A stretch of 49,708 bases of DNA from Campylobacterales bacterium (GTDB lineage Bacteria; Campylobacterota; Campylobacteria; Campylobacterales; Sulfurimonadaceae), in contig JAFGUB010000004.1 of NCBI GenBank assembly GCA_016938735.1, forward strand, positions 1 to 49,708, written 5' to 3'. Shown here piece after piece: positions 1 to 49,708 of this stretch (positions are counted from its first letter, which is position 1; the number at the start of each line of letters is the position of its first letter). Both the position numbers and the translations under genes were made by a program. The notes under the pieces are model-generated. The model was given only the letters and a program-made list of their open reading frames with translations, did not search any database and was not told the origin of the DNA.

Positions 1-31
1 ATCTCTTCTAGGGTATGTTTAGGGGTAAATT

Positions 32-53
32 TTACAGGCATGCTCCCCTGTAA
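32..53. repeat. Inverted repeat TTACAGG / CCTGTAA
   Basis: Two perfect 7-base arms (32-38 and 47-53) flank an 8-base loop, downstream of the minus-strand HD-GYP gene that ends at 96. No U-run follows on the minus strand, so it is not a convincing terminator. It could be a hairpin or an operator for a gene outside the window. Confidence 0.35.
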
Positions 54-95
54 GAAAAAATCGTTCCAATTTTAGGTTTGGTATTACCTTAGGGT

Positions 96-1853
96 TTATC
101 CGACCGCTTTTTCAAGATCTTCCAAGAAATGCAGACGCGATGCCTTGTCGTGCAGATCAAAATGCAGGAGGTGAAACTGCAACATGACATTACTCGTCTT
201 TTCAAAACTTTCGCGCATACGCTCCGTATCGAGCTTGATATGTTCGTTGCTCAGTATGACAAAATCATCACCGTAAATACGGAAGATTTGTGACGTATTG
301 AAGCGCTCTTCGAGGTATTCGCCAAGCAATACCAAAACCTTATTGCCTGTTTCCCAACCCTGTGTGGTGTTGAGTGCGCCGAAGTTTCGGATGGCGATGA
401 CGTTGGCGCAGACAAACTGCTGATGATCTTCATGCTGCTGCAAAAGCAGTTGCAGATAGCGCAGATTGTAGAGATTGGTCAGGGGGTCTTTAAAGTAGTG
501 CGAAAGCCGTTCTTGCTCGATCACACTGGTGGGCAGTTGGGTGACGCTTAAATCGATATTGATGGTGCGGAAGACCCCTTGCGCATGGGCGACGATGGTA
601 GGGTTATAGTGGATACCGGCAAGATAGTGCAGTTCTGCTAAAGAGTCGGCGATACTTTTGCGCGGTTTGTAGATGCGGTTGGTCGTCATCGCGTCAAAGG
701 TGTCGGCCACCGCCAGAATCTGAGCGCACAAAGGGATGTCGTCGCCTTTGAGGCCGTAAGGGTAACCGCTGCCATCAAGCCGCTCGTGGTGGTACTTCAT
801 GATGGTGATGATCTCTTCGCTAAAATCGATATTGCGTAGGATCGATTCGCCCACCAAGACGTGCTCTTTGATGATGTCGAACTCTTTAGGGTTGAGGCGT
901 CCTGGCTTGAGCAGGACGCTGTCGGGGGTGACGATCTTACCGATATCGTGCAGCACCGCCGCTTCGTAGAGCCGTTCGATCATCTCCTTGGGAAGATGCA
1001 TGGAGAGGGCGAGCATTTTGGCATAGTCGGCGACGCGTCTGGTATGTCCTGCGGTGTAGGTATCGCGCTCTTCGGTGAGGTTGATGAGCGCCAAAATGAC
1101 GTTGCGGTAGTGCTGCAAGCCACGTTCCTGCTCCTCTTTGAGGGCTTGTGTCTTTTGTGCGACGAGCAGATCGAGCCGTTCTTTCTCTTTGAGGGTTTTG
1201 CCGCTACGCCAGATCAAATAGGCGATCGCTCCAAAGAGCAGTGCGCCTACAAGTAGGCTCAGCGCTGTGGCACCAAGCAGGGCGTTTAGGCGGCTTTGAA
1301 AGCTATCGTCGTATTCGAGCGAGATGATATAGGCGATTGGCTCGCCGCGCAGATTCGCGATGGGCATAAAGGTAGCCACTACGGCTTTATCGCGAAAGGT
1401 CAGCGATCGCACGAGCGGGAAGCGCTCTTTGAGCTGTCGAGAGATTGCCGCGTCATCGTGTAATGTGCGCAAGAGCGGCTCAAAGTTGTGATCAAAATGG
1501 GCGTGTACGCCAAGATCGATCACATAGTCGTCATGCAGCGTCGAGGGGGCGTAGTTGCCTTTCTCCTTGTCAAAAACGGTGGCGGAGACAACATCGCTTT
1601 GGATCATGAAGTAAAAACCGCGCCGTTTGAAGACGTGGCTAAGGTGTTTGATGATGGCGTTGATCGAGACACTGATCTCGATGCTGCCAAGATGGCGGCC
1701 TTTGTCGATGATGGGAAAGATGTAGCGATAGCCGTTGAAGATACGCCCCTCTTCAAAGCCCTCGGCGTAGCGCTTTTGCTGGTTGGCGATACTGATCGAT
1801 TCGCGCACGTTCATGAGGTTGTCGCCGTACTGCTGGGGTCTGTGCATCCGCAA
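96..1853 (-). pseudogene. HD-GYP phosphodiesterase sensor, C-terminal 585 codons of a gene split by a TAG codon
   Basis: This part holds most of a dCache-like periplasmic sensor, a transmembrane helix at about residues 190-215, a coiled linker, an HD-GYP domain (HDIGK at about 300, HHERLDGSGYP at about 355) and a C-terminal GGDEF-like domain whose signature is degenerate (YGDDF). HD-GYP domains hydrolyse cyclic di-GMP; the degenerate GGDEF is probably not a cyclase. The first possible start is a TTG without a Shine-Dalgarno sequence, and the reading frame continues upstream through 1854-1991 with typical dCache sequence (IHFHLPDGRSFLRM) to an in-frame TAG at 1992-1994. The upstream piece at 1992-2222 is in the same frame and supplies the missing N-terminal helix. 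As read, the gene is broken, unless the TAG is read through or is a sequencing error. Confidence 0.85.
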
Positions 1854-1991
1854 AAAACTGCGGCCGTCAGGCAGATGAAAATGGATTTGGCGTACGTCGA
1901 GCGCCTCTTTAAGCCCTTCGTACTGCTCTTTGAGCAGGTTGTAGAGTTCCCAGTGCAGGGTGTCAAATTGTGAGGGTGAAGCCCCTTCGAC

Positions 1992-2222
1992 CTAGTGCAA
2001 GATGTTAAGCACTTCGGGCTGTAAAATCAGGTTTCCGTAGGTGGAGCGGGCGTTGAGGCGGTAGGTGGTGATGGCGCTTTTGTAGAGGTTGTCAAGCTGC
2101 TCGAGTTTGGTTTGCTCGAGCACAACCGCGTCCTCTTGATAGCTGCGGTACAGTAGTGCAACGATGATGGCGGCGATCAGCGTAAAGATCGTAAAAAAGA
2201 GAACCACTCGGCTCATCAACAA
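1992..2222 (-). pseudogene. N-terminal piece (76 aa) of the split dCache/HD-GYP gene
   Basis: It encodes a start, an N-terminal membrane helix (residues about 5-25) and the first helix of a dCache sensor, ending ...EVLNILH then TAG. The ATG at 2222 has a good Shine-Dalgarno sequence (GGAGG) just upstream and a possible -10 (TACAAT on the minus strand, 2238-2243). It is in the same frame as the 96-1853 piece, and a single C-to-T change of a CAG codon would explain the stop. The full gene would have been about 708 codons. It lies 34 bases after purN on the same strand. Confidence 0.8.
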
Positions 2223-2256
2223 CCTCCGATGTTAAAAATTGTAGCACAACCCCGCT

Positions 2257-2808
2257 CTATTGCAGCAGCGTCTTGACCGTTTGGGCGAGCAGACGGTGTT
2301 CGATGGCGCGGATGCTACATGTAAAGCCCTCCAGCGTCTCCTGTGCACTTCGCTCGAACGTCTCCTGCGCGATCACCTCTCCGCCGTCGAGCTCATGGCT
2401 CACCCAGTGCACCGAGACCCCGCAGACCCGCTCACCGCTCTCAAAACTGCGCTCGATCGCCCGCGCCCCCTTGAACTTGGGCAGCAAGGAGGGGTGCAGG
2501 TTGATCGCCTTTACATGTAAGGTAAAAACGGGCGTAAGAATGCGCATGAATCCGGCCAGCACCGTCAAATCGGGCGCGTGGGCGTGAACCGCGCGCACCA
2601 GCGCCGCATCGAACGCTTCGCGGCTCTCAAAAAGGGTATGATCGATCACCTCTACCCGTACCCCCAGCGCCTGAGCCTTGGCGATGCCGGGAGCCTGGGG
2701 GTTGTTGGTGATGGCGCTCTCAACGACGCAGTGTTTGAGGTGCAGCTCCTCGATGAGGCGCACCAGATTGCTCCCCTCGCCGCTAAAGAGAATAACGATC
2801 CGCTTCAC
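2257..2808 (-). CDS. purN: Phosphoribosylglycinamide formyltransferase
   Basis: PurN transfers a formyl group from 10-formyl-tetrahydrofolate to glycinamide ribonucleotide, the third step of purine synthesis. The 183-residue protein has the usual single-domain length. Visible motifs are the phosphate loop SGEGSNL (9-15), NLHPSLLPKFKG (103-114) with the catalytic Asn-x-His, and HELDGGEVI (138-146) with the conserved Asp141. It overlaps the upstream nnr gene by four bases (ATGA), so the two are probably translated together. Two copies of the dispersed palindrome lie in it: one perfect copy reading LHV (97-99) and one variant reading FTCS near residue 162. Confidence 0.95.
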   Translation of the reverse strand: MKRIVILFSGEGSNLVRLIEELHLKHCVVESAITNNPQAPGIAKAQALGVRVEVIDHTLFESREAFDAALVRAVHAHAPDLTVLAGFMRILTPVFTLHVKAINLHPSLLPKFKGARAIERSFESGERVCGVSVHWVSHELDGGEVIAQETFERSAQETLEGFTCSIRAIEHRLLAQTVKTLLQ

Positions 2809-4196
2809 AGCCGCGCCACCGCGTCGATCAGATCAAAAGGGTTCATCGCGTAGTCGTTACATGTAAGGCGCTTACTTGCTAGAGTATGCGCCAGCGAACC
2901 GTGGATCGCGGCGTCTAGCGGAGCGTAGCCCTGCGCCAGCAGCGCGCCGATCAGACCGCTAAGCACATCGCCGCTCCCCCCTTTGGCCAGCACGGCGCTG
3001 CCGTGGGGATTGACGTACAGCGCGTCGTTTTGGGCGATGATGACGTTGGCCCCTTTGAGCAGCAAGACTACATGCGGATAAGCGGCGCAAAAGCGCAGCG
3101 CATAGCCGAAGCGGTCGTTTTGCAGTGTTGCGACGTCGATGCTGCCCAGACCGCAGGCGCCGTAAAGCGCGCAGAACTCTTTGGGGTGCGGGGTGAGGAT
3201 CACCTGCTCGCGCTCCAGCAGGGTGCAGAGCAGCGGATGGTAGAAGAGATCGGCATCAATCATCAGCGGCAGGGCATGGTTCACAAAGTCGCGCAGCTCA
3301 CGGTCGCAAAACTCCTGCCCCAGCCCCATTCCCAAACACAAAGCGCTCAGATTGGCAGGAAGCGTGTGGCTCTGCATCAGCTCATACGGAAGCTGCAGCG
3401 CTTCGTTGCTCAGCAGACTCACCAGCCCTGCGCCAAAGCGCATCGCCGCGCTACCGCAGAGCACCGCCGCGCCGCTTTTTTCGCCGCAGAGCACCCCTAA
3501 ATGGCCGTAGCTGCCCTTGTGGCTGTCAGCCCTGAGGCGATGGGGCAGTACCAGATCTTCGATCTCTAGCAGTTGCCACGGCGATTCACGCTCGTAGTAG
3601 AGGCGCGACACCCCCAGATCGACCACCTCGATGACCCCAACCACCTCTTTGGCCGCGTCGCTAAAGAGGCCGCGTTTGAGCGCTCCCATCGTGAGCGTCA
3701 CGTCGGCGCAAAAGCACGGTTCGCTTACGCGCCCCTCCAGATCCAGTCCGCTGGGCAGATCGCAGGCGATTTTGAGCGCTTCAAGGGCGTTCATCTGCTC
3801 TAAAAGCATCTGTGTCTGCGGCTCCAAAGCACGCTTCGCGCCGCTGCCGAGCAGCGCATCGACCAGCACGTCGCAAGGCTCAAGGGTATCGATAAAGCTT
3901 ACATGTAAGGCCTCCAGCCGCCCTAACTGCACCAAAGCCAGCGGCGATTTGGCCCCAAAGGGCAGCATCACCGCCACGTCGTAATCGCCGCAGAGCAGCC
4001 GTGCCAGCGCCAGACCGTCCGCGCCGTTGTTGCCCGCACCGCAGACGATCAGCACCTTTTTGCCCCGCGGCATTCGGGCGCGTAGGTAATCGCTCATCCC
4101 GTCGGCGGCGTGCTCCATGAGCAGCTCTTCGCTAAGGCCAAACTGCGTATAACAGCGCTGATCGAGCGTGCCGACTTCGTAAAAAAGGTTCTGCAT
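2805..4196 (-). CDS. nnr: Bifunctional NAD(P)H-hydrate epimerase / ADP-dependent NAD(P)H-hydrate dehydratase
   Basis: This repair enzyme restores damaged NADHX and NADPHX. The N-terminal half is the YjeF_N epimerase, with a GxGNNGxDG-type loop (GAGNNGADG, residues 53-61). The C-terminal half is the ribokinase-like dehydratase, with LTPHPKEF, LLKGANVII and GGSGD (406-410). The total of 463 residues is normal for the fusion. An upstream in-frame ATG exists at 4229, but the start at 4196 is preferred: it has a strong AAGGAGG at 4201-4207, and the sequence MQNLFYEVGTLD is the usual family start. A minus-strand -10 (TACAAT, 4219-4224) precedes it. Two perfect palindromes lie inside, at 2857 (LTCN) and 3899 (LHV). 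Confidence 0.93.
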   Translation of the reverse strand: MQNLFYEVGTLDQRCYTQFGLSEELLMEHAADGMSDYLRARMPRGKKVLIVCGAGNNGADGLALARLLCGDYDVAVMLPFGAKSPLALVQLGRLEALHVSFIDTLEPCDVLVDALLGSGAKRALEPQTQMLLEQMNALEALKIACDLPSGLDLEGRVSEPCFCADVTLTMGALKRGLFSDAAKEVVGVIEVVDLGVSRLYYERESPWQLLEIEDLVLPHRLRADSHKGSYGHLGVLCGEKSGAAVLCGSAAMRFGAGLVSLLSNEALQLPYELMQSHTLPANLSALCLGMGLGQEFCDRELRDFVNHALPLMIDADLFYHPLLCTLLEREQVILTPHPKEFCALYGACGLGSIDVATLQNDRFGYALRFCAAYPHVVLLLKGANVIIAQNDALYVNPHGSAVLAKGGSGDVLSGLIGALLAQGYAPLDAAIHGSLAHTLASKRLTCNDYAMNPFDLIDAVARL

Positions 4197-4218
4197 ATAC
4201 CCTCCTTTATAGGGGCAT

Positions 4219-4224
4219 ATTGTA
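4219..4224 (-). promoter_or_regulatory. -10 box for nnr-purN
   Basis: TACAAT on the minus strand lies about 23 bases upstream of the nnr start. It stands in the divergent region shared with the TetR gene. No clear -35 box was seen. Confidence 0.45.
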
Positions 4225-4257
4225 GGCAAGTGAAGCTTATTTTAGTCGCAAACGCAC

Positions 4258-4263
4258 TATAAT
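4258..4263 (+). promoter_or_regulatory. -10 box for the TetR/hydrogenase operon
   Basis: A perfect TATAAT stands 26 bases before the GTG start of the TetR gene, with AAGGA at about 4279-4283 as ribosome binding site. No good -35 is visible. Confidence 0.55.
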
Positions 4264-4289
4264 CAAACCCAAACGATCAAGGAATACGC

Positions 4290-4880
4290 GTGTCCACCCT
4301 CAAACGCCTCAAACGCCGCGAAGAGATCATCGAAGGCGCGCTCAAGCTCTTCTCCAAAGGCGGGTTCTACCAGACGACCATCCCCGACATCGCCCGCACC
4401 ATTGGCATGAGCGTCGGGAATTTTTACAACTACTTCACCTCCAAAGAGGTCTTGGCCAAAGAGCTGCTGCTTTATATTTCGGAGTATTTAGGCGAGCGCA
4501 TCCGCACGATCAACGAAAGCGACGCCACCACCCAAGAGAAAATCCGCGCCATTGTGGCGATGTACTTTGAGATGGTCCAATCGCGTCCCGAGATGATCGA
4601 GTACTTCTTGCGCATCTTTCTCTCCAACCGCGAAGTCTTCGGCGAAGGGTGCGAAGGGACGGTCTGCGTCTCCGCCTTCATCACCGAAATGATGCTCTTT
4701 TTTGACGACGGGGTGAGCTGCGGCGACCTGCGTGAGCAGGACTTTTTCAGCGCCTTCGGTCTCTTTATGGGCTACCTTGGCGGCATGGCCTTTTTGTGCG
4801 GCGAAAAGGTACTGCCCCACGCACTGGATAGCTACGTCGATTCCATCACGCAGAACATCTACCGTGCACTCAAAACCTAA
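4290..4880 (+). CDS. TetR/AcrR family transcriptional regulator
   Basis: This 196-residue protein has a typical TetR N-terminal DNA-binding domain (about residues 8-60): IIEGALKLFSKGGF, then the helix-turn-helix IPDIARTIGMSVGNFYNYF, then SKEVL. The C-terminal half is a helical ligand and dimer domain that is poorly conserved in the family. It starts at GTG after AAGGA. Its 3' end overlaps the GTG start of the hydrogenase small subunit by 17 bases, so it is probably the local regulator of that hydrogenase and perhaps of the divergent nnr promoter. The ligand is unknown. Confidence 0.9.
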   Translation: MSTLKRLKRREEIIEGALKLFSKGGFYQTTIPDIARTIGMSVGNFYNYFTSKEVLAKELLLYISEYLGERIRTINESDATTQEKIRAIVAMYFEMVQSRPEMIEYFLRIFLSNREVFGEGCEGTVCVSAFITEMMLFFDDGVSCGDLREQDFFSAFGLFMGYLGGMAFLCGEKVLPHALDSYVDSITQNIYRALKT

Positions 4881-5709
4881 AGCGCTCTGGCTCCAGGGCC
4901 TTACATGTAACGGCAACAGCCACTCCTTTTTGAACCATCCACAGCTTGGCATTCTGATGGAGCGCTTCGAGCTGCTCTATCATCCCCACCTTCCCTGCAC
5001 GCTGAGCCTCGAAGCGGTCGTTACATGTATGCATGAGTGCGATCTGCTGCTCTTTGAGGGGGCGTTTGAGCCGACCATGAGGCGTGCGGGCGTGGCGCTG
5101 GAGCGGCTGCTGGAGCACTACGGCGCGTGCGCGGCGCAGATCGTGGCGGTGGGAAGCTGCGCTTCGTTCGGCGGGGTGTTTGGCAGTAGCGGAGGGTTGG
5201 ACGCGCAAAGCCAAGCGTGGAGCGAGAAGATCATCAACTTAAGCGGCTGCCCGATCCACCCCGAATGGCTCGCACTGATTCTGAGCGGTTTTGCCGAGGG
5301 ATCAGCCTTTGCCCTCGATGCGCAGCGCCGACCCAAAGCGCTCTATGCCCATCTGGTGCATCACGGCTGCACGCGCAACGAGTATTTTGAATGGAAGGTC
5401 GATGCGAAAGGCTTTGGGGTGAACGAGGGGTGTCTGTACTACGATCAGGGGTGTCGCGGCGTGCTCAGCCACGGCAGTTGCAACCGCATCCTTTGGGGCG
5501 GCGTCAGCTCCAAAACCCGCAGCGGCCAGCCCTGTTTTGGCTGCACCGAGAGTGATTTTCCGCGCCGCGACCTCTTCAAAACCCGCAAAAATATGTCGAT
5601 TCCCCACGAAGTGCCGCTGGGGGTGAGCAAACGCGCCTACCTCACCCTTGCGGGCATCGCCAAAACCTTTACGATCGAGCGGCTAAGCAAGGATCTGATG
5701 GATGATTGA
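4864..5709 (+). CDS. Group 2-type [NiFe] hydrogenase small subunit
   Basis: This subunit carries the iron-sulfur clusters of a cytoplasmic [NiFe] hydrogenase. The reading frame is open further upstream, but homology starts at LWLQGLTCNGNSHSFLN, which points to the GTG at 4864 and gives 281 residues. Visible cluster ligands are Cys15, Cys99 (GSCASFGG), Cys129 (LSGCPIHPEW), His167/Cys169 (HHGCTRNEYF), Cys190, Cys197, Cys206, Cys224 and Cys227. There is no Tat signal, as in group 2 (HupS/HupU-like) enzymes. The second proximal Cys is replaced in a C-x-G-N motif, as in HupS-like proteins. The perfect palindrome at 4901 encodes Thr14-Cys15, the first cluster ligand. Whether it acts in H2 uptake or sensing cannot be told; no partner kinase adjoins it. 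Confidence 0.88.
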   Translation: MHSKPKALWLQGLTCNGNSHSFLNHPQLGILMERFELLYHPHLPCTLSLEAVVTCMHECDLLLFEGAFEPTMRRAGVALERLLEHYGACAAQIVAVGSCASFGGVFGSSGGLDAQSQAWSEKIINLSGCPIHPEWLALILSGFAEGSAFALDAQRRPKALYAHLVHHGCTRNEYFEWKVDAKGFGVNEGCLYYDQGCRGVLSHGSCNRILWGGVSSKTRSGQPCFGCTESDFPRRDLFKTRKNMSIPHEVPLGVSKRAYLTLAGIAKTFTIERLSKDLMDD

Positions 5710-7003
5710 GCGCAGACTGATCGAGCGGATCGAAGGGGAGGCGGAGCTGGAGTTTGAAGAGTGCGAGGGGCGCGTGGCGTATGCGACGATCCGCTTTGAA
5801 CACATGCGCGGCATGGAACGGCTGCTTTTGGGGCGCGAAGGACGCGACGCGCTGGTGCTCACGCCGCGCGTCTGCGGCATCTGCGGCCATGCCCATCTGA
5901 TGGCTTGCGTCCTTGCGCTCGAAGATGCCTACGCGAACGCCGGCCATGCGCTCACGCTCAGCCCCAAAGCCCAAGCGCTGCGCGAAGCGACGCTCTCGCT
6001 GGAGATGATCCAAAACCATATCAAATGGTGGTATCTCGTAATGAGCGAGGAGCTCTACGCCCTGCGCGGCTTCACTCCGCCCAAAGAGAGCGCGCTTAGA
6101 GGTGCCTACGGCGCGCAGATCATCAATCGCGCCATCAGCGCTCTGGCCGGACAGTGGCCCCACAACAGCTACATGATCCCCGGCGGCGTCACCTGCGACC
6201 CGGGAGCGCTGGAACTGCTGCAGGCGCAAACGGCGCTCTTTGAGGCGACGCGCTTTGTTCAGGAGACGCTGCTGGGGATGGAGCTGGAGCGCTTTTTATC
6301 CGCGCTTACATGTAAGGAGATTACGGGCATACAGAGCGACGCGGGGCGCGTCGAGGCGATGCTGCTGGAGCTGGGAATGCAGGAGAAGGGGCGCGCCTAT
6401 GATCGCTTTGCGGTGCTGGGCAGCCACGGCTTTGCCGCGCCTGCGCGGTTGCGCGGCACCAAAACCTACAAGATTGACCCCGCGCAGGTTCACACCGAAG
6501 CGGCGATCACGCTGCGCGGAGAAAGCATGGCGCGCAACGCCCTCTATCGTGGTACATCCTACGAGACGGGACCGCTTGCGCGGGCGTTGCAGCGGGGCGA
6601 TCCGCTGATTAAAAACATGCACCGCCGCTTCCGCGACAGCACCTACACCCGCATCTTTGCGCGGCTTTATGAGTGCGCCTTGCTGCTGGAGCGCACGGCA
6701 GCGCTGCTGCGCGGCGTGGTGCTTGGTGAAGCTTCATGGATAGAGCCGCCGCCCATCGAGCGCATCAGCGCAGAGGGTGTGGGCATCGTCGAAGCGCCGC
6801 GCGGGCCGCTGATCCACCGCGTGCGGCTGGAGCGGGGCATCATCGCGGCGTACGAGATCATCACCCCGACCCAGTGGAACCTCGCCAGTGCCCCGCGTGA
6901 GCGTCCGGGGCCCGCGCAAAAGGCGATGGAGGGCTTACATGTAAGCGAAGCGGCCTTTGTGTTTCGCAGCTTTGATGTCTGTTCGGTCTGTACGACGCAT
7001 TAG
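5702..7003 (+). CDS. Group 2-type [NiFe] hydrogenase large subunit without C-terminal extension
   Basis: This is the catalytic subunit for the H2-splitting NiFe site. The N-terminal ligand motif is RVCGICGHAH (Cys58, Cys61, His65) and the C-terminal one is DVCSVCTTH (Cys427, Cys430, His433). The last His is directly followed by the stop codon, so there is no tail for a maturation protease to cleave; this resembles H2-sensing hydrogenases. Pro is replaced by Val in the usual DPCxxC. At 433 residues it is shorter than membrane-bound group 1 enzymes. It overlaps the small subunit by 8 bases. Two perfect palindromes are present, at 6306 (LTCK) and 6935 (LHV). The role could be sensory or low-potential uptake (group 2d-like); this is inference. 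Confidence 0.88.
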   Translation: MIERRLIERIEGEAELEFEECEGRVAYATIRFEHMRGMERLLLGREGRDALVLTPRVCGICGHAHLMACVLALEDAYANAGHALTLSPKAQALREATLSLEMIQNHIKWWYLVMSEELYALRGFTPPKESALRGAYGAQIINRAISALAGQWPHNSYMIPGGVTCDPGALELLQAQTALFEATRFVQETLLGMELERFLSALTCKEITGIQSDAGRVEAMLLELGMQEKGRAYDRFAVLGSHGFAAPARLRGTKTYKIDPAQVHTEAAITLRGESMARNALYRGTSYETGPLARALQRGDPLIKNMHRRFRDSTYTRIFARLYECALLLERTAALLRGVVLGEASWIEPPPIERISAEGVGIVEAPRGPLIHRVRLERGIIAAYEIITPTQWNLASAPRERPGPAQKAMEGLHVSEAAFVFRSFDVCSVCTTH

Positions 7004-7070
7004 ACGCAAATGCAACAAGACGATACATGTAACCCTTTTTCGCAACAATACAGCTTAAAAGGAGCACACG

Positions 7071-7688
7071 ATGGCACTTGGATGGCTTTATGCGGAGATG
7101 GTTTTACTGTTTGTAGCGCCGAGTCTATCGGTCTATTTTGGGGTGATGCCGCCGTGGATGATCATACCGGGGCTTTGGGTGTTGACGCTCTATGCGTATT
7201 GGATTTTACGCCGTCACCAAATGCCTGTTTTTGAGCCGCTCCGCCACTATTGTCGTCATCTTTTGGGGCGAACCGCTTTGCTTGGGGTGCTGGGGCTTGC
7301 GATGTTGGTCTTTATCGGGTATTCAAAACTTTTTGTGCTGGTGCTTGAGCGGCCCTTGGTTTGGGTGGCGATCCTAGCACTCTATCCCCTGCTCTCGGCC
7401 CTGCCGCAAGAGATTTTGTTTCGGCGTTTTTTCTTCTATCGCTATAGTGCGCTGATGGGCAGCGGAGCACTTTTTTGGCTTAGTGCGGCGCTCTTTGCGC
7501 TCGCGCATCTGCCCTTTGGCAACGAAGTGGCGCTTGCGGGGAGTTTTGCGGGCGGGATACTCTTTGCCCACTCTTACCGTCAAAGCGGTACGATCCTCTC
7601 AAGCTGGATCGAACACTCTCTCTATGGCATTATGATCTTTACCTTTGGCTTGGGACACTATTTTTATCATGGACGCATCGGGGCTTAG
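7071..7688 (+). CDS. CPBP-family intramembrane protease-like protein
   Basis: This 205-residue, strongly hydrophobic protein has about six membrane segments. It shows the CPBP (Abi) signatures PQEILFRRF (112-120, the ExxxR motif with Glu114 and Arg118), FALAHL with His146, and a late HSLYG. The first Glu of the usual EExxxR is Gln113, so activity is uncertain. Family members are glutamic endopeptidases that cleave membrane substrates, but many are uncharacterised. The ATG is preceded by AAAAGGAG. A palindrome variant (7023) lies in its leader. It converges with, and overlaps by four bases, the Amt-GGDEF gene. Confidence 0.75.
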   Translation: MALGWLYAEMVLLFVAPSLSVYFGVMPPWMIIPGLWVLTLYAYWILRRHQMPVFEPLRHYCRHLLGRTALLGVLGLAMLVFIGYSKLFVLVLERPLVWVAILALYPLLSALPQEILFRRFFFYRYSALMGSGALFWLSAALFALAHLPFGNEVALAGSFAGGILFAHSYRQSGTILSSWIEHSLYGIMIFTFGLGHYFYHGRIGA

Positions 7689-9463
7689 TAGCTACAGACC
7701 CGATTGCGCCCCAGGGTCTTGGCCTGATAGAGCGCACTGTCAGCTTGTTTGAAGAGCTGCTCAAAGGTGACGTTTGGATTTTTGGGGCTGCTTACGCCAA
7801 AGGAGCAGGTGACCGTGCCGACCGTTTCGATGGCTAGGGCGGCGATCCGCAGGCGCAGCTTTTCGGCGAGCGCTTCGCAATCGGCGATGCGGGTGCCGGA
7901 GGCGACGATCAGAAACTCTTCTCCGCCCCAGCGTGCGAGCAGATCGCTTTGGCGGATATGTTCTTTGAGCGTATCGGACACAAGACGCAGCACGCGGTCG
8001 CCCATGTCGTGGCCGAAGGCGTCGTTGATCTTTTTGAAGTGGTCGATGTCGATGACGATCAGCGAGTAGCCGCTGTTGAAGGGGTTTTTGCCCGTGACAC
8101 GCTCAAGCAGTCCGCGGCGGTTGAGCAGCGCTGTGAGGGTGTCGCTGTGGGCTTGGGTGGCGAGTTGCTCTTGCTTGAAGCGCAGCATCTCGAGTAGATG
8201 GTTGACAAAACGCGCGACGATGCCGATCTCGGTGTCGCGCTCGGTGCGCAACTTGAGGCGCATATTGCCCGTGCGCATGATCTTGACGATCCCTTCGATG
8301 GTGTCGACCCACGGCATACGGGCGTGGTGCTCCGATACGTTGAGCCCCAACACTTCATGGCGGGGCGGCACCCGCAGGACATTCGCCATACGCAGCAACC
8401 TAAAGAGCGCTAGACCGCACAAAAAGGCAAAGCCAAAGGCCGTAACGATCCCCGTAAGCTGCACCAGCATGAATGAAAGCCGATCCATCCCCGCCGGAAG
8501 GGCGCCAAAGAGCGCCACGGCAAAGGTGCCCCACGCCCCCGCCGCTCCGTGAATCCCCACCACGCTCAGCGGATCGTCGATATGCCATCGCCGCAGCAGC
8601 CATCGGTCGCTATAAAACATCACCCCTACCGACACCAGCCCCACCAGTGCCGATGAGGGCGCATCCATCGAGGCGCAACCGGCCGTGATGCCCACCAACC
8701 CCGAGAGGATGCCGAAGCTAAAGATCTCCACCCCCACGCGCTCTTTGTAAAAAAGGCTCAGCAGATAACCGCCAAAACCCCCAAACGCCCCTGCAAGCGT
8801 GGTGTTGAGCAAGATGGAGGTAATTTTGGCGTCAAAGGCGAGCAGGCTGCCGGCATTGAACCCAAACCACGCAAACCAGAGTATGAAGATTCCAAAGACG
8901 ATGAAGTTGTGGTTGTTGGGCGAGAAGATGACAATGGAGCCTTTACGAAAGCGCCCCAGCCTCGGCCCGAGTGCTATCGCTCCGGCAAGACCGATCCACG
9001 CGCCCACGGAGTGTACCACCGTCGAGCCTGCGAAGTCCACAAAGCCAAGTTCTTTTAGCCACCCCTGCTCGCTCCATGCCCACTGCCCAAAGAGGGGGTA
9101 GATGAGCGCCGTGACCACCACAGCGACCAGAACGTAGCCGCTAAACTTCATCCGCTCCGCCACCGCACCCGAGACGATGGTGGCCGCCGTTGCCGCAAAC
9201 ATCGCCTGAAAGAAGAAGAGGGCGTTTTGGGTCAGATCACCGCCGTCGATCATATAGCCTGCCGCGCCGAACATCAGCCCAAAGCCAACCAGCCAGAAGG
9301 CGATGATGCCGACGATGGTGTCGATAAGGTTTTTCATGGCCACGTTGATGGTATTTTTGGGGCGCACGGTGCCGCTTTCGACCAGCGCGAAGCCCAGTTG
9401 CATCAAAAAGACCAAAAAGGCGCACAAGACGATCCAGAGGATGTCAAGGGGTGCGAGGCTCAC
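7685..9463 (-). CDS. Ammonium transporter (Amt) fused to a GGDEF diguanylate cyclase
   Basis: Residues 1 to about 360 form an Amt channel with 11 or so membrane segments and the twin pore histidines His151 (STVVHSVGAW) and His305 (VVGIHGAAGAWG). A HAMP-like linker (about 385-435) leads to a GGDEF domain with an active-type signature GGEEF (513-517). A product-inhibition I-site RQSD (504-507) stands exactly five residues before it. The layout implies that ammonium binding or transport modulates c-di-GMP synthesis; this is inference by analogy with Amt-histidine kinase fusions. It starts at GTG with AAGGAG just upstream. No perfect palindrome occurs in this 1.8-kb gene. Confidence 0.93.
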   Translation of the reverse strand: MSLAPLDILWIVLCAFLVFLMQLGFALVESGTVRPKNTINVAMKNLIDTIVGIIAFWLVGFGLMFGAAGYMIDGGDLTQNALFFFQAMFAATAATIVSGAVAERMKFSGYVLVAVVVTALIYPLFGQWAWSEQGWLKELGFVDFAGSTVVHSVGAWIGLAGAIALGPRLGRFRKGSIVIFSPNNHNFIVFGIFILWFAWFGFNAGSLLAFDAKITSILLNTTLAGAFGGFGGYLLSLFYKERVGVEIFSFGILSGLVGITAGCASMDAPSSALVGLVSVGVMFYSDRWLLRRWHIDDPLSVVGIHGAAGAWGTFAVALFGALPAGMDRLSFMLVQLTGIVTAFGFAFLCGLALFRLLRMANVLRVPPRHEVLGLNVSEHHARMPWVDTIEGIVKIMRTGNMRLKLRTERDTEIGIVARFVNHLLEMLRFKQEQLATQAHSDTLTALLNRRGLLERVTGKNPFNSGYSLIVIDIDHFKKINDAFGHDMGDRVLRLVSDTLKEHIRQSDLLARWGGEEFLIVASGTRIADCEALAEKLRLRIAALAIETVGTVTCSFGVSSPKNPNVTFEQLFKQADSALYQAKTLGRNRVCSY

Positions 9464-9579
9464 GGAACTCCTTCGGGCGAAATAGAGTATTATAGGTTAT
9501 TTTATAATCTTATGGCTGATTATATTTTATCCACTTTGTACGCTTCGTTGATTGTGCTTCAAATGGGACGCGCTTGGAT

Positions 9580-9585
9580 TATAAT
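9580..9585 (+). promoter_or_regulatory. -10 box for the REC-PAS-HD-GYP signalling operon
   Basis: TATAAT, in the context ATTATAATAG, stands about 60 bases before the ATG at 9646. The presumed leader contains two ACATGT words (9605 and 9615), the second within the palindrome variant ATACATGTAA (9613-9622). No convincing -35 is visible. Confidence 0.5.
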
Positions 9586-9645
9586 AGCCTTCTGTAGCGC
9601 CCCGACATGTTGATACATGTAAAGGGCACCACGGAAGGAGTTTTT

Positions 9646-11025
9646 ATGCCAAAAAAAATTCTGGTCGTTGATGACGTGGTTGAAAATATCCAACTCGTCT
9701 CTAGTATCCTCAAAAAATCAGGTTACAGTATTCTTGTAGCCAAAAACGGCAAAAAAGCACTGGAGATCGTGGCGCAACAGAGCGTCGATCTGATCTTGCT
9801 CGATATCGTCATGCCTGAAATGGACGGCTTCGAGGTGGCCCGCAGGCTCAAAAGCACGCCTGAATATCGAGACATACCGATCGTTTTTCTCACCTCCCAC
9901 GCCGACGCCTCAAGTGTGAGCGAAGGGTTTGCGGTCGGGGCGCAGGACTACGTCTCCAAGCCCTTCAATGCCAGCGAACTCAAAGCGCGGGTTGCGACGC
10001 ATCTGGAGCTCTCCGATTCGCGCAAAGAGCTCAAGCGCAATCTGGATTTAAATATTTCGCTGCTCGATCAGTATAAAACGGTTGTCGATGAGAGCACCAT
10101 CGTCTCCAAAACCGACCCGCACGGCATCATCACCTATGTCAACGACGCCTTTGTGCGCATCTCAGGCTACAGCCGCGAAGAGCTGTTGGGCCATCCGCAC
10201 AGCATCGTGCGCCATAGCGATATGCCCAAGAGTGCCTTTAAGGAGATGTGGGAGACGATCCGCGCTAAAAAAACATGGAAAGGAGAGGTCAAAAACCGCA
10301 AAAAAGATGGCGGCTACTACATTGTGCAAAGCACCATCAGCCCCATTTTAGGAGCCGACGGAGCCATCGAGGAGTACATCAGCGCCCGCAACGACGTCAC
10401 CGAGATCTATGATCTACAAAAAGAGATCGAAGAGACCCAAAAAGAGGTTGTCTTTACGATGGGCTCCATCGGTGAAACCCGCAGTAAGGAGACCGGCAAC
10501 CACGTCAAACGGGTGGCCGAATATTCACGCATTCTCGCTACCCACTGCGGTCTCGATGCGCAATCGGTGGAGCTGCTGGTGCAGGCCTCGCCCATGCATG
10601 ACATCGGCAAGGTCGGCATTCCCGATAACATCTTGCAAAAGCCCGGCAAGCTCGATGATGATGAATATGCCGTTATGCGTACCCACGCAGAGCTGGGCCA
10701 CTCCATGCTCGCCCACTCCAAGCGGCCGCTGCTGCAGATGGCGGCAACCGTGGCCCATGAGCACCATGAGTGGTGGGACGGCACGGGCTATCCGCGCTAC
10801 CTCAAAGGCGAAGAGATCTCCATCTATGGCCGCATTACTGCCCTTGCCGATGTGTTTGATGCGCTGGGCAGCGACCGCTGCTACAAAAAAGCGTGGAGCG
10901 ATGAACGGATTTTCGAGCTGCTGCGCGCACAGCGCGGCATGCAGTTCGATCCGCAGTTGATCGATCTCTTTTTTGAACATCTTGATGCCTTTTTGGCCGT
11001 ACGGGAGCGTTTTCGTGATCTCTAA
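9646..11025 (+). CDS. Response regulator with PAS and HD-GYP domains
   Basis: The 459-residue protein has a receiver domain (about 1-120, phospho-acceptor Asp53 in LLDIVMPEMDG, Lys in SKPF), a PAS domain (about 145-260, redox/aerotaxis-like with GYSREELLGHPHSIVRH) and an HD-GYP phosphodiesterase domain (His318-Asp319 in HDIGKVG, then HHEWWDGTGYP). It probably lowers c-di-GMP when phosphorylated. An in-frame ATG lies at 9607, but 9646 has GGAAGGAG at the right distance and starts MPKKILVVDD, the normal receiver start. The stop overlaps the start of the next gene by 11 bases, so this is the first gene of a signalling operon. Confidence 0.92.
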   Translation: MPKKILVVDDVVENIQLVSSILKKSGYSILVAKNGKKALEIVAQQSVDLILLDIVMPEMDGFEVARRLKSTPEYRDIPIVFLTSHADASSVSEGFAVGAQDYVSKPFNASELKARVATHLELSDSRKELKRNLDLNISLLDQYKTVVDESTIVSKTDPHGIITYVNDAFVRISGYSREELLGHPHSIVRHSDMPKSAFKEMWETIRAKKTWKGEVKNRKKDGGYYIVQSTISPILGADGAIEEYISARNDVTEIYDLQKEIEETQKEVVFTMGSIGETRSKETGNHVKRVAEYSRILATHCGLDAQSVELLVQASPMHDIGKVGIPDNILQKPGKLDDDEYAVMRTHAELGHSMLAHSKRPLLQMAATVAHEHHEWWDGTGYPRYLKGEEISIYGRITALADVFDALGSDRCYKKAWSDERIFELLRAQRGMQFDPQLIDLFFEHLDAFLAVRERFRDL

Positions 11026-12160
11026 ACCCCTAAATGAGACCTACAGACCGACTATTTTGATCATAGACGATGATGCTCATATCATCACCCTCATCACCGA
11101 CGTGCTCAAACACGACTACACCCTCAAAGCCCTCACCGATGCCACAAAGGTGATGGCGTTTGTAGAGCGCCATCCGCGTATCGATCTGATTTTACTCGAT
11201 GTGATGATGCCCCAAATTGACGGCTATGCGCTTTGCAAGCAGCTCAAAGAGTCGCCTCAAGCTACGGCGATTCCGATCATCTTTTTAACCGCGCTCGAGA
11301 GTGACGAAGAGATTGTCAAAGGGCTGCGCCTCGGTGCCGTCGATTACATCACTAAACCCTTTAACATTGAAGTACTCAAAGCCAGAGTCCAGACCCATCT
11401 GCAACTCAAACGCTTTAGCGACTCACTGCTGGAGATCATCGAGGAGAAAGAGGAGCTGCTGATCAAACAATCCAAGATGGCGACGCTGGGTGAGATGTTT
11501 GAGAATATCGCCCACCAGTGGAAACAGCCGCTCTCCATCATTTCGATGGCCTGCAACGATATGGAGGTGGATCATGCGCTGGGCACCTTTAGCGCTGAGG
11601 AGGCGATGCACCAAATCGAGGTGATCCGCCGCGCGCTCGCCCAGCAGGTGACGGCCATCGATACCTTTAGAGACTTTATCAAATACACGCACAAGCCGAC
11701 CCGCTTTGCTCTGGCGGCTTTGATTGAGGAGTGCCGCATCTTTATCAGCTCCAAACTCAACGCGCAGCAGATTGCCTTTGATGCGGCCATTCCTTCCGAG
11801 CTCTATCTGCACGCCGATCGCAGCGCGCTGCTGCAGATTCTGCTCAACCTCTTTAGCAACAGCATCGATGCCCTGCATCGGCGAACTGAACACAGATGGA
11901 TGCACGTTACATGTAAGCAAGAGCAGCAGACGCTGCGCATCGCGCTCTGTGACAACGGCGGGGGCATTCACGAGCCCCATGCGCAAAAGGTCTTTGAGAA
12001 ATACTACACCACCAAAGGCGATTCCGAGGGGAGCGGTCTAGGGCTTTACATGTCGCGTGAAATCGTGATCAAAAAGCTCCATGGCAGCCTCGATTTTCAC
12101 AACACCGATGAGGGCGTCTGTTTCGTGCTCACCCTGCCCAATCACGCACAGGAGCTCTAA
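11015..12160 (+). CDS. Response regulator-histidine kinase hybrid (REC-HisKA-HATPase)
   Basis: The 381-residue protein begins with a receiver domain (Asp62 in LILLDVMMPQIDG, TKPF), followed by a coiled linker and a kinase core. Phospho-acceptor His167 lies in NIAHQWKQPLSI, the N-box is LLNLFSNSIDAL, and the ATP lid is DNGGGI and GSGLGLYMSREI. The AHQWKQPL form of the H-box belongs to the kinase subfamily common in Campylobacterota and other sulfur bacteria. The start is taken as GTG at 11015, preceded by GGGAG. It has no membrane segment, so it is a cytoplasmic relay, probably linked to the flanking genes. One perfect palindrome (11907) reads VTCK in a loop of the ATPase domain. Confidence 0.9.
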   Translation: MISKPLNETYRPTILIIDDDAHIITLITDVLKHDYTLKALTDATKVMAFVERHPRIDLILLDVMMPQIDGYALCKQLKESPQATAIPIIFLTALESDEEIVKGLRLGAVDYITKPFNIEVLKARVQTHLQLKRFSDSLLEIIEEKEELLIKQSKMATLGEMFENIAHQWKQPLSIISMACNDMEVDHALGTFSAEEAMHQIEVIRRALAQQVTAIDTFRDFIKYTHKPTRFALAALIEECRIFISSKLNAQQIAFDAAIPSELYLHADRSALLQILLNLFSNSIDALHRRTEHRWMHVTCKQEQQTLRIALCDNGGGIHEPHAQKVFEKYYTTKGDSEGSGLGLYMSREIVIKKLHGSLDFHNTDEGVCFVLTLPNHAQEL

Positions 12161-12161
12161 G

Positions 12162-15100
12162 ATGGCACTCAAACTCGACTCAGAGCACTTCAAAGCACTG
12201 CTCAACACGACCCAAGACGGTTACTGGGCCGTTAGCCCCGAGGGGATCATCCTCGATGTCAACGAAGCCTACTGCGAGATGAGCGGTTACGCTCAAGTGG
12301 AGATCATCGGCGAGAGTCTGCTGAAGTTTGATATCCACTACGACCCCTCCATGACGGCTGCGCAGATTGAACATTTGAAGCAGAGCGGACGGGGGCGCTT
12401 TGAATCGACCCACCGGCGTAAAGACGGCACCCTTTTTGAGGTGGAGGTCTCGGTCAGTTACGCGCCGATAGAGGGGGGAATACTGTTTTCACTGCTGCGC
12501 GACGTCACGGAGCGACACCGCCAAGCCCAAGCGCTTTTGCAAGAGCGGATGCTGCTTGAGACCATCATCAACACCATTCCCTCTGCACTCTTTTGGAAAA
12601 ACCGCGACGGCGTTTTTGAGGGGGTGAACCGTCGATTTATCGCCGATTCAGGCTTGGCAGAGGCGGCGCAGATTGTGGGCAAAAGCGATTTCGATATGCC
12701 CTGGCATGCGCATGCCCCAAGCTACCGCGACGATGATCTGCGTATCATGCAGACGCAAGAGGCGAAACTGGGCTACATCGAAGCCTTTGGTGCTTCAGGT
12801 GGGAGCGAACGTGTCATACGCACCTCAAAAGTGCCGCTGCGCAACCTTCAAGGCGAGGTGATCGGGGTGCTGGGTATCTTTGATGACATCAGTGCCGAGC
12901 ACCGTGCGACCGAAGCGCTCAAAGTAGCCAAAGAGGAGTTTGAGGCCATCTTCAAAACCTCCAAAGAGGGGATCGCCATCATGAATCTTGAGAGTCGCTT
13001 TCTCGACTTCAACCCTGCCTATGAAGCCCTGACCGGCTACAGCCGCGCGGAGCTTTTGGAACGATCGTGCGTAGGCATGAGCACACCGGAGGATAGAGCG
13101 GCCACACAAGCCGCATTGGCGCAGGCGATCCAGGAGGGTTTTGTACAAAACCTGCAGAAATCCTGCATACGCAAAGAGGGCAGTGTTATTTTTGTAAGCC
13201 TCAATCTTTCACTCCTGCCCGACAAAAAACGCCTACTGATGAGCGTACGCGACATTACCGAACAAAAGCAGCACGAAGCGAGGCTCGAGCAGCTCAATCA
13301 GGAGCTCGAAGTGCGCGTCGAGGAGCGCACCGAAGAGTTGAGTCTGCAAAAAGAGGCCTTCGAGCGGCTCTTTGAGTACTCATCACAAGGGACGCTGATC
13401 ATTCAAAACGGCCGCTACATTCAGTGCAACGCCAAAGTACTTGAGATGATTGGCGTACCCGATAAGAGCCACATTATCGGTAAAACCCCCAGCGAAACCT
13501 CCCCCACCATCCAAAACGACGGCAAGCGCTCAACCGAAAAAGAGACAGAGCTGATCAATGAGGCCAAAGCTAAAGGCTTCGCCCGCTTTGAGTGGGCCCA
13601 TACGCGCCCCGATGGCACCACCTTTCCTTGTGAAGTGACGCTGGTGCCGATCTATCTGCCCTCCAGAGGGGAGATTATGCATGTCACGTGGCGCGATCTC
13701 AGCGAAGAGAAGCGCAAAGAGCAGCTGCTTGAAGAGTCGAGAGAGTATCTCAACAATATCATGGAGAGCGCGATTGACGGTATCGTGGCGATTGATGCGG
13801 CGGGGATGATACAGACCTTCAACAAAGCCGCAGAGGCACTCTTTGGCTTTAGCCGCGAGGAGGTGATCGGGCGCAACGTCTCCCTGCTGATGCCCGAACC
13901 GCACCAAAGCCGCCATGACGGCTACATTAGCGCCTATCTACGCAGCGGCGTGGCCAAAGCGATCGGCCACACCCTAGAGCTCGAGGCGCAGCGCAAAGAC
14001 GGCACGCGCTTTCCCATCTCCTTGCGCGTCGGGGAGATCAAGACCCCTACGCACCACAGTTTTACCGCCTTGCTGCAAGACATTTCGCAGCGCAAAGCGG
14101 TAGAGGCGGCGATGCTGCTGGCCCGTCAGGAGGCAGAGCAGGCAGCTAAAACTAAAGCGGACTTTTTGGCCAATATGAGCCATGAGATCCGCACCCCGCT
14201 CAACGCGATCATCGGCATGAGCTTTTTGGTGATGCAAACGGAGCTTGACGAGAAGCAGTATCTCTACATCAAAAAAATTGACAGTGCGGCGAACCATCTG
14301 CTCGGTGTCATCAACGATATTTTGGACTACTCCAAACTCGAATCGGGCAAGATGGTGCTTGATCACAGCGATTTTGACTTCAATGCCATCTTGGACAACA
14401 TCTCTAATATGTTCAGTTTCAAGGTCCAAGAGAAGGAGATTGAGCTGCTTTATGATATCGACAGCACCATGCCCTACAAGCTCAAAGGCGATGCACTACG
14501 CCTTTCGCAAGTGCTCATCAATCTGGTCAGCAACGCAGTGAAGTTTACCAATGCCGGTACCATCGTGCTGCGCTCAAGACTGCGCGCACGCGAGGGCAAC
14601 AAAGCGCGTATCAGCTTTAGCGTCAAAGATACCGGTATCGGTATGACCGCAGAGCAGGCGGCGCGGCTGTTTCACTCCTTTTCGCAAGTCGATACCTCTG
14701 CCACGAGGCGATATGAGGGAACGGGGCTTGGACTCGTCATTTCACAGCATCTGGTTCATGCGATGCAGGGCACCATCAGCGCCCGGAGCGTCTATGGTAG
14801 CGGCAGCACCTTTAGTTTTGAAGTCGAGCTTGAGCTTCAAGAAGAGCAGCCGCCGCTGGGCAGCAGAACCTTTACACCGATGCGCGTGCTGATAGTCGAT
14901 GACAACCCCATCGCCCTTGAGGTGATTGCCAAAGTCACCTCCTCTTTTCATTATGAGACCCATCAGGTAATGAGCGGCGAACAGGCCATCAGCAAAATGC
15001 GCGACGCACTGACGCGCAATACCCCTTACGATCTGCTCATCATCGATTACAAAATGCCCGGAATCGACGGCCTTGAAACCATTAAGCAGATGGAGGTTCC

Positions 15101-16334
15101 CCAAAACTGCAAGATCGTGATGGTCACTTCAACCGATATGAATGTGCTCAAAGAGCGCGCAGAGGGACTATCGATCGACGCTTTTTTGAGTAAGCCGCTC
15201 ACCCCTTCAAGCCTCTATGACGCCATCGTCGCCCTCCAAAGCCGCAATCGCATGAACACTCTTGAGAGGGTGCGCTCCAATACTTACGTTACCCTTGCCC
15301 AAAAGATTGCGGGAGCCCATCTGCTGGTGGTGGAGGACAACAAACAAAATCAGGAGATCGCCGCCGCCTTTTTGGAAAAAGGGGGCGTGAGCTTCGATTT
15401 TGCCAACAACGGCGAAGAGGCGGTCATGATGGCCCAAAAAAATGTTTATGACGGCGTCTTGATGGATGTACAGATGCCCGTGATGGACGGCTTTGAAGCC
15501 ACACGCCGACTGCGCGGCATTGAGGCTACCTCCACACTGCCCATCATCGCCATGACCGCCAACGCTTTGCATGGGGACCGCCAGCGCTGTCTCAATGCGG
15601 GAATGAACGATTATGTCAGCAAACCGATCGACATCAATAAACTTTTTGAGGTATTGGCATTGCAAATCGTGCCCAAAATCCATAAAGACCTTCAAGAAGC
15701 CATCCCTGAAACCGCAGATGATGCTGCGGTGTTAGGCTGTTTGGAGCTAGACATTAAAAATGCGCTCAGTCGCATGGGCGGGAGCGTTTCACTCTTTGTG
15801 ACGCAAGCACGGCGATTTGCCCGCAGCCATCACGGTTTTACGCAGGAGATTGAAGCGCTTTGCGCAGGGGCAGATACCGAAGCTTTGGTGCGCTTTGTCC
15901 ACTCGCTCAAAGGTACAAGCGGCAGTATCGGGGCAACGCCGCTGTTTGTACAAGCGAAGGAGCTTGAACAGCACCTCAAAGAGAGCGGACTAAGCAAAGA
16001 GAATCTGCAGTCGCTCAAGCAGCTCTCATCCCTGGTGGCTCAAGTAGTCAACAATATTGAAGAGTGTCTTGAACGCTCAGAAACAGCCACGCAACAGGGT
16101 TCGCTCTATACGCCGCAGGAGCTGCGCACAATGCTGTGCGCCCTTAAAGTGCAACTACAGGATTTTGACGCGCAAGCGGTTGATTCGCTCAAAATGAGCG
16201 CCGCAACCCTCTCTGATATGGGCTATGAGGTAGCCTATACGGCACTTTTGGCGCAGGTAGAGGAGTTTAATTTTGATGAAGCGCTGGAACTGCTTGAGCC
16301 CCTTTTACAACAGCTTGAATGTGTTTGCGGCTAA
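12162..16334 (+). CDS. Soluble five-PAS hybrid histidine kinase with two receivers and an Hpt domain
   Basis: The 1390-residue multi-sensor has PAS domains at about 10-120, 128-250, 262-380, 405-520 and 525-650. Then come HisKA (phospho-acceptor His674 in NMSHEIRTPLN), HATPase (NLVSNAVKFT, DTGIGM, GTGLGL), receiver 1 (Asp962, IIDYKMPGIDG), receiver 2 (Asp1102, LMDVQMPVMDG) and a C-terminal Hpt domain (His1247 in FVHSLKGTSG). PAS5 resembles the FixL heme PAS: LMPEPHQSRHDGY with His585. There are no membrane segments. The ATG at 12162 follows AGGAG and directly abuts the previous stop. It is the largest signalling protein here and lacks the palindrome entirely. The input is unknown; oxygen or redox is plausible beside hydrogenase and nif genes, but unproven. 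Confidence 0.92.
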   Translation: MALKLDSEHFKALLNTTQDGYWAVSPEGIILDVNEAYCEMSGYAQVEIIGESLLKFDIHYDPSMTAAQIEHLKQSGRGRFESTHRRKDGTLFEVEVSVSYAPIEGGILFSLLRDVTERHRQAQALLQERMLLETIINTIPSALFWKNRDGVFEGVNRRFIADSGLAEAAQIVGKSDFDMPWHAHAPSYRDDDLRIMQTQEAKLGYIEAFGASGGSERVIRTSKVPLRNLQGEVIGVLGIFDDISAEHRATEALKVAKEEFEAIFKTSKEGIAIMNLESRFLDFNPAYEALTGYSRAELLERSCVGMSTPEDRAATQAALAQAIQEGFVQNLQKSCIRKEGSVIFVSLNLSLLPDKKRLLMSVRDITEQKQHEARLEQLNQELEVRVEERTEELSLQKEAFERLFEYSSQGTLIIQNGRYIQCNAKVLEMIGVPDKSHIIGKTPSETSPTIQNDGKRSTEKETELINEAKAKGFARFEWAHTRPDGTTFPCEVTLVPIYLPSRGEIMHVTWRDLSEEKRKEQLLEESREYLNNIMESAIDGIVAIDAAGMIQTFNKAAEALFGFSREEVIGRNVSLLMPEPHQSRHDGYISAYLRSGVAKAIGHTLELEAQRKDGTRFPISLRVGEIKTPTHHSFTALLQDISQRKAVEAAMLLARQEAEQAAKTKADFLANMSHEIRTPLNAIIGMSFLVMQTELDEKQYLYIKKIDSAANHLLGVINDILDYSKLESGKMVLDHSDFDFNAILDNISNMFSFKVQEKEIELLYDIDSTMPYKLKGDALRLSQVLINLVSNAVKFTNAGTIVLRSRLRAREGNKARISFSVKDTGIGMTAEQAARLFHSFSQVDTSATRRYEGTGLGLVISQHLVHAMQGTISARSVYGSGSTFSFEVELELQEEQPPLGSRTFTPMRVLIVDDNPIALEVIAKVTSSFHYETHQVMSGEQAISKMRDALTRNTPYDLLIIDYKMPGIDGLETIKQMEVPQNCKIVMVTSTDMNVLKERAEGLSIDAFLSKPLTPSSLYDAIVALQSRNRMNTLERVRSNTYVTLAQKIAGAHLLVVEDNKQNQEIAAAFLEKGGVSFDFANNGEEAVMMAQKNVYDGVLMDVQMPVMDGFEATRRLRGIEATSTLPIIAMTANALHGDRQRCLNAGMNDYVSKPIDINKLFEVLALQIVPKIHKDLQEAIPETADDAAVLGCLELDIKNALSRMGGSVSLFVTQARRFARSHHGFTQEIEALCAGADTEALVRFVHSLKGTSGSIGATPLFVQAKELEQHLKESGLSKENLQSLKQLSSLVAQVVNNIEECLERSETATQQGSLYTPQELRTMLCALKVQLQDFDAQAVDSLKMSAATLSDMGYEVAYTALLAQVEEFNFDEALELLEPLLQQLECVCG

Positions 16335-16363
16335 GGGCGAAGCTATCATTGAAGGAGGAAGAG

Positions 16364-16780
16364 ATGATTGAACTGATTTATGTCAGTAGTGCTACAAAAA
16401 CGATGAGTGAAGCGGAACTGCTTGGAATTTTGGAGGTGAGCCGTATCCGTAATCAAGAGGACGGCATCACGGGAATGCTGCTTTATGCCGGGGGGAACTT
16501 TTTTCAGGTGCTTGAAGGGGAACACTCAGCGGTCATGGCAACCTACAACCGCATCCTCAGAGATCCGCGCCACAAAGACTGCATGGTGCTCACCAAAAAT
16601 GAGATCGCGCAACGCTCCTTTCCCGAGTGGTCGATGGGATTTAAATACCTCGGCGCATCAGGAGAGGAGCTCGAAGGATTTAGCGAATTTTTCAACCGCT
16701 CGATGAAACCCGAAGAGATTGCCCAAAAACCGAGTGTCGTGATCGACCTGCTTTACATGTTCAAACGGCGTAATACCTGA
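16364..16780 (+). CDS. BLUF-domain blue-light photoreceptor
   Basis: This stand-alone BLUF protein has 138 residues. It matches the spacing of the AppA BLUF site exactly: Tyr6, Asn30, Gln48, Trp89 and Met91 correspond to AppA Tyr21, Asn45, Gln63, Trp104 and Met106. Further family motifs are GITGMLLY and FFQVLEG. BLUF domains bind FAD and switch hydrogen bonding in blue light; short ones act through partner proteins. The ATG at 16364 has GAAGGAGG upstream and stands 29 bases after the hybrid kinase gene, so it is probably co-transcribed with the kinase and HD-GYP genes. Its partner could be one of these (inference). Confidence 0.92.
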   Translation: MIELIYVSSATKTMSEAELLGILEVSRIRNQEDGITGMLLYAGGNFFQVLEGEHSAVMATYNRILRDPRHKDCMVLTKNEIAQRSFPEWSMGFKYLGASGEELEGFSEFFNRSMKPEEIAQKPSVVIDLLYMFKRRNT

Positions 16781-16836
16781 GTATCCTGCCTCTCTCTAAG
16801 CCGGCAAAAAAACTGTATGAAGATCGTGAGAACCTA

Positions 16837-17655
16837 ATGCTTACATGTAAGCGATATCTCTTGAAGATATTTCTCTTGCTCTGCTTTCTGGCCCCGGCAT
16901 ACTTAGGTGCCTGGGCGGAGCATGAGGGGGTGCGCTCCCTTTTTGAGCGTGCAGAGCTAAACGCCACCTTTGTGCTGCTGGATGCACAGACACGCACGCT
17001 GCAAGGCTACAACCGTGAGCGTGCCGACACGCGCTTTAGCCCCGCATCGACGTTTAAGATTGCCAATGCACTGATCGGCCTCTCTAGCGGCGCCGTGAAA
17101 AGTGTGGATGAGGTGCTGCCCTATACGGGGCCAAAAGAGCCTTTTATCGCGGCGTGGGCGGAGGATATGGCGCTGCGCAAAGCGATGGGGCTCTCCAACG
17201 TGCCGATTTTTCAGGAGCTTGCGCGGCGGATCGGGCATCGGCGTATGGCGCAGGGCGTAGTGGCTTTGGGCTATGGCAACGCCCGAATCGGCGCGGCGAT
17301 CGATCGCTTTTGGCTTGACGGGCCGCTTGAGATCAGCGCGGTCGAGCAGAGTCTCTTTTTGTCCGCGCTCGCACAAGGCGATCTCAACTGCTCCCAAGCG
17401 GCGCAAAGTGCGGTGCGAGACATCATGCTACTGGAGCAGACACCCAAAGCCAAGCTCTACGGCAAAACAGGGTGGCAAAACGCCCCCTACAGCGGGGTCG
17501 GCTGGTGGGTCGGATGGGTAGAGCGAGAGGGCCGCATCTACGCTTTTGCACTCAATCTGCAGATCAACAGCCCTGAGGATGCTCAACAACGGGTAGTGCT
17601 GGGTAAAAAAGCGCTGGAGCTGTTGGGCGTTTGGGAGGAGACTTTGGCGCGCTGA
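16837..17655 (+). CDS. Class D (OXA-type) beta-lactamase
   Basis: This is a secreted serine beta-lactamase-family protein of 272 residues with an N-terminal signal peptide (hydrophobic 8-26). Class D motifs are all present: Ser71-Thr-Phe-Lys74, Ser120-Asn-Val122, Tyr146-Gly-Asn148, Trp159 and Lys210-Thr-Gly212. Lys74 is the residue carbamylated in this family. It is a chromosomal gene in ordinary local sequence, with no integron or IS next to it, so it is likely intrinsic rather than recently acquired. A perfect palindrome (16841) occupies codons 2-5 (LTCK), immediately after the start codon. It follows the BLUF gene by 56 bases. The hydrolysis spectrum cannot be judged. Confidence 0.92.
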   Translation: MLTCKRYLLKIFLLLCFLAPAYLGAWAEHEGVRSLFERAELNATFVLLDAQTRTLQGYNRERADTRFSPASTFKIANALIGLSSGAVKSVDEVLPYTGPKEPFIAAWAEDMALRKAMGLSNVPIFQELARRIGHRRMAQGVVALGYGNARIGAAIDRFWLDGPLEISAVEQSLFLSALAQGDLNCSQAAQSAVRDIMLLEQTPKAKLYGKTGWQNAPYSGVGWWVGWVEREGRIYAFALNLQINSPEDAQQRVVLGKKALELLGVWEETLAR

Positions 17656-17671
17656 CGGGTCGCTAAGCCTA

Positions 17672-17956
17672 TTACCCCACCAAAATAGCGTCGGCTTCGT
17701 TACGTCGTAGCGAGTAGACATAGACGCCGCAGAGGCGCACCACCAGTGTTGCACCCATCAAAGAGCGCGAAAGAATCTCTATTTTAGTGTCGCGGACAAA
17801 GCCTAGTGAGAGCAGGCGCTCTTTAAGGGGTGAGGGGGCACCGTTTTTGATGATGACTGCTTCTTTGCGGCTGGCGAGTCTGCTTAATGGGCTTACCGGA
17901 CGATCTTCGGCGTTTAAGGCTTGGACTTCTTTGAGTGCGGGGGGATTTTGACTCAT
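17672..17956 (-). CDS. feoA: FeoA-domain protein
   Basis: The 94-residue protein has a FeoA (SH3-like) domain from about residue 20: PLSRLASRKEAVI, LKERLLSLGFVRDTKIEIL, then a hydrophobic strand VYVYSLRRNEADAI. FeoA proteins assist the FeoB ferrous iron transporter or act as small regulators. No feoB adjoins, so the partner must lie elsewhere. The start ATG has AAGGAG upstream. It converges with the beta-lactamase gene and is divergent from the hyd operon. Confidence 0.85.
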   Translation of the reverse strand: MSQNPPALKEVQALNAEDRPVSPLSRLASRKEAVIIKNGAPSPLKERLLSLGFVRDTKIEILSRSLMGATLVVRLCGVYVYSLRRNEADAILVG

Positions 17957-18141
17957 GGCGGCTCCTTGAGCGATGCTCGGTTTGGCCTATCAATGCATTT
18001 TTTGTACTCGATATCCATAAACATTAAGTTCCAAAATTAATCAAGATCGTAAGAAAATTATAAAGAATTAAGAAAACTAATATTGCTCTAAGCTTGGCGC
18101 TCTTAGAATGATGAACGACTATTCATATTTTGGAGGGTGAG

Positions 18142-19380
18142 ATGAGCGAGCGTAGAGAGGCGGCGGTCAAACTGTTTACCGCAGCCAATGCAACTGTAGA
18201 CACCAACCGAGGCGAAACGTATTATACGGATCTGTACCGGCGCTGTGAGGCTCGTCTGAGCGAGCTGCGTGCCATGGCGCCGCAAAGCCGCATCAACCTG
18301 CACGAAGTGCTCCAAGACGACGGTTTTGACCGCCGCGACTTTATGAAGTGGGCGAGCGCGACGACGGCGATGCTGATGCTGCCCTCCTCCTTTACTCCAC
18401 TGGTGGCTGAGGCGGCGGAGCTGATGAACCGTGTGCCCGTCATCTGGATCGAGCTGCAAGACTGCGCGGGTAACTCCGAAGCGCTGCTGCGCTCTGATGG
18501 ACCGAAGATCGATGAGATCGTGCTCGATATCATCAGTCTCGAGTTTCACGAAACCCTGATGGCCCCATCGGGTCATCAGGCTGAGAAGCAGCTTGAAGAG
18601 GCGCTTGAGCACTTTAAAGGGAAATATCTACTCTTTGTTGAAGGTGCGATTCCTGTGGGCGTGGGCAAGGATTGGTGCACCATCGGCGCTTCCGGCGAGA
18701 CCTTTGAAGATCACCTGCTGCGCCTCTCCAAAGACGCCGCAGCGGTGGTCGCCGTGGGCAGTTGCGCCACCTTTGGCGGCGTTCCGGCTGCCGCGCCCAA
18801 CCCTACCGGAGCCGTAGGGGTGATGGACGTGGTCAAGGGCAAGCCGATCATCAATATCCCCGCCTGTCCCGCCAACCCCGCCAACATGGTCGGGGTGGTG
18901 CTGCACTTTGTGCTCACGGGTCAGATTCCTGAGCTTGATTCCCTGCTGCGGCCCAAATTTGCCTTTGGCTACCGCATCCACGACAACTGCGAACGCCGCG
19001 CCCACTTTGATGCGGGCGAGTTTGTCGAAGAGTGGGGCGATGTGGGGGCGCAAAACAACTTCTGTCTCTATAAAATGGGCTGCAAAGGGCCGATGACCTT
19101 CAACAACTGCTCCATCGTGCGCTACAACGAAGGGGTCAACTGGCCTATCGGCGTGGGACGCGGCTGTATCGGCTGCTCTGAGCCCGATTTTTGGGACAAA
19201 TACGCGTATGAGCGCCCGATGGCGGATGCCAATATCAAAGCCCCGTTTGGCGGCGTCGAGAAGAGTGTCGATGAGTTTGGCTTGGGGATGCTCGCGGCAA
19301 CAGCGGTGGGTATCGGTATCCATGCGGCTGCCAGTGCGCTGATCGGCAAAAAATCAACTGAATGCGGAGAAGAATCATGA
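18142..19380 (+). CDS. hydA: Membrane-bound [NiFe] uptake hydrogenase small subunit (group 1)
   Basis: This exported subunit carries three iron-sulfur clusters and passes electrons from the NiFe site to cytochrome b. It has a long N-terminal extension with a twin-arginine signal RRDFMK (64-69) and hydrophobic stretch (71-82), as in Helicobacter and Campylobacter HydA. Cluster motifs include LQDCAGNSEALLRS (Cys108), GSCATFGG, PACPANPANM, CERRAHF, CLYKMGCKGP, and GVGRGCIGCSEPDFW. A C-terminal hydrophobic anchor follows at about 385-405. The ATG at 18142 follows GGAGG and is preferred to the TTG at 18130. It overlaps hydB by four bases. The gene is also called hyaA. Confidence 0.96.
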   Translation: MSERREAAVKLFTAANATVDTNRGETYYTDLYRRCEARLSELRAMAPQSRINLHEVLQDDGFDRRDFMKWASATTAMLMLPSSFTPLVAEAAELMNRVPVIWIELQDCAGNSEALLRSDGPKIDEIVLDIISLEFHETLMAPSGHQAEKQLEEALEHFKGKYLLFVEGAIPVGVGKDWCTIGASGETFEDHLLRLSKDAAAVVAVGSCATFGGVPAAAPNPTGAVGVMDVVKGKPIINIPACPANPANMVGVVLHFVLTGQIPELDSLLRPKFAFGYRIHDNCERRAHFDAGEFVEEWGDVGAQNNFCLYKMGCKGPMTFNNCSIVRYNEGVNWPIGVGRGCIGCSEPDFWDKYAYERPMADANIKAPFGGVEKSVDEFGLGMLAATAVGIGIHAAASALIGKKSTECGEES

Positions 19381-21107
19381 GCAAACATATCGTTATTGAC
19401 CCTATAACCCGTATCGAAGGGCATTTGAGAATTGAAGCGGTGATTGATGACAATAATACGGTGGTAGATGCCTACAGCGCTTCGACGATGTTTCGCGGTA
19501 TCGAAACGATCCTCAAAGGGCGTGACCCGCGCGACTGCGGTCTGCTGGCGATGCGTATCTGCGGCGTCTGTACCGGCACCCACTATCAGCGCTCCATCGA
19601 AGCGGTAGAGCACGCTTTTGGTGTGACTATTCCTAAAAATGCCCGTATCGTGCGCAATCTGATTCAGGGCTCTTTGTATGTGCATGACCACGTGGTGCAC
19701 TTTTATCATCTGCACGCGCTGGATTGGGTGGACATCACCAAAGCGCTCGAAGCAGATCCGGCAGCGGCGGTTAAAGAGGCCTACAAGTGGGCGGGTGTCG
19801 CCGGTGTAGAGCCCTATATGGCCAGCGAGGGAGAGTTTCGCGAGATCAAGGAGCGTGTGGCCAAATTTGTCAAACAGGGGCGTTTGGGGATTTTCGGCAA
19901 CGGCTATTGGGGCAATGCGCACTACAAGCTGACGCCGGAGCAAAACCTGCTGGCGGTGGCGCACTACCTTAAAGCGCTGGATCTGCAGCGCGAAGCCGCC
20001 AAGATGATGGCGATCTTCGGCGGTAAAAACCCGCATCCGCAGTCCATTGTCGTCGGCGGCGTCACCTGTGTGCAGGATATTCAAAACCCCGCACGCATCG
20101 CGCTCTTTAAACAGCTACACAAAGAGTTTACGGCGTTTATCAAAAAAGCCTATCTACCCGATGTCTATATGGCGGGCACCATGTACGCCGATGAAGCGCT
20201 TGACGGCACCGGCGGGGGCCTGAAAAACTATATGAGTTATGGTGATTTCCGTTTGGACGATACGGGCTTTTACAGCTCTGCGCTGCTCTTTCCAAGCGGC
20301 ACCGTGACGGGCGGAGATCTGGGCAGCTATCAGCCCATCGATCAGAGCAAAATCGCTGAGGATGTCACCCACTCCTGGTACGAGGGCGCCAAGCCGCTGC
20401 ACCCTTATGACGGCATGACCATACCCAACTACACCGGCTTTGGCCGCAAAGAGGAGGGGGTGGCGTATCTTGATACCGAGAAGAAGTACAGTTGGATCAA
20501 ATCGCCGATTTATGACGATACCCGCATGGAAGTAGGGCCGCTGGCACGCATGGTGGTCGGATTTGCGGCGGGGGATGCGCGGATCAAAAAATATGTCGGC
20601 AATTTCCTCACTCGCGGCAATCTGCCGGTGGGTGTGCTCTTCTCTACCGTGGGCCGCACGGCGGCGCGCGCCATCGAGACGGAGCTGATGGCGGATGTGA
20701 TGTTTGAGTGGATCGATGAACTGGCCGCGAATGTGGCTGCGGGCGATCTCTCGACATGGACGGAGTTCGATTTTAACACGGTGAGCAAAAACGCCAAAGG
20801 TTACGGCATGGCCGAAGCGCCGCGCGGTGCACTGGGCCACTGGGTGCGTATCGAAGAGGGCAAGGTGGCCAACTATCAGGCGATTGTCCCCTCTACATGG
20901 AACGCCGCACCGCGTGACTATCAGGGGCGCAAAGGGGCGTATGAGTCCAGTCTGATCGGCACGAAAGTCGCCAATCCGGATGAACCGCTTGAGATTTTGC
21001 GCACCATCCACAGTTTTGACCCTTGTATCGCCTGTGCGGTGCATCTGGTCGATACCAAGGGCAAAGCGCTGGGAGTGTACAAAATAGGCACCAGCTGCAG
21101 CCTGTAA
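19377..21107 (+). CDS. hydB: Membrane-bound [NiFe] uptake hydrogenase large subunit
   Basis: This catalytic subunit of 576 residues holds the NiFe(CN)2CO centre. Ligand motifs are RICGVCTGTH (Cys62, Cys65, His69) and DPCIACAVH (Cys550, Cys553, His556). A 20-residue C-terminal extension follows His556 and should be removed by HydD after nickel insertion. The start at 19377 (MSKHIVIDP) overlaps the hydA stop as ATGA; the upstream in-frame Met lacks support. The subunit is co-exported with HydA through the Tat signal of HydA. It contrasts with the group 2 large subunit at 5702, which has no tail. Confidence 0.97.
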   Translation: MSKHIVIDPITRIEGHLRIEAVIDDNNTVVDAYSASTMFRGIETILKGRDPRDCGLLAMRICGVCTGTHYQRSIEAVEHAFGVTIPKNARIVRNLIQGSLYVHDHVVHFYHLHALDWVDITKALEADPAAAVKEAYKWAGVAGVEPYMASEGEFREIKERVAKFVKQGRLGIFGNGYWGNAHYKLTPEQNLLAVAHYLKALDLQREAAKMMAIFGGKNPHPQSIVVGGVTCVQDIQNPARIALFKQLHKEFTAFIKKAYLPDVYMAGTMYADEALDGTGGGLKNYMSYGDFRLDDTGFYSSALLFPSGTVTGGDLGSYQPIDQSKIAEDVTHSWYEGAKPLHPYDGMTIPNYTGFGRKEEGVAYLDTEKKYSWIKSPIYDDTRMEVGPLARMVVGFAAGDARIKKYVGNFLTRGNLPVGVLFSTVGRTAARAIETELMADVMFEWIDELAANVAAGDLSTWTEFDFNTVSKNAKGYGMAEAPRGALGHWVRIEEGKVANYQAIVPSTWNAAPRDYQGRKGAYESSLIGTKVANPDEPLEILRTIHSFDPCIACAVHLVDTKGKALGVYKIGTSCSL

Positions 21108-21116
21108 GGAGGCACC

Positions 21117-21833
21117 ATGAAAACGAAACGACCGTTTCAGCGTGTAGAACGCATGACACCCACCATGCGCGTGATCCACTGGGTCAACGTGGTTGCCGTG
21201 GTGGCGGCAGTAGTGACGGGGCTTTATATTGCGCATCCCTATTATCAGACCTTTATGGCTGATCCGGCAGTGGATAAATATGTGATGGCATGGAACCGAC
21301 TGGTGCATCTCTTTGCCGCCATCACGGTTGATATCACCTCGATCTGGATAGCGTACATGTACGCCAGCGGAGACCGGCATAAACCGTGGATGAAGCTGAT
21401 TCCCAGCAAAAACAACGCGGTTGAGTTTTTTGAGGTAGTGCTCAACATCTTTACCTTTAACCGCCGCAAAAAATTTGACACGACGCACATGGACAGCTTC
21501 AATGCCTTTTGGTTTGCGCTGCTGCATCTGTTGCTCGTGTTCATGCTGCTGACGGGTCTGCAGATGTATGTGCAGGGCTTGGCTTCGGGCGAGAGCTCTA
21601 TCGGGACGTGGTGGCCGTGGATCTTACATGTAAGCACCGACTGGACGCTGAGCGTCTTTGGCGGCAACATGGGGGTACGCTATGTTCACCATCTGGGCAT
21701 GTGGGCTATTGTGATCTGGACGATGTTTCACATCTATGTACAGATTTGGCGCACCATATTCTGGCAAGAGGGGGATATCGCCATCGCCTTTGGCGGCAGT
21801 AAGTTTCCCAAAAAACGTCGGGAAGAGTCATGA
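21117..21833 (+). CDS. hydC: Hydrogenase cytochrome b subunit
   Basis: This is the four-helix di-heme membrane anchor that moves electrons from HydAB to the menaquinone pool. It has 238 residues, with membrane segments at about 17-37, 60-82, 130-152 and 189-211. Candidate heme ligands are His21, His64, His191/192 and His205 (HHLGMWAIVIWTMFH). The ATG follows AAGGAGG, nine bases after the hydB stop. One perfect palindrome (21624) reads LHV at 170-172, and a variant GTACATGTAC stands at 21353. The stop overlaps hydD (ATGA). Confidence 0.95.
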   Translation: MKTKRPFQRVERMTPTMRVIHWVNVVAVVAAVVTGLYIAHPYYQTFMADPAVDKYVMAWNRLVHLFAAITVDITSIWIAYMYASGDRHKPWMKLIPSKNNAVEFFEVVLNIFTFNRRKKFDTTHMDSFNAFWFALLHLLLVFMLLTGLQMYVQGLASGESSIGTWWPWILHVSTDWTLSVFGGNMGVRYVHHLGMWAIVIWTMFHIYVQIWRTIFWQEGDIAIAFGGSKFPKKRREES

Positions 21834-22378
21834 CATCCACCGCGATTATAGGGGTCGGCAATATTCTGTTCCAAGATGAAGGGATCGGCTGTTACGCCGG
21901 AAGGTATCTCGAAGCGAACTACACCTTCTCAGAAGAGATCGACATCATCGACGGCGGCACGCTGGGCTTTAAGCTTATGACCTACTACCAAACTTATGAG
22001 CGGGTCATCATCATCGATACCGTCTCCATAGAAGATGCGCCGGGGTCGATCTACAACCTCCCTGCCGATGTGCTCATGGGGCTGGGCAGTTACCGCCAGA
22101 CCGCCCATGAGGTGGAGGTGGTGGAGATGCTTGAGATCTGCTCCTTGCTTGAGCGCATGGCCGAAGTGAGCGTGATCGGTATGATTCCCGAAGACATCGT
22201 GAGTGTGAACATCGATTTGACGCAGAGCATCAAAGCGGCGTTTCCCGCACTCATCGCCGAGGTGATTCGGGAGCTAGAGCGCTGCGGCATTGCATGCCAA
22301 CCTAAAAGTGTCACTACCGGACTCGATCAGATTATCAAAGCCTACAACAACCCCTCTCAAGCCAAACTCTGCGCATGA
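21830..22378 (+). CDS. hydD: Hydrogenase maturation endopeptidase
   Basis: This protease removes the C-terminal tail of HydB. The 182-residue protein matches HybD/HyaD with its three nickel-sensing residues in place: Glu17 (GNILFQDEGIG), Asp63 (IIDTVS) and His93 (QTAHEVEV). It starts with an ATGA overlap with hydC and ends with an ATGA overlap with hydE, so the five hyd genes form one translationally coupled operon. It can only serve HydB, because the group 2 large subunit has no tail. Confidence 0.95.
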   Translation: MTSTAIIGVGNILFQDEGIGCYAGRYLEANYTFSEEIDIIDGGTLGFKLMTYYQTYERVIIIDTVSIEDAPGSIYNLPADVLMGLGSYRQTAHEVEVVEMLEICSLLERMAEVSVIGMIPEDIVSVNIDLTQSIKAAFPALIAEVIRELERCGIACQPKSVTTGLDQIIKAYNNPSQAKLCA

Positions 22379-24096
22379 TTTTTGAACTGCGTATCGGGTG
22401 GGCGTCTCACCAAACCTACATCAGAGCGTTCTTGGATGACTTTTTCTCGCAACAAGGGGTATACACCAATATCTCCCAGACGCATGAAGCGATTGTGATC
22501 GAAGCGGACGCGGATGATACGGCGTTTGCGCAGGCACTCGCTACGCTGGAATCGGTGCTGCCTTACTCCTTTTTTATGGGCAGTGTGACGCACCGCGTCA
22601 AAGAGGGAAGCTTCGTTTGTAGGTCCAATCAGCCAAAAGCCTCACCCCCGCTCAATCTTGGCCTCTGCCCGCGCTGTGAAACCACGCTGCGCCAAAGCCG
22701 CGACGCGCTTAAGCACTGCGATTTTTGCGGGCCGCGCTACACATTGTCGCTGATGGGGGCGCGGCCTGTGATCGATGACGCCTACATCCGCCGCGCCGCC
22801 GATGCCTTGCTTGGCGGTGCAAGCGTGTATCTTGACACCCTCTTTGGCGTGCGCACTTTGAGCTTACCGGAACATGCCCAAGGTGAGGGGTATCTGCTTT
22901 ATGGTGCTTTGGAGCATCTGGGGCGTGATTTTGCCCTCACCGCAGATGAGCGCGCCGCGCTGCTCTCTATCGAGCGGCCGTTGATGCAGCTTGCCACCCA
23001 AAGCGAGGCGATGCAAGAACGCTTTGGAAACGTACTATGGGTCAAATGTGTCGATGAAGCGGTGGGCATGTTGCTCTTTGACGCGCTTGAAGGGGTCGAT
23101 GCGCTGTGGTGTAGCAACGCTAGAGCCTCCTTACATGTAAGCTTTGCCCCGCATATACCGACGCAAAAAGAGTTACATGTAGCGCTGTATCAAGAGGTTC
23201 GCTTGATCATCAAAGGCGAACGGGTCTGGACGCCGTGTGCGGTGCAGCGACCGCATGACACCCTTATCTACACCGACACCCTCTGCGCCGTGCGCGAAGG
23301 TGAAGCGCATCGCATCGATGCGACTGAGCGTTTTACGCAGGCAAAAACCTCCAAAGTGCTCATGCTTGAAGGCAGCCTTGAAGTGCCCCCGCACGCCAAC
23401 ACCCAAACCTTCAGCGCGGCTCAAGGCGCTTTGCGCGCGGCGCTTTGGACGCATGGGTTTTCGGGCCAAAGCTCGGTGGGGCTCTATTTTGAAGGTGATG
23501 ATCTCTCTTTTTATTTTGACAACACCTTACATGTAACGCAAGTCATCCCCAGTATTGCCTTTGAGCCGCAGATGCTGATTGAACGATTGCGTAGCCTGCG
23601 CGAAGGAAGTAATCGGCTGATGGCGCGGCTGGAGCATGAGGATGGAGCCTTATGGGCAATCCTGCAGCGCATCGAACAAGAAGGGCTCGGGCTTTTTGAC
23701 GCCGCAGCGCTGGTGTGCGGCCTCGCAGACGCACGCGCTTTGGAGCGTGAAGCGCTCAAATTTAGCGGCAAAGGGGGTATCAAGGTGGACTGCACCCTAG
23801 GAGAGGATCACCGCTTTCACCCCTACGCGCTCCTTGGCTCGCTGCTGAGCTACCGCGTCGCGGAGGTGGATCGTGTGCTGCTGTGCTACAGCCTCTATGA
23901 GTCGCTCGCCGATTACGCCGCGTCCACGCTGCTGGAGCTCAAAAGCCGCGCGAAGGCGGCGCATATCGTGCTTACCGGAGCGTCTGGCGCACAAGCCTCC
24001 TTCTTTTCGCGCCTTCATTCCAAGTGCGCTCCGCTCTATGCCAAAGGGGTGCCGATCGGATCGGATAGCGCGGTGCTGGGCGCACTCACCCTCTAA
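22375..24096 (+). CDS. hydE: HydE-type hydrogenase maturation protein, partly HypF-like
   Basis: The 573-residue protein occupies the hydE position found after hydABCD in Helicobacter and Wolinella. It contains one HypF-like zinc finger (LCPRCETTL ... HCDFCGPRYTLS, about residues 98-125) and a HypF-like C-terminal part (FSGKGGIKVDC..., YALLGSLLSYRV). It lacks the acylphosphatase domain and the full YrdC-carbamoylation signature of HypF. In Helicobacter, hydE is needed for active hydrogenase, but the reaction is unknown. Two perfect palindromes (23131, 23527, both LHV) and one variant (23173) give it one of the highest local densities. No true hypF lies in the window. Confidence 0.8.
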   Translation: MIFELRIGWASHQTYIRAFLDDFFSQQGVYTNISQTHEAIVIEADADDTAFAQALATLESVLPYSFFMGSVTHRVKEGSFVCRSNQPKASPPLNLGLCPRCETTLRQSRDALKHCDFCGPRYTLSLMGARPVIDDAYIRRAADALLGGASVYLDTLFGVRTLSLPEHAQGEGYLLYGALEHLGRDFALTADERAALLSIERPLMQLATQSEAMQERFGNVLWVKCVDEAVGMLLFDALEGVDALWCSNARASLHVSFAPHIPTQKELHVALYQEVRLIIKGERVWTPCAVQRPHDTLIYTDTLCAVREGEAHRIDATERFTQAKTSKVLMLEGSLEVPPHANTQTFSAAQGALRAALWTHGFSGQSSVGLYFEGDDLSFYFDNTLHVTQVIPSIAFEPQMLIERLRSLREGSNRLMARLEHEDGALWAILQRIEQEGLGLFDAAALVCGLADARALEREALKFSGKGGIKVDCTLGEDHRFHPYALLGSLLSYRVAEVDRVLLCYSLYESLADYAASTLLELKSRAKAAHIVLTGASGAQASFFSRLHSKCAPLYAKGVPIGSDSAVLGALTL

Positions 24097-24104
24097 AATC
24101 AGGT

Positions 24105-24110
24105 TATAAT
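24105..24110 (+). promoter_or_regulatory. -10 box only 7 bases before the mntA start
   Basis: TATAAT ends at 24110 and the ATG begins at 24118. Transcription would start at or next to the start codon, so the mntA mRNA may be leaderless. No Shine-Dalgarno sequence is present in CCGCACT. Confidence 0.45.
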
Positions 24111-24117
24111 CCGCACT

Positions 24118-24426
24118 ATGGAACCGACACGCGACACTATTCTTGAAGAACTCAAACGTCTCAAACCCTACCTCAAAGAGCACGGTATCGATCAGATCGG
24201 ACTCTTTGGCAGCAGGGCGCAAGGAAGCGAAGCGGTTTTTAGCGATATCGATATCGTCATCCACACCACCGATCTGCTGCGCGAAAAACACCCCGGCTTT
24301 GAAGCGTTTGCCTTTTTAGAGGATCTGCGTCAGAATTTGGGCCGAACATTTGGCCGCAAAATCGATCTGTGTGACCGCAGCAGCGAATGGGGCGCACACG
24401 TGACGCAAAAGGCGATTTTTGCATGA
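24118..24426 (+). CDS. mntA: MntA-type minimal nucleotidyltransferase (antitoxin of HepT)
   Basis: This 102-residue minimal nucleotidyltransferase has GSRAQG (31-36) followed by Asp43 and Asp45 (FSDIDIVI). In the HepT-MntA systems the MNT protein silences the HEPN toxin by AMPylating a tyrosine. It overlaps the next gene by four bases (ATGA). The promoter box stands so close that the message may be leaderless. There is no copy of the dispersed palindrome, which fits recent acquisition. Confidence 0.88.
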   Translation: MEPTRDTILEELKRLKPYLKEHGIDQIGLFGSRAQGSEAVFSDIDIVIHTTDLLREKHPGFEAFAFLEDLRQNLGRTFGRKIDLCDRSSEWGAHVTQKAIFA

Positions 24427-24779
24427 CACTGAGTGAAAAAGAGCGCTATCGCTTAGAAGCGATCCGCAAAAAAATTGGTTTTATTGAAGCGATCATCGAT
24501 CATTTCGGAAGTATCACTCAGGCGCTGCATGAAGAGGCGATGGGTAGAGCGGCCATTTTTATGCACCTTGTCGCCATTGCCGAACAGCTTGATAAACTCT
24601 CACAAGAGGGTGCGTATGCCCTGCTGATGCAACTGCCCAAAGAGGTCACGAAGGGGGCCTACGGGTTGCGTAATTTTGTCGCGCACGATTATGAAGGGGT
24701 TAACCTCGTTTTGGTTGAAGATGTGTTGCGCTTGCATCTGCCTCTTTTGCGCTCGAATATCGACGCGCTGCTGGCGTAA
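24423..24779 (+). CDS. hepT: HepT-type HEPN ribonuclease toxin
   Basis: This 118-residue, all-helical HEPN (DUF86) protein has the full toxin signature Arg83-x4-His88-x-Tyr90 (RNFVAHDY). Arg and His form the RNase site, and Tyr90 is the target that the MntA partner AMPylates. The start is the ATG overlapping mntA, not an earlier in-frame Met. The pair sits between hydE and the DMT/hypB genes, interrupting what is usually a continuous hydrogenase locus. Confidence 0.88.
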   Translation: MTLSEKERYRLEAIRKKIGFIEAIIDHFGSITQALHEEAMGRAAIFMHLVAIAEQLDKLSQEGAYALLMQLPKEVTKGAYGLRNFVAHDYEGVNLVLVEDVLRLHLPLLRSNIDALLA

Positions 24780-24797
24780 TCGCCTCTTTCTGCACCG

Positions 24798-25670
24798 ATG
24801 CACTTCACCCTACTCATGGTTTTAGCGATGGTGATCTGGGGGATCGGCTGGGGGATGCTTAAGATCGTCACCGAGTCGGTGGGGATGGAGGTAGCAAGTT
24901 TTTGGCGCTTTGTGATCATGATGATCTCCTTCGTGCCGATTCTGATCTGGTGGGGCAAGCCCTTACATGTAAGCCCCCGCGTGCTGCTCATCGTGGGTGT
25001 GAGCGCCGTGATGAACGTGGCGTTTATGTACGGCTCTTATTGGGGTGTGAAGCTCGGTACTGCCGGTGCGGGCGGGGTGATGATCACCACGATTAGCCCC
25101 GCGCTCACCGTACTGCTCTCGCTGTGGTGGTTCAAGGTCAAGGTGTCGCGTTCTATGTGGATCGGGCTGATTGTGGGGCTGCTAGGCGGGGTGGTGATGC
25201 TGGAGCTGTGGCATCGGCACATCTTCGATGCGGGCAACGCCTTTTTTATCTTCTCGGCACTTGTGTGGGCGGTGCTGACCTTGCTGAGCCAACACTCTCA
25301 GCGCCACCTCTCGCCGATTCACTTTAGCTTTTTGCTCTCCATTTTCGGCACCCTGTTTACCCTTCCGTTGGCGCTGCCTTATGAGATCACGGCGGTTTTT
25401 GAGCAAGATGCGCGGTTTTGGATGGCGCTGCTTTTTTTGAGCGTGCTGGGGCAGAGCGTGGCTTCGACGATCTACTTTGTCGCTTCGGGCAAACTTGGCA
25501 GCGGCGCGGCGAGCAGCTATATGTTTGTCGTGCCCTTAAGTGCGCTGGCAGCGGGCTATGCGCTGCTAGATGAAATCCCTTCCATCTGGCTTGTGGCGGG
25601 CGGCGCCATCAGCACACTGGCGATCTACATCATCAACAGCCGCCGTTTCAACTCTCTTTCAACTCGCTAA
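24798..25670 (+). CDS. EamA/DMT-superfamily transporter
   Basis: The 290-residue protein has about ten hydrophobic segments in two EamA repeats (about 4-135 and 145-280). The first has the typical IWGIGWGMLKI and WRFVIM pattern; the second includes ALVWAVLTLLSQ and a late loop followed by GAISTLAIYIIN. Substrates of the family range from amino acids to cofactors, and none can be assigned. Start by ATG shortly after hepT, with no strong Shine-Dalgarno visible. One perfect palindrome (24963) reads LHV, so this gene, unlike its toxin-antitoxin neighbours, carries the genome's signature. Confidence 0.8.
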   Translation: MHFTLLMVLAMVIWGIGWGMLKIVTESVGMEVASFWRFVIMMISFVPILIWWGKPLHVSPRVLLIVGVSAVMNVAFMYGSYWGVKLGTAGAGGVMITTISPALTVLLSLWWFKVKVSRSMWIGLIVGLLGGVVMLELWHRHIFDAGNAFFIFSALVWAVLTLLSQHSQRHLSPIHFSFLLSIFGTLFTLPLALPYEITAVFEQDARFWMALLFLSVLGQSVASTIYFVASGKLGSGAASSYMFVVPLSALAAGYALLDEIPSIWLVAGGAISTLAIYIINSRRFNSLSTR

Positions 25671-25672
25671 CC

Positions 25673-25678
25673 TATAAT
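25673..25678 (+). promoter_or_regulatory. -10 box for hypB
   Basis: TATAAT stands 28 bases before the hypB ATG, in the gap after the DMT transporter stop. The hyp genes can therefore be transcribed apart from hydABCDE. Confidence 0.5.
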
Positions 25679-25705
25679 CCATGAATCCCAATTCAGGAAA
25701 CACCC

Positions 25706-26479
25706 ATGTGTAAAGATTGCGGCTGCAGCATCACCCCAGATCATCACGACCACCATTCGCACGAACACCATTCACACGAACACCACCACGCCCACGAACA
25801 CCTCCACCACAACCCGCAGCTCAACGATAAAAAAACCATCGAAATCATCACCAAGATACTCGATAAAAATGATCAGCAAGCCCACCACAACCGCGAACAC
25901 TTTGAGGAGCACCGGGTGCTCGCCATCAACTTGATGAGCAGTCCTGGCAGCGGCAAAACGGCGTTGCTAGAACGCTTGGCCGATCTGGCCGACTTTCGTT
26001 TTGCCGTCATCGAGGGCGATTTGGAGACCAGCCGCGACGCTGATCGCATCCGCGCCAAAGGGATCGCGGCGCACCAGATCCAAACCGGCACCGCCTGCCA
26101 CCTCGACGCTTTTATGGTGCATGAGGGGCTACACCATCTCCCGATAGAGGGCACGGATGTCTGTTTTATCGAAAACGTCGGCAACCTCGTCTGCCCTGCG
26201 AGCTACGATGTGGGCGCACACCTAAACATCGTGCTCGTCTCGGTGCCTGAGGGCGAAGACAAGATCGAAAAATACCCCGTGATGTTCCGCGCCGCCGATC
26301 TGGTGCTGATCACCAAAACCGACCTGCTGCCCCATTTTGATTTTAGCCTTGAGCGCGCCAAAGCCGCCGCAAGGGCGCTGAAACCTAGCGTGGATATTTT
26401 GGAGCTCTCCACCAAAGACGACGAGAGCGTGCGGCGCGTGATTGAGTGGATCGAGTTTAAACGTAAGATGAGGGGGTAA
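25706..26479 (+). CDS. hypB: Hydrogenase nickel incorporation GTPase
   Basis: HypB hydrolyses GTP to deliver nickel to the hydrogenase large subunit together with HypA. The N-terminus has the high-affinity nickel motif CKDCGC (2-7) and a long His-rich stretch (13-35) for metal storage. The GTPase motifs are SSPGSGKT (78-85), EGDLETSRDADRI, ENVGNLVCPASYD and ITKTDL. The length of 257 residues is normal for the His-rich type. A 50-codon ORF follows two bases later. Confidence 0.96.
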   Translation: MCKDCGCSITPDHHDHHSHEHHSHEHHHAHEHLHHNPQLNDKKTIEIITKILDKNDQQAHHNREHFEEHRVLAINLMSSPGSGKTALLERLADLADFRFAVIEGDLETSRDADRIRAKGIAAHQIQTGTACHLDAFMVHEGLHHLPIEGTDVCFIENVGNLVCPASYDVGAHLNIVLVSVPEGEDKIEKYPVMFRAADLVLITKTDLLPHFDFSLERAKAAARALKPSVDILELSTKDDESVRRVIEWIEFKRKMRG

Positions 26480-26480
26480 G

Positions 26481-26633
26481 ATGCAACCCAAAGATCGTGA
26501 GCAAGAGATTACGGCACTAAAAGGTCTACTTAAAGAGGCGCAAGTGAAGGTGAAAGAGCGCCATCAAGAGGCGCTCAAACGCCATTTTGCAAAGATTGAT
26601 GCCATGGTAAATGAGGCGACAAGCGCACGATGA
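26481..26633 (+). CDS. Small hydrophilic protein (50 aa) after hypB
   Basis: This 51-codon frame starts ATG one base after the hypB stop, with AGGGGG seven to ten bases upstream. It is rich in Lys, Glu, Gln and Arg and would be a single charged helix or short coiled coil (LKGLLKEAQVKVKERHQEAL). I do not recognise the family. Spacing and composition match the operon, so it may be real, but so short a frame could also be a chance opening. Confidence 0.45.
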   Translation: MQPKDREQEITALKGLLKEAQVKVKERHQEALKRHFAKIDAMVNEATSAR

Positions 26634-26705
26634 AGGGAAAAGATAGGATGGTACTCATGTTACACTCATTTAAGAATAGAATTGATTGTGGAGATTAAAG
26701 GGAAT

Positions 26706-27017
26706 ATGCGAAACTACTATACTGAAGAAGAAATAGTACTCTGTAGCTATATAGCTATGTATGGAGCAAATAAAATAACATATGAAGATGTTGGTAGCAT
26801 TCACAATCGCTCATTAAGTTCAATAAAATTGAAAGTTCAAAATATTGTTTCTATGCTCGATGAAGAAGGCATTGAAAGATTTTCTGATTTTATAGGTTTG
26901 TCGGGTGTAACGACAGGCAAATCAGGTAGACGAACAAATTGGAATACTATTGAAAAGTACATCAAATTCAAGAAACAAGAATTTTTGGATAAGTGTCAAA
27001 AAATTCTAAATAAATAA
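26706..27017 (+). CDS. AT-rich foreign-looking gene of unknown function between hypB and hypC
   Basis: The 103-residue protein (MRNYYTEEEIVLCSYIAMYG...) has an N-terminal YTEEE-x-LCSYIA segment and a central helix-rich part NRSLSSIKLKVQNIVSMLDEEGI that looks helix-turn-helix-like. Proteins of this general look occur near restriction or HNH genes, but I cannot assign a function. Its codons are strikingly AT-rich (ATA, AAA, AAT), unlike every neighbour, and the surrounding 26640-27100 is AT-rich too. It splits hypB from hypC. The start is taken at ATG 26706 after AAAGGG; an upstream TTG (26682) is less likely. It lacks the palindrome. Confidence 0.7.
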   Translation: MRNYYTEEEIVLCSYIAMYGANKITYEDVGSIHNRSLSSIKLKVQNIVSMLDEEGIERFSDFIGLSGVTTGKSGRRTNWNTIEKYIKFKKQEFLDKCQKILNK

Positions 27018-27113
27018 TCAATAATGTTGGCTTATCTACTATCAAATCTTAAATATATGTGCAGAGAATAGTAAACGGCTTTTTTACACCATGCTTCAAA
27101 ATAAAGGATAACC

Positions 27114-27395
27114 ATGTGCCTCTCCATCCCCTCCAAAGTCGTCGAAATCGACGAACACAACGTCGCCACCGTCGATACGATGGGTATCAAGCGGCAGGTG
27201 AGTCTCGATCTGATGCGCGATGAGGTCGGCATCGGTGATTATGTGCTGATCCACGTCGGTTTTGCGATGAATAAGATTGATGAAGCAGACGCCCTTGCAT
27301 CGCTCGCCGTCTACAGGGAGATTTTAGAGGTGATGGATGAGGACGAACGGCGCAGAACGGTTGAGGCGGATGATGCGTGTGAGGGCAGCGCGTGA
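27114..27395 (+). CDS. hypC: HypC/HybG-family hydrogenase assembly chaperone
   Basis: HypC carries the Fe(CN)2CO unit from HypD to the large-subunit precursor. The 93-residue protein begins MCLSIPSKVVEID, with the essential Cys2 exposed once Met is removed. It continues with a small beta-barrel (GDYVLIHVGFAMNKID), the usual form. The ATG follows AAAGGA. Its stop overlaps the hypD GTG start. Confidence 0.95.
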   Translation: MCLSIPSKVVEIDEHNVATVDTMGIKRQVSLDLMRDEVGIGDYVLIHVGFAMNKIDEADALASLAVYREILEVMDEDERRRTVEADDACEGSA

Positions 27396-28510
27396 GCCTG
27401 CAACTGCGCGATCTGTATGAGGGTTTTCGCGACGCGGAGGTGATCAAGGCGCTCTCTAGGCGCATCGCTGAGGAGGCGCAGACGCTCAAAGAGCCCTTAC
27501 ATGTAATGGAGGTGTGCGGCGGTCATACCCATACCATTATGAAGTACGGGCTCAAACAGCTTCTTCCTTCAAATATCCGCTTTATCCACGGCCCCGGCTG
27601 TCCGGTCTGCATCATGCCCAAAGAGCGTATTGACCACGCTATCGATCTTGCCCGCATGGATGATGCGATCCTCTGCACGCTGGGTGATATGATCCGCGTC
27701 CCCGGCTCCAAAGGTTCGCTATCGCAGGAGCGTGCGGCGGAGCGGGATATTAGGCCGCTGTATAGCCCCCTAGATGCGCTCAAGATCGCCCGCGAGAACC
27801 CGCACAAAAAGGTGATCTTCTTTGCCATCGGTTTTGAGACCACCACCCCGATGAGCGCTGCGCTGCTGGATGCCACGATCAAGGCAGGGGTGGAGAATCT
27901 CTTCTTACATGTAAACCACGTACTTGTTCCCCCTGCGATTGACGCCATCATGGCGGACGGTCGTGCGACAGTGAACGCCTTTATCGGCCCTTCGCATGTG
28001 AGCGTGATTACGGGCTCTAAAATCTACGAACCGCTGCCTCAGAAGTACGCCACCCCCGTAGCGGTGAGCGGCTTTGAGCCGGTGGATGTGCTGGAGGGGA
28101 TTTTGATGCTGGTGCGCCAGAAGCGTGAGGGGCGCTGCGCGGTCGAAGTGCAGTACACCCGCGCGGTCAGTCGTGAGGGCAACACCAAAGCCCAAGCGCT
28201 CATAGAGCACTACATGCAGCCGCGCGAACACTTCCGCTGGCGCGGTATCGGCGACATTGCCCACAGTGCGCTGAGGCTGCGCGATGCCTATGCACGCTAT
28301 GACACCGAGCGGGTCTTTGCGGCGCATATGAGCAGCGAGCCGATTGACGATCACAAGCTCTGCATCTGCGGCACCATCCTCAAAGGGCTTGCAAGCCCCA
28401 AAGAGTGCAAGGTTTTTGGCACCGCCTGTACGCCAAGCACGCCGCTGGGAAGCTGTATGGTCAGCAGCGAGGGGGCGTGTAATGCCTATTATCGCTTTGC
28501 GGAGGTGTGA
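27392..28510 (+). CDS. hypD: Hydrogenase formation protein HypD
   Basis: HypD is the scaffold with a [4Fe-4S] cluster on which the Fe(CN)2CO group is assembled with HypC. Motifs are EVCGGHTHTI (Cys42), GPGCPVCIMPKERID (Cys70, Cys73), GFETTTP, and the C-terminal cluster region with CICGTILKG, ECKVFGTACTP and GSCMVSSEGAC. The 372 residues are the family length. It starts with GTG overlapping hypC. Two perfect palindromes (27497 and 27905, both LHV) lie inside; the first is directly before the conserved EVCGG. Confidence 0.96.
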   Translation: MSLQLRDLYEGFRDAEVIKALSRRIAEEAQTLKEPLHVMEVCGGHTHTIMKYGLKQLLPSNIRFIHGPGCPVCIMPKERIDHAIDLARMDDAILCTLGDMIRVPGSKGSLSQERAAERDIRPLYSPLDALKIARENPHKKVIFFAIGFETTTPMSAALLDATIKAGVENLFLHVNHVLVPPAIDAIMADGRATVNAFIGPSHVSVITGSKIYEPLPQKYATPVAVSGFEPVDVLEGILMLVRQKREGRCAVEVQYTRAVSREGNTKAQALIEHYMQPREHFRWRGIGDIAHSALRLRDAYARYDTERVFAAHMSSEPIDDHKLCICGTILKGLASPKECKVFGTACTPSTPLGSCMVSSEGACNAYYRFAEV

Positions 28511-28546
28511 TTTGGGTATGATTGAAAAAAATTTTGGAGAGAACCG

Positions 28547-28732
28547 ATGCAATTAGCGCTCAATATAGTCAATGAATCGGTGGCCGAAAAGCTACTTTGG
28601 TTTTTAGAACACTTCAAAAGTGAGGGTATAGAGATTACCACGATTGAAGATTTAGAGGATTTAAAACTACTTCAGGAAGCCCGAAAAGAGCGCGACAGTA
28701 TCGATCTAGAAGAGTTTTTGAAAGAACAGTGA
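28547..28732 (+). CDS. Putative antitoxin of a RelE/ParE pair
   Basis: The 61-residue acidic protein has an N-terminal segment (VNESVAEKLLWFLEHF) and a charged C-terminal tail (ARKERDSIDLEEFLKEQ) typical of antitoxins that wrap a RelE-type toxin. TTTGGAGAG precedes the ATG. It is followed without a gap by the toxin gene (TGATG overlap). The pair lies between hypD and hypE and lacks the palindrome. Confidence 0.8.
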   Translation: MQLALNIVNESVAEKLLWFLEHFKSEGIEITTIEDLEDLKLLQEARKERDSIDLEEFLKEQ

Positions 28733-28980
28733 TGCGTGTAGAGATTGATAAAAAGGCGCAAAAAGATTTCAAAAATATCAATCGCGCAGATCATGCAGCG
28801 ATTAAAGTTGCACTTCTTGCACTCTACGACTTTCCAAACATTCCCAATATCAAAAAGCTTTCAAATTTTGAACCCGGCTATCGTCTGCGGGTCGGACATT
28901 ATCGCATCTTGTTTGATGCACAAGAGGATCTTGTGATTGTGTACCGCATACGCCATCGTAAAGATGCCTACGATCAATAG
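28732..28980 (+). CDS. RelE/ParE-family toxin
   Basis: The 82-residue basic protein has the RelE fold signature: KKAQKDFKNI, a central RLRVGHYRIL (51-60) and a C-terminal RHRKDAY (74-80). RelE-type toxins cleave mRNA on the ribosome, while ParE types poison gyrase; sequence alone favours RelE (the RxGxYRI core), but this is not certain. It overlaps the antitoxin stop codon; a GTG one codon earlier is possible. It interrupts the hypD-hypE junction. Confidence 0.85.
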   Translation: MRVEIDKKAQKDFKNINRADHAAIKVALLALYDFPNIPNIKKLSNFEPGYRLRVGHYRILFDAQEDLVIVYRIRHRKDAYDQ

Positions 28981-29014
28981 TGCATAACCTACAAATATGC
29001 AGCACGGAGCCGTC

Positions 29015-30016
29015 ATGAATCAAACCATCCAACTCTCCCACGGAGGAGGCGGCGAAGAGATGAACCGCCTTATCCATTCGCTCTTTTTTGAAGCCTTCGG
29101 CAACGAAACACTGCTGGCGGCCGAAGATGCGGCGGCCTTACATGTAAACGGACCCATCGCGTTTAGCACTGACGGTTTTACGGTCAGTCCCCTCTTTTTT
29201 GAAGGGGGCGACATCGGCAAAATCGCCATCGCGGGTACCGTGAACGATCTGGCGATGATGGGGGCAAAACCGCTCTATCTTAGCGCCGCGTTTATCATCG
29301 AAGAGGGGCTGGCGCTAGAGGATCTGCGCCGCATCGTCGCGTCGATGACAGGTGAGCTACAGCGCAGCGGCGCGCGCATCGTCTGCGGCGACACCAAGGT
29401 GGTGCCGCGCGGGGCGTGCGATAAGCTTTTTATCACTACCTCAGGCATTGGCGAAATCGTCTATGGCGGCATCTCAGCGCACAACATCAGCGAAGGTGAC
29501 GCCATTATCGTCTCACGCGATATCGGCACGCACGGCGCGACCATTTTGGCCGCGCGTGAATCGATTGGGCTGTGGGGCGATTTACGCAGCGACTGCGCCA
29601 GCTTGTGGGATGAGGTCAAAGCGCTTTTGGATGCGCACTTACATGTAAAGGCCCTGCGCGACGCCACGCGCGGCGGTCTGGCTGCAGTGCTCAACGAGTG
29701 GGCCGTGGCATCAAACGTCTGTATTGAGCTTGAAGAAGAGGCGATCCCCGTCTCGGACTCCGTGCGCGGGCTGTGCGAACTGCTGGGATTTGAAGCGACC
29801 GACTTTGCCAACGAGGGTACCTTTGTGCTCGCCCTACCCGCTGAAGAGTCCGAAAAGGCGCTAGAAATCCTGAACGCTAGGGAGCTTACATGTAACGCCG
29901 CGCTGATTGGTACCGTCACCCAAAAACGCCCCGGACGGGTGATCTTAAAAAGCCCGTGGGGGAGCAGCCGCTATCTGGAGCTGCCCAAGGGCGAGCTGCT
30001 ACCGAGGATTTGCTAG
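29015..30016 (+). CDS. hypE: Carbamoyl dehydratase HypE
   Basis: HypE dehydrates the carbamoyl group placed on its C-terminal Cys by HypF, making the cyanide ligands of the active-site iron. The 333-residue protein begins with IQLSHGGGGEEMN, has the PurM-like ATP-binding fold (TDGFTVSPLFFEGGDIGKIA, VNDLAMMGAKP, GDTKVV), and ends with PRIC, whose last Cys is the modified residue. The ATG at 29015 has CGGAGC upstream. Three perfect palindromes (29138, 29639, 29886) fall inside 1 kb, reading LHV, LHV and LTCN: the highest count of any gene here. Confidence 0.96.
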   Translation: MNQTIQLSHGGGGEEMNRLIHSLFFEAFGNETLLAAEDAAALHVNGPIAFSTDGFTVSPLFFEGGDIGKIAIAGTVNDLAMMGAKPLYLSAAFIIEEGLALEDLRRIVASMTGELQRSGARIVCGDTKVVPRGACDKLFITTSGIGEIVYGGISAHNISEGDAIIVSRDIGTHGATILAARESIGLWGDLRSDCASLWDEVKALLDAHLHVKALRDATRGGLAAVLNEWAVASNVCIELEEEAIPVSDSVRGLCELLGFEATDFANEGTFVLALPAEESEKALEILNARELTCNAALIGTVTQKRPGRVILKSPWGSSRYLELPKGELLPRIC

Positions 30017-30018
30017 CC

Positions 30019-30047
30019 TTGACAGCACCGATAAATATATATAAAAT
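30019..30047 (+). promoter_or_regulatory. Sigma-70-type promoter of the PIN toxin-antitoxin pair
   Basis: A perfect -35 TTGACA (30019-30024) and a -10 TAAAAT (30042-30047) are separated by 17 bases. The antitoxin ATG follows at 30075 after AAAAGGAG. This is the best -35/-10 promoter in the window. Confidence 0.7.
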
Positions 30048-30060
30048 CTTTTTTATATAT
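30037..30060. promoter_or_regulatory. Operator-like palindrome overlapping the -10 box
   Basis: Two perfect 10-base arms, ATATATAAAA (30037-30046) and TTTTATATAT (30051-30060), with a 4-base spacer cover the -10 box and start region. This is where an autoregulating antitoxin would bind. Confidence 0.55.
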
Positions 30061-30074
30061 AAAAGGAGCCGCAC

Positions 30075-30323
30075 ATGATGCAAGTCGGTATCGGAGAGAT
30101 CCAAAAAAACATCGCCATGCTTACCTCGCTCGACCAAGCGCTGCAGATCATCGACAAGCGCAAAAAAGAGTGTGTCGCCGTGGTCTATCCCACCAAAGAG
30201 CACTCGATTGTTGCGAAATTGGCCGGAAAATATCGCGATCAAATCCGCAGCGACAAGCTTGAAGAGGCTAAAGCCGAAGCCATGAATCTTGCAATGGAGG
30301 AGAAGTTTGGCCGCCATCATTGA
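30075..30323 (+). CDS. Putative antitoxin of a PIN-domain toxin
   Basis: The 82-residue protein precedes and overlaps (17 bases) the PIN gene, the standard arrangement of a VapBC-like pair. It reads MMQVGIGEIQKNIAML at the N-terminus and has a charged helical tail (KLEEAKAEAMNLAMEEKF) that could bind the toxin. I do not recognise a definite DNA-binding family; the N-terminal part could be a short Phd-like or ribbon fold. Its own promoter and an overlapping palindrome support autoregulation. Confidence 0.75.
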   Translation: MMQVGIGEIQKNIAMLTSLDQALQIIDKRKKECVAVVYPTKEHSIVAKLAGKYRDQIRSDKLEEAKAEAMNLAMEEKFGRHH

Positions 30324-30684
30324 CACCAACATCATCATCCGCTTTTTGGTCGGGGATCATGCCGAACATCTAGCGATTACGACGCGCCTGTTTGAGTCGG
30401 TCGCTCGGGGTGATCGGCAAATCATCGTGCTGGATACCGTATTGATGGAGACGCTCTTTGTGATGGTGAAGTTTTACAAGCTGGACAAAACTGAAGTTGT
30501 GAGCGACCTTAAGGCGCTGCTGGCGCTTGATGGCGTGGTCAACAGCGATAAGATGATACAGTTTGAAGCACTCGATCTCTATGTCAACAAAAATATCGAT
30601 TTTGTCGATGCGCTCATCTGTGCCAAATGCGCACTGCAGGGGCATGAAAAGATCAGTTTTGATGCTGATCTTAAAAAGTGTTAG
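30307..30684 (+). CDS. PIN-domain ribonuclease toxin (VapC-like)
   Basis: The 125-residue PIN domain has acidic residues Asp6 (IIDTNIIIRFL), Glu48 (LMETLFVM), Asp101 (FVDALICA) and Asp119 in position for Mg-dependent RNA cleavage. The start is taken at TTG 30307 because GGAGGAG stands just before it; no ATG is available near the conserved N-terminus. The pair separates hypE from hypA and has no palindrome. Confidence 0.85.
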   Translation: MAAIIDTNIIIRFLVGDHAEHLAITTRLFESVARGDRQIIVLDTVLMETLFVMVKFYKLDKTEVVSDLKALLALDGVVNSDKMIQFEALDLYVNKNIDFVDALICAKCALQGHEKISFDADLKKC

Positions 30685-30692
30685 GAGCAGCC

Positions 30693-31034
30693 ATGCACGA
30701 ATACTCGATTGTTCAAGCGCTATTGACCCAGTGCGAAGAGCACGCCAAAGCCAACGATGCGCAGCATATCACGAGGGTGGAGGTGAAAATCGGGCGGCTC
30801 AGCGGCGTGGAGCCGCATCTGCTTGCGATGGCCTTTGATACCTTCAAGGAGCGTACCGTCTGCGACGGCGCGGAGTTTGTGATGCAGGTGCAGCCGGTGG
30901 TGATTACATGTAAAGCCTGTGGGGCGCAAACGACGCTCGAGGAGCTGCTCTACCGTTGCCCCCGCTGCGAAAGCCTCGAGGTCGAGACGGTGGACGGCGA
31001 GGGGATGTATCTGATGCGGCTGGAGATGGAATGA
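30693..31034 (+). CDS. hypA: Hydrogenase nickel metallochaperone HypA
   Basis: HypA hands nickel to the hydrogenase large subunit with HypB. The 113-residue protein begins MHEYSIV (His2 and Glu3 bind nickel) and has a zinc site of two CxxC pairs, Cys73/Cys76 and Cys89/Cys92. The perfect palindrome at 30904 spans ITCK, so its TGT is the first zinc ligand. The ATG at 30693 follows TAGGAG. The stop overlaps gspE by four bases. Confidence 0.95.
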   Translation: MHEYSIVQALLTQCEEHAKANDAQHITRVEVKIGRLSGVEPHLLAMAFDTFKERTVCDGAEFVMQVQPVVITCKACGAQTTLEELLYRCPRCESLEVETVDGEGMYLMRLEME

Positions 31035-32704
31035 ACATACCGACCAAACCCAGCGACGCTCCCACCCATAGCCTCAAACGCAGCGAATATTACGTCGCTC
31101 AGGGCATGATCACCCGCGAAATGCAGGCGCTTGCCTGCGACGTGCAGCGGGTGAGCGGCCGAAGTGTCGATGAGATCCTCATCGCCTACGGTTTCATCAC
31201 CGAATTCGACCGCATGGTCGCGGAGTCGCGCGAGCAAAACATCCCCTACATCGATCTCGACGCCAACCCGCCCAGCCCCGAAGCGCTCATTCTGCTGCCC
31301 AAAGAGGTGGTGCTTAAGCATCGCGTCGTCCCGTATGCCTGCACCAAGACAACCCTCATCGTCGCCGCTTCAAGCACCTACACGCTGCGCTCTTTGCAGC
31401 TGCTTGAGCGTTTTGCGCTGCGGGAGGTGCGTCTGGTCTATGCTCAGACTTCTCAGATCGCCGAAGCCCTCAAACACTACTTTGAACGTCCCTACCTCTC
31501 CCAAAAAGAGGCCTTACATGTAATGGTGGCGCAAAGCGGCGAAGTGCCCATCGTGACGCTGTCCGATGCGCTGATCCACACCGCCATCGATATGGGCGCT
31601 TCAGACATCCACCTCTCGCCCGAAGAGGATGCTCTGCACCTCTTTTTGCGGCTTGACGGGGTGCTGCAACACTACGTCACCTTGCCGATTGCGATCCGCG
31701 ATCAGGTGGTCTCACGCATCAAGATCATGTGCGATCTCGACATCGCCCAAAGGCGCATCGCCCAAGATGGCTCCATGTCACTCTCATACGAGGGGCGCGA
31801 CTACGACATGCGCGTCTCCACCATGCCCACCGACTTGGGCGAAAGTGTGGTGATACGGATTCTCACCAACACCAAAGAGCTTTTTCAGTTAGAGCAGCTG
31901 GGTTTGAGCGATGAGGTGCTGCGGCGCTTAAAACGGCTGGCCAAAAAGCCCTACGGCGTGATACTGCTCAGCGGCCCTACCGGCAGCGGTAAAACCACGA
32001 CGCTCTATGCGATTTTACGCGAAATGAACCGTCTGCAAAAGAACATCCTCACCATCGAAAACCCCATCGAATACCGCATCCCCTTTGTGAACCAGACGCA
32101 GTACAACCCCAAAGCGGGCTACACTTACGACAAGGCGATCCGCGCCTTTATGCGCCAAGACCCCGACATTATTTTGGTGGGCGAAATCCGCGATATCGAC
32201 ACCGCGCAGATTGCTATGGAGGCCTCCATCACGGGCCACTTGGTGCTCTCGACCGTCCACACCAACGACGCCATCGGCGCACTGGTGCGGCTGCGCGGGC
32301 TGAAGGTGCCTTCGTTTTTGCTCTCTGAGGGAATGCTGGCCGTCATCGCGCAGCGCTTGGTGCGCCGCCTCTGCCCGCTGTGCAAAAAAGCACGCTCCTA
32401 TAGCCGCGAGGAGCTTTTGGCCTACGGCATAGGCGCCGCAGTGGTGACGCAAGAGCACTACGATCTTTTTGAAGCGCAAGGCTGCGACCACTGCAACCAC
32501 ACGGGCTACCACGGAAGACAGGCGATTACGGAGCTTTTTGAGGTAGATGAACGGGTGAAGATGATGATCTTTGAAGAGACCAGCACCGTCGAGATCCTGA
32601 GCTACGTCACCGCGCAGGGGATGCGCACCCTCAAAGAGGATATGTTCCGCCTCATCGCTCAAGGAGCGACGACGCTAGAGGAGTATGAGCGGGTGATTTT
32701 GTGA
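31031..32704 (+). CDS. GspE/PilB-family assembly ATPase
   Basis: The 557-residue cytoplasmic ATPase of a type II secretion, type IV pilus or competence machine has an MshEN-like N-terminal domain (about 20-160). A RecA-like motor follows, with Walker A SGPTGSGKTTT (about 312), Asp box, Walker B DIILVGEIRD, and a tetra-Cys zinc motif CPLCKK ... CDHCNHTG (about 455-500). The zinc motif argues for an extension ATPase (GspE/PilB) rather than a retraction PilT. No other pilus or secretion gene lies nearby, so it is an orphan here, translationally coupled to hypA. One perfect palindrome (31514) reads LHV. A uptake-pilus role would be interesting beside a possible uptake signal, but is speculative. 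Confidence 0.9.
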   Translation: MNIPTKPSDAPTHSLKRSEYYVAQGMITREMQALACDVQRVSGRSVDEILIAYGFITEFDRMVAESREQNIPYIDLDANPPSPEALILLPKEVVLKHRVVPYACTKTTLIVAASSTYTLRSLQLLERFALREVRLVYAQTSQIAEALKHYFERPYLSQKEALHVMVAQSGEVPIVTLSDALIHTAIDMGASDIHLSPEEDALHLFLRLDGVLQHYVTLPIAIRDQVVSRIKIMCDLDIAQRRIAQDGSMSLSYEGRDYDMRVSTMPTDLGESVVIRILTNTKELFQLEQLGLSDEVLRRLKRLAKKPYGVILLSGPTGSGKTTTLYAILREMNRLQKNILTIENPIEYRIPFVNQTQYNPKAGYTYDKAIRAFMRQDPDIILVGEIRDIDTAQIAMEASITGHLVLSTVHTNDAIGALVRLRGLKVPSFLLSEGMLAVIAQRLVRRLCPLCKKARSYSREELLAYGIGAAVVTQEHYDLFEAQGCDHCNHTGYHGRQAITELFEVDERVKMMIFEETSTVEILSYVTAQGMRTLKEDMFRLIAQGATTLEEYERVIL

Positions 32705-32731
32705 GACCGTGTAAGCCGCCTCGAACAGGTG

Positions 32732-32737
32732 TATAAT
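32732..32737 (+). promoter_or_regulatory. -10 box flanked by AGGTG/CACCT arms
   Basis: TATAAT lies between the inverted words AGGTG and CACCT, 36 bases before the ATG at 32773. The flanking repeat could be an operator. Further down, GCCT-TCGG-AGGC forms a short hairpin containing the GGAGG ribosome binding site. Confidence 0.45.
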
Positions 32738-32772
32738 TTTCACCTAACACCCACCACGCCTTCGGAGGCTTT

Positions 32773-33513
32773 ATGATTTACCCTTTTTGGAAAGAGTATG
32801 AGGAGCTGCTCTCATACGATCAGGCATCTTTGCTCGACTATCGGCTCGACAATATCGCGGTGAAGCTCAACGTCTTTTTTCAGCGGCTCATCATCTTGCC
32901 GATTGCCAAGCGTGAGCTCACTTTTTACCTCGCCGGATCGTGTATCAAGGCCGATACCTTCAGAGATCTGGACCTCTTTTTCCCCGACAAGAGCGATATG
33001 GAGCTGCTCAACGACGCGATGAACAAAGACTACTTCGAGTACGCCAACAACTCCTACACCTACCGCTACAAAAATGATGTCTATCAGCTCGTCTACCGCG
33101 AGCGTTTTGACGGTGCAACCCTGCATCAGTTGGTGGACAGTTTTGATTTTGACTCTACCAAAATCGCTTTTGAGTGCCTCTACGACACCCACAAGCGCCT
33201 CTTCACCATCACCGCGTGCGACATGCGTCTGGAGTTCGTCAGCTACATCAACACCCGCGTCAACCGCCTCAGCCGCGTCAGCGCCAACCCCTTTGTCTCC
33301 TTGCAGCGCGCCATCTACTTTCTCAAGCGCGGCGACGATGTCCCTTATGAGGTCTTTTTGCAGATCTGCTCCAAAATCGCCGCACTCCCCATCGAAACGA
33401 GCACCAACCCCGTGGAACACTTCAAAAACCTGCAGGGCAACCCCAACAAACTGGGCAACATCAAAGAGGCCATCGCACACTACATCGAGGAGCATCAAGG
33501 CAAGAGCTCGTAA
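32773..33513 (+). CDS. Nucleotidyltransferase-like protein of unknown function
   Basis: The 246-residue protein has a nucleotidyltransferase-like signature: FYLAGSCIKA (Gly55-Ser56) followed by FRDLDLFF (Asp65, Asp67), as in pol-beta-fold enzymes. The rest is helical without a recognised domain. Similar orphan proteins occur on phages and plasmids, but I cannot name a substrate. GGAGG precedes the ATG. It has its own promoter box, so it is probably not part of the hyp operon. Confidence 0.65.
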   Translation: MIYPFWKEYEELLSYDQASLLDYRLDNIAVKLNVFFQRLIILPIAKRELTFYLAGSCIKADTFRDLDLFFPDKSDMELLNDAMNKDYFEYANNSYTYRYKNDVYQLVYRERFDGATLHQLVDSFDFDSTKIAFECLYDTHKRLFTITACDMRLEFVSYINTRVNRLSRVSANPFVSLQRAIYFLKRGDDVPYEVFLQICSKIAALPIETSTNPVEHFKNLQGNPNKLGNIKEAIAHYIEEHQGKSS

Positions 33514-33569
33514 AGTGCATCGCCGAGCGCTACATTTTTGGGAAGGCGCGGCCATCCAAGACGCTTTGA

Positions 33570-33599
33570 TTGACATTCGCACCGAAATAGTGCTAGTTT
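33570..33599 (+). promoter_or_regulatory. Promoter of the GGDEF gene at 33626
   Basis: A perfect -35 TTGACA (33570-33575) is followed after 18 bases by TAGTTT (33594-33599) as a weak -10. The ATG is 27 bases further on, with GGGAG as ribosome binding site. Confidence 0.45.
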
Positions 33600-33625
33600 A
33601 TTTAATCTAAGCGCGGGAGTTCTAT

Positions 33626-34870
33626 ATGCAAGTATCGGCTACCATCTATGCCAACATCACCCGCCGTTACGCCGTAGCCATTTCGCTCATTGCACTGCTT
33701 TCGACGGTCGCTTTTTATTTTCTCTATCTGGCGCTACAGGAGAGCGAAGCCACCGCATTGGTGGTCAATATCTCCGGCAAACAGCGGATGCTCTCGCAGC
33801 GGATCGCTTCGCTATCACAGCAAGTGGGCACGGAGGGGGCATCCTCGCAGCAGATTCTTCGTGAACAGTTGCAGCGCGCCATCGAGGAGATGGGGCGAGC
33901 CAACATCGCACTCTCAAGCGGTCGGCTCGCTGAAGGCCACAAGGTCACGCTCTCTGCGGCGATGAATGCCTTTTATTTTGGCCCCTACCGACTCAAGGAG
34001 CGGGTCGAAGCTTATCTTGCGATCGCTGCGGAGGTGTTGCAAACGAACGACCCCGACATCCGAAAAATGCTCATTGATGAGCTATTTGAGCACTCCAATC
34101 TGCTGCTAGGCGACCCGCACGCCGCCGTAGAGCAGTACCAAAAAGAGGGGGAGCGCAACATCACCCGTATCCGCCACCTTGAATCCACAGCGTGGATATT
34201 GACACTGCTTACACTGATGCTCGAGGTGATCTTCATCTTTCAGCCGATGGCGATCAAGATCCAGCAGCTCTACGCCGAGCTGACCCACCACCGCGAGCAT
34301 CTGGAGCAGGAGATTGCGCTGCGCACCCTCAGTCTGGAGCAGGCCAATGCCAAATTGGCCAATCTCGCATCGCACGATCCGTTGACAGGTCTCAAAAACC
34401 GCCTCACCTTCGAAACCGCACTGGAGGCGCTGCTGCATCACTACGCTAAGGGGCATCCGGGCTTTGGTCTGTTGATGCTTGACATCGACTATTTCAAGCA
34501 GATCAACGACACCTACGGACATACGATCGGCGACGCCGTGCTTCAAGAGCTGGCAACGCTTTTGCGTCAAAGCGTGCGTGACGGGGATGACGTCTATCGT
34601 TTGGGCGGCGAGGAGTTTATGATCTTGTTTCAGCGGATCGAGCTCTCTGCGCTACAGGTCAAAAGCAGTACTCTGATCGAAGCGGTTGCGGCGCACACCT
34701 TTTTGAGCGATTCGTACGGCTTACATGTAACGATCAGCGGCGGTCTTTATCATCCCGATCTTGCAGACGCCTCAAGCGTACATGAGCTTCTGGCGCGCAC
34801 CGACACCGCCCTCTACGCCTCCAAACGCAACGGCAGAAACCGCCTAAGCATGGTGGACAAGAGAAGCTAG
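33626..34870 (+). CDS. Membrane diguanylate cyclase with a PilJ-type sensor
   Basis: The 414-residue protein has a membrane helix (about 15-37), a periplasmic PilJ-type sensor with the signature NISGKQRMLSQRIA (48-61) similar to nitrate/nitrite sensor modules, a second helix (about 188-207) and a coiled coil. The C-terminal GGDEF domain carries GGEEF (327-331) and an inhibitory I-site RDGD (318-321). It should synthesise c-di-GMP. One perfect palindrome (34721) reads LHV within the cyclase domain. The ligand is unknown. Confidence 0.9.
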   Translation: MQVSATIYANITRRYAVAISLIALLSTVAFYFLYLALQESEATALVVNISGKQRMLSQRIASLSQQVGTEGASSQQILREQLQRAIEEMGRANIALSSGRLAEGHKVTLSAAMNAFYFGPYRLKERVEAYLAIAAEVLQTNDPDIRKMLIDELFEHSNLLLGDPHAAVEQYQKEGERNITRIRHLESTAWILTLLTLMLEVIFIFQPMAIKIQQLYAELTHHREHLEQEIALRTLSLEQANAKLANLASHDPLTGLKNRLTFETALEALLHHYAKGHPGFGLLMLDIDYFKQINDTYGHTIGDAVLQELATLLRQSVRDGDDVYRLGGEEFMILFQRIELSALQVKSSTLIEAVAAHTFLSDSYGLHVTISGGLYHPDLADASSVHELLARTDTALYASKRNGRNRLSMVDKRS

Positions 34871-34886
34871 AACAAAATATGTAATG

Positions 34887-36096
<1,210 letters not shown>

Positions 36097-36097
<1 letters not shown>

Positions 36098-36306
36098 TGC
36101 GCTACCTTGTACATGTAAGGCTGCGCGAGCGCAAAAGCACCCACCGCATCGATGCCGACAGCGAGGCCGAAGCGGCGCGGTTGCTGCTGCCGCGACTGAG
36201 TCCCAAAGATCGAGAAGAGGTCGTCATCGACGCCATCGAGCCAGATCCTACGGCCTTACATGTCAATGAAGCTTTTGGGACTTTTTTGAACGATTCTCAC
36301 GACTAG
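36097..36306 (+). CDS. Small protein of unknown function coupled to nifS
   Basis: The 69-residue protein starts at an ATG overlapping the nifS TGA by one base, so it is translationally coupled. It is charged (RLRERKSTHRIDADSEAEAARLLLPRL) with no Cys and no membrane helix, and has the look of a small alpha-beta fold. I do not recognise it. Two degenerate palindromes lie in only 210 bases: GTACATGTAA at 36109 and TTACATGTCA at 36256, both in the LHV/VHV frame. Confidence 0.7.
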
Positions 36307-36353
36307 TATCGATCTCGTGTTATCAGATACACCATCTTTTTTAGGGGTGTTAC

Positions 36354-36902
36354 ATGTACGGTTTTGCTCTATCGTGGCTTTTGTTGCGTACGGGGTTAAA
36401 CGCCTCAGATGCTTGGATGGATCGCCCTTTAAAAACATTGACCTTGCAGGAGCGGCGGGTGTTGATCGACAAAGCGACAGAGCTGCCTTTTAGCGGCGTG
36501 TATGATCAGTTCGATCAAAGCGGCCTCTATACATGTAAGCTTTGCGGCGCCCCGTTGTATCGCTCTAAAGACAAATTTGCTTCGGGTTGCGGTTGGCCGG
36601 CGTTTGATGTTGCGATAGAGGGCCATCAAACGTATCCCCGACAAGAGCCGCACGGAGATTGTCTGCGCCCGATGCAATGGGCTGACATCGGAATGCAATA
36701 CCGCTCAGTGCTCTTTTATGGCTCCAAGCAGGAGTGCAGCATCACAGATCAATTGATCGCGCTTTTCCGTCAGAAGGGCATTAACGTTGCGACACAGCTA
36801 CAATCGACAAAGCCCTTTTACAGGGCTGAAAACTACCATCAAGAGTACTATGAGCGCAAAGGCACGTTGCCTTATTGCCATGGGTATGTGAAGCGGTTTT
36901 AG
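36354..36902 (+). pseudogene. Decayed msrB-msrA fusion (methionine sulfoxide reductase chimera)
   Basis: Residues about 28-90 are an MsrB N-terminal half (PFSGVYDQFD, YTCKLCGAPLY, KFASGCGWPAFD). Residues about 110-182 are an MsrA C-terminal half (DIGMQYRSVLFY, FYRAENYHQEYY, LPYCHGYVKRF). Between them the MsrB sequence continues in another frame: 36622-36681 encodes AIKRIPDKSRTEIVCARCNG. This shows a small frameshift near 36620 and then a join to MsrA near 36682. The catalytic Cys of MsrB (RYCIN region) and of MsrA (GCFWG) are both missing. The open frame of 182 codons is therefore most likely an inactive remnant of an MsrB-MsrA fusion. Its ATG lies inside a palindrome variant (36350). Confidence 0.8.
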
Positions 36903-36917
36903 CGTCTTTGGGCATGG

Positions 36918-38759
36918 CTACTCTTTAGAGGCGAGTCTTACCCCGTTGCGTCCGGACTCTTTGAGTGCGTACATCGCCTGATCGGCGTATTTAAGCAGGG
37001 CAGCTTCGCTCTGATCTGCTCCCAAAAAGAGCCCAACGCCGATACTCACACCGCATGGATACTCAATCAAATCGCCTTGTACGAAAAGTTTGTAGGGTTG
37101 TGTCAGTGCAGTGTGCAGCTTGTGCGCAAGCGTCATGGCTGATTCTTGCGCCTCTTCATAGCTGCCACACTGCGTTGCGGCTACTACCGCGAACTCATCG
37201 CCTCCAAAGCGCGCGGCTGTATCGCTTTGGCGTATCTGTTCGCGCAAACGCGCGGCCACTTCAATGAGCAGCTGATCGCCTACATCATGACCGTATCGAT
37301 CATTGAGCGATTTAAACTTATCCATATCCAGTATCATGATCATCGCGTAGGTGCCGTGGCGCTTGGAGAGCGCTTGGAGTTGCGCGAGTCGATCGCTAAA
37401 GAGACGCCGATTGGGCAGATCGGTCAGCGGATCGAAATAGGCAAGCAGGCGCATCTTCTCTTCGCTTTCGACGCGCTCTGTGATCTCCGTATGCGCGATC
37501 ACCGCACCGCGTTTTCCTTGGCTCAAAGGGGTAATGATCATCATATACCAGCGTGTCACACTCCCAAAGTGCTGCGCATGTTCAAGGCTAAAATGCTCTC
37601 TTTTACCCTTAAGCACCGCCCGTATGGCATGCAATACATCGCGCCACTCTGTTTGCGCGCAATAGCGCAGATAGTTGTCGCCTGCTTTACATGTATTAGA
37701 CCCTTCAGACGCCTCTACCGCTACTGCAAGATGATCCCACATCGTGTTGGTGTGAATAATCTTCCCTCTGGCATCAATCACACAGATCGCACTCGACACG
37801 GCGCCCAATACACTACGAATAAACTCCCGACTCTCATGCAGTTTTCGGTTCCAAAAAAGCATCGCCGCCACCACCGCGATCAGACCCAAGATGATCGAAA
37901 CGATCAGCGGATAGTTAACCGATTCGCTCATGCTCACCGCCAGATAACGGTTGACGATACGCTCTTTGTCAAGCGGATCAAGGACCTCGACCGCTTTGGA
38001 GAGAATCGCATGGAGCATCGGCTCATCTTTGCGCACGCCGATGCGATAGGTACCGACCGTATCCGCTTTTCCGGCGATTTTGATGTTGTAGAGGCGGTGG
38101 GTGCGGATGATATGGATCGCTTCGGCCATCGGACTGATGGTCGCAAAAGCGTCGCCCGAAGAGACCGCAGAAAAAGCATCAACCGGGCTGTAGTAGCGGG
38201 TTGTCTGGATACCGCGGATTTTTCCTTTGAGCATATCCGCTTCCCAATCCTCTCGGTACACCGCCAAACGCTTCTTTTCCAAACCGCTTAAACCCTTGAT
38301 ATAGCCTACCTTGTTGGATGCGACGATGACATCATCTTCGATGTAAATCGGGGCCGTGAAGTTCAAAAATTGTGAGCGCTCTTGGGTTTGGTTCAAAAAT
38401 GAGAGCACCTGACACGATCCGGCGCGCGCGGCCTCTAGGCTCTCTCCCCACCTTTTTGTTACATGGATGCGAAAACGGATACCCAGCGAATCGGTCACCA
38501 AAGCAAGCAGCTCAGAGGCCATCCCCACATGCGCACCCTGCTCATCGATCTTCTCATAAGGCATCCATTTAGGATCCACACAGAGGGTAAACTCACGATG
38601 CGTGCGCAGATATTCGCGCTCCTCATGCGTCAAAAGCTGTTGTACCGACATTTTTGCAGCGGTAGTTTGGGTGTTGCCCGTACGCTCTGTGGAGATCTCT
38701 TTGGCACCAAAGCCCAAACTCCATAGAAGCAAGCAACCTACAAGAGCAAACCTTAGCAT
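36918..38759 (-). CDS. Periplasmic-binding-sensor diguanylate cyclase (SBP3-PAS-GGDEF)
   Basis: The 613-residue protein has a signal peptide (1-19), a bacterial extracellular solute-binding family 3 domain (about 50-275, starting EFTLCVDPKWMPYE), a membrane helix (about 285-307), a PAS domain (about 315-430) and a GGDEF domain with intact GGDEF near 530 preceded by the I-site RQSD. It probably senses an amino acid-like ligand in the periplasm and makes c-di-GMP. Close in design to many Campylobacterota sensors. One palindrome variant (37687, TTACATGTAT) lies in the PAS part, reading NTCK. Confidence 0.9.
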   Translation of the reverse strand: MLRFALVGCLLLWSLGFGAKEISTERTGNTQTTAAKMSVQQLLTHEEREYLRTHREFTLCVDPKWMPYEKIDEQGAHVGMASELLALVTDSLGIRFRIHVTKRWGESLEAARAGSCQVLSFLNQTQERSQFLNFTAPIYIEDDVIVASNKVGYIKGLSGLEKKRLAVYREDWEADMLKGKIRGIQTTRYYSPVDAFSAVSSGDAFATISPMAEAIHIIRTHRLYNIKIAGKADTVGTYRIGVRKDEPMLHAILSKAVEVLDPLDKERIVNRYLAVSMSESVNYPLIVSIILGLIAVVAAMLFWNRKLHESREFIRSVLGAVSSAICVIDARGKIIHTNTMWDHLAVAVEASEGSNTCKAGDNYLRYCAQTEWRDVLHAIRAVLKGKREHFSLEHAQHFGSVTRWYMMIITPLSQGKRGAVIAHTEITERVESEEKMRLLAYFDPLTDLPNRRLFSDRLAQLQALSKRHGTYAMIMILDMDKFKSLNDRYGHDVGDQLLIEVAARLREQIRQSDTAARFGGDEFAVVAATQCGSYEEAQESAMTLAHKLHTALTQPYKLFVQGDLIEYPCGVSIGVGLFLGADQSEAALLKYADQAMYALKESGRNGVRLASKE

Positions 38760-38950
38760 GGTATTTTTTCAAAAGATGTTTTCAAGCGACTCTTTTTAGA
38801 ACTGTTTTCACCTTTTGTTATCATACAACAATGTTTAGGTTAGTGCTCTTGAGCTTTATTTCGAGCGCGCAAAATGGGGACGAGGCAATGTATGGATAGT
38901 TGATTTAACAATCAATTTTTGGGAGTAGAGCGTAAAGACTTGCCATCTAT

Positions 38951-39661
38951 TTACACCTCAATAATCGCTCCAACACCCGCGCGTATCCATCGTGACCCCA
39001 AGCGGCGCTCAAAGAGTGCGATGGCTTCAGGGCCGCTGCAGTGGGTGGGGCAAAAGCAGTGTATAGGCATCTGTGAGAGCTCTTCGATCACCGCTTCGAG
39101 TTCGGCGCTGGTTTGATCGATGAGATGAAATCCCCCGATCAATAAAACAATCTCCCGACCGCTCATCTCAATCGCCCTTTGCGCCACTGCCACGATGCCG
39201 GCGTGGGCACAGCCGGTGAGCAGTACCACCCCATCTGGAGTCTCGATCATCAAGGCCTGCTCGGGCGTATCGCCGGTGCGCATGACGCCGGTGGTGGCAA
39301 GTCCATGCCCCAGTTTTTGATACTGCACATCACAAACGCTCAGCGTGCGGCACTGGGATTTCAGATCATTGATCCATCGTTTCGAGAGCGACGTGGGGAC
39401 AATAAGGTGCAACTTTGGGTTGAGCTCCATAATCGAATCGATCCCTCCGGTATGATCCCAGTGGTGATGGGAGAGTACCAAGGTATCGATAGTGCAGGGC
39501 TCAATACCCAGCAACCGCATGTGCTCCAGCAAAACCCTGCCGTTGCTTCCGGTATCAAACAACGTGGTCTGCTGCGGGGTTTGCACCAGACAAGAAAATC
39601 CCCAAAGAGGCTTTAGGCGTGAGTCGTAAGGGATATTGTCAAAGAGAATAGTGAGCGTCAT
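38951..39661 (-). CDS. Metallo-beta-lactamase-fold protein (dihydropterin RFA-P synthase-like)
   Basis: The 236-residue cytoplasmic protein has the zinc motif SHHHWDHTGG, then GCAHAGI and GGFHLI, and a late CFCPTHCSG. These are typical of the MBL subfamily named for the methanopterin-pathway RFA-P synthase, although bacterial members mostly have no known substrate. The start at 39661 (MTLTILFDN) has AAAGGA upstream and is preferred over the in-frame Met ten codons earlier. It is not a drug-hydrolysing beta-lactamase. The 190 bases upstream of the 36918-38759 gene, between the two, contain no gene. Confidence 0.8.
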   Translation of the reverse strand: MTLTILFDNIPYDSRLKPLWGFSCLVQTPQQTTLFDTGSNGRVLLEHMRLLGIEPCTIDTLVLSHHHWDHTGGIDSIMELNPKLHLIVPTSLSKRWINDLKSQCRTLSVCDVQYQKLGHGLATTGVMRTGDTPEQALMIETPDGVVLLTGCAHAGIVAVAQRAIEMSGREIVLLIGGFHLIDQTSAELEAVIEELSQMPIHCFCPTHCSGPEAIALFERRLGSRWIRAGVGAIIEV

Positions 39662-39774
39662 GATGGGTAATCCTTTGGCGAAGCGTAACATAAACCAAGC
39701 AGAGCGTCAAGCTGAACCGAGTACTTTATAGGGTAGTGGATTTTTTGGGTGTTTATGATTGAAGCGTAGTGAAG

Positions 39775-39792
39775 TGCGCCCAAAAGGGCGCA
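39775..39792. terminator. Strong GC hairpin after the 5'-nucleotidase gene
   Basis: TGCGCCC-AAAA-GGGCGCA forms a perfect 7-base stem just downstream of the gene that ends at 39798. The poly-T tract on the minus strand precedes rather than follows the stem, so classic intrinsic termination is not assured; it may also act as an RNA-stabilising 3' end. Confidence 0.4.
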
Positions 39793-39797
39793 AAAAA

Positions 39798-42700
39798 CTA
39801 TTTGGTAAATTCGTAGATCGAGGTCGAGCCGCTCACTTCACTGGAGACCACAAGAAGGTTTTTGCCGTTTGGTGCATCGGCAGCGGGAATGAAAAAGAGA
39901 CCCTCAGGGCTGATATCGCCCTCTTTCTCTAACATCACATAGTCCACAAAAGTGGCATTCGCAGGCTCTGTTACATCAAAGACCACGATGGCGCTTTGGC
40001 GCTCAAGGCCTACAAAAGCGTAGGTTTTGCCGTTGCTTGAGCCGATGGCAAGGGCTTCGGGCTCGCCGCCTTTGTTACCGCTGCGGCCATCCATGTCGCC
40101 CTCATCTTGGTTGAAGAGTGCGGGCTCATACTGTGCGATCAGCTTTTCGAGGGTATCGCCGCTGTCAAAGACAAGGGTTCCGTTCGTATTCCAGATGGAG
40201 AAGCTGCGCGCGCCGTAGGTGTAGAGCTTCTCATAGTCGCCGTCTTTGTCGCTATCGCCCATATCGATCATCACTTTGAGATCATCCTCATCTTCATAAA
40301 TGGCGGCGATTGAAGGATCAAGCGTCAGCTTGGAGATCTTCTTTTCATCGGCAAAGGCGACGTTATCACACTCAGAATCCAGACAGTATTCGCGTCCGTC
40401 TCCTTCGTTGGCGGTGGCCAGATAGGTCGCCCCGTTTGCGCTAAAGGCGGCAATGGTATCAGGCATATAGAGGCCATAGAGTCCCGCGTACTGTTTCATC
40501 TCGATCTTGCCGTTTTCGACGATGTCGATGGTGGTGGTATTGGTGTCATGGCTCTTGGCACCGAAGGAGTGAACAAACTCCAGCGCACCCGTGGTAAGGT
40601 TCACTTTGGCCAAAGCGTTGTTCTCTTGCAGCGTCACGTAGGCGTAGTTGCCCGAGACGGCGATGTATTCGGGTTCGATATCTTTGGCTTGGTCGTTGCT
40701 GGGGGTGCCGCCAAGACGCACGGGGGTGCCATCAGCCGCAGGGGTGAGCGTCGCACCCGCAAATCCTGCCTCTACATAGCTGCCATCAGCCACCGTGACA
40801 ATCCCGATAGAGCCCTCGGGGTCGTAATCATAGGCGCCGTTAGGCTCACCCTCGTTAGCAACGACCACTTTGGTGCCCTCTTCGTTAAACGTGACCATAT
40901 CAGGCAAGAAACCGACGGTGACTTGTTTGGAGAAGTTGCCGTTGGCGTCAAACAAGACCACAGAGCCTTTTTGATGCTTTCCATCCACCTTGTTCTCGCT
41001 TGCTACCGCCACCACGCCGTTTTTGACCGCGACGGAGTTGATACCTGTTCCATAACTGCTCATATCAAGGCTAGCATGCAACTTGGGAGCAGCAGGAGTC
41101 GCGATATCCAGCACATCGATGCGGTTGGCTGCACCGTTGGTTACAAAAAGGCGCTTGGTGGTTTTGTCATAGGCGGTGATTTCGCTGGCCGCTTCGGTGT
41201 TGGTGGCGTAGCTGCCCACTTTGAGCAGCGCGGCGTTGTAACTCTTGATCGGATGATCCGCTGCTGGGAGCTTGCTCAGGCTCTTGCCCTCTTTGGTGAG
41301 GTTCTCCATGTAGCGTACAAAACTCATCGCGTAGTCAAGGTAGGTATCGACACCCGCGCCGTTGTTCTCCTGAGCGGTTTTGAAGCTCAGATAACCATCT
41401 TTGCCAGAAGCGATGTAGTTGTTGGTGACGATAACGTACATGCTTGCAGGGTTGATCGCCGACCATGCGCCGCTGGTGCGGTCTTTGATCTCAAGGTTAC
41501 CGATACGGCTGCCAGAGGCTTTGGTGGTGTCGATGTCATAGCGTAGGCCGTAGGCATAAGGGAAAGAACCCGTTGAGCCGCCGTTGTCGAGGTAGTTGGC
41601 CAGTGCGTCTTCAAGCACCTGCTTGACCTCGCTGCCCTTCATATCGATCTCAAAAAGGGTATTGGCAAAGGGCAGTAGCGCGTACGCCGTACCCATCGTG
41701 ATATTGCCCTCTTCAACGGGGACGCGCACGCCGCCCGCATTTTGGATACAAGCATGGGCGCGGTTAGAGAGGTCATAAAAGGATTTGGCCACGATGGGGG
41801 CGATGTCGCTACCGAGTGGCATGAGTCCGGCAGTGTCGGAAGTCTCGGGAATGCGCACATGGCCCAGGCGCTCAGATGAGCTGCCGATCACCACCGATTT
41901 TTGGGCATCGACCTGACTGCGATAGGTGCCCAGCTTCTCTTCAGCCGTAGCATCTTTGGCCACAACCTCAAGATTGCCCTGAGCATCGATGACACCCATA
42001 ATCTGTGCCTTCACCTCTGCAGAGACGGCTACTTTGGTGCCGCTCGCATCTTTTTGTTTGAAGCTATCGCCCAGCAGCAGCGTGGCATTGCCATTACATG
42101 TAGCGACTACACCCTGTTCATCAAATGCGACATCCATAGCACCTACGGCGTAGGCGTACTGCCACGCTTGACCGATACAGACCTTCTCGCCATCGGCGTT
42201 GGTCGTTTGGGTTGGATAGGCACCTACCGTCGTCGTACCGATAGCGCTAAAGTCACCCAGAAGGGTGTGTGAATCGCCACCGATGATAATATCAACGCCG
42301 CTGAGTTTTGAGGCGATATCGAGGTCTTTGTCATAACCGATGTGGCTGAGCAGAACAATTTTGTTGATGCCCTGCGCTTTGAGTTCATCGATATACTTTT
42401 GCGCAGTGGTGAGCTCATCAAGGAAGGTGATCTGATCAGAGGGGTTGGAGGAGACTTCGGTTTTTTGTTTGATGTCAATCCCGACAATCCCGACCTTTTG
42501 ACCCTCATACTCTTTGATCACGTAAGGTTCCCACATTCCCTCAAGGATATTGCCCGCTTGTGGGACGACATTGGCCGCAACGATGGGTGCGGTGGTAAAG
42601 TCGGTCAGGAAGGTTTTGAGCGCCGCGTCGCCATCGTCAAACTCGTGATTACCCAGCTCAAAAGCATCCCACTGGATCAGGTTGAGCATATCGGCATCAG

Positions 42701-43025
42701 CCTTGCCTTTGAAGAGCGAGTAGTAGAGGGTTCCTTGAAAGGTATCCCCGGCGTTGAGGGTGAGGACATTGCCACCGCTGTTTTGCAGGCTCTTGATCTT
42801 GCTCACCACTCTGGGATAGCCGCCGATCTCGACATCGGTAGCGACGTCGTTGAATTTTAGCGACATTGTCTCACTGTCAAGATGCGAGTGGGTGTCGTTG
42901 ACATGGACGATTTTGAGGTTAAGGGGTTTGGAAGTCGAAGAAGCGGAGTCGCTGTCGCTGCCGCAGCCGCCAAGCAGCGCGAGCGCGGCAAGGGCTGAGA
43001 GTGATGTCACAATGATTTTGTTCAT
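39798..43025 (-). CDS. Lipoprotein 5'-nucleotidase fused to a choice-of-anchor-I domain
   Basis: The 1075-residue protein starts with a lipoprotein signal (lipobox LLGGC, Cys21) and a Ser/Asp-rich linker. A calcineurin-like UshA metallophosphatase domain follows (about 35-300, with HVNDTHSH, NAGDTFQGT, GNHEFDDGD and GGDSHT), then the 5'-nucleotidase substrate domain (about 375-560, NAGGVRVPVEEGNITMG). The long C-terminal part (about 620-1070) is a beta-propeller-like choice-of-anchor I domain with acidic metal-binding stretches (DMGDSDKDGDYEKLY). It probably releases phosphate from nucleotides outside the cell. It is 12 bases downstream of the phytase-like gene and shares its leader style. 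One palindrome variant lies at 42094. Confidence 0.9.
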   Translation of the reverse strand: MNKIIVTSLSALAALALLGGCGSDSDSASSTSKPLNLKIVHVNDTHSHLDSETMSLKFNDVATDVEIGGYPRVVSKIKSLQNSGGNVLTLNAGDTFQGTLYYSLFKGKADADMLNLIQWDAFELGNHEFDDGDAALKTFLTDFTTAPIVAANVVPQAGNILEGMWEPYVIKEYEGQKVGIVGIDIKQKTEVSSNPSDQITFLDELTTAQKYIDELKAQGINKIVLLSHIGYDKDLDIASKLSGVDIIIGGDSHTLLGDFSAIGTTTVGAYPTQTTNADGEKVCIGQAWQYAYAVGAMDVAFDEQGVVATCNGNATLLLGDSFKQKDASGTKVAVSAEVKAQIMGVIDAQGNLEVVAKDATAEEKLGTYRSQVDAQKSVVIGSSSERLGHVRIPETSDTAGLMPLGSDIAPIVAKSFYDLSNRAHACIQNAGGVRVPVEEGNITMGTAYALLPFANTLFEIDMKGSEVKQVLEDALANYLDNGGSTGSFPYAYGLRYDIDTTKASGSRIGNLEIKDRTSGAWSAINPASMYVIVTNNYIASGKDGYLSFKTAQENNGAGVDTYLDYAMSFVRYMENLTKEGKSLSKLPAADHPIKSYNAALLKVGSYATNTEAASEITAYDKTTKRLFVTNGAANRIDVLDIATPAAPKLHASLDMSSYGTGINSVAVKNGVVAVASENKVDGKHQKGSVVLFDANGNFSKQVTVGFLPDMVTFNEEGTKVVVANEGEPNGAYDYDPEGSIGIVTVADGSYVEAGFAGATLTPAADGTPVRLGGTPSNDQAKDIEPEYIAVSGNYAYVTLQENNALAKVNLTTGALEFVHSFGAKSHDTNTTTIDIVENGKIEMKQYAGLYGLYMPDTIAAFSANGATYLATANEGDGREYCLDSECDNVAFADEKKISKLTLDPSIAAIYEDEDDLKVMIDMGDSDKDGDYEKLYTYGARSFSIWNTNGTLVFDSGDTLEKLIAQYEPALFNQDEGDMDGRSGNKGGEPEALAIGSSNGKTYAFVGLERQSAIVVFDVTEPANATFVDYVMLEKEGDISPEGLFFIPAADAPNGKNLLVVSSEVSGSTSIYEFTK

Positions 43026-43037
43026 GGTGCTGCTCCT

Positions 43038-44426
43038 TTATTTACCGGAAAGATCGAGGTTGTCGATCACATATAGGACATTGGCGTCAATACGGGTTTT
43101 TTCGGCGTTGATGTATTTTTGCTCGATGACATTGTTGGTGGTCCAGGTGCAGAAGTCATCGTCGTTGATGACGCCTAAGCGATGCTCATCAATCACCCAC
43201 AAACCTTCCATTTTGTCGTGCGGATAGCCGACTTTTTCAACCATATCGACCAGCAGGGTTTTGCCTACCGGAGTGATGCCTTTAGCTGCAAGCGTTTCCC
43301 AGCCCTGTTCTTTCGCAACCTCTTCAAGCGTTTTACCGTCAATCATCAGACCCAGCGCGGCGTCTTGCGTCATGCCCGAAGCGAGGATGATGCCTTCTAG
43401 CTCCGTACCGCTAGAGAGGGTGATTTTATAAACGTGTTTCATCGCGGTAGGTTTCGCCACTTTGGAGCCCCCCGCATAAAACGCGGTGTCGCGCTCAATC
43501 ACGATGAAAGTGTCGTTGCTCAGTGCCACGATCTCCGAATTGGCGTTTTGAGCGATCTCCTGTTTGTAGAGATATTGCTTGATCGTACCCGTTTTGAGAT
43601 CGACCGTAACGATGCGCGTCAGATCGCCGCGTACCGCTTTGGAGGGGTTATCCAAAGTGGACTGCATCATGCCCACAAGGGTCTGCTCATCAGGCGTGAT
43701 CGCCAGACCTTCCATACCGCGATTGGCCCAGCGCTTGCCAAACTCCGCAGGCAGGGTGTATGTGTTACGTACATCGGCGGCAAAAGGGTTGATGCGCCCG
43801 ATCTCTTTACCTTCGGCGCTGTAGTGCACGATGTGCGGGCCGTACTCGTCACTCACCCAAAAGGTGCCGTCTTTAAGCGCCACCAGACCTTCGCTGTCAA
43901 GGCCGTACTCATCCAGCTTGATCGCTCCGGTAGCATCGGTTACAGGGGTGCCGTCTACATTATAGGGAGTTTCGTTGGTGCCTCCGAGTCCTAGAGGATT
44001 GGGCAGTCCGCTAATCGGCGTGCCATCGGGGCGCTTAAGCAGGATCTCCTCGATCTTGGTCACAGAACCGTCGCTTTGCAGCTCAAACAATCCGATGCGC
44101 GGCGTGTAATCCGCCACCGGAAAGATTTTGCCCGCACCCGCAGAGCCGCCGGTGATATCGGCATTGGGGCCGCGGTCGGTCATCGCATAAAAGCGGTTGA
44201 CATGTTTGGGATGCGCTGTGGCGGCAGAGCCGTAGCCGCCGTTGCGGATCTCCATCTTTTCGCCGGGTTTGGCACCGTTGTCGATATCGCTGCGCAGTAC
44301 GTTGTAGGGCAGCGTGGCACCTGCTGCGCTCACCTTGTCGGCGTAGCTCTTAGTAGAATCGCTGTCACTGCCGCAGCCGGTGATCAGTGCGCCGCACAGC
44401 AGCGCCGCCATAGATAGATGTTTCAA
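43038..44426 (-). CDS. Lipoprotein with esterase/phytase-like beta-propeller domain
   Basis: The 462-residue lipoprotein has signal peptide and lipobox LITGC (Cys18), followed by the same CGSDSDS start seen in the next gene. The main part is the phytase-like (PF13449 type) propeller: YAMTDRGPNAD, LDSEGLVALKDGTFWVSDEYGP, RGMEGLAITPD, and DKMEGLWVID. The function is probably phosphoesterase-like at the cell surface. It forms an operon with the 5'-nucleotidase gene, suggesting phosphate scavenging. No clear Pho box was seen in the 140 bases upstream. Confidence 0.85.
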   Translation of the reverse strand: MKHLSMAALLCGALITGCGSDSDSTKSYADKVSAAGATLPYNVLRSDIDNGAKPGEKMEIRNGGYGSAATAHPKHVNRFYAMTDRGPNADITGGSAGAGKIFPVADYTPRIGLFELQSDGSVTKIEEILLKRPDGTPISGLPNPLGLGGTNETPYNVDGTPVTDATGAIKLDEYGLDSEGLVALKDGTFWVSDEYGPHIVHYSAEGKEIGRINPFAADVRNTYTLPAEFGKRWANRGMEGLAITPDEQTLVGMMQSTLDNPSKAVRGDLTRIVTVDLKTGTIKQYLYKQEIAQNANSEIVALSNDTFIVIERDTAFYAGGSKVAKPTAMKHVYKITLSSGTELEGIILASGMTQDAALGLMIDGKTLEEVAKEQGWETLAAKGITPVGKTLLVDMVEKVGYPHDKMEGLWVIDEHRLGVINDDDFCTWTTNNVIEQKYINAEKTRIDANVLYVIDNLDLSGK

Positions 44427-44522
44427 ACAAACTCCTTTTTTGGTGAAAAATGTGCTCGATTGTATACCCGAACCATTACTCCGTCAATACCTGTTGATTA
44501 CCGTTTCGTTACATGGTAAGCA

Positions 44523-44538
44523 TGGAACGGTGAATGCA
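44523..44538 (+). promoter_or_regulatory. Candidate sigma-54 promoter of the nif gene cluster
   Basis: TGGAAC-N5-ATGCA has the invariant GG (44524-44525) and GC (44536-44537) ten bases apart, close to the Campylobacter sigma-54 consensus TGGAAC...TTGC. Transcription would start about 44549, with AAGGAGG (44559-44565) and GTG (44570) at the proper distance. No clear NifA site (TGT-N10-ACA) was found upstream. Confidence 0.6.
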
Positions 44539-44569
44539 ATCCCTGCGCAAACCATTCAAGGAGGATATT

Positions 44570-44836
44570 GTGGAACACCACGTCGTCATCGAAAAGCTAT
44601 GCAGTTGTGCCAAAAAAGAGGGGCTAAGCCAGATTCAAACGTATGAAGCAAAAAGCAAGGCCAAAAGTACTGCGGAGGCGCTGCTGGCACAGATGCAGAG
44701 CAGTTTTTGCGGAAAGCATGAATTTGACATTACCGAAGTGGATGAGCACTATGTGATCGGAATGCTCAGCGGCTGCGGCTGTTCCAAGTCAAAAGCGGAG
44801 GCAAGCGTCTCAAGTTGCGACGATCCGGGCTACTAA
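44570..44836 (+). CDS. Small Cys-rich protein leading the nifEN cluster
   Basis: The 88-residue protein starts at GTG with AAGGAGG five bases before it; the in-frame ATG at 44534 lies at the sigma-54 box and is unlikely. It has CSC near the N-terminus, one central Cys (SSFCGKHE), a CGC (GCGCSKSK) and a last Cys near the tail. These could bind iron or an iron-sulfur cluster. I do not recognise the family. The position, promoter and spacing suggest a nitrogen-fixation accessory protein. Confidence 0.7.
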   Translation: MEHHVVIEKLCSCAKKEGLSQIQTYEAKSKAKSTAEALLAQMQSSFCGKHEFDITEVDEHYVIGMLSGCGCSKSKAEASVSSCDDPGY

Positions 44837-44897
44837 GGAGCGTCTCGCACAAAAGTTGCATTCTTACATGTAACGATTCCACGTAAGGGAGGGTTAT

Positions 44898-46265
44898 ATG
44901 GTCAACCGCGCCAAAATCAAAGAGCTACTCAACGAAAGTGCCTGCTCGCACAGTGCCCACAAGAAAAAAGGCGAAGGCTGCGACAAACCCAAGCCGGGTT
45001 TGGCGGCGGGGGGTTGTGCCTTTGACGGGGCACAGATTTCGCTCTTTCCCTACGCCGACGCCGTGCATCTGGTGCATGGGCCGCAAACCTGTCTTGGGGC
45101 GTCGTGGGAGACGCGCGAGACCAAAAGCTCATACAGCGGGCGCGACCACACTGTGATGGGATTTACCACGGGCATCACCACCAACGACGTGATCTTCGGC
45201 GGTGACAAACGGCTCGTTGCCTCCATCGATTATGTGGTCGAACACTATAAACCCGAAGCTATTTTTGTCTACTCCACCTGCGTCACGGCGCTGGTGGGGG
45301 ACGATATGGACATGACCTGCAAACTGGGTCAGGAGAAGCACGGCATTCCCGTTGTCCCCGTCCACGCTCCGGGCTTTGTGGGGGGCAAAAATCTGGGCTC
45401 GCGCCTCGCGGGCGAAGCGGTGTTAGAGCACCTCATCGGCACGGCGGAGCCGGAGTTTACCACCCCCTATGACATCAACCTTATCGGCGATTACAACGTC
45501 ACGGGCGATATGTGGCAGTACCTGCCGCTTTTTGAGAAGCTGGGCATTCGGGTGCTCAGCTCCATGAGCGGTGATGGACGTGTGGGCAGCATCCGCACCG
45601 CCCACCGCGCCAAACTCAATGTCATCGTCTGCACCAAATCGCTCATCACCCTAACGCGCAAGATGCAAGAGAACTACAACATCCCCTGGATCTCCGTCTC
45701 TTTTTACGGCAAGCGCGACACCAGCGACGCCATCATCCAGATCGCCACGGCGCTAAACGATCCCGAACTACTAGAGCGCGCCAAAGCCTTGGTAGCGCAG
45801 GAAGAGGCCGCGCTCGAAGCGAAGATCGCTCCGTACAAAGCGCTCTTTGCGGGCAAAAAAGCGGTGCTCAACACCGGCGGCAACAAAGCGTGGTCGATCG
45901 CTTCGGGCCTCCAAGATCTGGGCATCGAAGTGGTCGCCACCTCCATCCGCAAATCGACCGAAGACGACATCGAAAAGGCACGCGAATACCTAGGACCGCA
46001 GGGCATCCTCATGAAAGCCCCCGCCAGTGAACAAGCCAAGGTGATCGATGAAAAAGGGGCACACATTCTGCTCGCAGGCGGGCGCAGCCTCTACACCGCC
46101 ATCAAGAAAAAGATCAGCTTTATCGACGTCAACCAAGAGAAAAAGGTGAGCTACGGCGGCTACAACGGCCTGCTGAACCTCGCACAAGACCTCTACTACG
46201 CTTTTAACAATCCCGTCTTTGCCAACGTGGGCCGCAAAGCCCCGTGGGAATCCAAGGAGTTCTGA
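44898..46265 (+). CDS. nifE: Nitrogenase cofactor scaffold subunit NifE
   Basis: NifE with NifN forms the scaffold on which the NifB cofactor is turned into FeMo-co. The 455-residue protein has the NifD-like P-cluster-type ligands Cys40 (AAGGCAFDGA), Cys65 (GPQTCLGASW) and a third in VYSTCVTALVGDD. It has no resting His-ligand of the catalytic cofactor typical of NifD. A perfect palindrome (44864) and AGGGAGG lie in the short leader. The ATG of nifN lies within its stop codon. Confidence 0.95.
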   Translation: MVNRAKIKELLNESACSHSAHKKKGEGCDKPKPGLAAGGCAFDGAQISLFPYADAVHLVHGPQTCLGASWETRETKSSYSGRDHTVMGFTTGITTNDVIFGGDKRLVASIDYVVEHYKPEAIFVYSTCVTALVGDDMDMTCKLGQEKHGIPVVPVHAPGFVGGKNLGSRLAGEAVLEHLIGTAEPEFTTPYDINLIGDYNVTGDMWQYLPLFEKLGIRVLSSMSGDGRVGSIRTAHRAKLNVIVCTKSLITLTRKMQENYNIPWISVSFYGKRDTSDAIIQIATALNDPELLERAKALVAQEEAALEAKIAPYKALFAGKKAVLNTGGNKAWSIASGLQDLGIEVVATSIRKSTEDDIEKAREYLGPQGILMKAPASEQAKVIDEKGAHILLAGGRSLYTAIKKKISFIDVNQEKKVSYGGYNGLLNLAQDLYYAFNNPVFANVGRKAPWESKEF

Positions 46266-47560
46266 TGGAAATCGCCCTATCACGCCATGAGCACAAACCG
46301 CTGCAGATCAACCCGATCAAACACTCTCAGCCCATGGGCGCGGCGCTTGCCTTTATGGGCATACGCAACTGCCTGCCGCTGATGCACGGCTCGCAAGGAT
46401 GCGCCTCGTACACCAAAGTCTTTTTCACGCGCCACTTTAACGAGCCGATTCCCGTCTACAACACCTCCGTCTCCGACATCACGGCGGTGCTTGACGGCGG
46501 GGACTACTCCATCTTGCTCTCCATTGAGAACATCACCACCAAAAACAAGTTCACCCCTGAGCTCATCGGTCTGCACACCACGGGGCTGACCGAGACCAAG
46601 GGTGATGACGTGCGCGGCGTGGGAACGCATATCGAGATCCCCTACTGCTATGTCAATACGCCCGATTACGAAGGGGGGATGCAGAGCGGCTGGGCCCTTA
46701 CATGTAAGGCTTTGATTGATCAGCTTACATGTAAGTCTGAGCAGATTCGCGTCGGCACCTTGGCAGTGTTCGTATATGTAAGCCTCACCCCCATCGAATG
46801 CGAAAAGCTCAAGTGCTTTTGCGAAAGTTTCGGCTTTGAAACCTATCTGTTGCCCGATCTCTCGACCTCGATGGACGGCTATTTCGGCGAAGCGCAGGGC
46901 AAATTGGCGCAAGGGGGGATCGGCGTTGCGGAGATTGCGAAGCTTGGCGAGTGCGAGAGCGTCATCACCATCGGCGCGTCGATGGCCATTGCGGCCAAAG
47001 CGCTGCTGGAGAAAAACAGCGCAATCAGACATTACCACTTTGATCATCTGATGGGACAAGAAGCAACCGACAATTTTGTCGCACTTTTGATGGAGTTGCG
47101 CCACATCGACCCTATGCCGCAGATCAAGCGCTGGCGCGGACGGCTGCAAGATGCGATGCTCGATACCCACTTCGACATCGGTTCGTCGCACTTTGTGGTG
47201 CTGGGTGAACCCGATATGATCACCGGAATCTGCGCCCTGCTCGAATCGGTCGGAGGCACGGTGGAAGCGGCGGTTTCGACGGTTTATGCGGACGTACTGG
47301 AGAGCATCAAAGCCAAGCGCGTTTTTGTCGGAGACCTTGAAGACGCGCTGCCCTTTTTTGACAAAGCCGACATGGTGATCGGCAATTTTCATACAGAACG
47401 ATTATTGCACTCGTATGAACACAAAGCGCTGCTGCTTCGCGGATACCCCAACTACGAAGAGCTGGGCAATGCGCTCAAACACGACATTCTCTATGAGGGA
47501 AGCACCTACTTCCTCTTCGAGGTGGCCAATCTACTTAAAAAGGCGAAACATCATGGCTGA
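46265..47560 (+). CDS. nifN: Nitrogenase cofactor scaffold subunit NifN
   Basis: NifN is the second half of the NifEN scaffold, 431 residues. It starts HEHKPLQINPIKHSQPMGAALAFMG and has Cys46 in GSQGCASYTKVFF, NTSVSDITAVLDGG and the late LLRGYPNYEELGN. The start overlaps the nifE stop by one base. Two perfect palindromes lie 27 bases apart (46698 and 46725), so the protein reads ALTCKALIDQLTCKS at 144-158, a segment that is variable in the family. Confidence 0.94.
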   Translation: MEIALSRHEHKPLQINPIKHSQPMGAALAFMGIRNCLPLMHGSQGCASYTKVFFTRHFNEPIPVYNTSVSDITAVLDGGDYSILLSIENITTKNKFTPELIGLHTTGLTETKGDDVRGVGTHIEIPYCYVNTPDYEGGMQSGWALTCKALIDQLTCKSEQIRVGTLAVFVYVSLTPIECEKLKCFCESFGFETYLLPDLSTSMDGYFGEAQGKLAQGGIGVAEIAKLGECESVITIGASMAIAAKALLEKNSAIRHYHFDHLMGQEATDNFVALLMELRHIDPMPQIKRWRGRLQDAMLDTHFDIGSSHFVVLGEPDMITGICALLESVGGTVEAAVSTVYADVLESIKAKRVFVGDLEDALPFFDKADMVIGNFHTERLLHSYEHKALLLRGYPNYEELGNALKHDILYEGSTYFLFEVANLLKKAKHHG

Positions 47561-48008
47561 ATCAATGAAAATCACGGTCGAAGACGGCCAAAGTATGCCC
47601 AATGCGGTCAAGGTGGCCTTTGCCACGAAAGATCTTGAAGAGGTCAACGCCCACTTCGGCGGCGCAAAAGAGTTTGCGGTCTACAGCGTCGGCAAAGAGG
47701 GCTTTTCGCTGCACGGCGTCGTCAAAACCGACACCGGCGACATCGAAGGGGACGACAAAACCGACTTCAAGGTTCGCGCCCTGAGCGGCGTGGACATCAT
47801 GTACTGCGAAAGCATCGGCGGTACGGCGGCGGCCAAGGTAATCCGCGCGGGAATTCACCCGATGAAGGTAGCCGAAGCCACCCCCATCGAAACCATTTTG
47901 CGCGATCTCGTCAAGATGATCAACGGCAATCCCCCGCCGTGGATCAAACGGATCATGCAGGTTGAAACCCCCGATGATGTGCGCCTCGCGCGCTGGTCGG
48001 CAGAATAA
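47553..48008 (+). CDS. nifX: NifX nitrogenase cofactor carrier
   Basis: NifX binds the NifB cofactor or its VK intermediate and passes it to NifEN. The 151-residue protein has the NifX/NafY-like fold: VKVAFATKDLEEVNAHFGGAKEFAVYSV, then SGVDIMYCESIGGTAAAKVIRAGIHPMKV. The ATG at 47553 overlaps the end of nifN by 8 bases; an ATG four codons later is also possible. Next gene: DUF269 protein, as in most nif clusters. Confidence 0.93.
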   Translation: MAESMKITVEDGQSMPNAVKVAFATKDLEEVNAHFGGAKEFAVYSVGKEGFSLHGVVKTDTGDIEGDDKTDFKVRALSGVDIMYCESIGGTAAAKVIRAGIHPMKVAEATPIETILRDLVKMINGNPPPWIKRIMQVETPDDVRLARWSAE

Positions 48009-48017
48009 GGAGCCATA

Positions 48018-48473
48018 ATGGAAGCAACCACACCCACACACAACGATTTTACTTTAGAGCTGATCCGTCAGCTACGCGCCACCGATCAGTTCGGCAACTG
48101 GGCCAAGATGAGTGATGAGGAACTTCTTGTGAAGAAGTTTGTCAAAACCAAAGAGCAGCTCAAGGAGATCCCCATCATCGCCGACATCGACGAGATGCTG
48201 ATCAACGACATCAAGATGATTTTCAAAGCCATCGCCCTTTCGTTTGAGCGCAAAAGCGGCGTGATGTGCAACGTCGTTATGGAGATGAGCCACGAAGGAT
48301 TCGGTCGCTGCATCGTCATCGCAGGGCGCATCGTATTGGTGGACAAATACTTCAAAGACGCCCACCGCTTCAGCTTTCGCACACTAGAGGATCTCTACAA
48401 AGAGGGCGAAAAGTTTCTCAGACAGTCATTTGAGACCTTTGAACAGTACAAACCATGCAGTAAAGGAGAGTAG
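48018..48473 (+). CDS. NifX-associated nitrogen fixation protein (DUF269)
   Basis: The 151-residue protein carries the DUF269 signature: FTLELIRQLRATDQFGNWAKMSDEELL, VMCNVVMEMSHEGFGRCIV and VDKYFKDAHRFSF. The family always accompanies nifX, but its exact role is unknown; it may help cofactor transfer. The ATG follows AAGGAG. No palindrome occurs from here to the window end. Confidence 0.92.
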   Translation: MEATTPTHNDFTLELIRQLRATDQFGNWAKMSDEELLVKKFVKTKEQLKEIPIIADIDEMLINDIKMIFKAIALSFERKSGVMCNVVMEMSHEGFGRCIVIAGRIVLVDKYFKDAHRFSFRTLEDLYKEGEKFLRQSFETFEQYKPCSKGE

Positions 48474-48476
48474 GCA

Positions 48477-48992
48477 GTGGCAAAGGTAGGCATTTTTGTA
48501 GGCAGCAGCGGCGGCGTAACGATGGGAGCGGCGGAGCAGCTCCAAAAGATCATCAAAGGTGATCTCATCAATATGGAAGAGGATTACGACGGTTTAGAGC
48601 AGTTTGAGGAGTACGATGTACTACTCATCGGCTCTAGCACTTGGGGTCAGGACGACGTACAGCGCGACTGGGTCGATCCGCTCTATGAGATGAAGAATGA
48701 TGAGCCCGACATGAGCGGCAAAAAAGTCGCCTTTTTTGGTGCAGGCGATCAAAAGAGCCACGGCGAAGAGTTTGTCACGGCACTGGGCGAAATGCACGAT
48801 CTCTTCGCCAAACTCGGCGCTGCAACGGGCTTTGGCTACTGGAGTACCGAAGGCTACGACTTCAAACACTCCGGCGCCGTCAAAAACGGCACCTTCTGCG
48901 GCCTGCCCATCGACGACGTGAACCAAGAGGAGCTGACCGAAGAGCGTATTAGCACCTGGGCCGCTCAGGTGAAGCGGGAGATGGGGCTTTAA
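48477..48992 (+). CDS. nifF: Flavodoxin, probable electron donor to nitrogenase
   Basis: The 171-residue flavodoxin has the FMN phosphate loop (GSSGGVTMGAAEQL), the aromatic 50s loop (GSSTWGQDDVQRDW) and the 90s loop (GAGDQKSHGEEF). It starts at GTG with AAAGGAGAG upstream, three bases after the DUF269 gene. Its place at the end of the nif operon supports reduction of the nitrogenase Fe protein. A housekeeping flavodoxin (fldA) is the alternative. Confidence 0.85.
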   Translation: MAKVGIFVGSSGGVTMGAAEQLQKIIKGDLINMEEDYDGLEQFEEYDVLLIGSSTWGQDDVQRDWVDPLYEMKNDEPDMSGKKVAFFGAGDQKSHGEEFVTALGEMHDLFAKLGAATGFGYWSTEGYDFKHSGAVKNGTFCGLPIDDVNQEELTEERISTWAAQVKREMGL

Positions 48993-49027
48993 GCCCACTT
49001 CTTGCGCACAATTCAAATAGTTACTCC

Positions 49028-49190
49028 TCACTCCACGACAAAACCCAACCTCCTCTTATTCAGCGTATCACGCAACGAATGAAGCAGCTTCATAAGCTTT
49101 TCCAGCTTTTTGGGAATGTGAACATTGCAGATGAGATTCTTTAGCCACTCCAGTCCGTGTAGCCACAGATAACTCGGAATACGGATACCG
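49028..49190 (-). pseudogene. C-terminal fragment of an unknown gene, cut off at the IS remnant
   Basis: On the minus strand an open frame without a start reads IRIPSYLWLHGLEWLKNLI ... then a basic helical tail ending GFVVE and stop. It looks like the last 50 or so residues of a protein. It runs into the IS3 remnant upstream and has no start codon of its own. I cannot name it. It may be a chance open frame. Confidence 0.3.
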
Positions 49191-49614
49191 CTATATCCAT
49201 CAACATCTTCTTGAAGATGGATATAGTATCGGTAAGGACCGGGTACTCAAATATATGCGAATTCTAGGGATTCAGGCGATTTATCCCACAAAGAAAAAAC
49301 TGACCAGTATCCAGATGCAAGAGCACAAGAAATATCCTTACCTGCTGGGTCAATACCACAATGACAAGAAGCAGGTCATCGTCAACAATCCCGGCGAAGT
49401 ATGGAGCGGTGATATCACCTACATCCGCATGAACGGCGGCTTTATGTATTTTGCTGCCATCATTGACTAGCACTCCAAGGCAATACTGGCTTATAAGCTC
49501 AGCAACACGATGGATGCGACACTGGCCACCGACGTGCTGCAAGAGGCTCTGGCCAATTATCCCAAACCCAAAATCTTCAACTCTGATCAGGGTAGCCAGT
49601 ACACCAGCTATGAG
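49170..49614 (+). mobile_element. Truncated IS3-family transposase (orfB) with an internal stop
   Basis: The frame reads EYGYRYIHQHLLEDGYSIG, LKYMRILGIQAIYP, then the integrase part WSGDITYIRMNGGFMYFAAIID (first catalytic Asp), a TAG (49468-49470), HSKAILAYKL ... and FNSDQGSQYTS (second Asp). The stop replaces the usual Trp of IID-W-HSK. The last catalytic Glu and the N-terminal orfA are missing, so the element is dead. It marks the end of the nif cluster. Confidence 0.85.
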
Positions 49615-49620
49615 CATACA

Positions 49621-49708
49621 TCCCACTTTCCGCACCCCATTTTTCCATTTTCCAGATTCACCTAAAAAAGTGGCATTCAATGTGCTTTGAGGCTCTAAAA
49701 AGTGGGGA
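49621..49708. repeat. Possible end of a second insertion sequence
   Basis: On the minus strand CCACTTTTTAG (from about 49706) and CCACTTTTTTAG (about 49673) form direct repeats. AAAGTGGG (about 49630) is an inverted copy. Multiple terminal repeats of this kind are seen in IS21-like elements, but the window ends here, so this is only a suggestion. Confidence 0.25.

Follow-up and report, generated by a model that had tools for sequence, protein, structure and literature searches.

Does a short blue-light sensor act on the kinases and the c-di-GMP phosphodiesterase with which it is encoded? The question is raised by a locus in the window (i.e. the whole stretch of 49,708 nt that was analyzed, in which hydrogenase genes are also present), where four tightly packed signalling genes, g1 to g4, lie on the same strand and fill positions 9646-16780 (Table 1). 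The last of them encodes the proposed light input.

Table 1. Position and content of the four signalling genes and of the features flanking them.
Feature	Position	Strand	Description
Amt-GGDEF fusion gene	7685..9463	-	ammonium transporter + diguanylate cyclase; divergent from g1
Promoter-like site (10 of 12)	9558..9585	+	5′ of g1; weak, sites of this kind at chance density
g1	9646..11025	+	459 aa; REC-PAS-HD-GYP c-di-GMP phosphodiesterase response regulator; ATG at 9646
g2	11015..12160	+	381 aa; kinase, REC-HisKA-HATPase_c (receiver at the N-terminus); probable GTG start
g3	12162..16334	+	1390 aa; five PAS, HisKA, HATPase_c, REC, REC, Hpt
g4	16364..16780	+	138 aa; BLUF protein of the short type, helices at the C-terminus; candidate light input
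Class D beta-lactamase gene	16837..17655	+	56 bp 3′ of g4

The sequence-only reading had the four genes overlapping or nearly touching, and this was borne out: g1 and g2 overlap by 11 bp, and gaps of 1 bp and 29 bp separate g2 from g3 and g3 from g4. For g2, the GTG at 11015 (preceded by GGGAG) was the most plausible start; GGAGG lies ahead of g4. No promoter-like site was found between g3 and g4, and no plus-strand terminator-like site in 16334-16837. From the packing of the genes we infer transcription as one unit; the assignment rests on packing because promoter-like and terminator-like sites occurred at about chance density and were also found inside g1, g2, and g3. The beta-lactamase gene (NF012161, 267 bits; cut-off 250) follows g4 on the same strand, with no terminator-like site found between the two. 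On the other side of the locus, the Amt-GGDEF gene next to g1 may represent an ammonium-sensing producer of c-di-GMP beside an enzyme that breaks it down.

Pfam searches assigned Response_reg, PAS, and HD_5 domains to g1, whose phospho-acceptor motif (LILLD) and HD-GYP motifs (HDIGK at 318; HHEWWDGTGYP at 373, following the pattern HHExxDGxGYP) are intact. In g2, Response_reg and HATPase_c were accompanied by a weak HisKA match (19.8 bits, below the cut-off of 26.9); besides LILLD and DNGGG, the protein has an H-box (HQWKQP) that is clear despite the sub-cut-off match. The domains of g3 comprised five PAS stretches, HisKA, HATPase_c, two Response_reg, and Hpt, and its catalytic motifs HEIRTP, DTGIG, GTGLGL, two REC Asp motifs, and HSLKG. 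No hydrophobic segment of g3 was strong enough for a membrane helix (maximum Kyte-Doolittle value 1.29). At Pfam level, no EAL domain was detected in g1-g3, the output domain being HD-GYP, and no HNOB heme sensor in g1-g4 (E 0.001). A LOV domain among the PAS domains of g1-g3 was considered as the light sensor and rejected, since these proteins contained neither an NCR motif nor a match to the LOV pattern taken from the literature (PMC4844311).

The Pfam BLUF match of g4 reached 115 bits (curated cut-off 25; E = 1.7 × 10−33). Its residues Y6, N30, Q48, W89, and M91 have the same spacing as Y21, N45, Q63, W104, and M106 of AppA, which form its flavin site; the exact spacing asserted from the sequence alone thus held. 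In an alignment of 31 BLUF sequences (26 of the 32 places in two families and 5 from named genomes; L041, L050, L057, L058, L071, and L078 were left out), Y6 was invariant and the other four residues were at least 90% conserved, with His instead of Q48 in two rows. The AlphaFold model of g4 had moderate confidence (mean pLDDT 75.8, with blocks of 50-65 from residue 91 onward) and matched TePixD (E = 2.7 × 10−12) and the BLUF domain of AppA (rmsd 1.3 over 97 columns); Tll0078/TePixD was also nearest among solved sequences (2.4 × 10−20). The Pfam match and the fold match of the model rule out a chance open reading frame, and g4 is apparently a functional BLUF protein.

By its gene content, the source organism would be a Campylobacterota relative of Sulfurimonas. 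Within the source family, 20 of 228 genomes had BLUF matches (24 places); for a second family of the order, the count was 8 of 104 genomes (8 places). A phylum sample overlapping both families gave matches in 9 of 397 genomes, one of the nine with a sub-cut-off match only. The source genome has a second BLUF gene (contig C41, L037 9478-9903) near outer-membrane efflux and AcrB-type genes (Pfam), and in the single congener searched the counterpart (L038 8885-9331) is flanked by genes that agree in size and order. These two proteins are 38% and 41% identical to g4 over 92 residues. The source genome also yielded one match to the photolyase/cryptochrome family (PF03441, 2.2 × 10−70). Such genes occurred in 83 of the 228 family genomes, i.e. 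in 15 of 20 with BLUF and 68 of 208 others (Fisher p = 3.5 × 10−4, a value that ignores kinship and in which incomplete genomes may hide genes on either side). The premise that the organism is presumably dark-living is weakened by this gene, by the second BLUF, and by the family-wide enrichment; because the photolyase/cryptochrome-family gene is present and is enriched in BLUF genomes, the lineage is probably not strictly dark-living.

Other BLUF surroundings were diverse. In two genomes, a photolyase/cryptochrome-family gene is found close to BLUF, at distances of about 2.4 and 3 kb (G079:C2 176513-179608 and G083:C12 173988-177683). A PAS-PAS-GGDEF-EAL protein (L041 6275-8722) carries BLUF at its C-terminus, a domain order that seems unusual, and Aquimarina has three tandem BLUF-like genes (L027 9983-11439). 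A contig scan gave four loci, three of them with a BLUF gene and no g1-g3 matches near it; the fourth (L026) had no listed open reading frame. In a plasmid collection, 252 records had BLUF matches, the best among the 40 listed being 50% identical over 94 residues; in the one plasmid neighborhood inspected (H1), the match fell in a gene with a PsiE-family annotation, and none of the genes annotated in the 12.3 kb was a kinase.

A search of the 228 family genomes with g2, in which the best 8 candidates per genome were scored and some matches may have been missed, returned at least 12 other strong matches (302 bits or more; the next scored 235 bits), one of them a paralogue in the source genome (G000-C8). 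The surroundings of 15 matches were retrieved, covering 11 of the 12 strong ones, the partial matches G159 and G176, and the weaker G008 and G218; the twelfth strong match lies in G198 (L040). A matching hybrid-kinase core adjoined the REC-HK in 11 of 12 places (G134, G000-C8, G063, G084, G114, G046, G068, G164, G088, G017, and G198), and in G112 a PAS-bearing neighbor is cut by the contig end. Both HD-GYP motifs occurred in one gene of the module in eight (G134, G000-C8, G063, G084, G114, G046, G088, and G198); the pair was not flagged in G068, G017, G164, or G112, the last two lying at contig ends. By this recurrence, g1-g3 belong to a recurrent module. Its periphery varies: (i) the sensory region of the hybrid kinase comprises five PAS domains in g3, SBP_bac_3 plus PAS in G198, G134, and G084, and SBP_bac_3 in G000-C8; (ii) a REC gene of about 500 aa is common to G198, G000-C8, G134, G063, G046, G068, and G088, its PilZ-like end, tested in two of them, scoring below the Pfam cut-off in G198 and going unreported in G134; (iii) beyond that gene, G134 has a Cache-EAL gene (Pfam), and G063 and G046 have genes of similar size flagged solely by a loose EAL pattern; and (iv) in the weaker places G008 and G218, REC-GGDEF-flagged genes stand in place of HD-GYP.

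Among the source locus and the 12 copies, BLUF was part of the module in the source locus and G198 only. In G198, from another genus, the four gene types all lie on one strand in a single run, in the order REC-PilZ-like, HK, REC-HK, REC-HD-GYP, hybrid kinase, BLUF, and the BLUF gene follows the hybrid kinase directly (18 bp). Identities between the two loci are 57% for BLUF, 43% for REC-HK, 49% and 43% for the REC and HD-GYP parts of g1, and 54% for the kinase core. In the other family, G616 has an SBP-PAS-HK-REC-Hpt kinase, a REC-HK, and then BLUF, with the likely BLUF ATG one base past the REC-HK stop. No BLUF was seen in the stretches read of the other 11 strong copies; nine of their genomes had no BLUF match at all (including G114, G112, and G164, whose copies are cut by contig ends), and G088 and the source genome carry BLUF elsewhere. 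An enrichment of BLUF anywhere in module genomes was not convincing (3 of 12, Fisher p = 0.076). By these patterns, BLUF is an optional last gene of the module.

Adjacency to kinases was assessed across both families. Setting aside four fusions (three confirmed by Pfam, G043 by likeness to G010), three contig-edge places (G121, G151, and G628), and one unread place (G507) left 24 of the 32 BLUF places. A kinase, recognized by a crude motif check, lay directly upstream on the same strand in three, with 0.56 expected from 66 HATPase_c matches (some maybe not kinases), an assumed 2854 genes, and one gene per kb. The chance of three or more is 0.017, a modest statistic that ignores kinship. In L049, L054, and L059, g2- or g3-like genes adjoin BLUF or are close to it and run in the opposite direction.

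The history of the linkage is mixed. The BLUF tree placed g4 in a clade of five (support 94/94) with the BLUFs of G198, G092, G159, and G151, so that separation of BLUF from the module in relatives, which the sequence-only reading had named as a refutation, applies to part of the clade: (i) g4 and the G198 BLUF are module-linked; (ii) the G092 BLUF, sister to that of G198 (95/87) and 74% identical to it, stands alone in a genome with no close REC-HK match (best 146 bits); (iii) the G159 BLUF follows a Cache-HAMP-SpoIIE gene; and (iv) the G151 BLUF lies at a contig edge, its N-terminus not in frame. In G159, a different contig carries a partial match to REC-HK (52% identity, 217 bits), and this genome may thus hold the module apart from its BLUF. 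At L045 (9223-11652), a gene for a Cache-HAMP-SpoIIE phosphatase precedes BLUF in the same orientation, at a distance of 175-190 bp. The modules of the source locus and G198 were not recovered as sisters by the REC-HK tree, which contained a very long outgroup branch, or by the kinase-core tree. Either BLUF joined the module twice or an ancestral linkage was lost; these trees do not decide between the two.

We favor, at roughly even confidence, the reading in which BLUF is an accessory, detachable, trans-acting blue-light sensor for a pre-existing, c-di-GMP-controlling phosphorelay. That light acts on the kinases, and through them on c-di-GMP, is here inferred from gene order. For this reading we count the unbroken same-strand set of four gene types found in two genera, with BLUF right behind the hybrid kinase in both; the kinase-adjacent BLUF in another family; the three kinase-adjacent BLUF places where 0.56 would be expected; further c-di-GMP links of the module, i.e. 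the EAL gene of G134 and the PilZ-like-ended REC gene in G198, the own-genome paralogue, and five others; and the precedents discussed below. Against it we count the 11 module copies without BLUF, the unlinked relative in G092, the trees that do not pair the two modules, a BLUF C-terminus that is alike in linked and unlinked copies, a BLUF frequency that is not significantly raised in module genomes, and the modest size of the adjacency statistic.

Part of this evidence would also suit a co-transcribed passenger, i.e. a genuine photoreceptor that merely shares the expression of the phosphorelay and has its partner encoded elsewhere. The unlinked relatives in G092 and G159 and the 21 of 24 readable unfused places without a same-strand kinase directly upstream point that way, as does the C-terminal sequence, which is conserved across the g4 clade regardless of linkage and is therefore not tuned to the kinase/HD-GYP module alone. 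A passenger would not be expected to come directly behind the hybrid kinase in each of two genera, or next to kinases again in another family, and we consider this account rather unlikely.

If BLUF acts as a detachable sensor of the relay, g4 would bind FAD, and blue light would switch the Tyr-Gln hydrogen bonding. Its C-terminal helices could then contact the core or a receiver domain of the hybrid kinase, altering autophosphorylation or phosphate flow. Phosphate would pass from the g3 His via REC and Hpt to the g1 receiver, g2 serving as a second kinase, and the phosphorylation state of g1 would set its HD-GYP activity and the local level of c-di-GMP, whose hydrolysis is the sole recognized output in the operon. 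The five PAS domains of g3 may provide a chemical (redox or metabolic) input, on which BLUF would act as a light veto or gain; light could either raise or lower c-di-GMP.

The principle has precedents. In HnoX-HnoK-HnoB of Shewanella and in NosP-NahK-NarR, a stand-alone sensor is encoded with a histidine kinase and a REC-linked c-di-GMP enzyme (PMC8846402), and working like these systems is the best reading of g1-g4 by analogy. The locus is not a member of either, because its sensor is neither HNOB nor FIST: theirs is a heme or FIST nitric-oxide sensor with EAL output, whereas here BLUF is combined with HD-GYP and with a pair of kinases, of which g3 is a PAS5 hybrid carrying Hpt. PixD of Synechocystis, which with TePixD/Tll0078 is among the nearest solved BLUF relatives of g4, binds the response regulator PixE (PMC9090330), although this regulator is of the PATAN type, acts on pili, and has no HD-GYP output. 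For BlsA, an effect on several partners has been reported, among them the response regulator BfmR (PMC8508746). BlrP1, BldP, and BluF likewise tie blue light to c-di-GMP enzymes, but as BLUF-EAL fusions, which occur in the source family as well (L042 and L043); g4 is unfused. On the output side, g1 and its module counterparts resemble RpfG-type REC-HD-GYP response regulators, except for the PAS between REC and HD-GYP in g1.

A precedent for a short BLUF and c-di-GMP suggests a more direct route. PapB of Rhodopseudomonas palustris is proposed to act in trans on c-di-GMP hydrolysis by the EAL protein PapA, apparently via its C-terminal helices (PMC8846402). By the same token, g4 could bind g1, which is within the operon, and control the phosphodiesterase without the kinases. 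PapA, though, is a solo EAL protein, with no kinases described for the pair in the passages of that review treating it. In all three linked places BLUF adjoins the kinase gene and not the HD-GYP gene, and the 13.4-kb contig of G616 yielded no flagged pair of HD-GYP motifs, making direct gating of g1 improbable. Least probable is a sensor of cellular redox state: flavin midpoint potentials of LOV and BLUF proteins near that of the cell (PMC4844311) and the hydrogenase genes in the window would fit, but g4 keeps its photocycle residues and BLUF genomes are enriched for the photolyase/cryptochrome-family gene.

Of the claim that this would be a new circuit, the combination would be new, whereas its parts are known and its principle has the precedents above. 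A 2014 survey gives 64% of BLUF proteins as short and 34% as EAL-linked, with partners of short BLUFs known for few cases only, and about half of bacterial LOV proteins as histidine kinases (PMC4844311); a 2022 review reports no HD-GYP protein with BLUF (PMC8846402). In searches of the open-licence literature, none of the titles and abstract openings listed (for one query, those of 20 of 473 hits) named a BLUF with a hybrid kinase or in an HD-GYP operon. A trans-acting BLUF connected to a hybrid-kinase relay that ends in HD-GYP would fill this gap.

Such a circuit would also point to candidate partners for short BLUFs and would allow control by light to be tested directly in bacteria that carry hydrogenases. 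More tentatively than for the locus itself, we suggest that Hpt-type hybrid-kinase phosphorelays with c-di-GMP output may use a detachable BLUF as a plug-in light sensor, and may have gained it on two or more occasions (the source-locus/G198 type and the G616 type). If so, H2- or sulfur-using bacteria at lit chemical interfaces would add light to a redox relay in deciding whether to leave or stay in biofilms.
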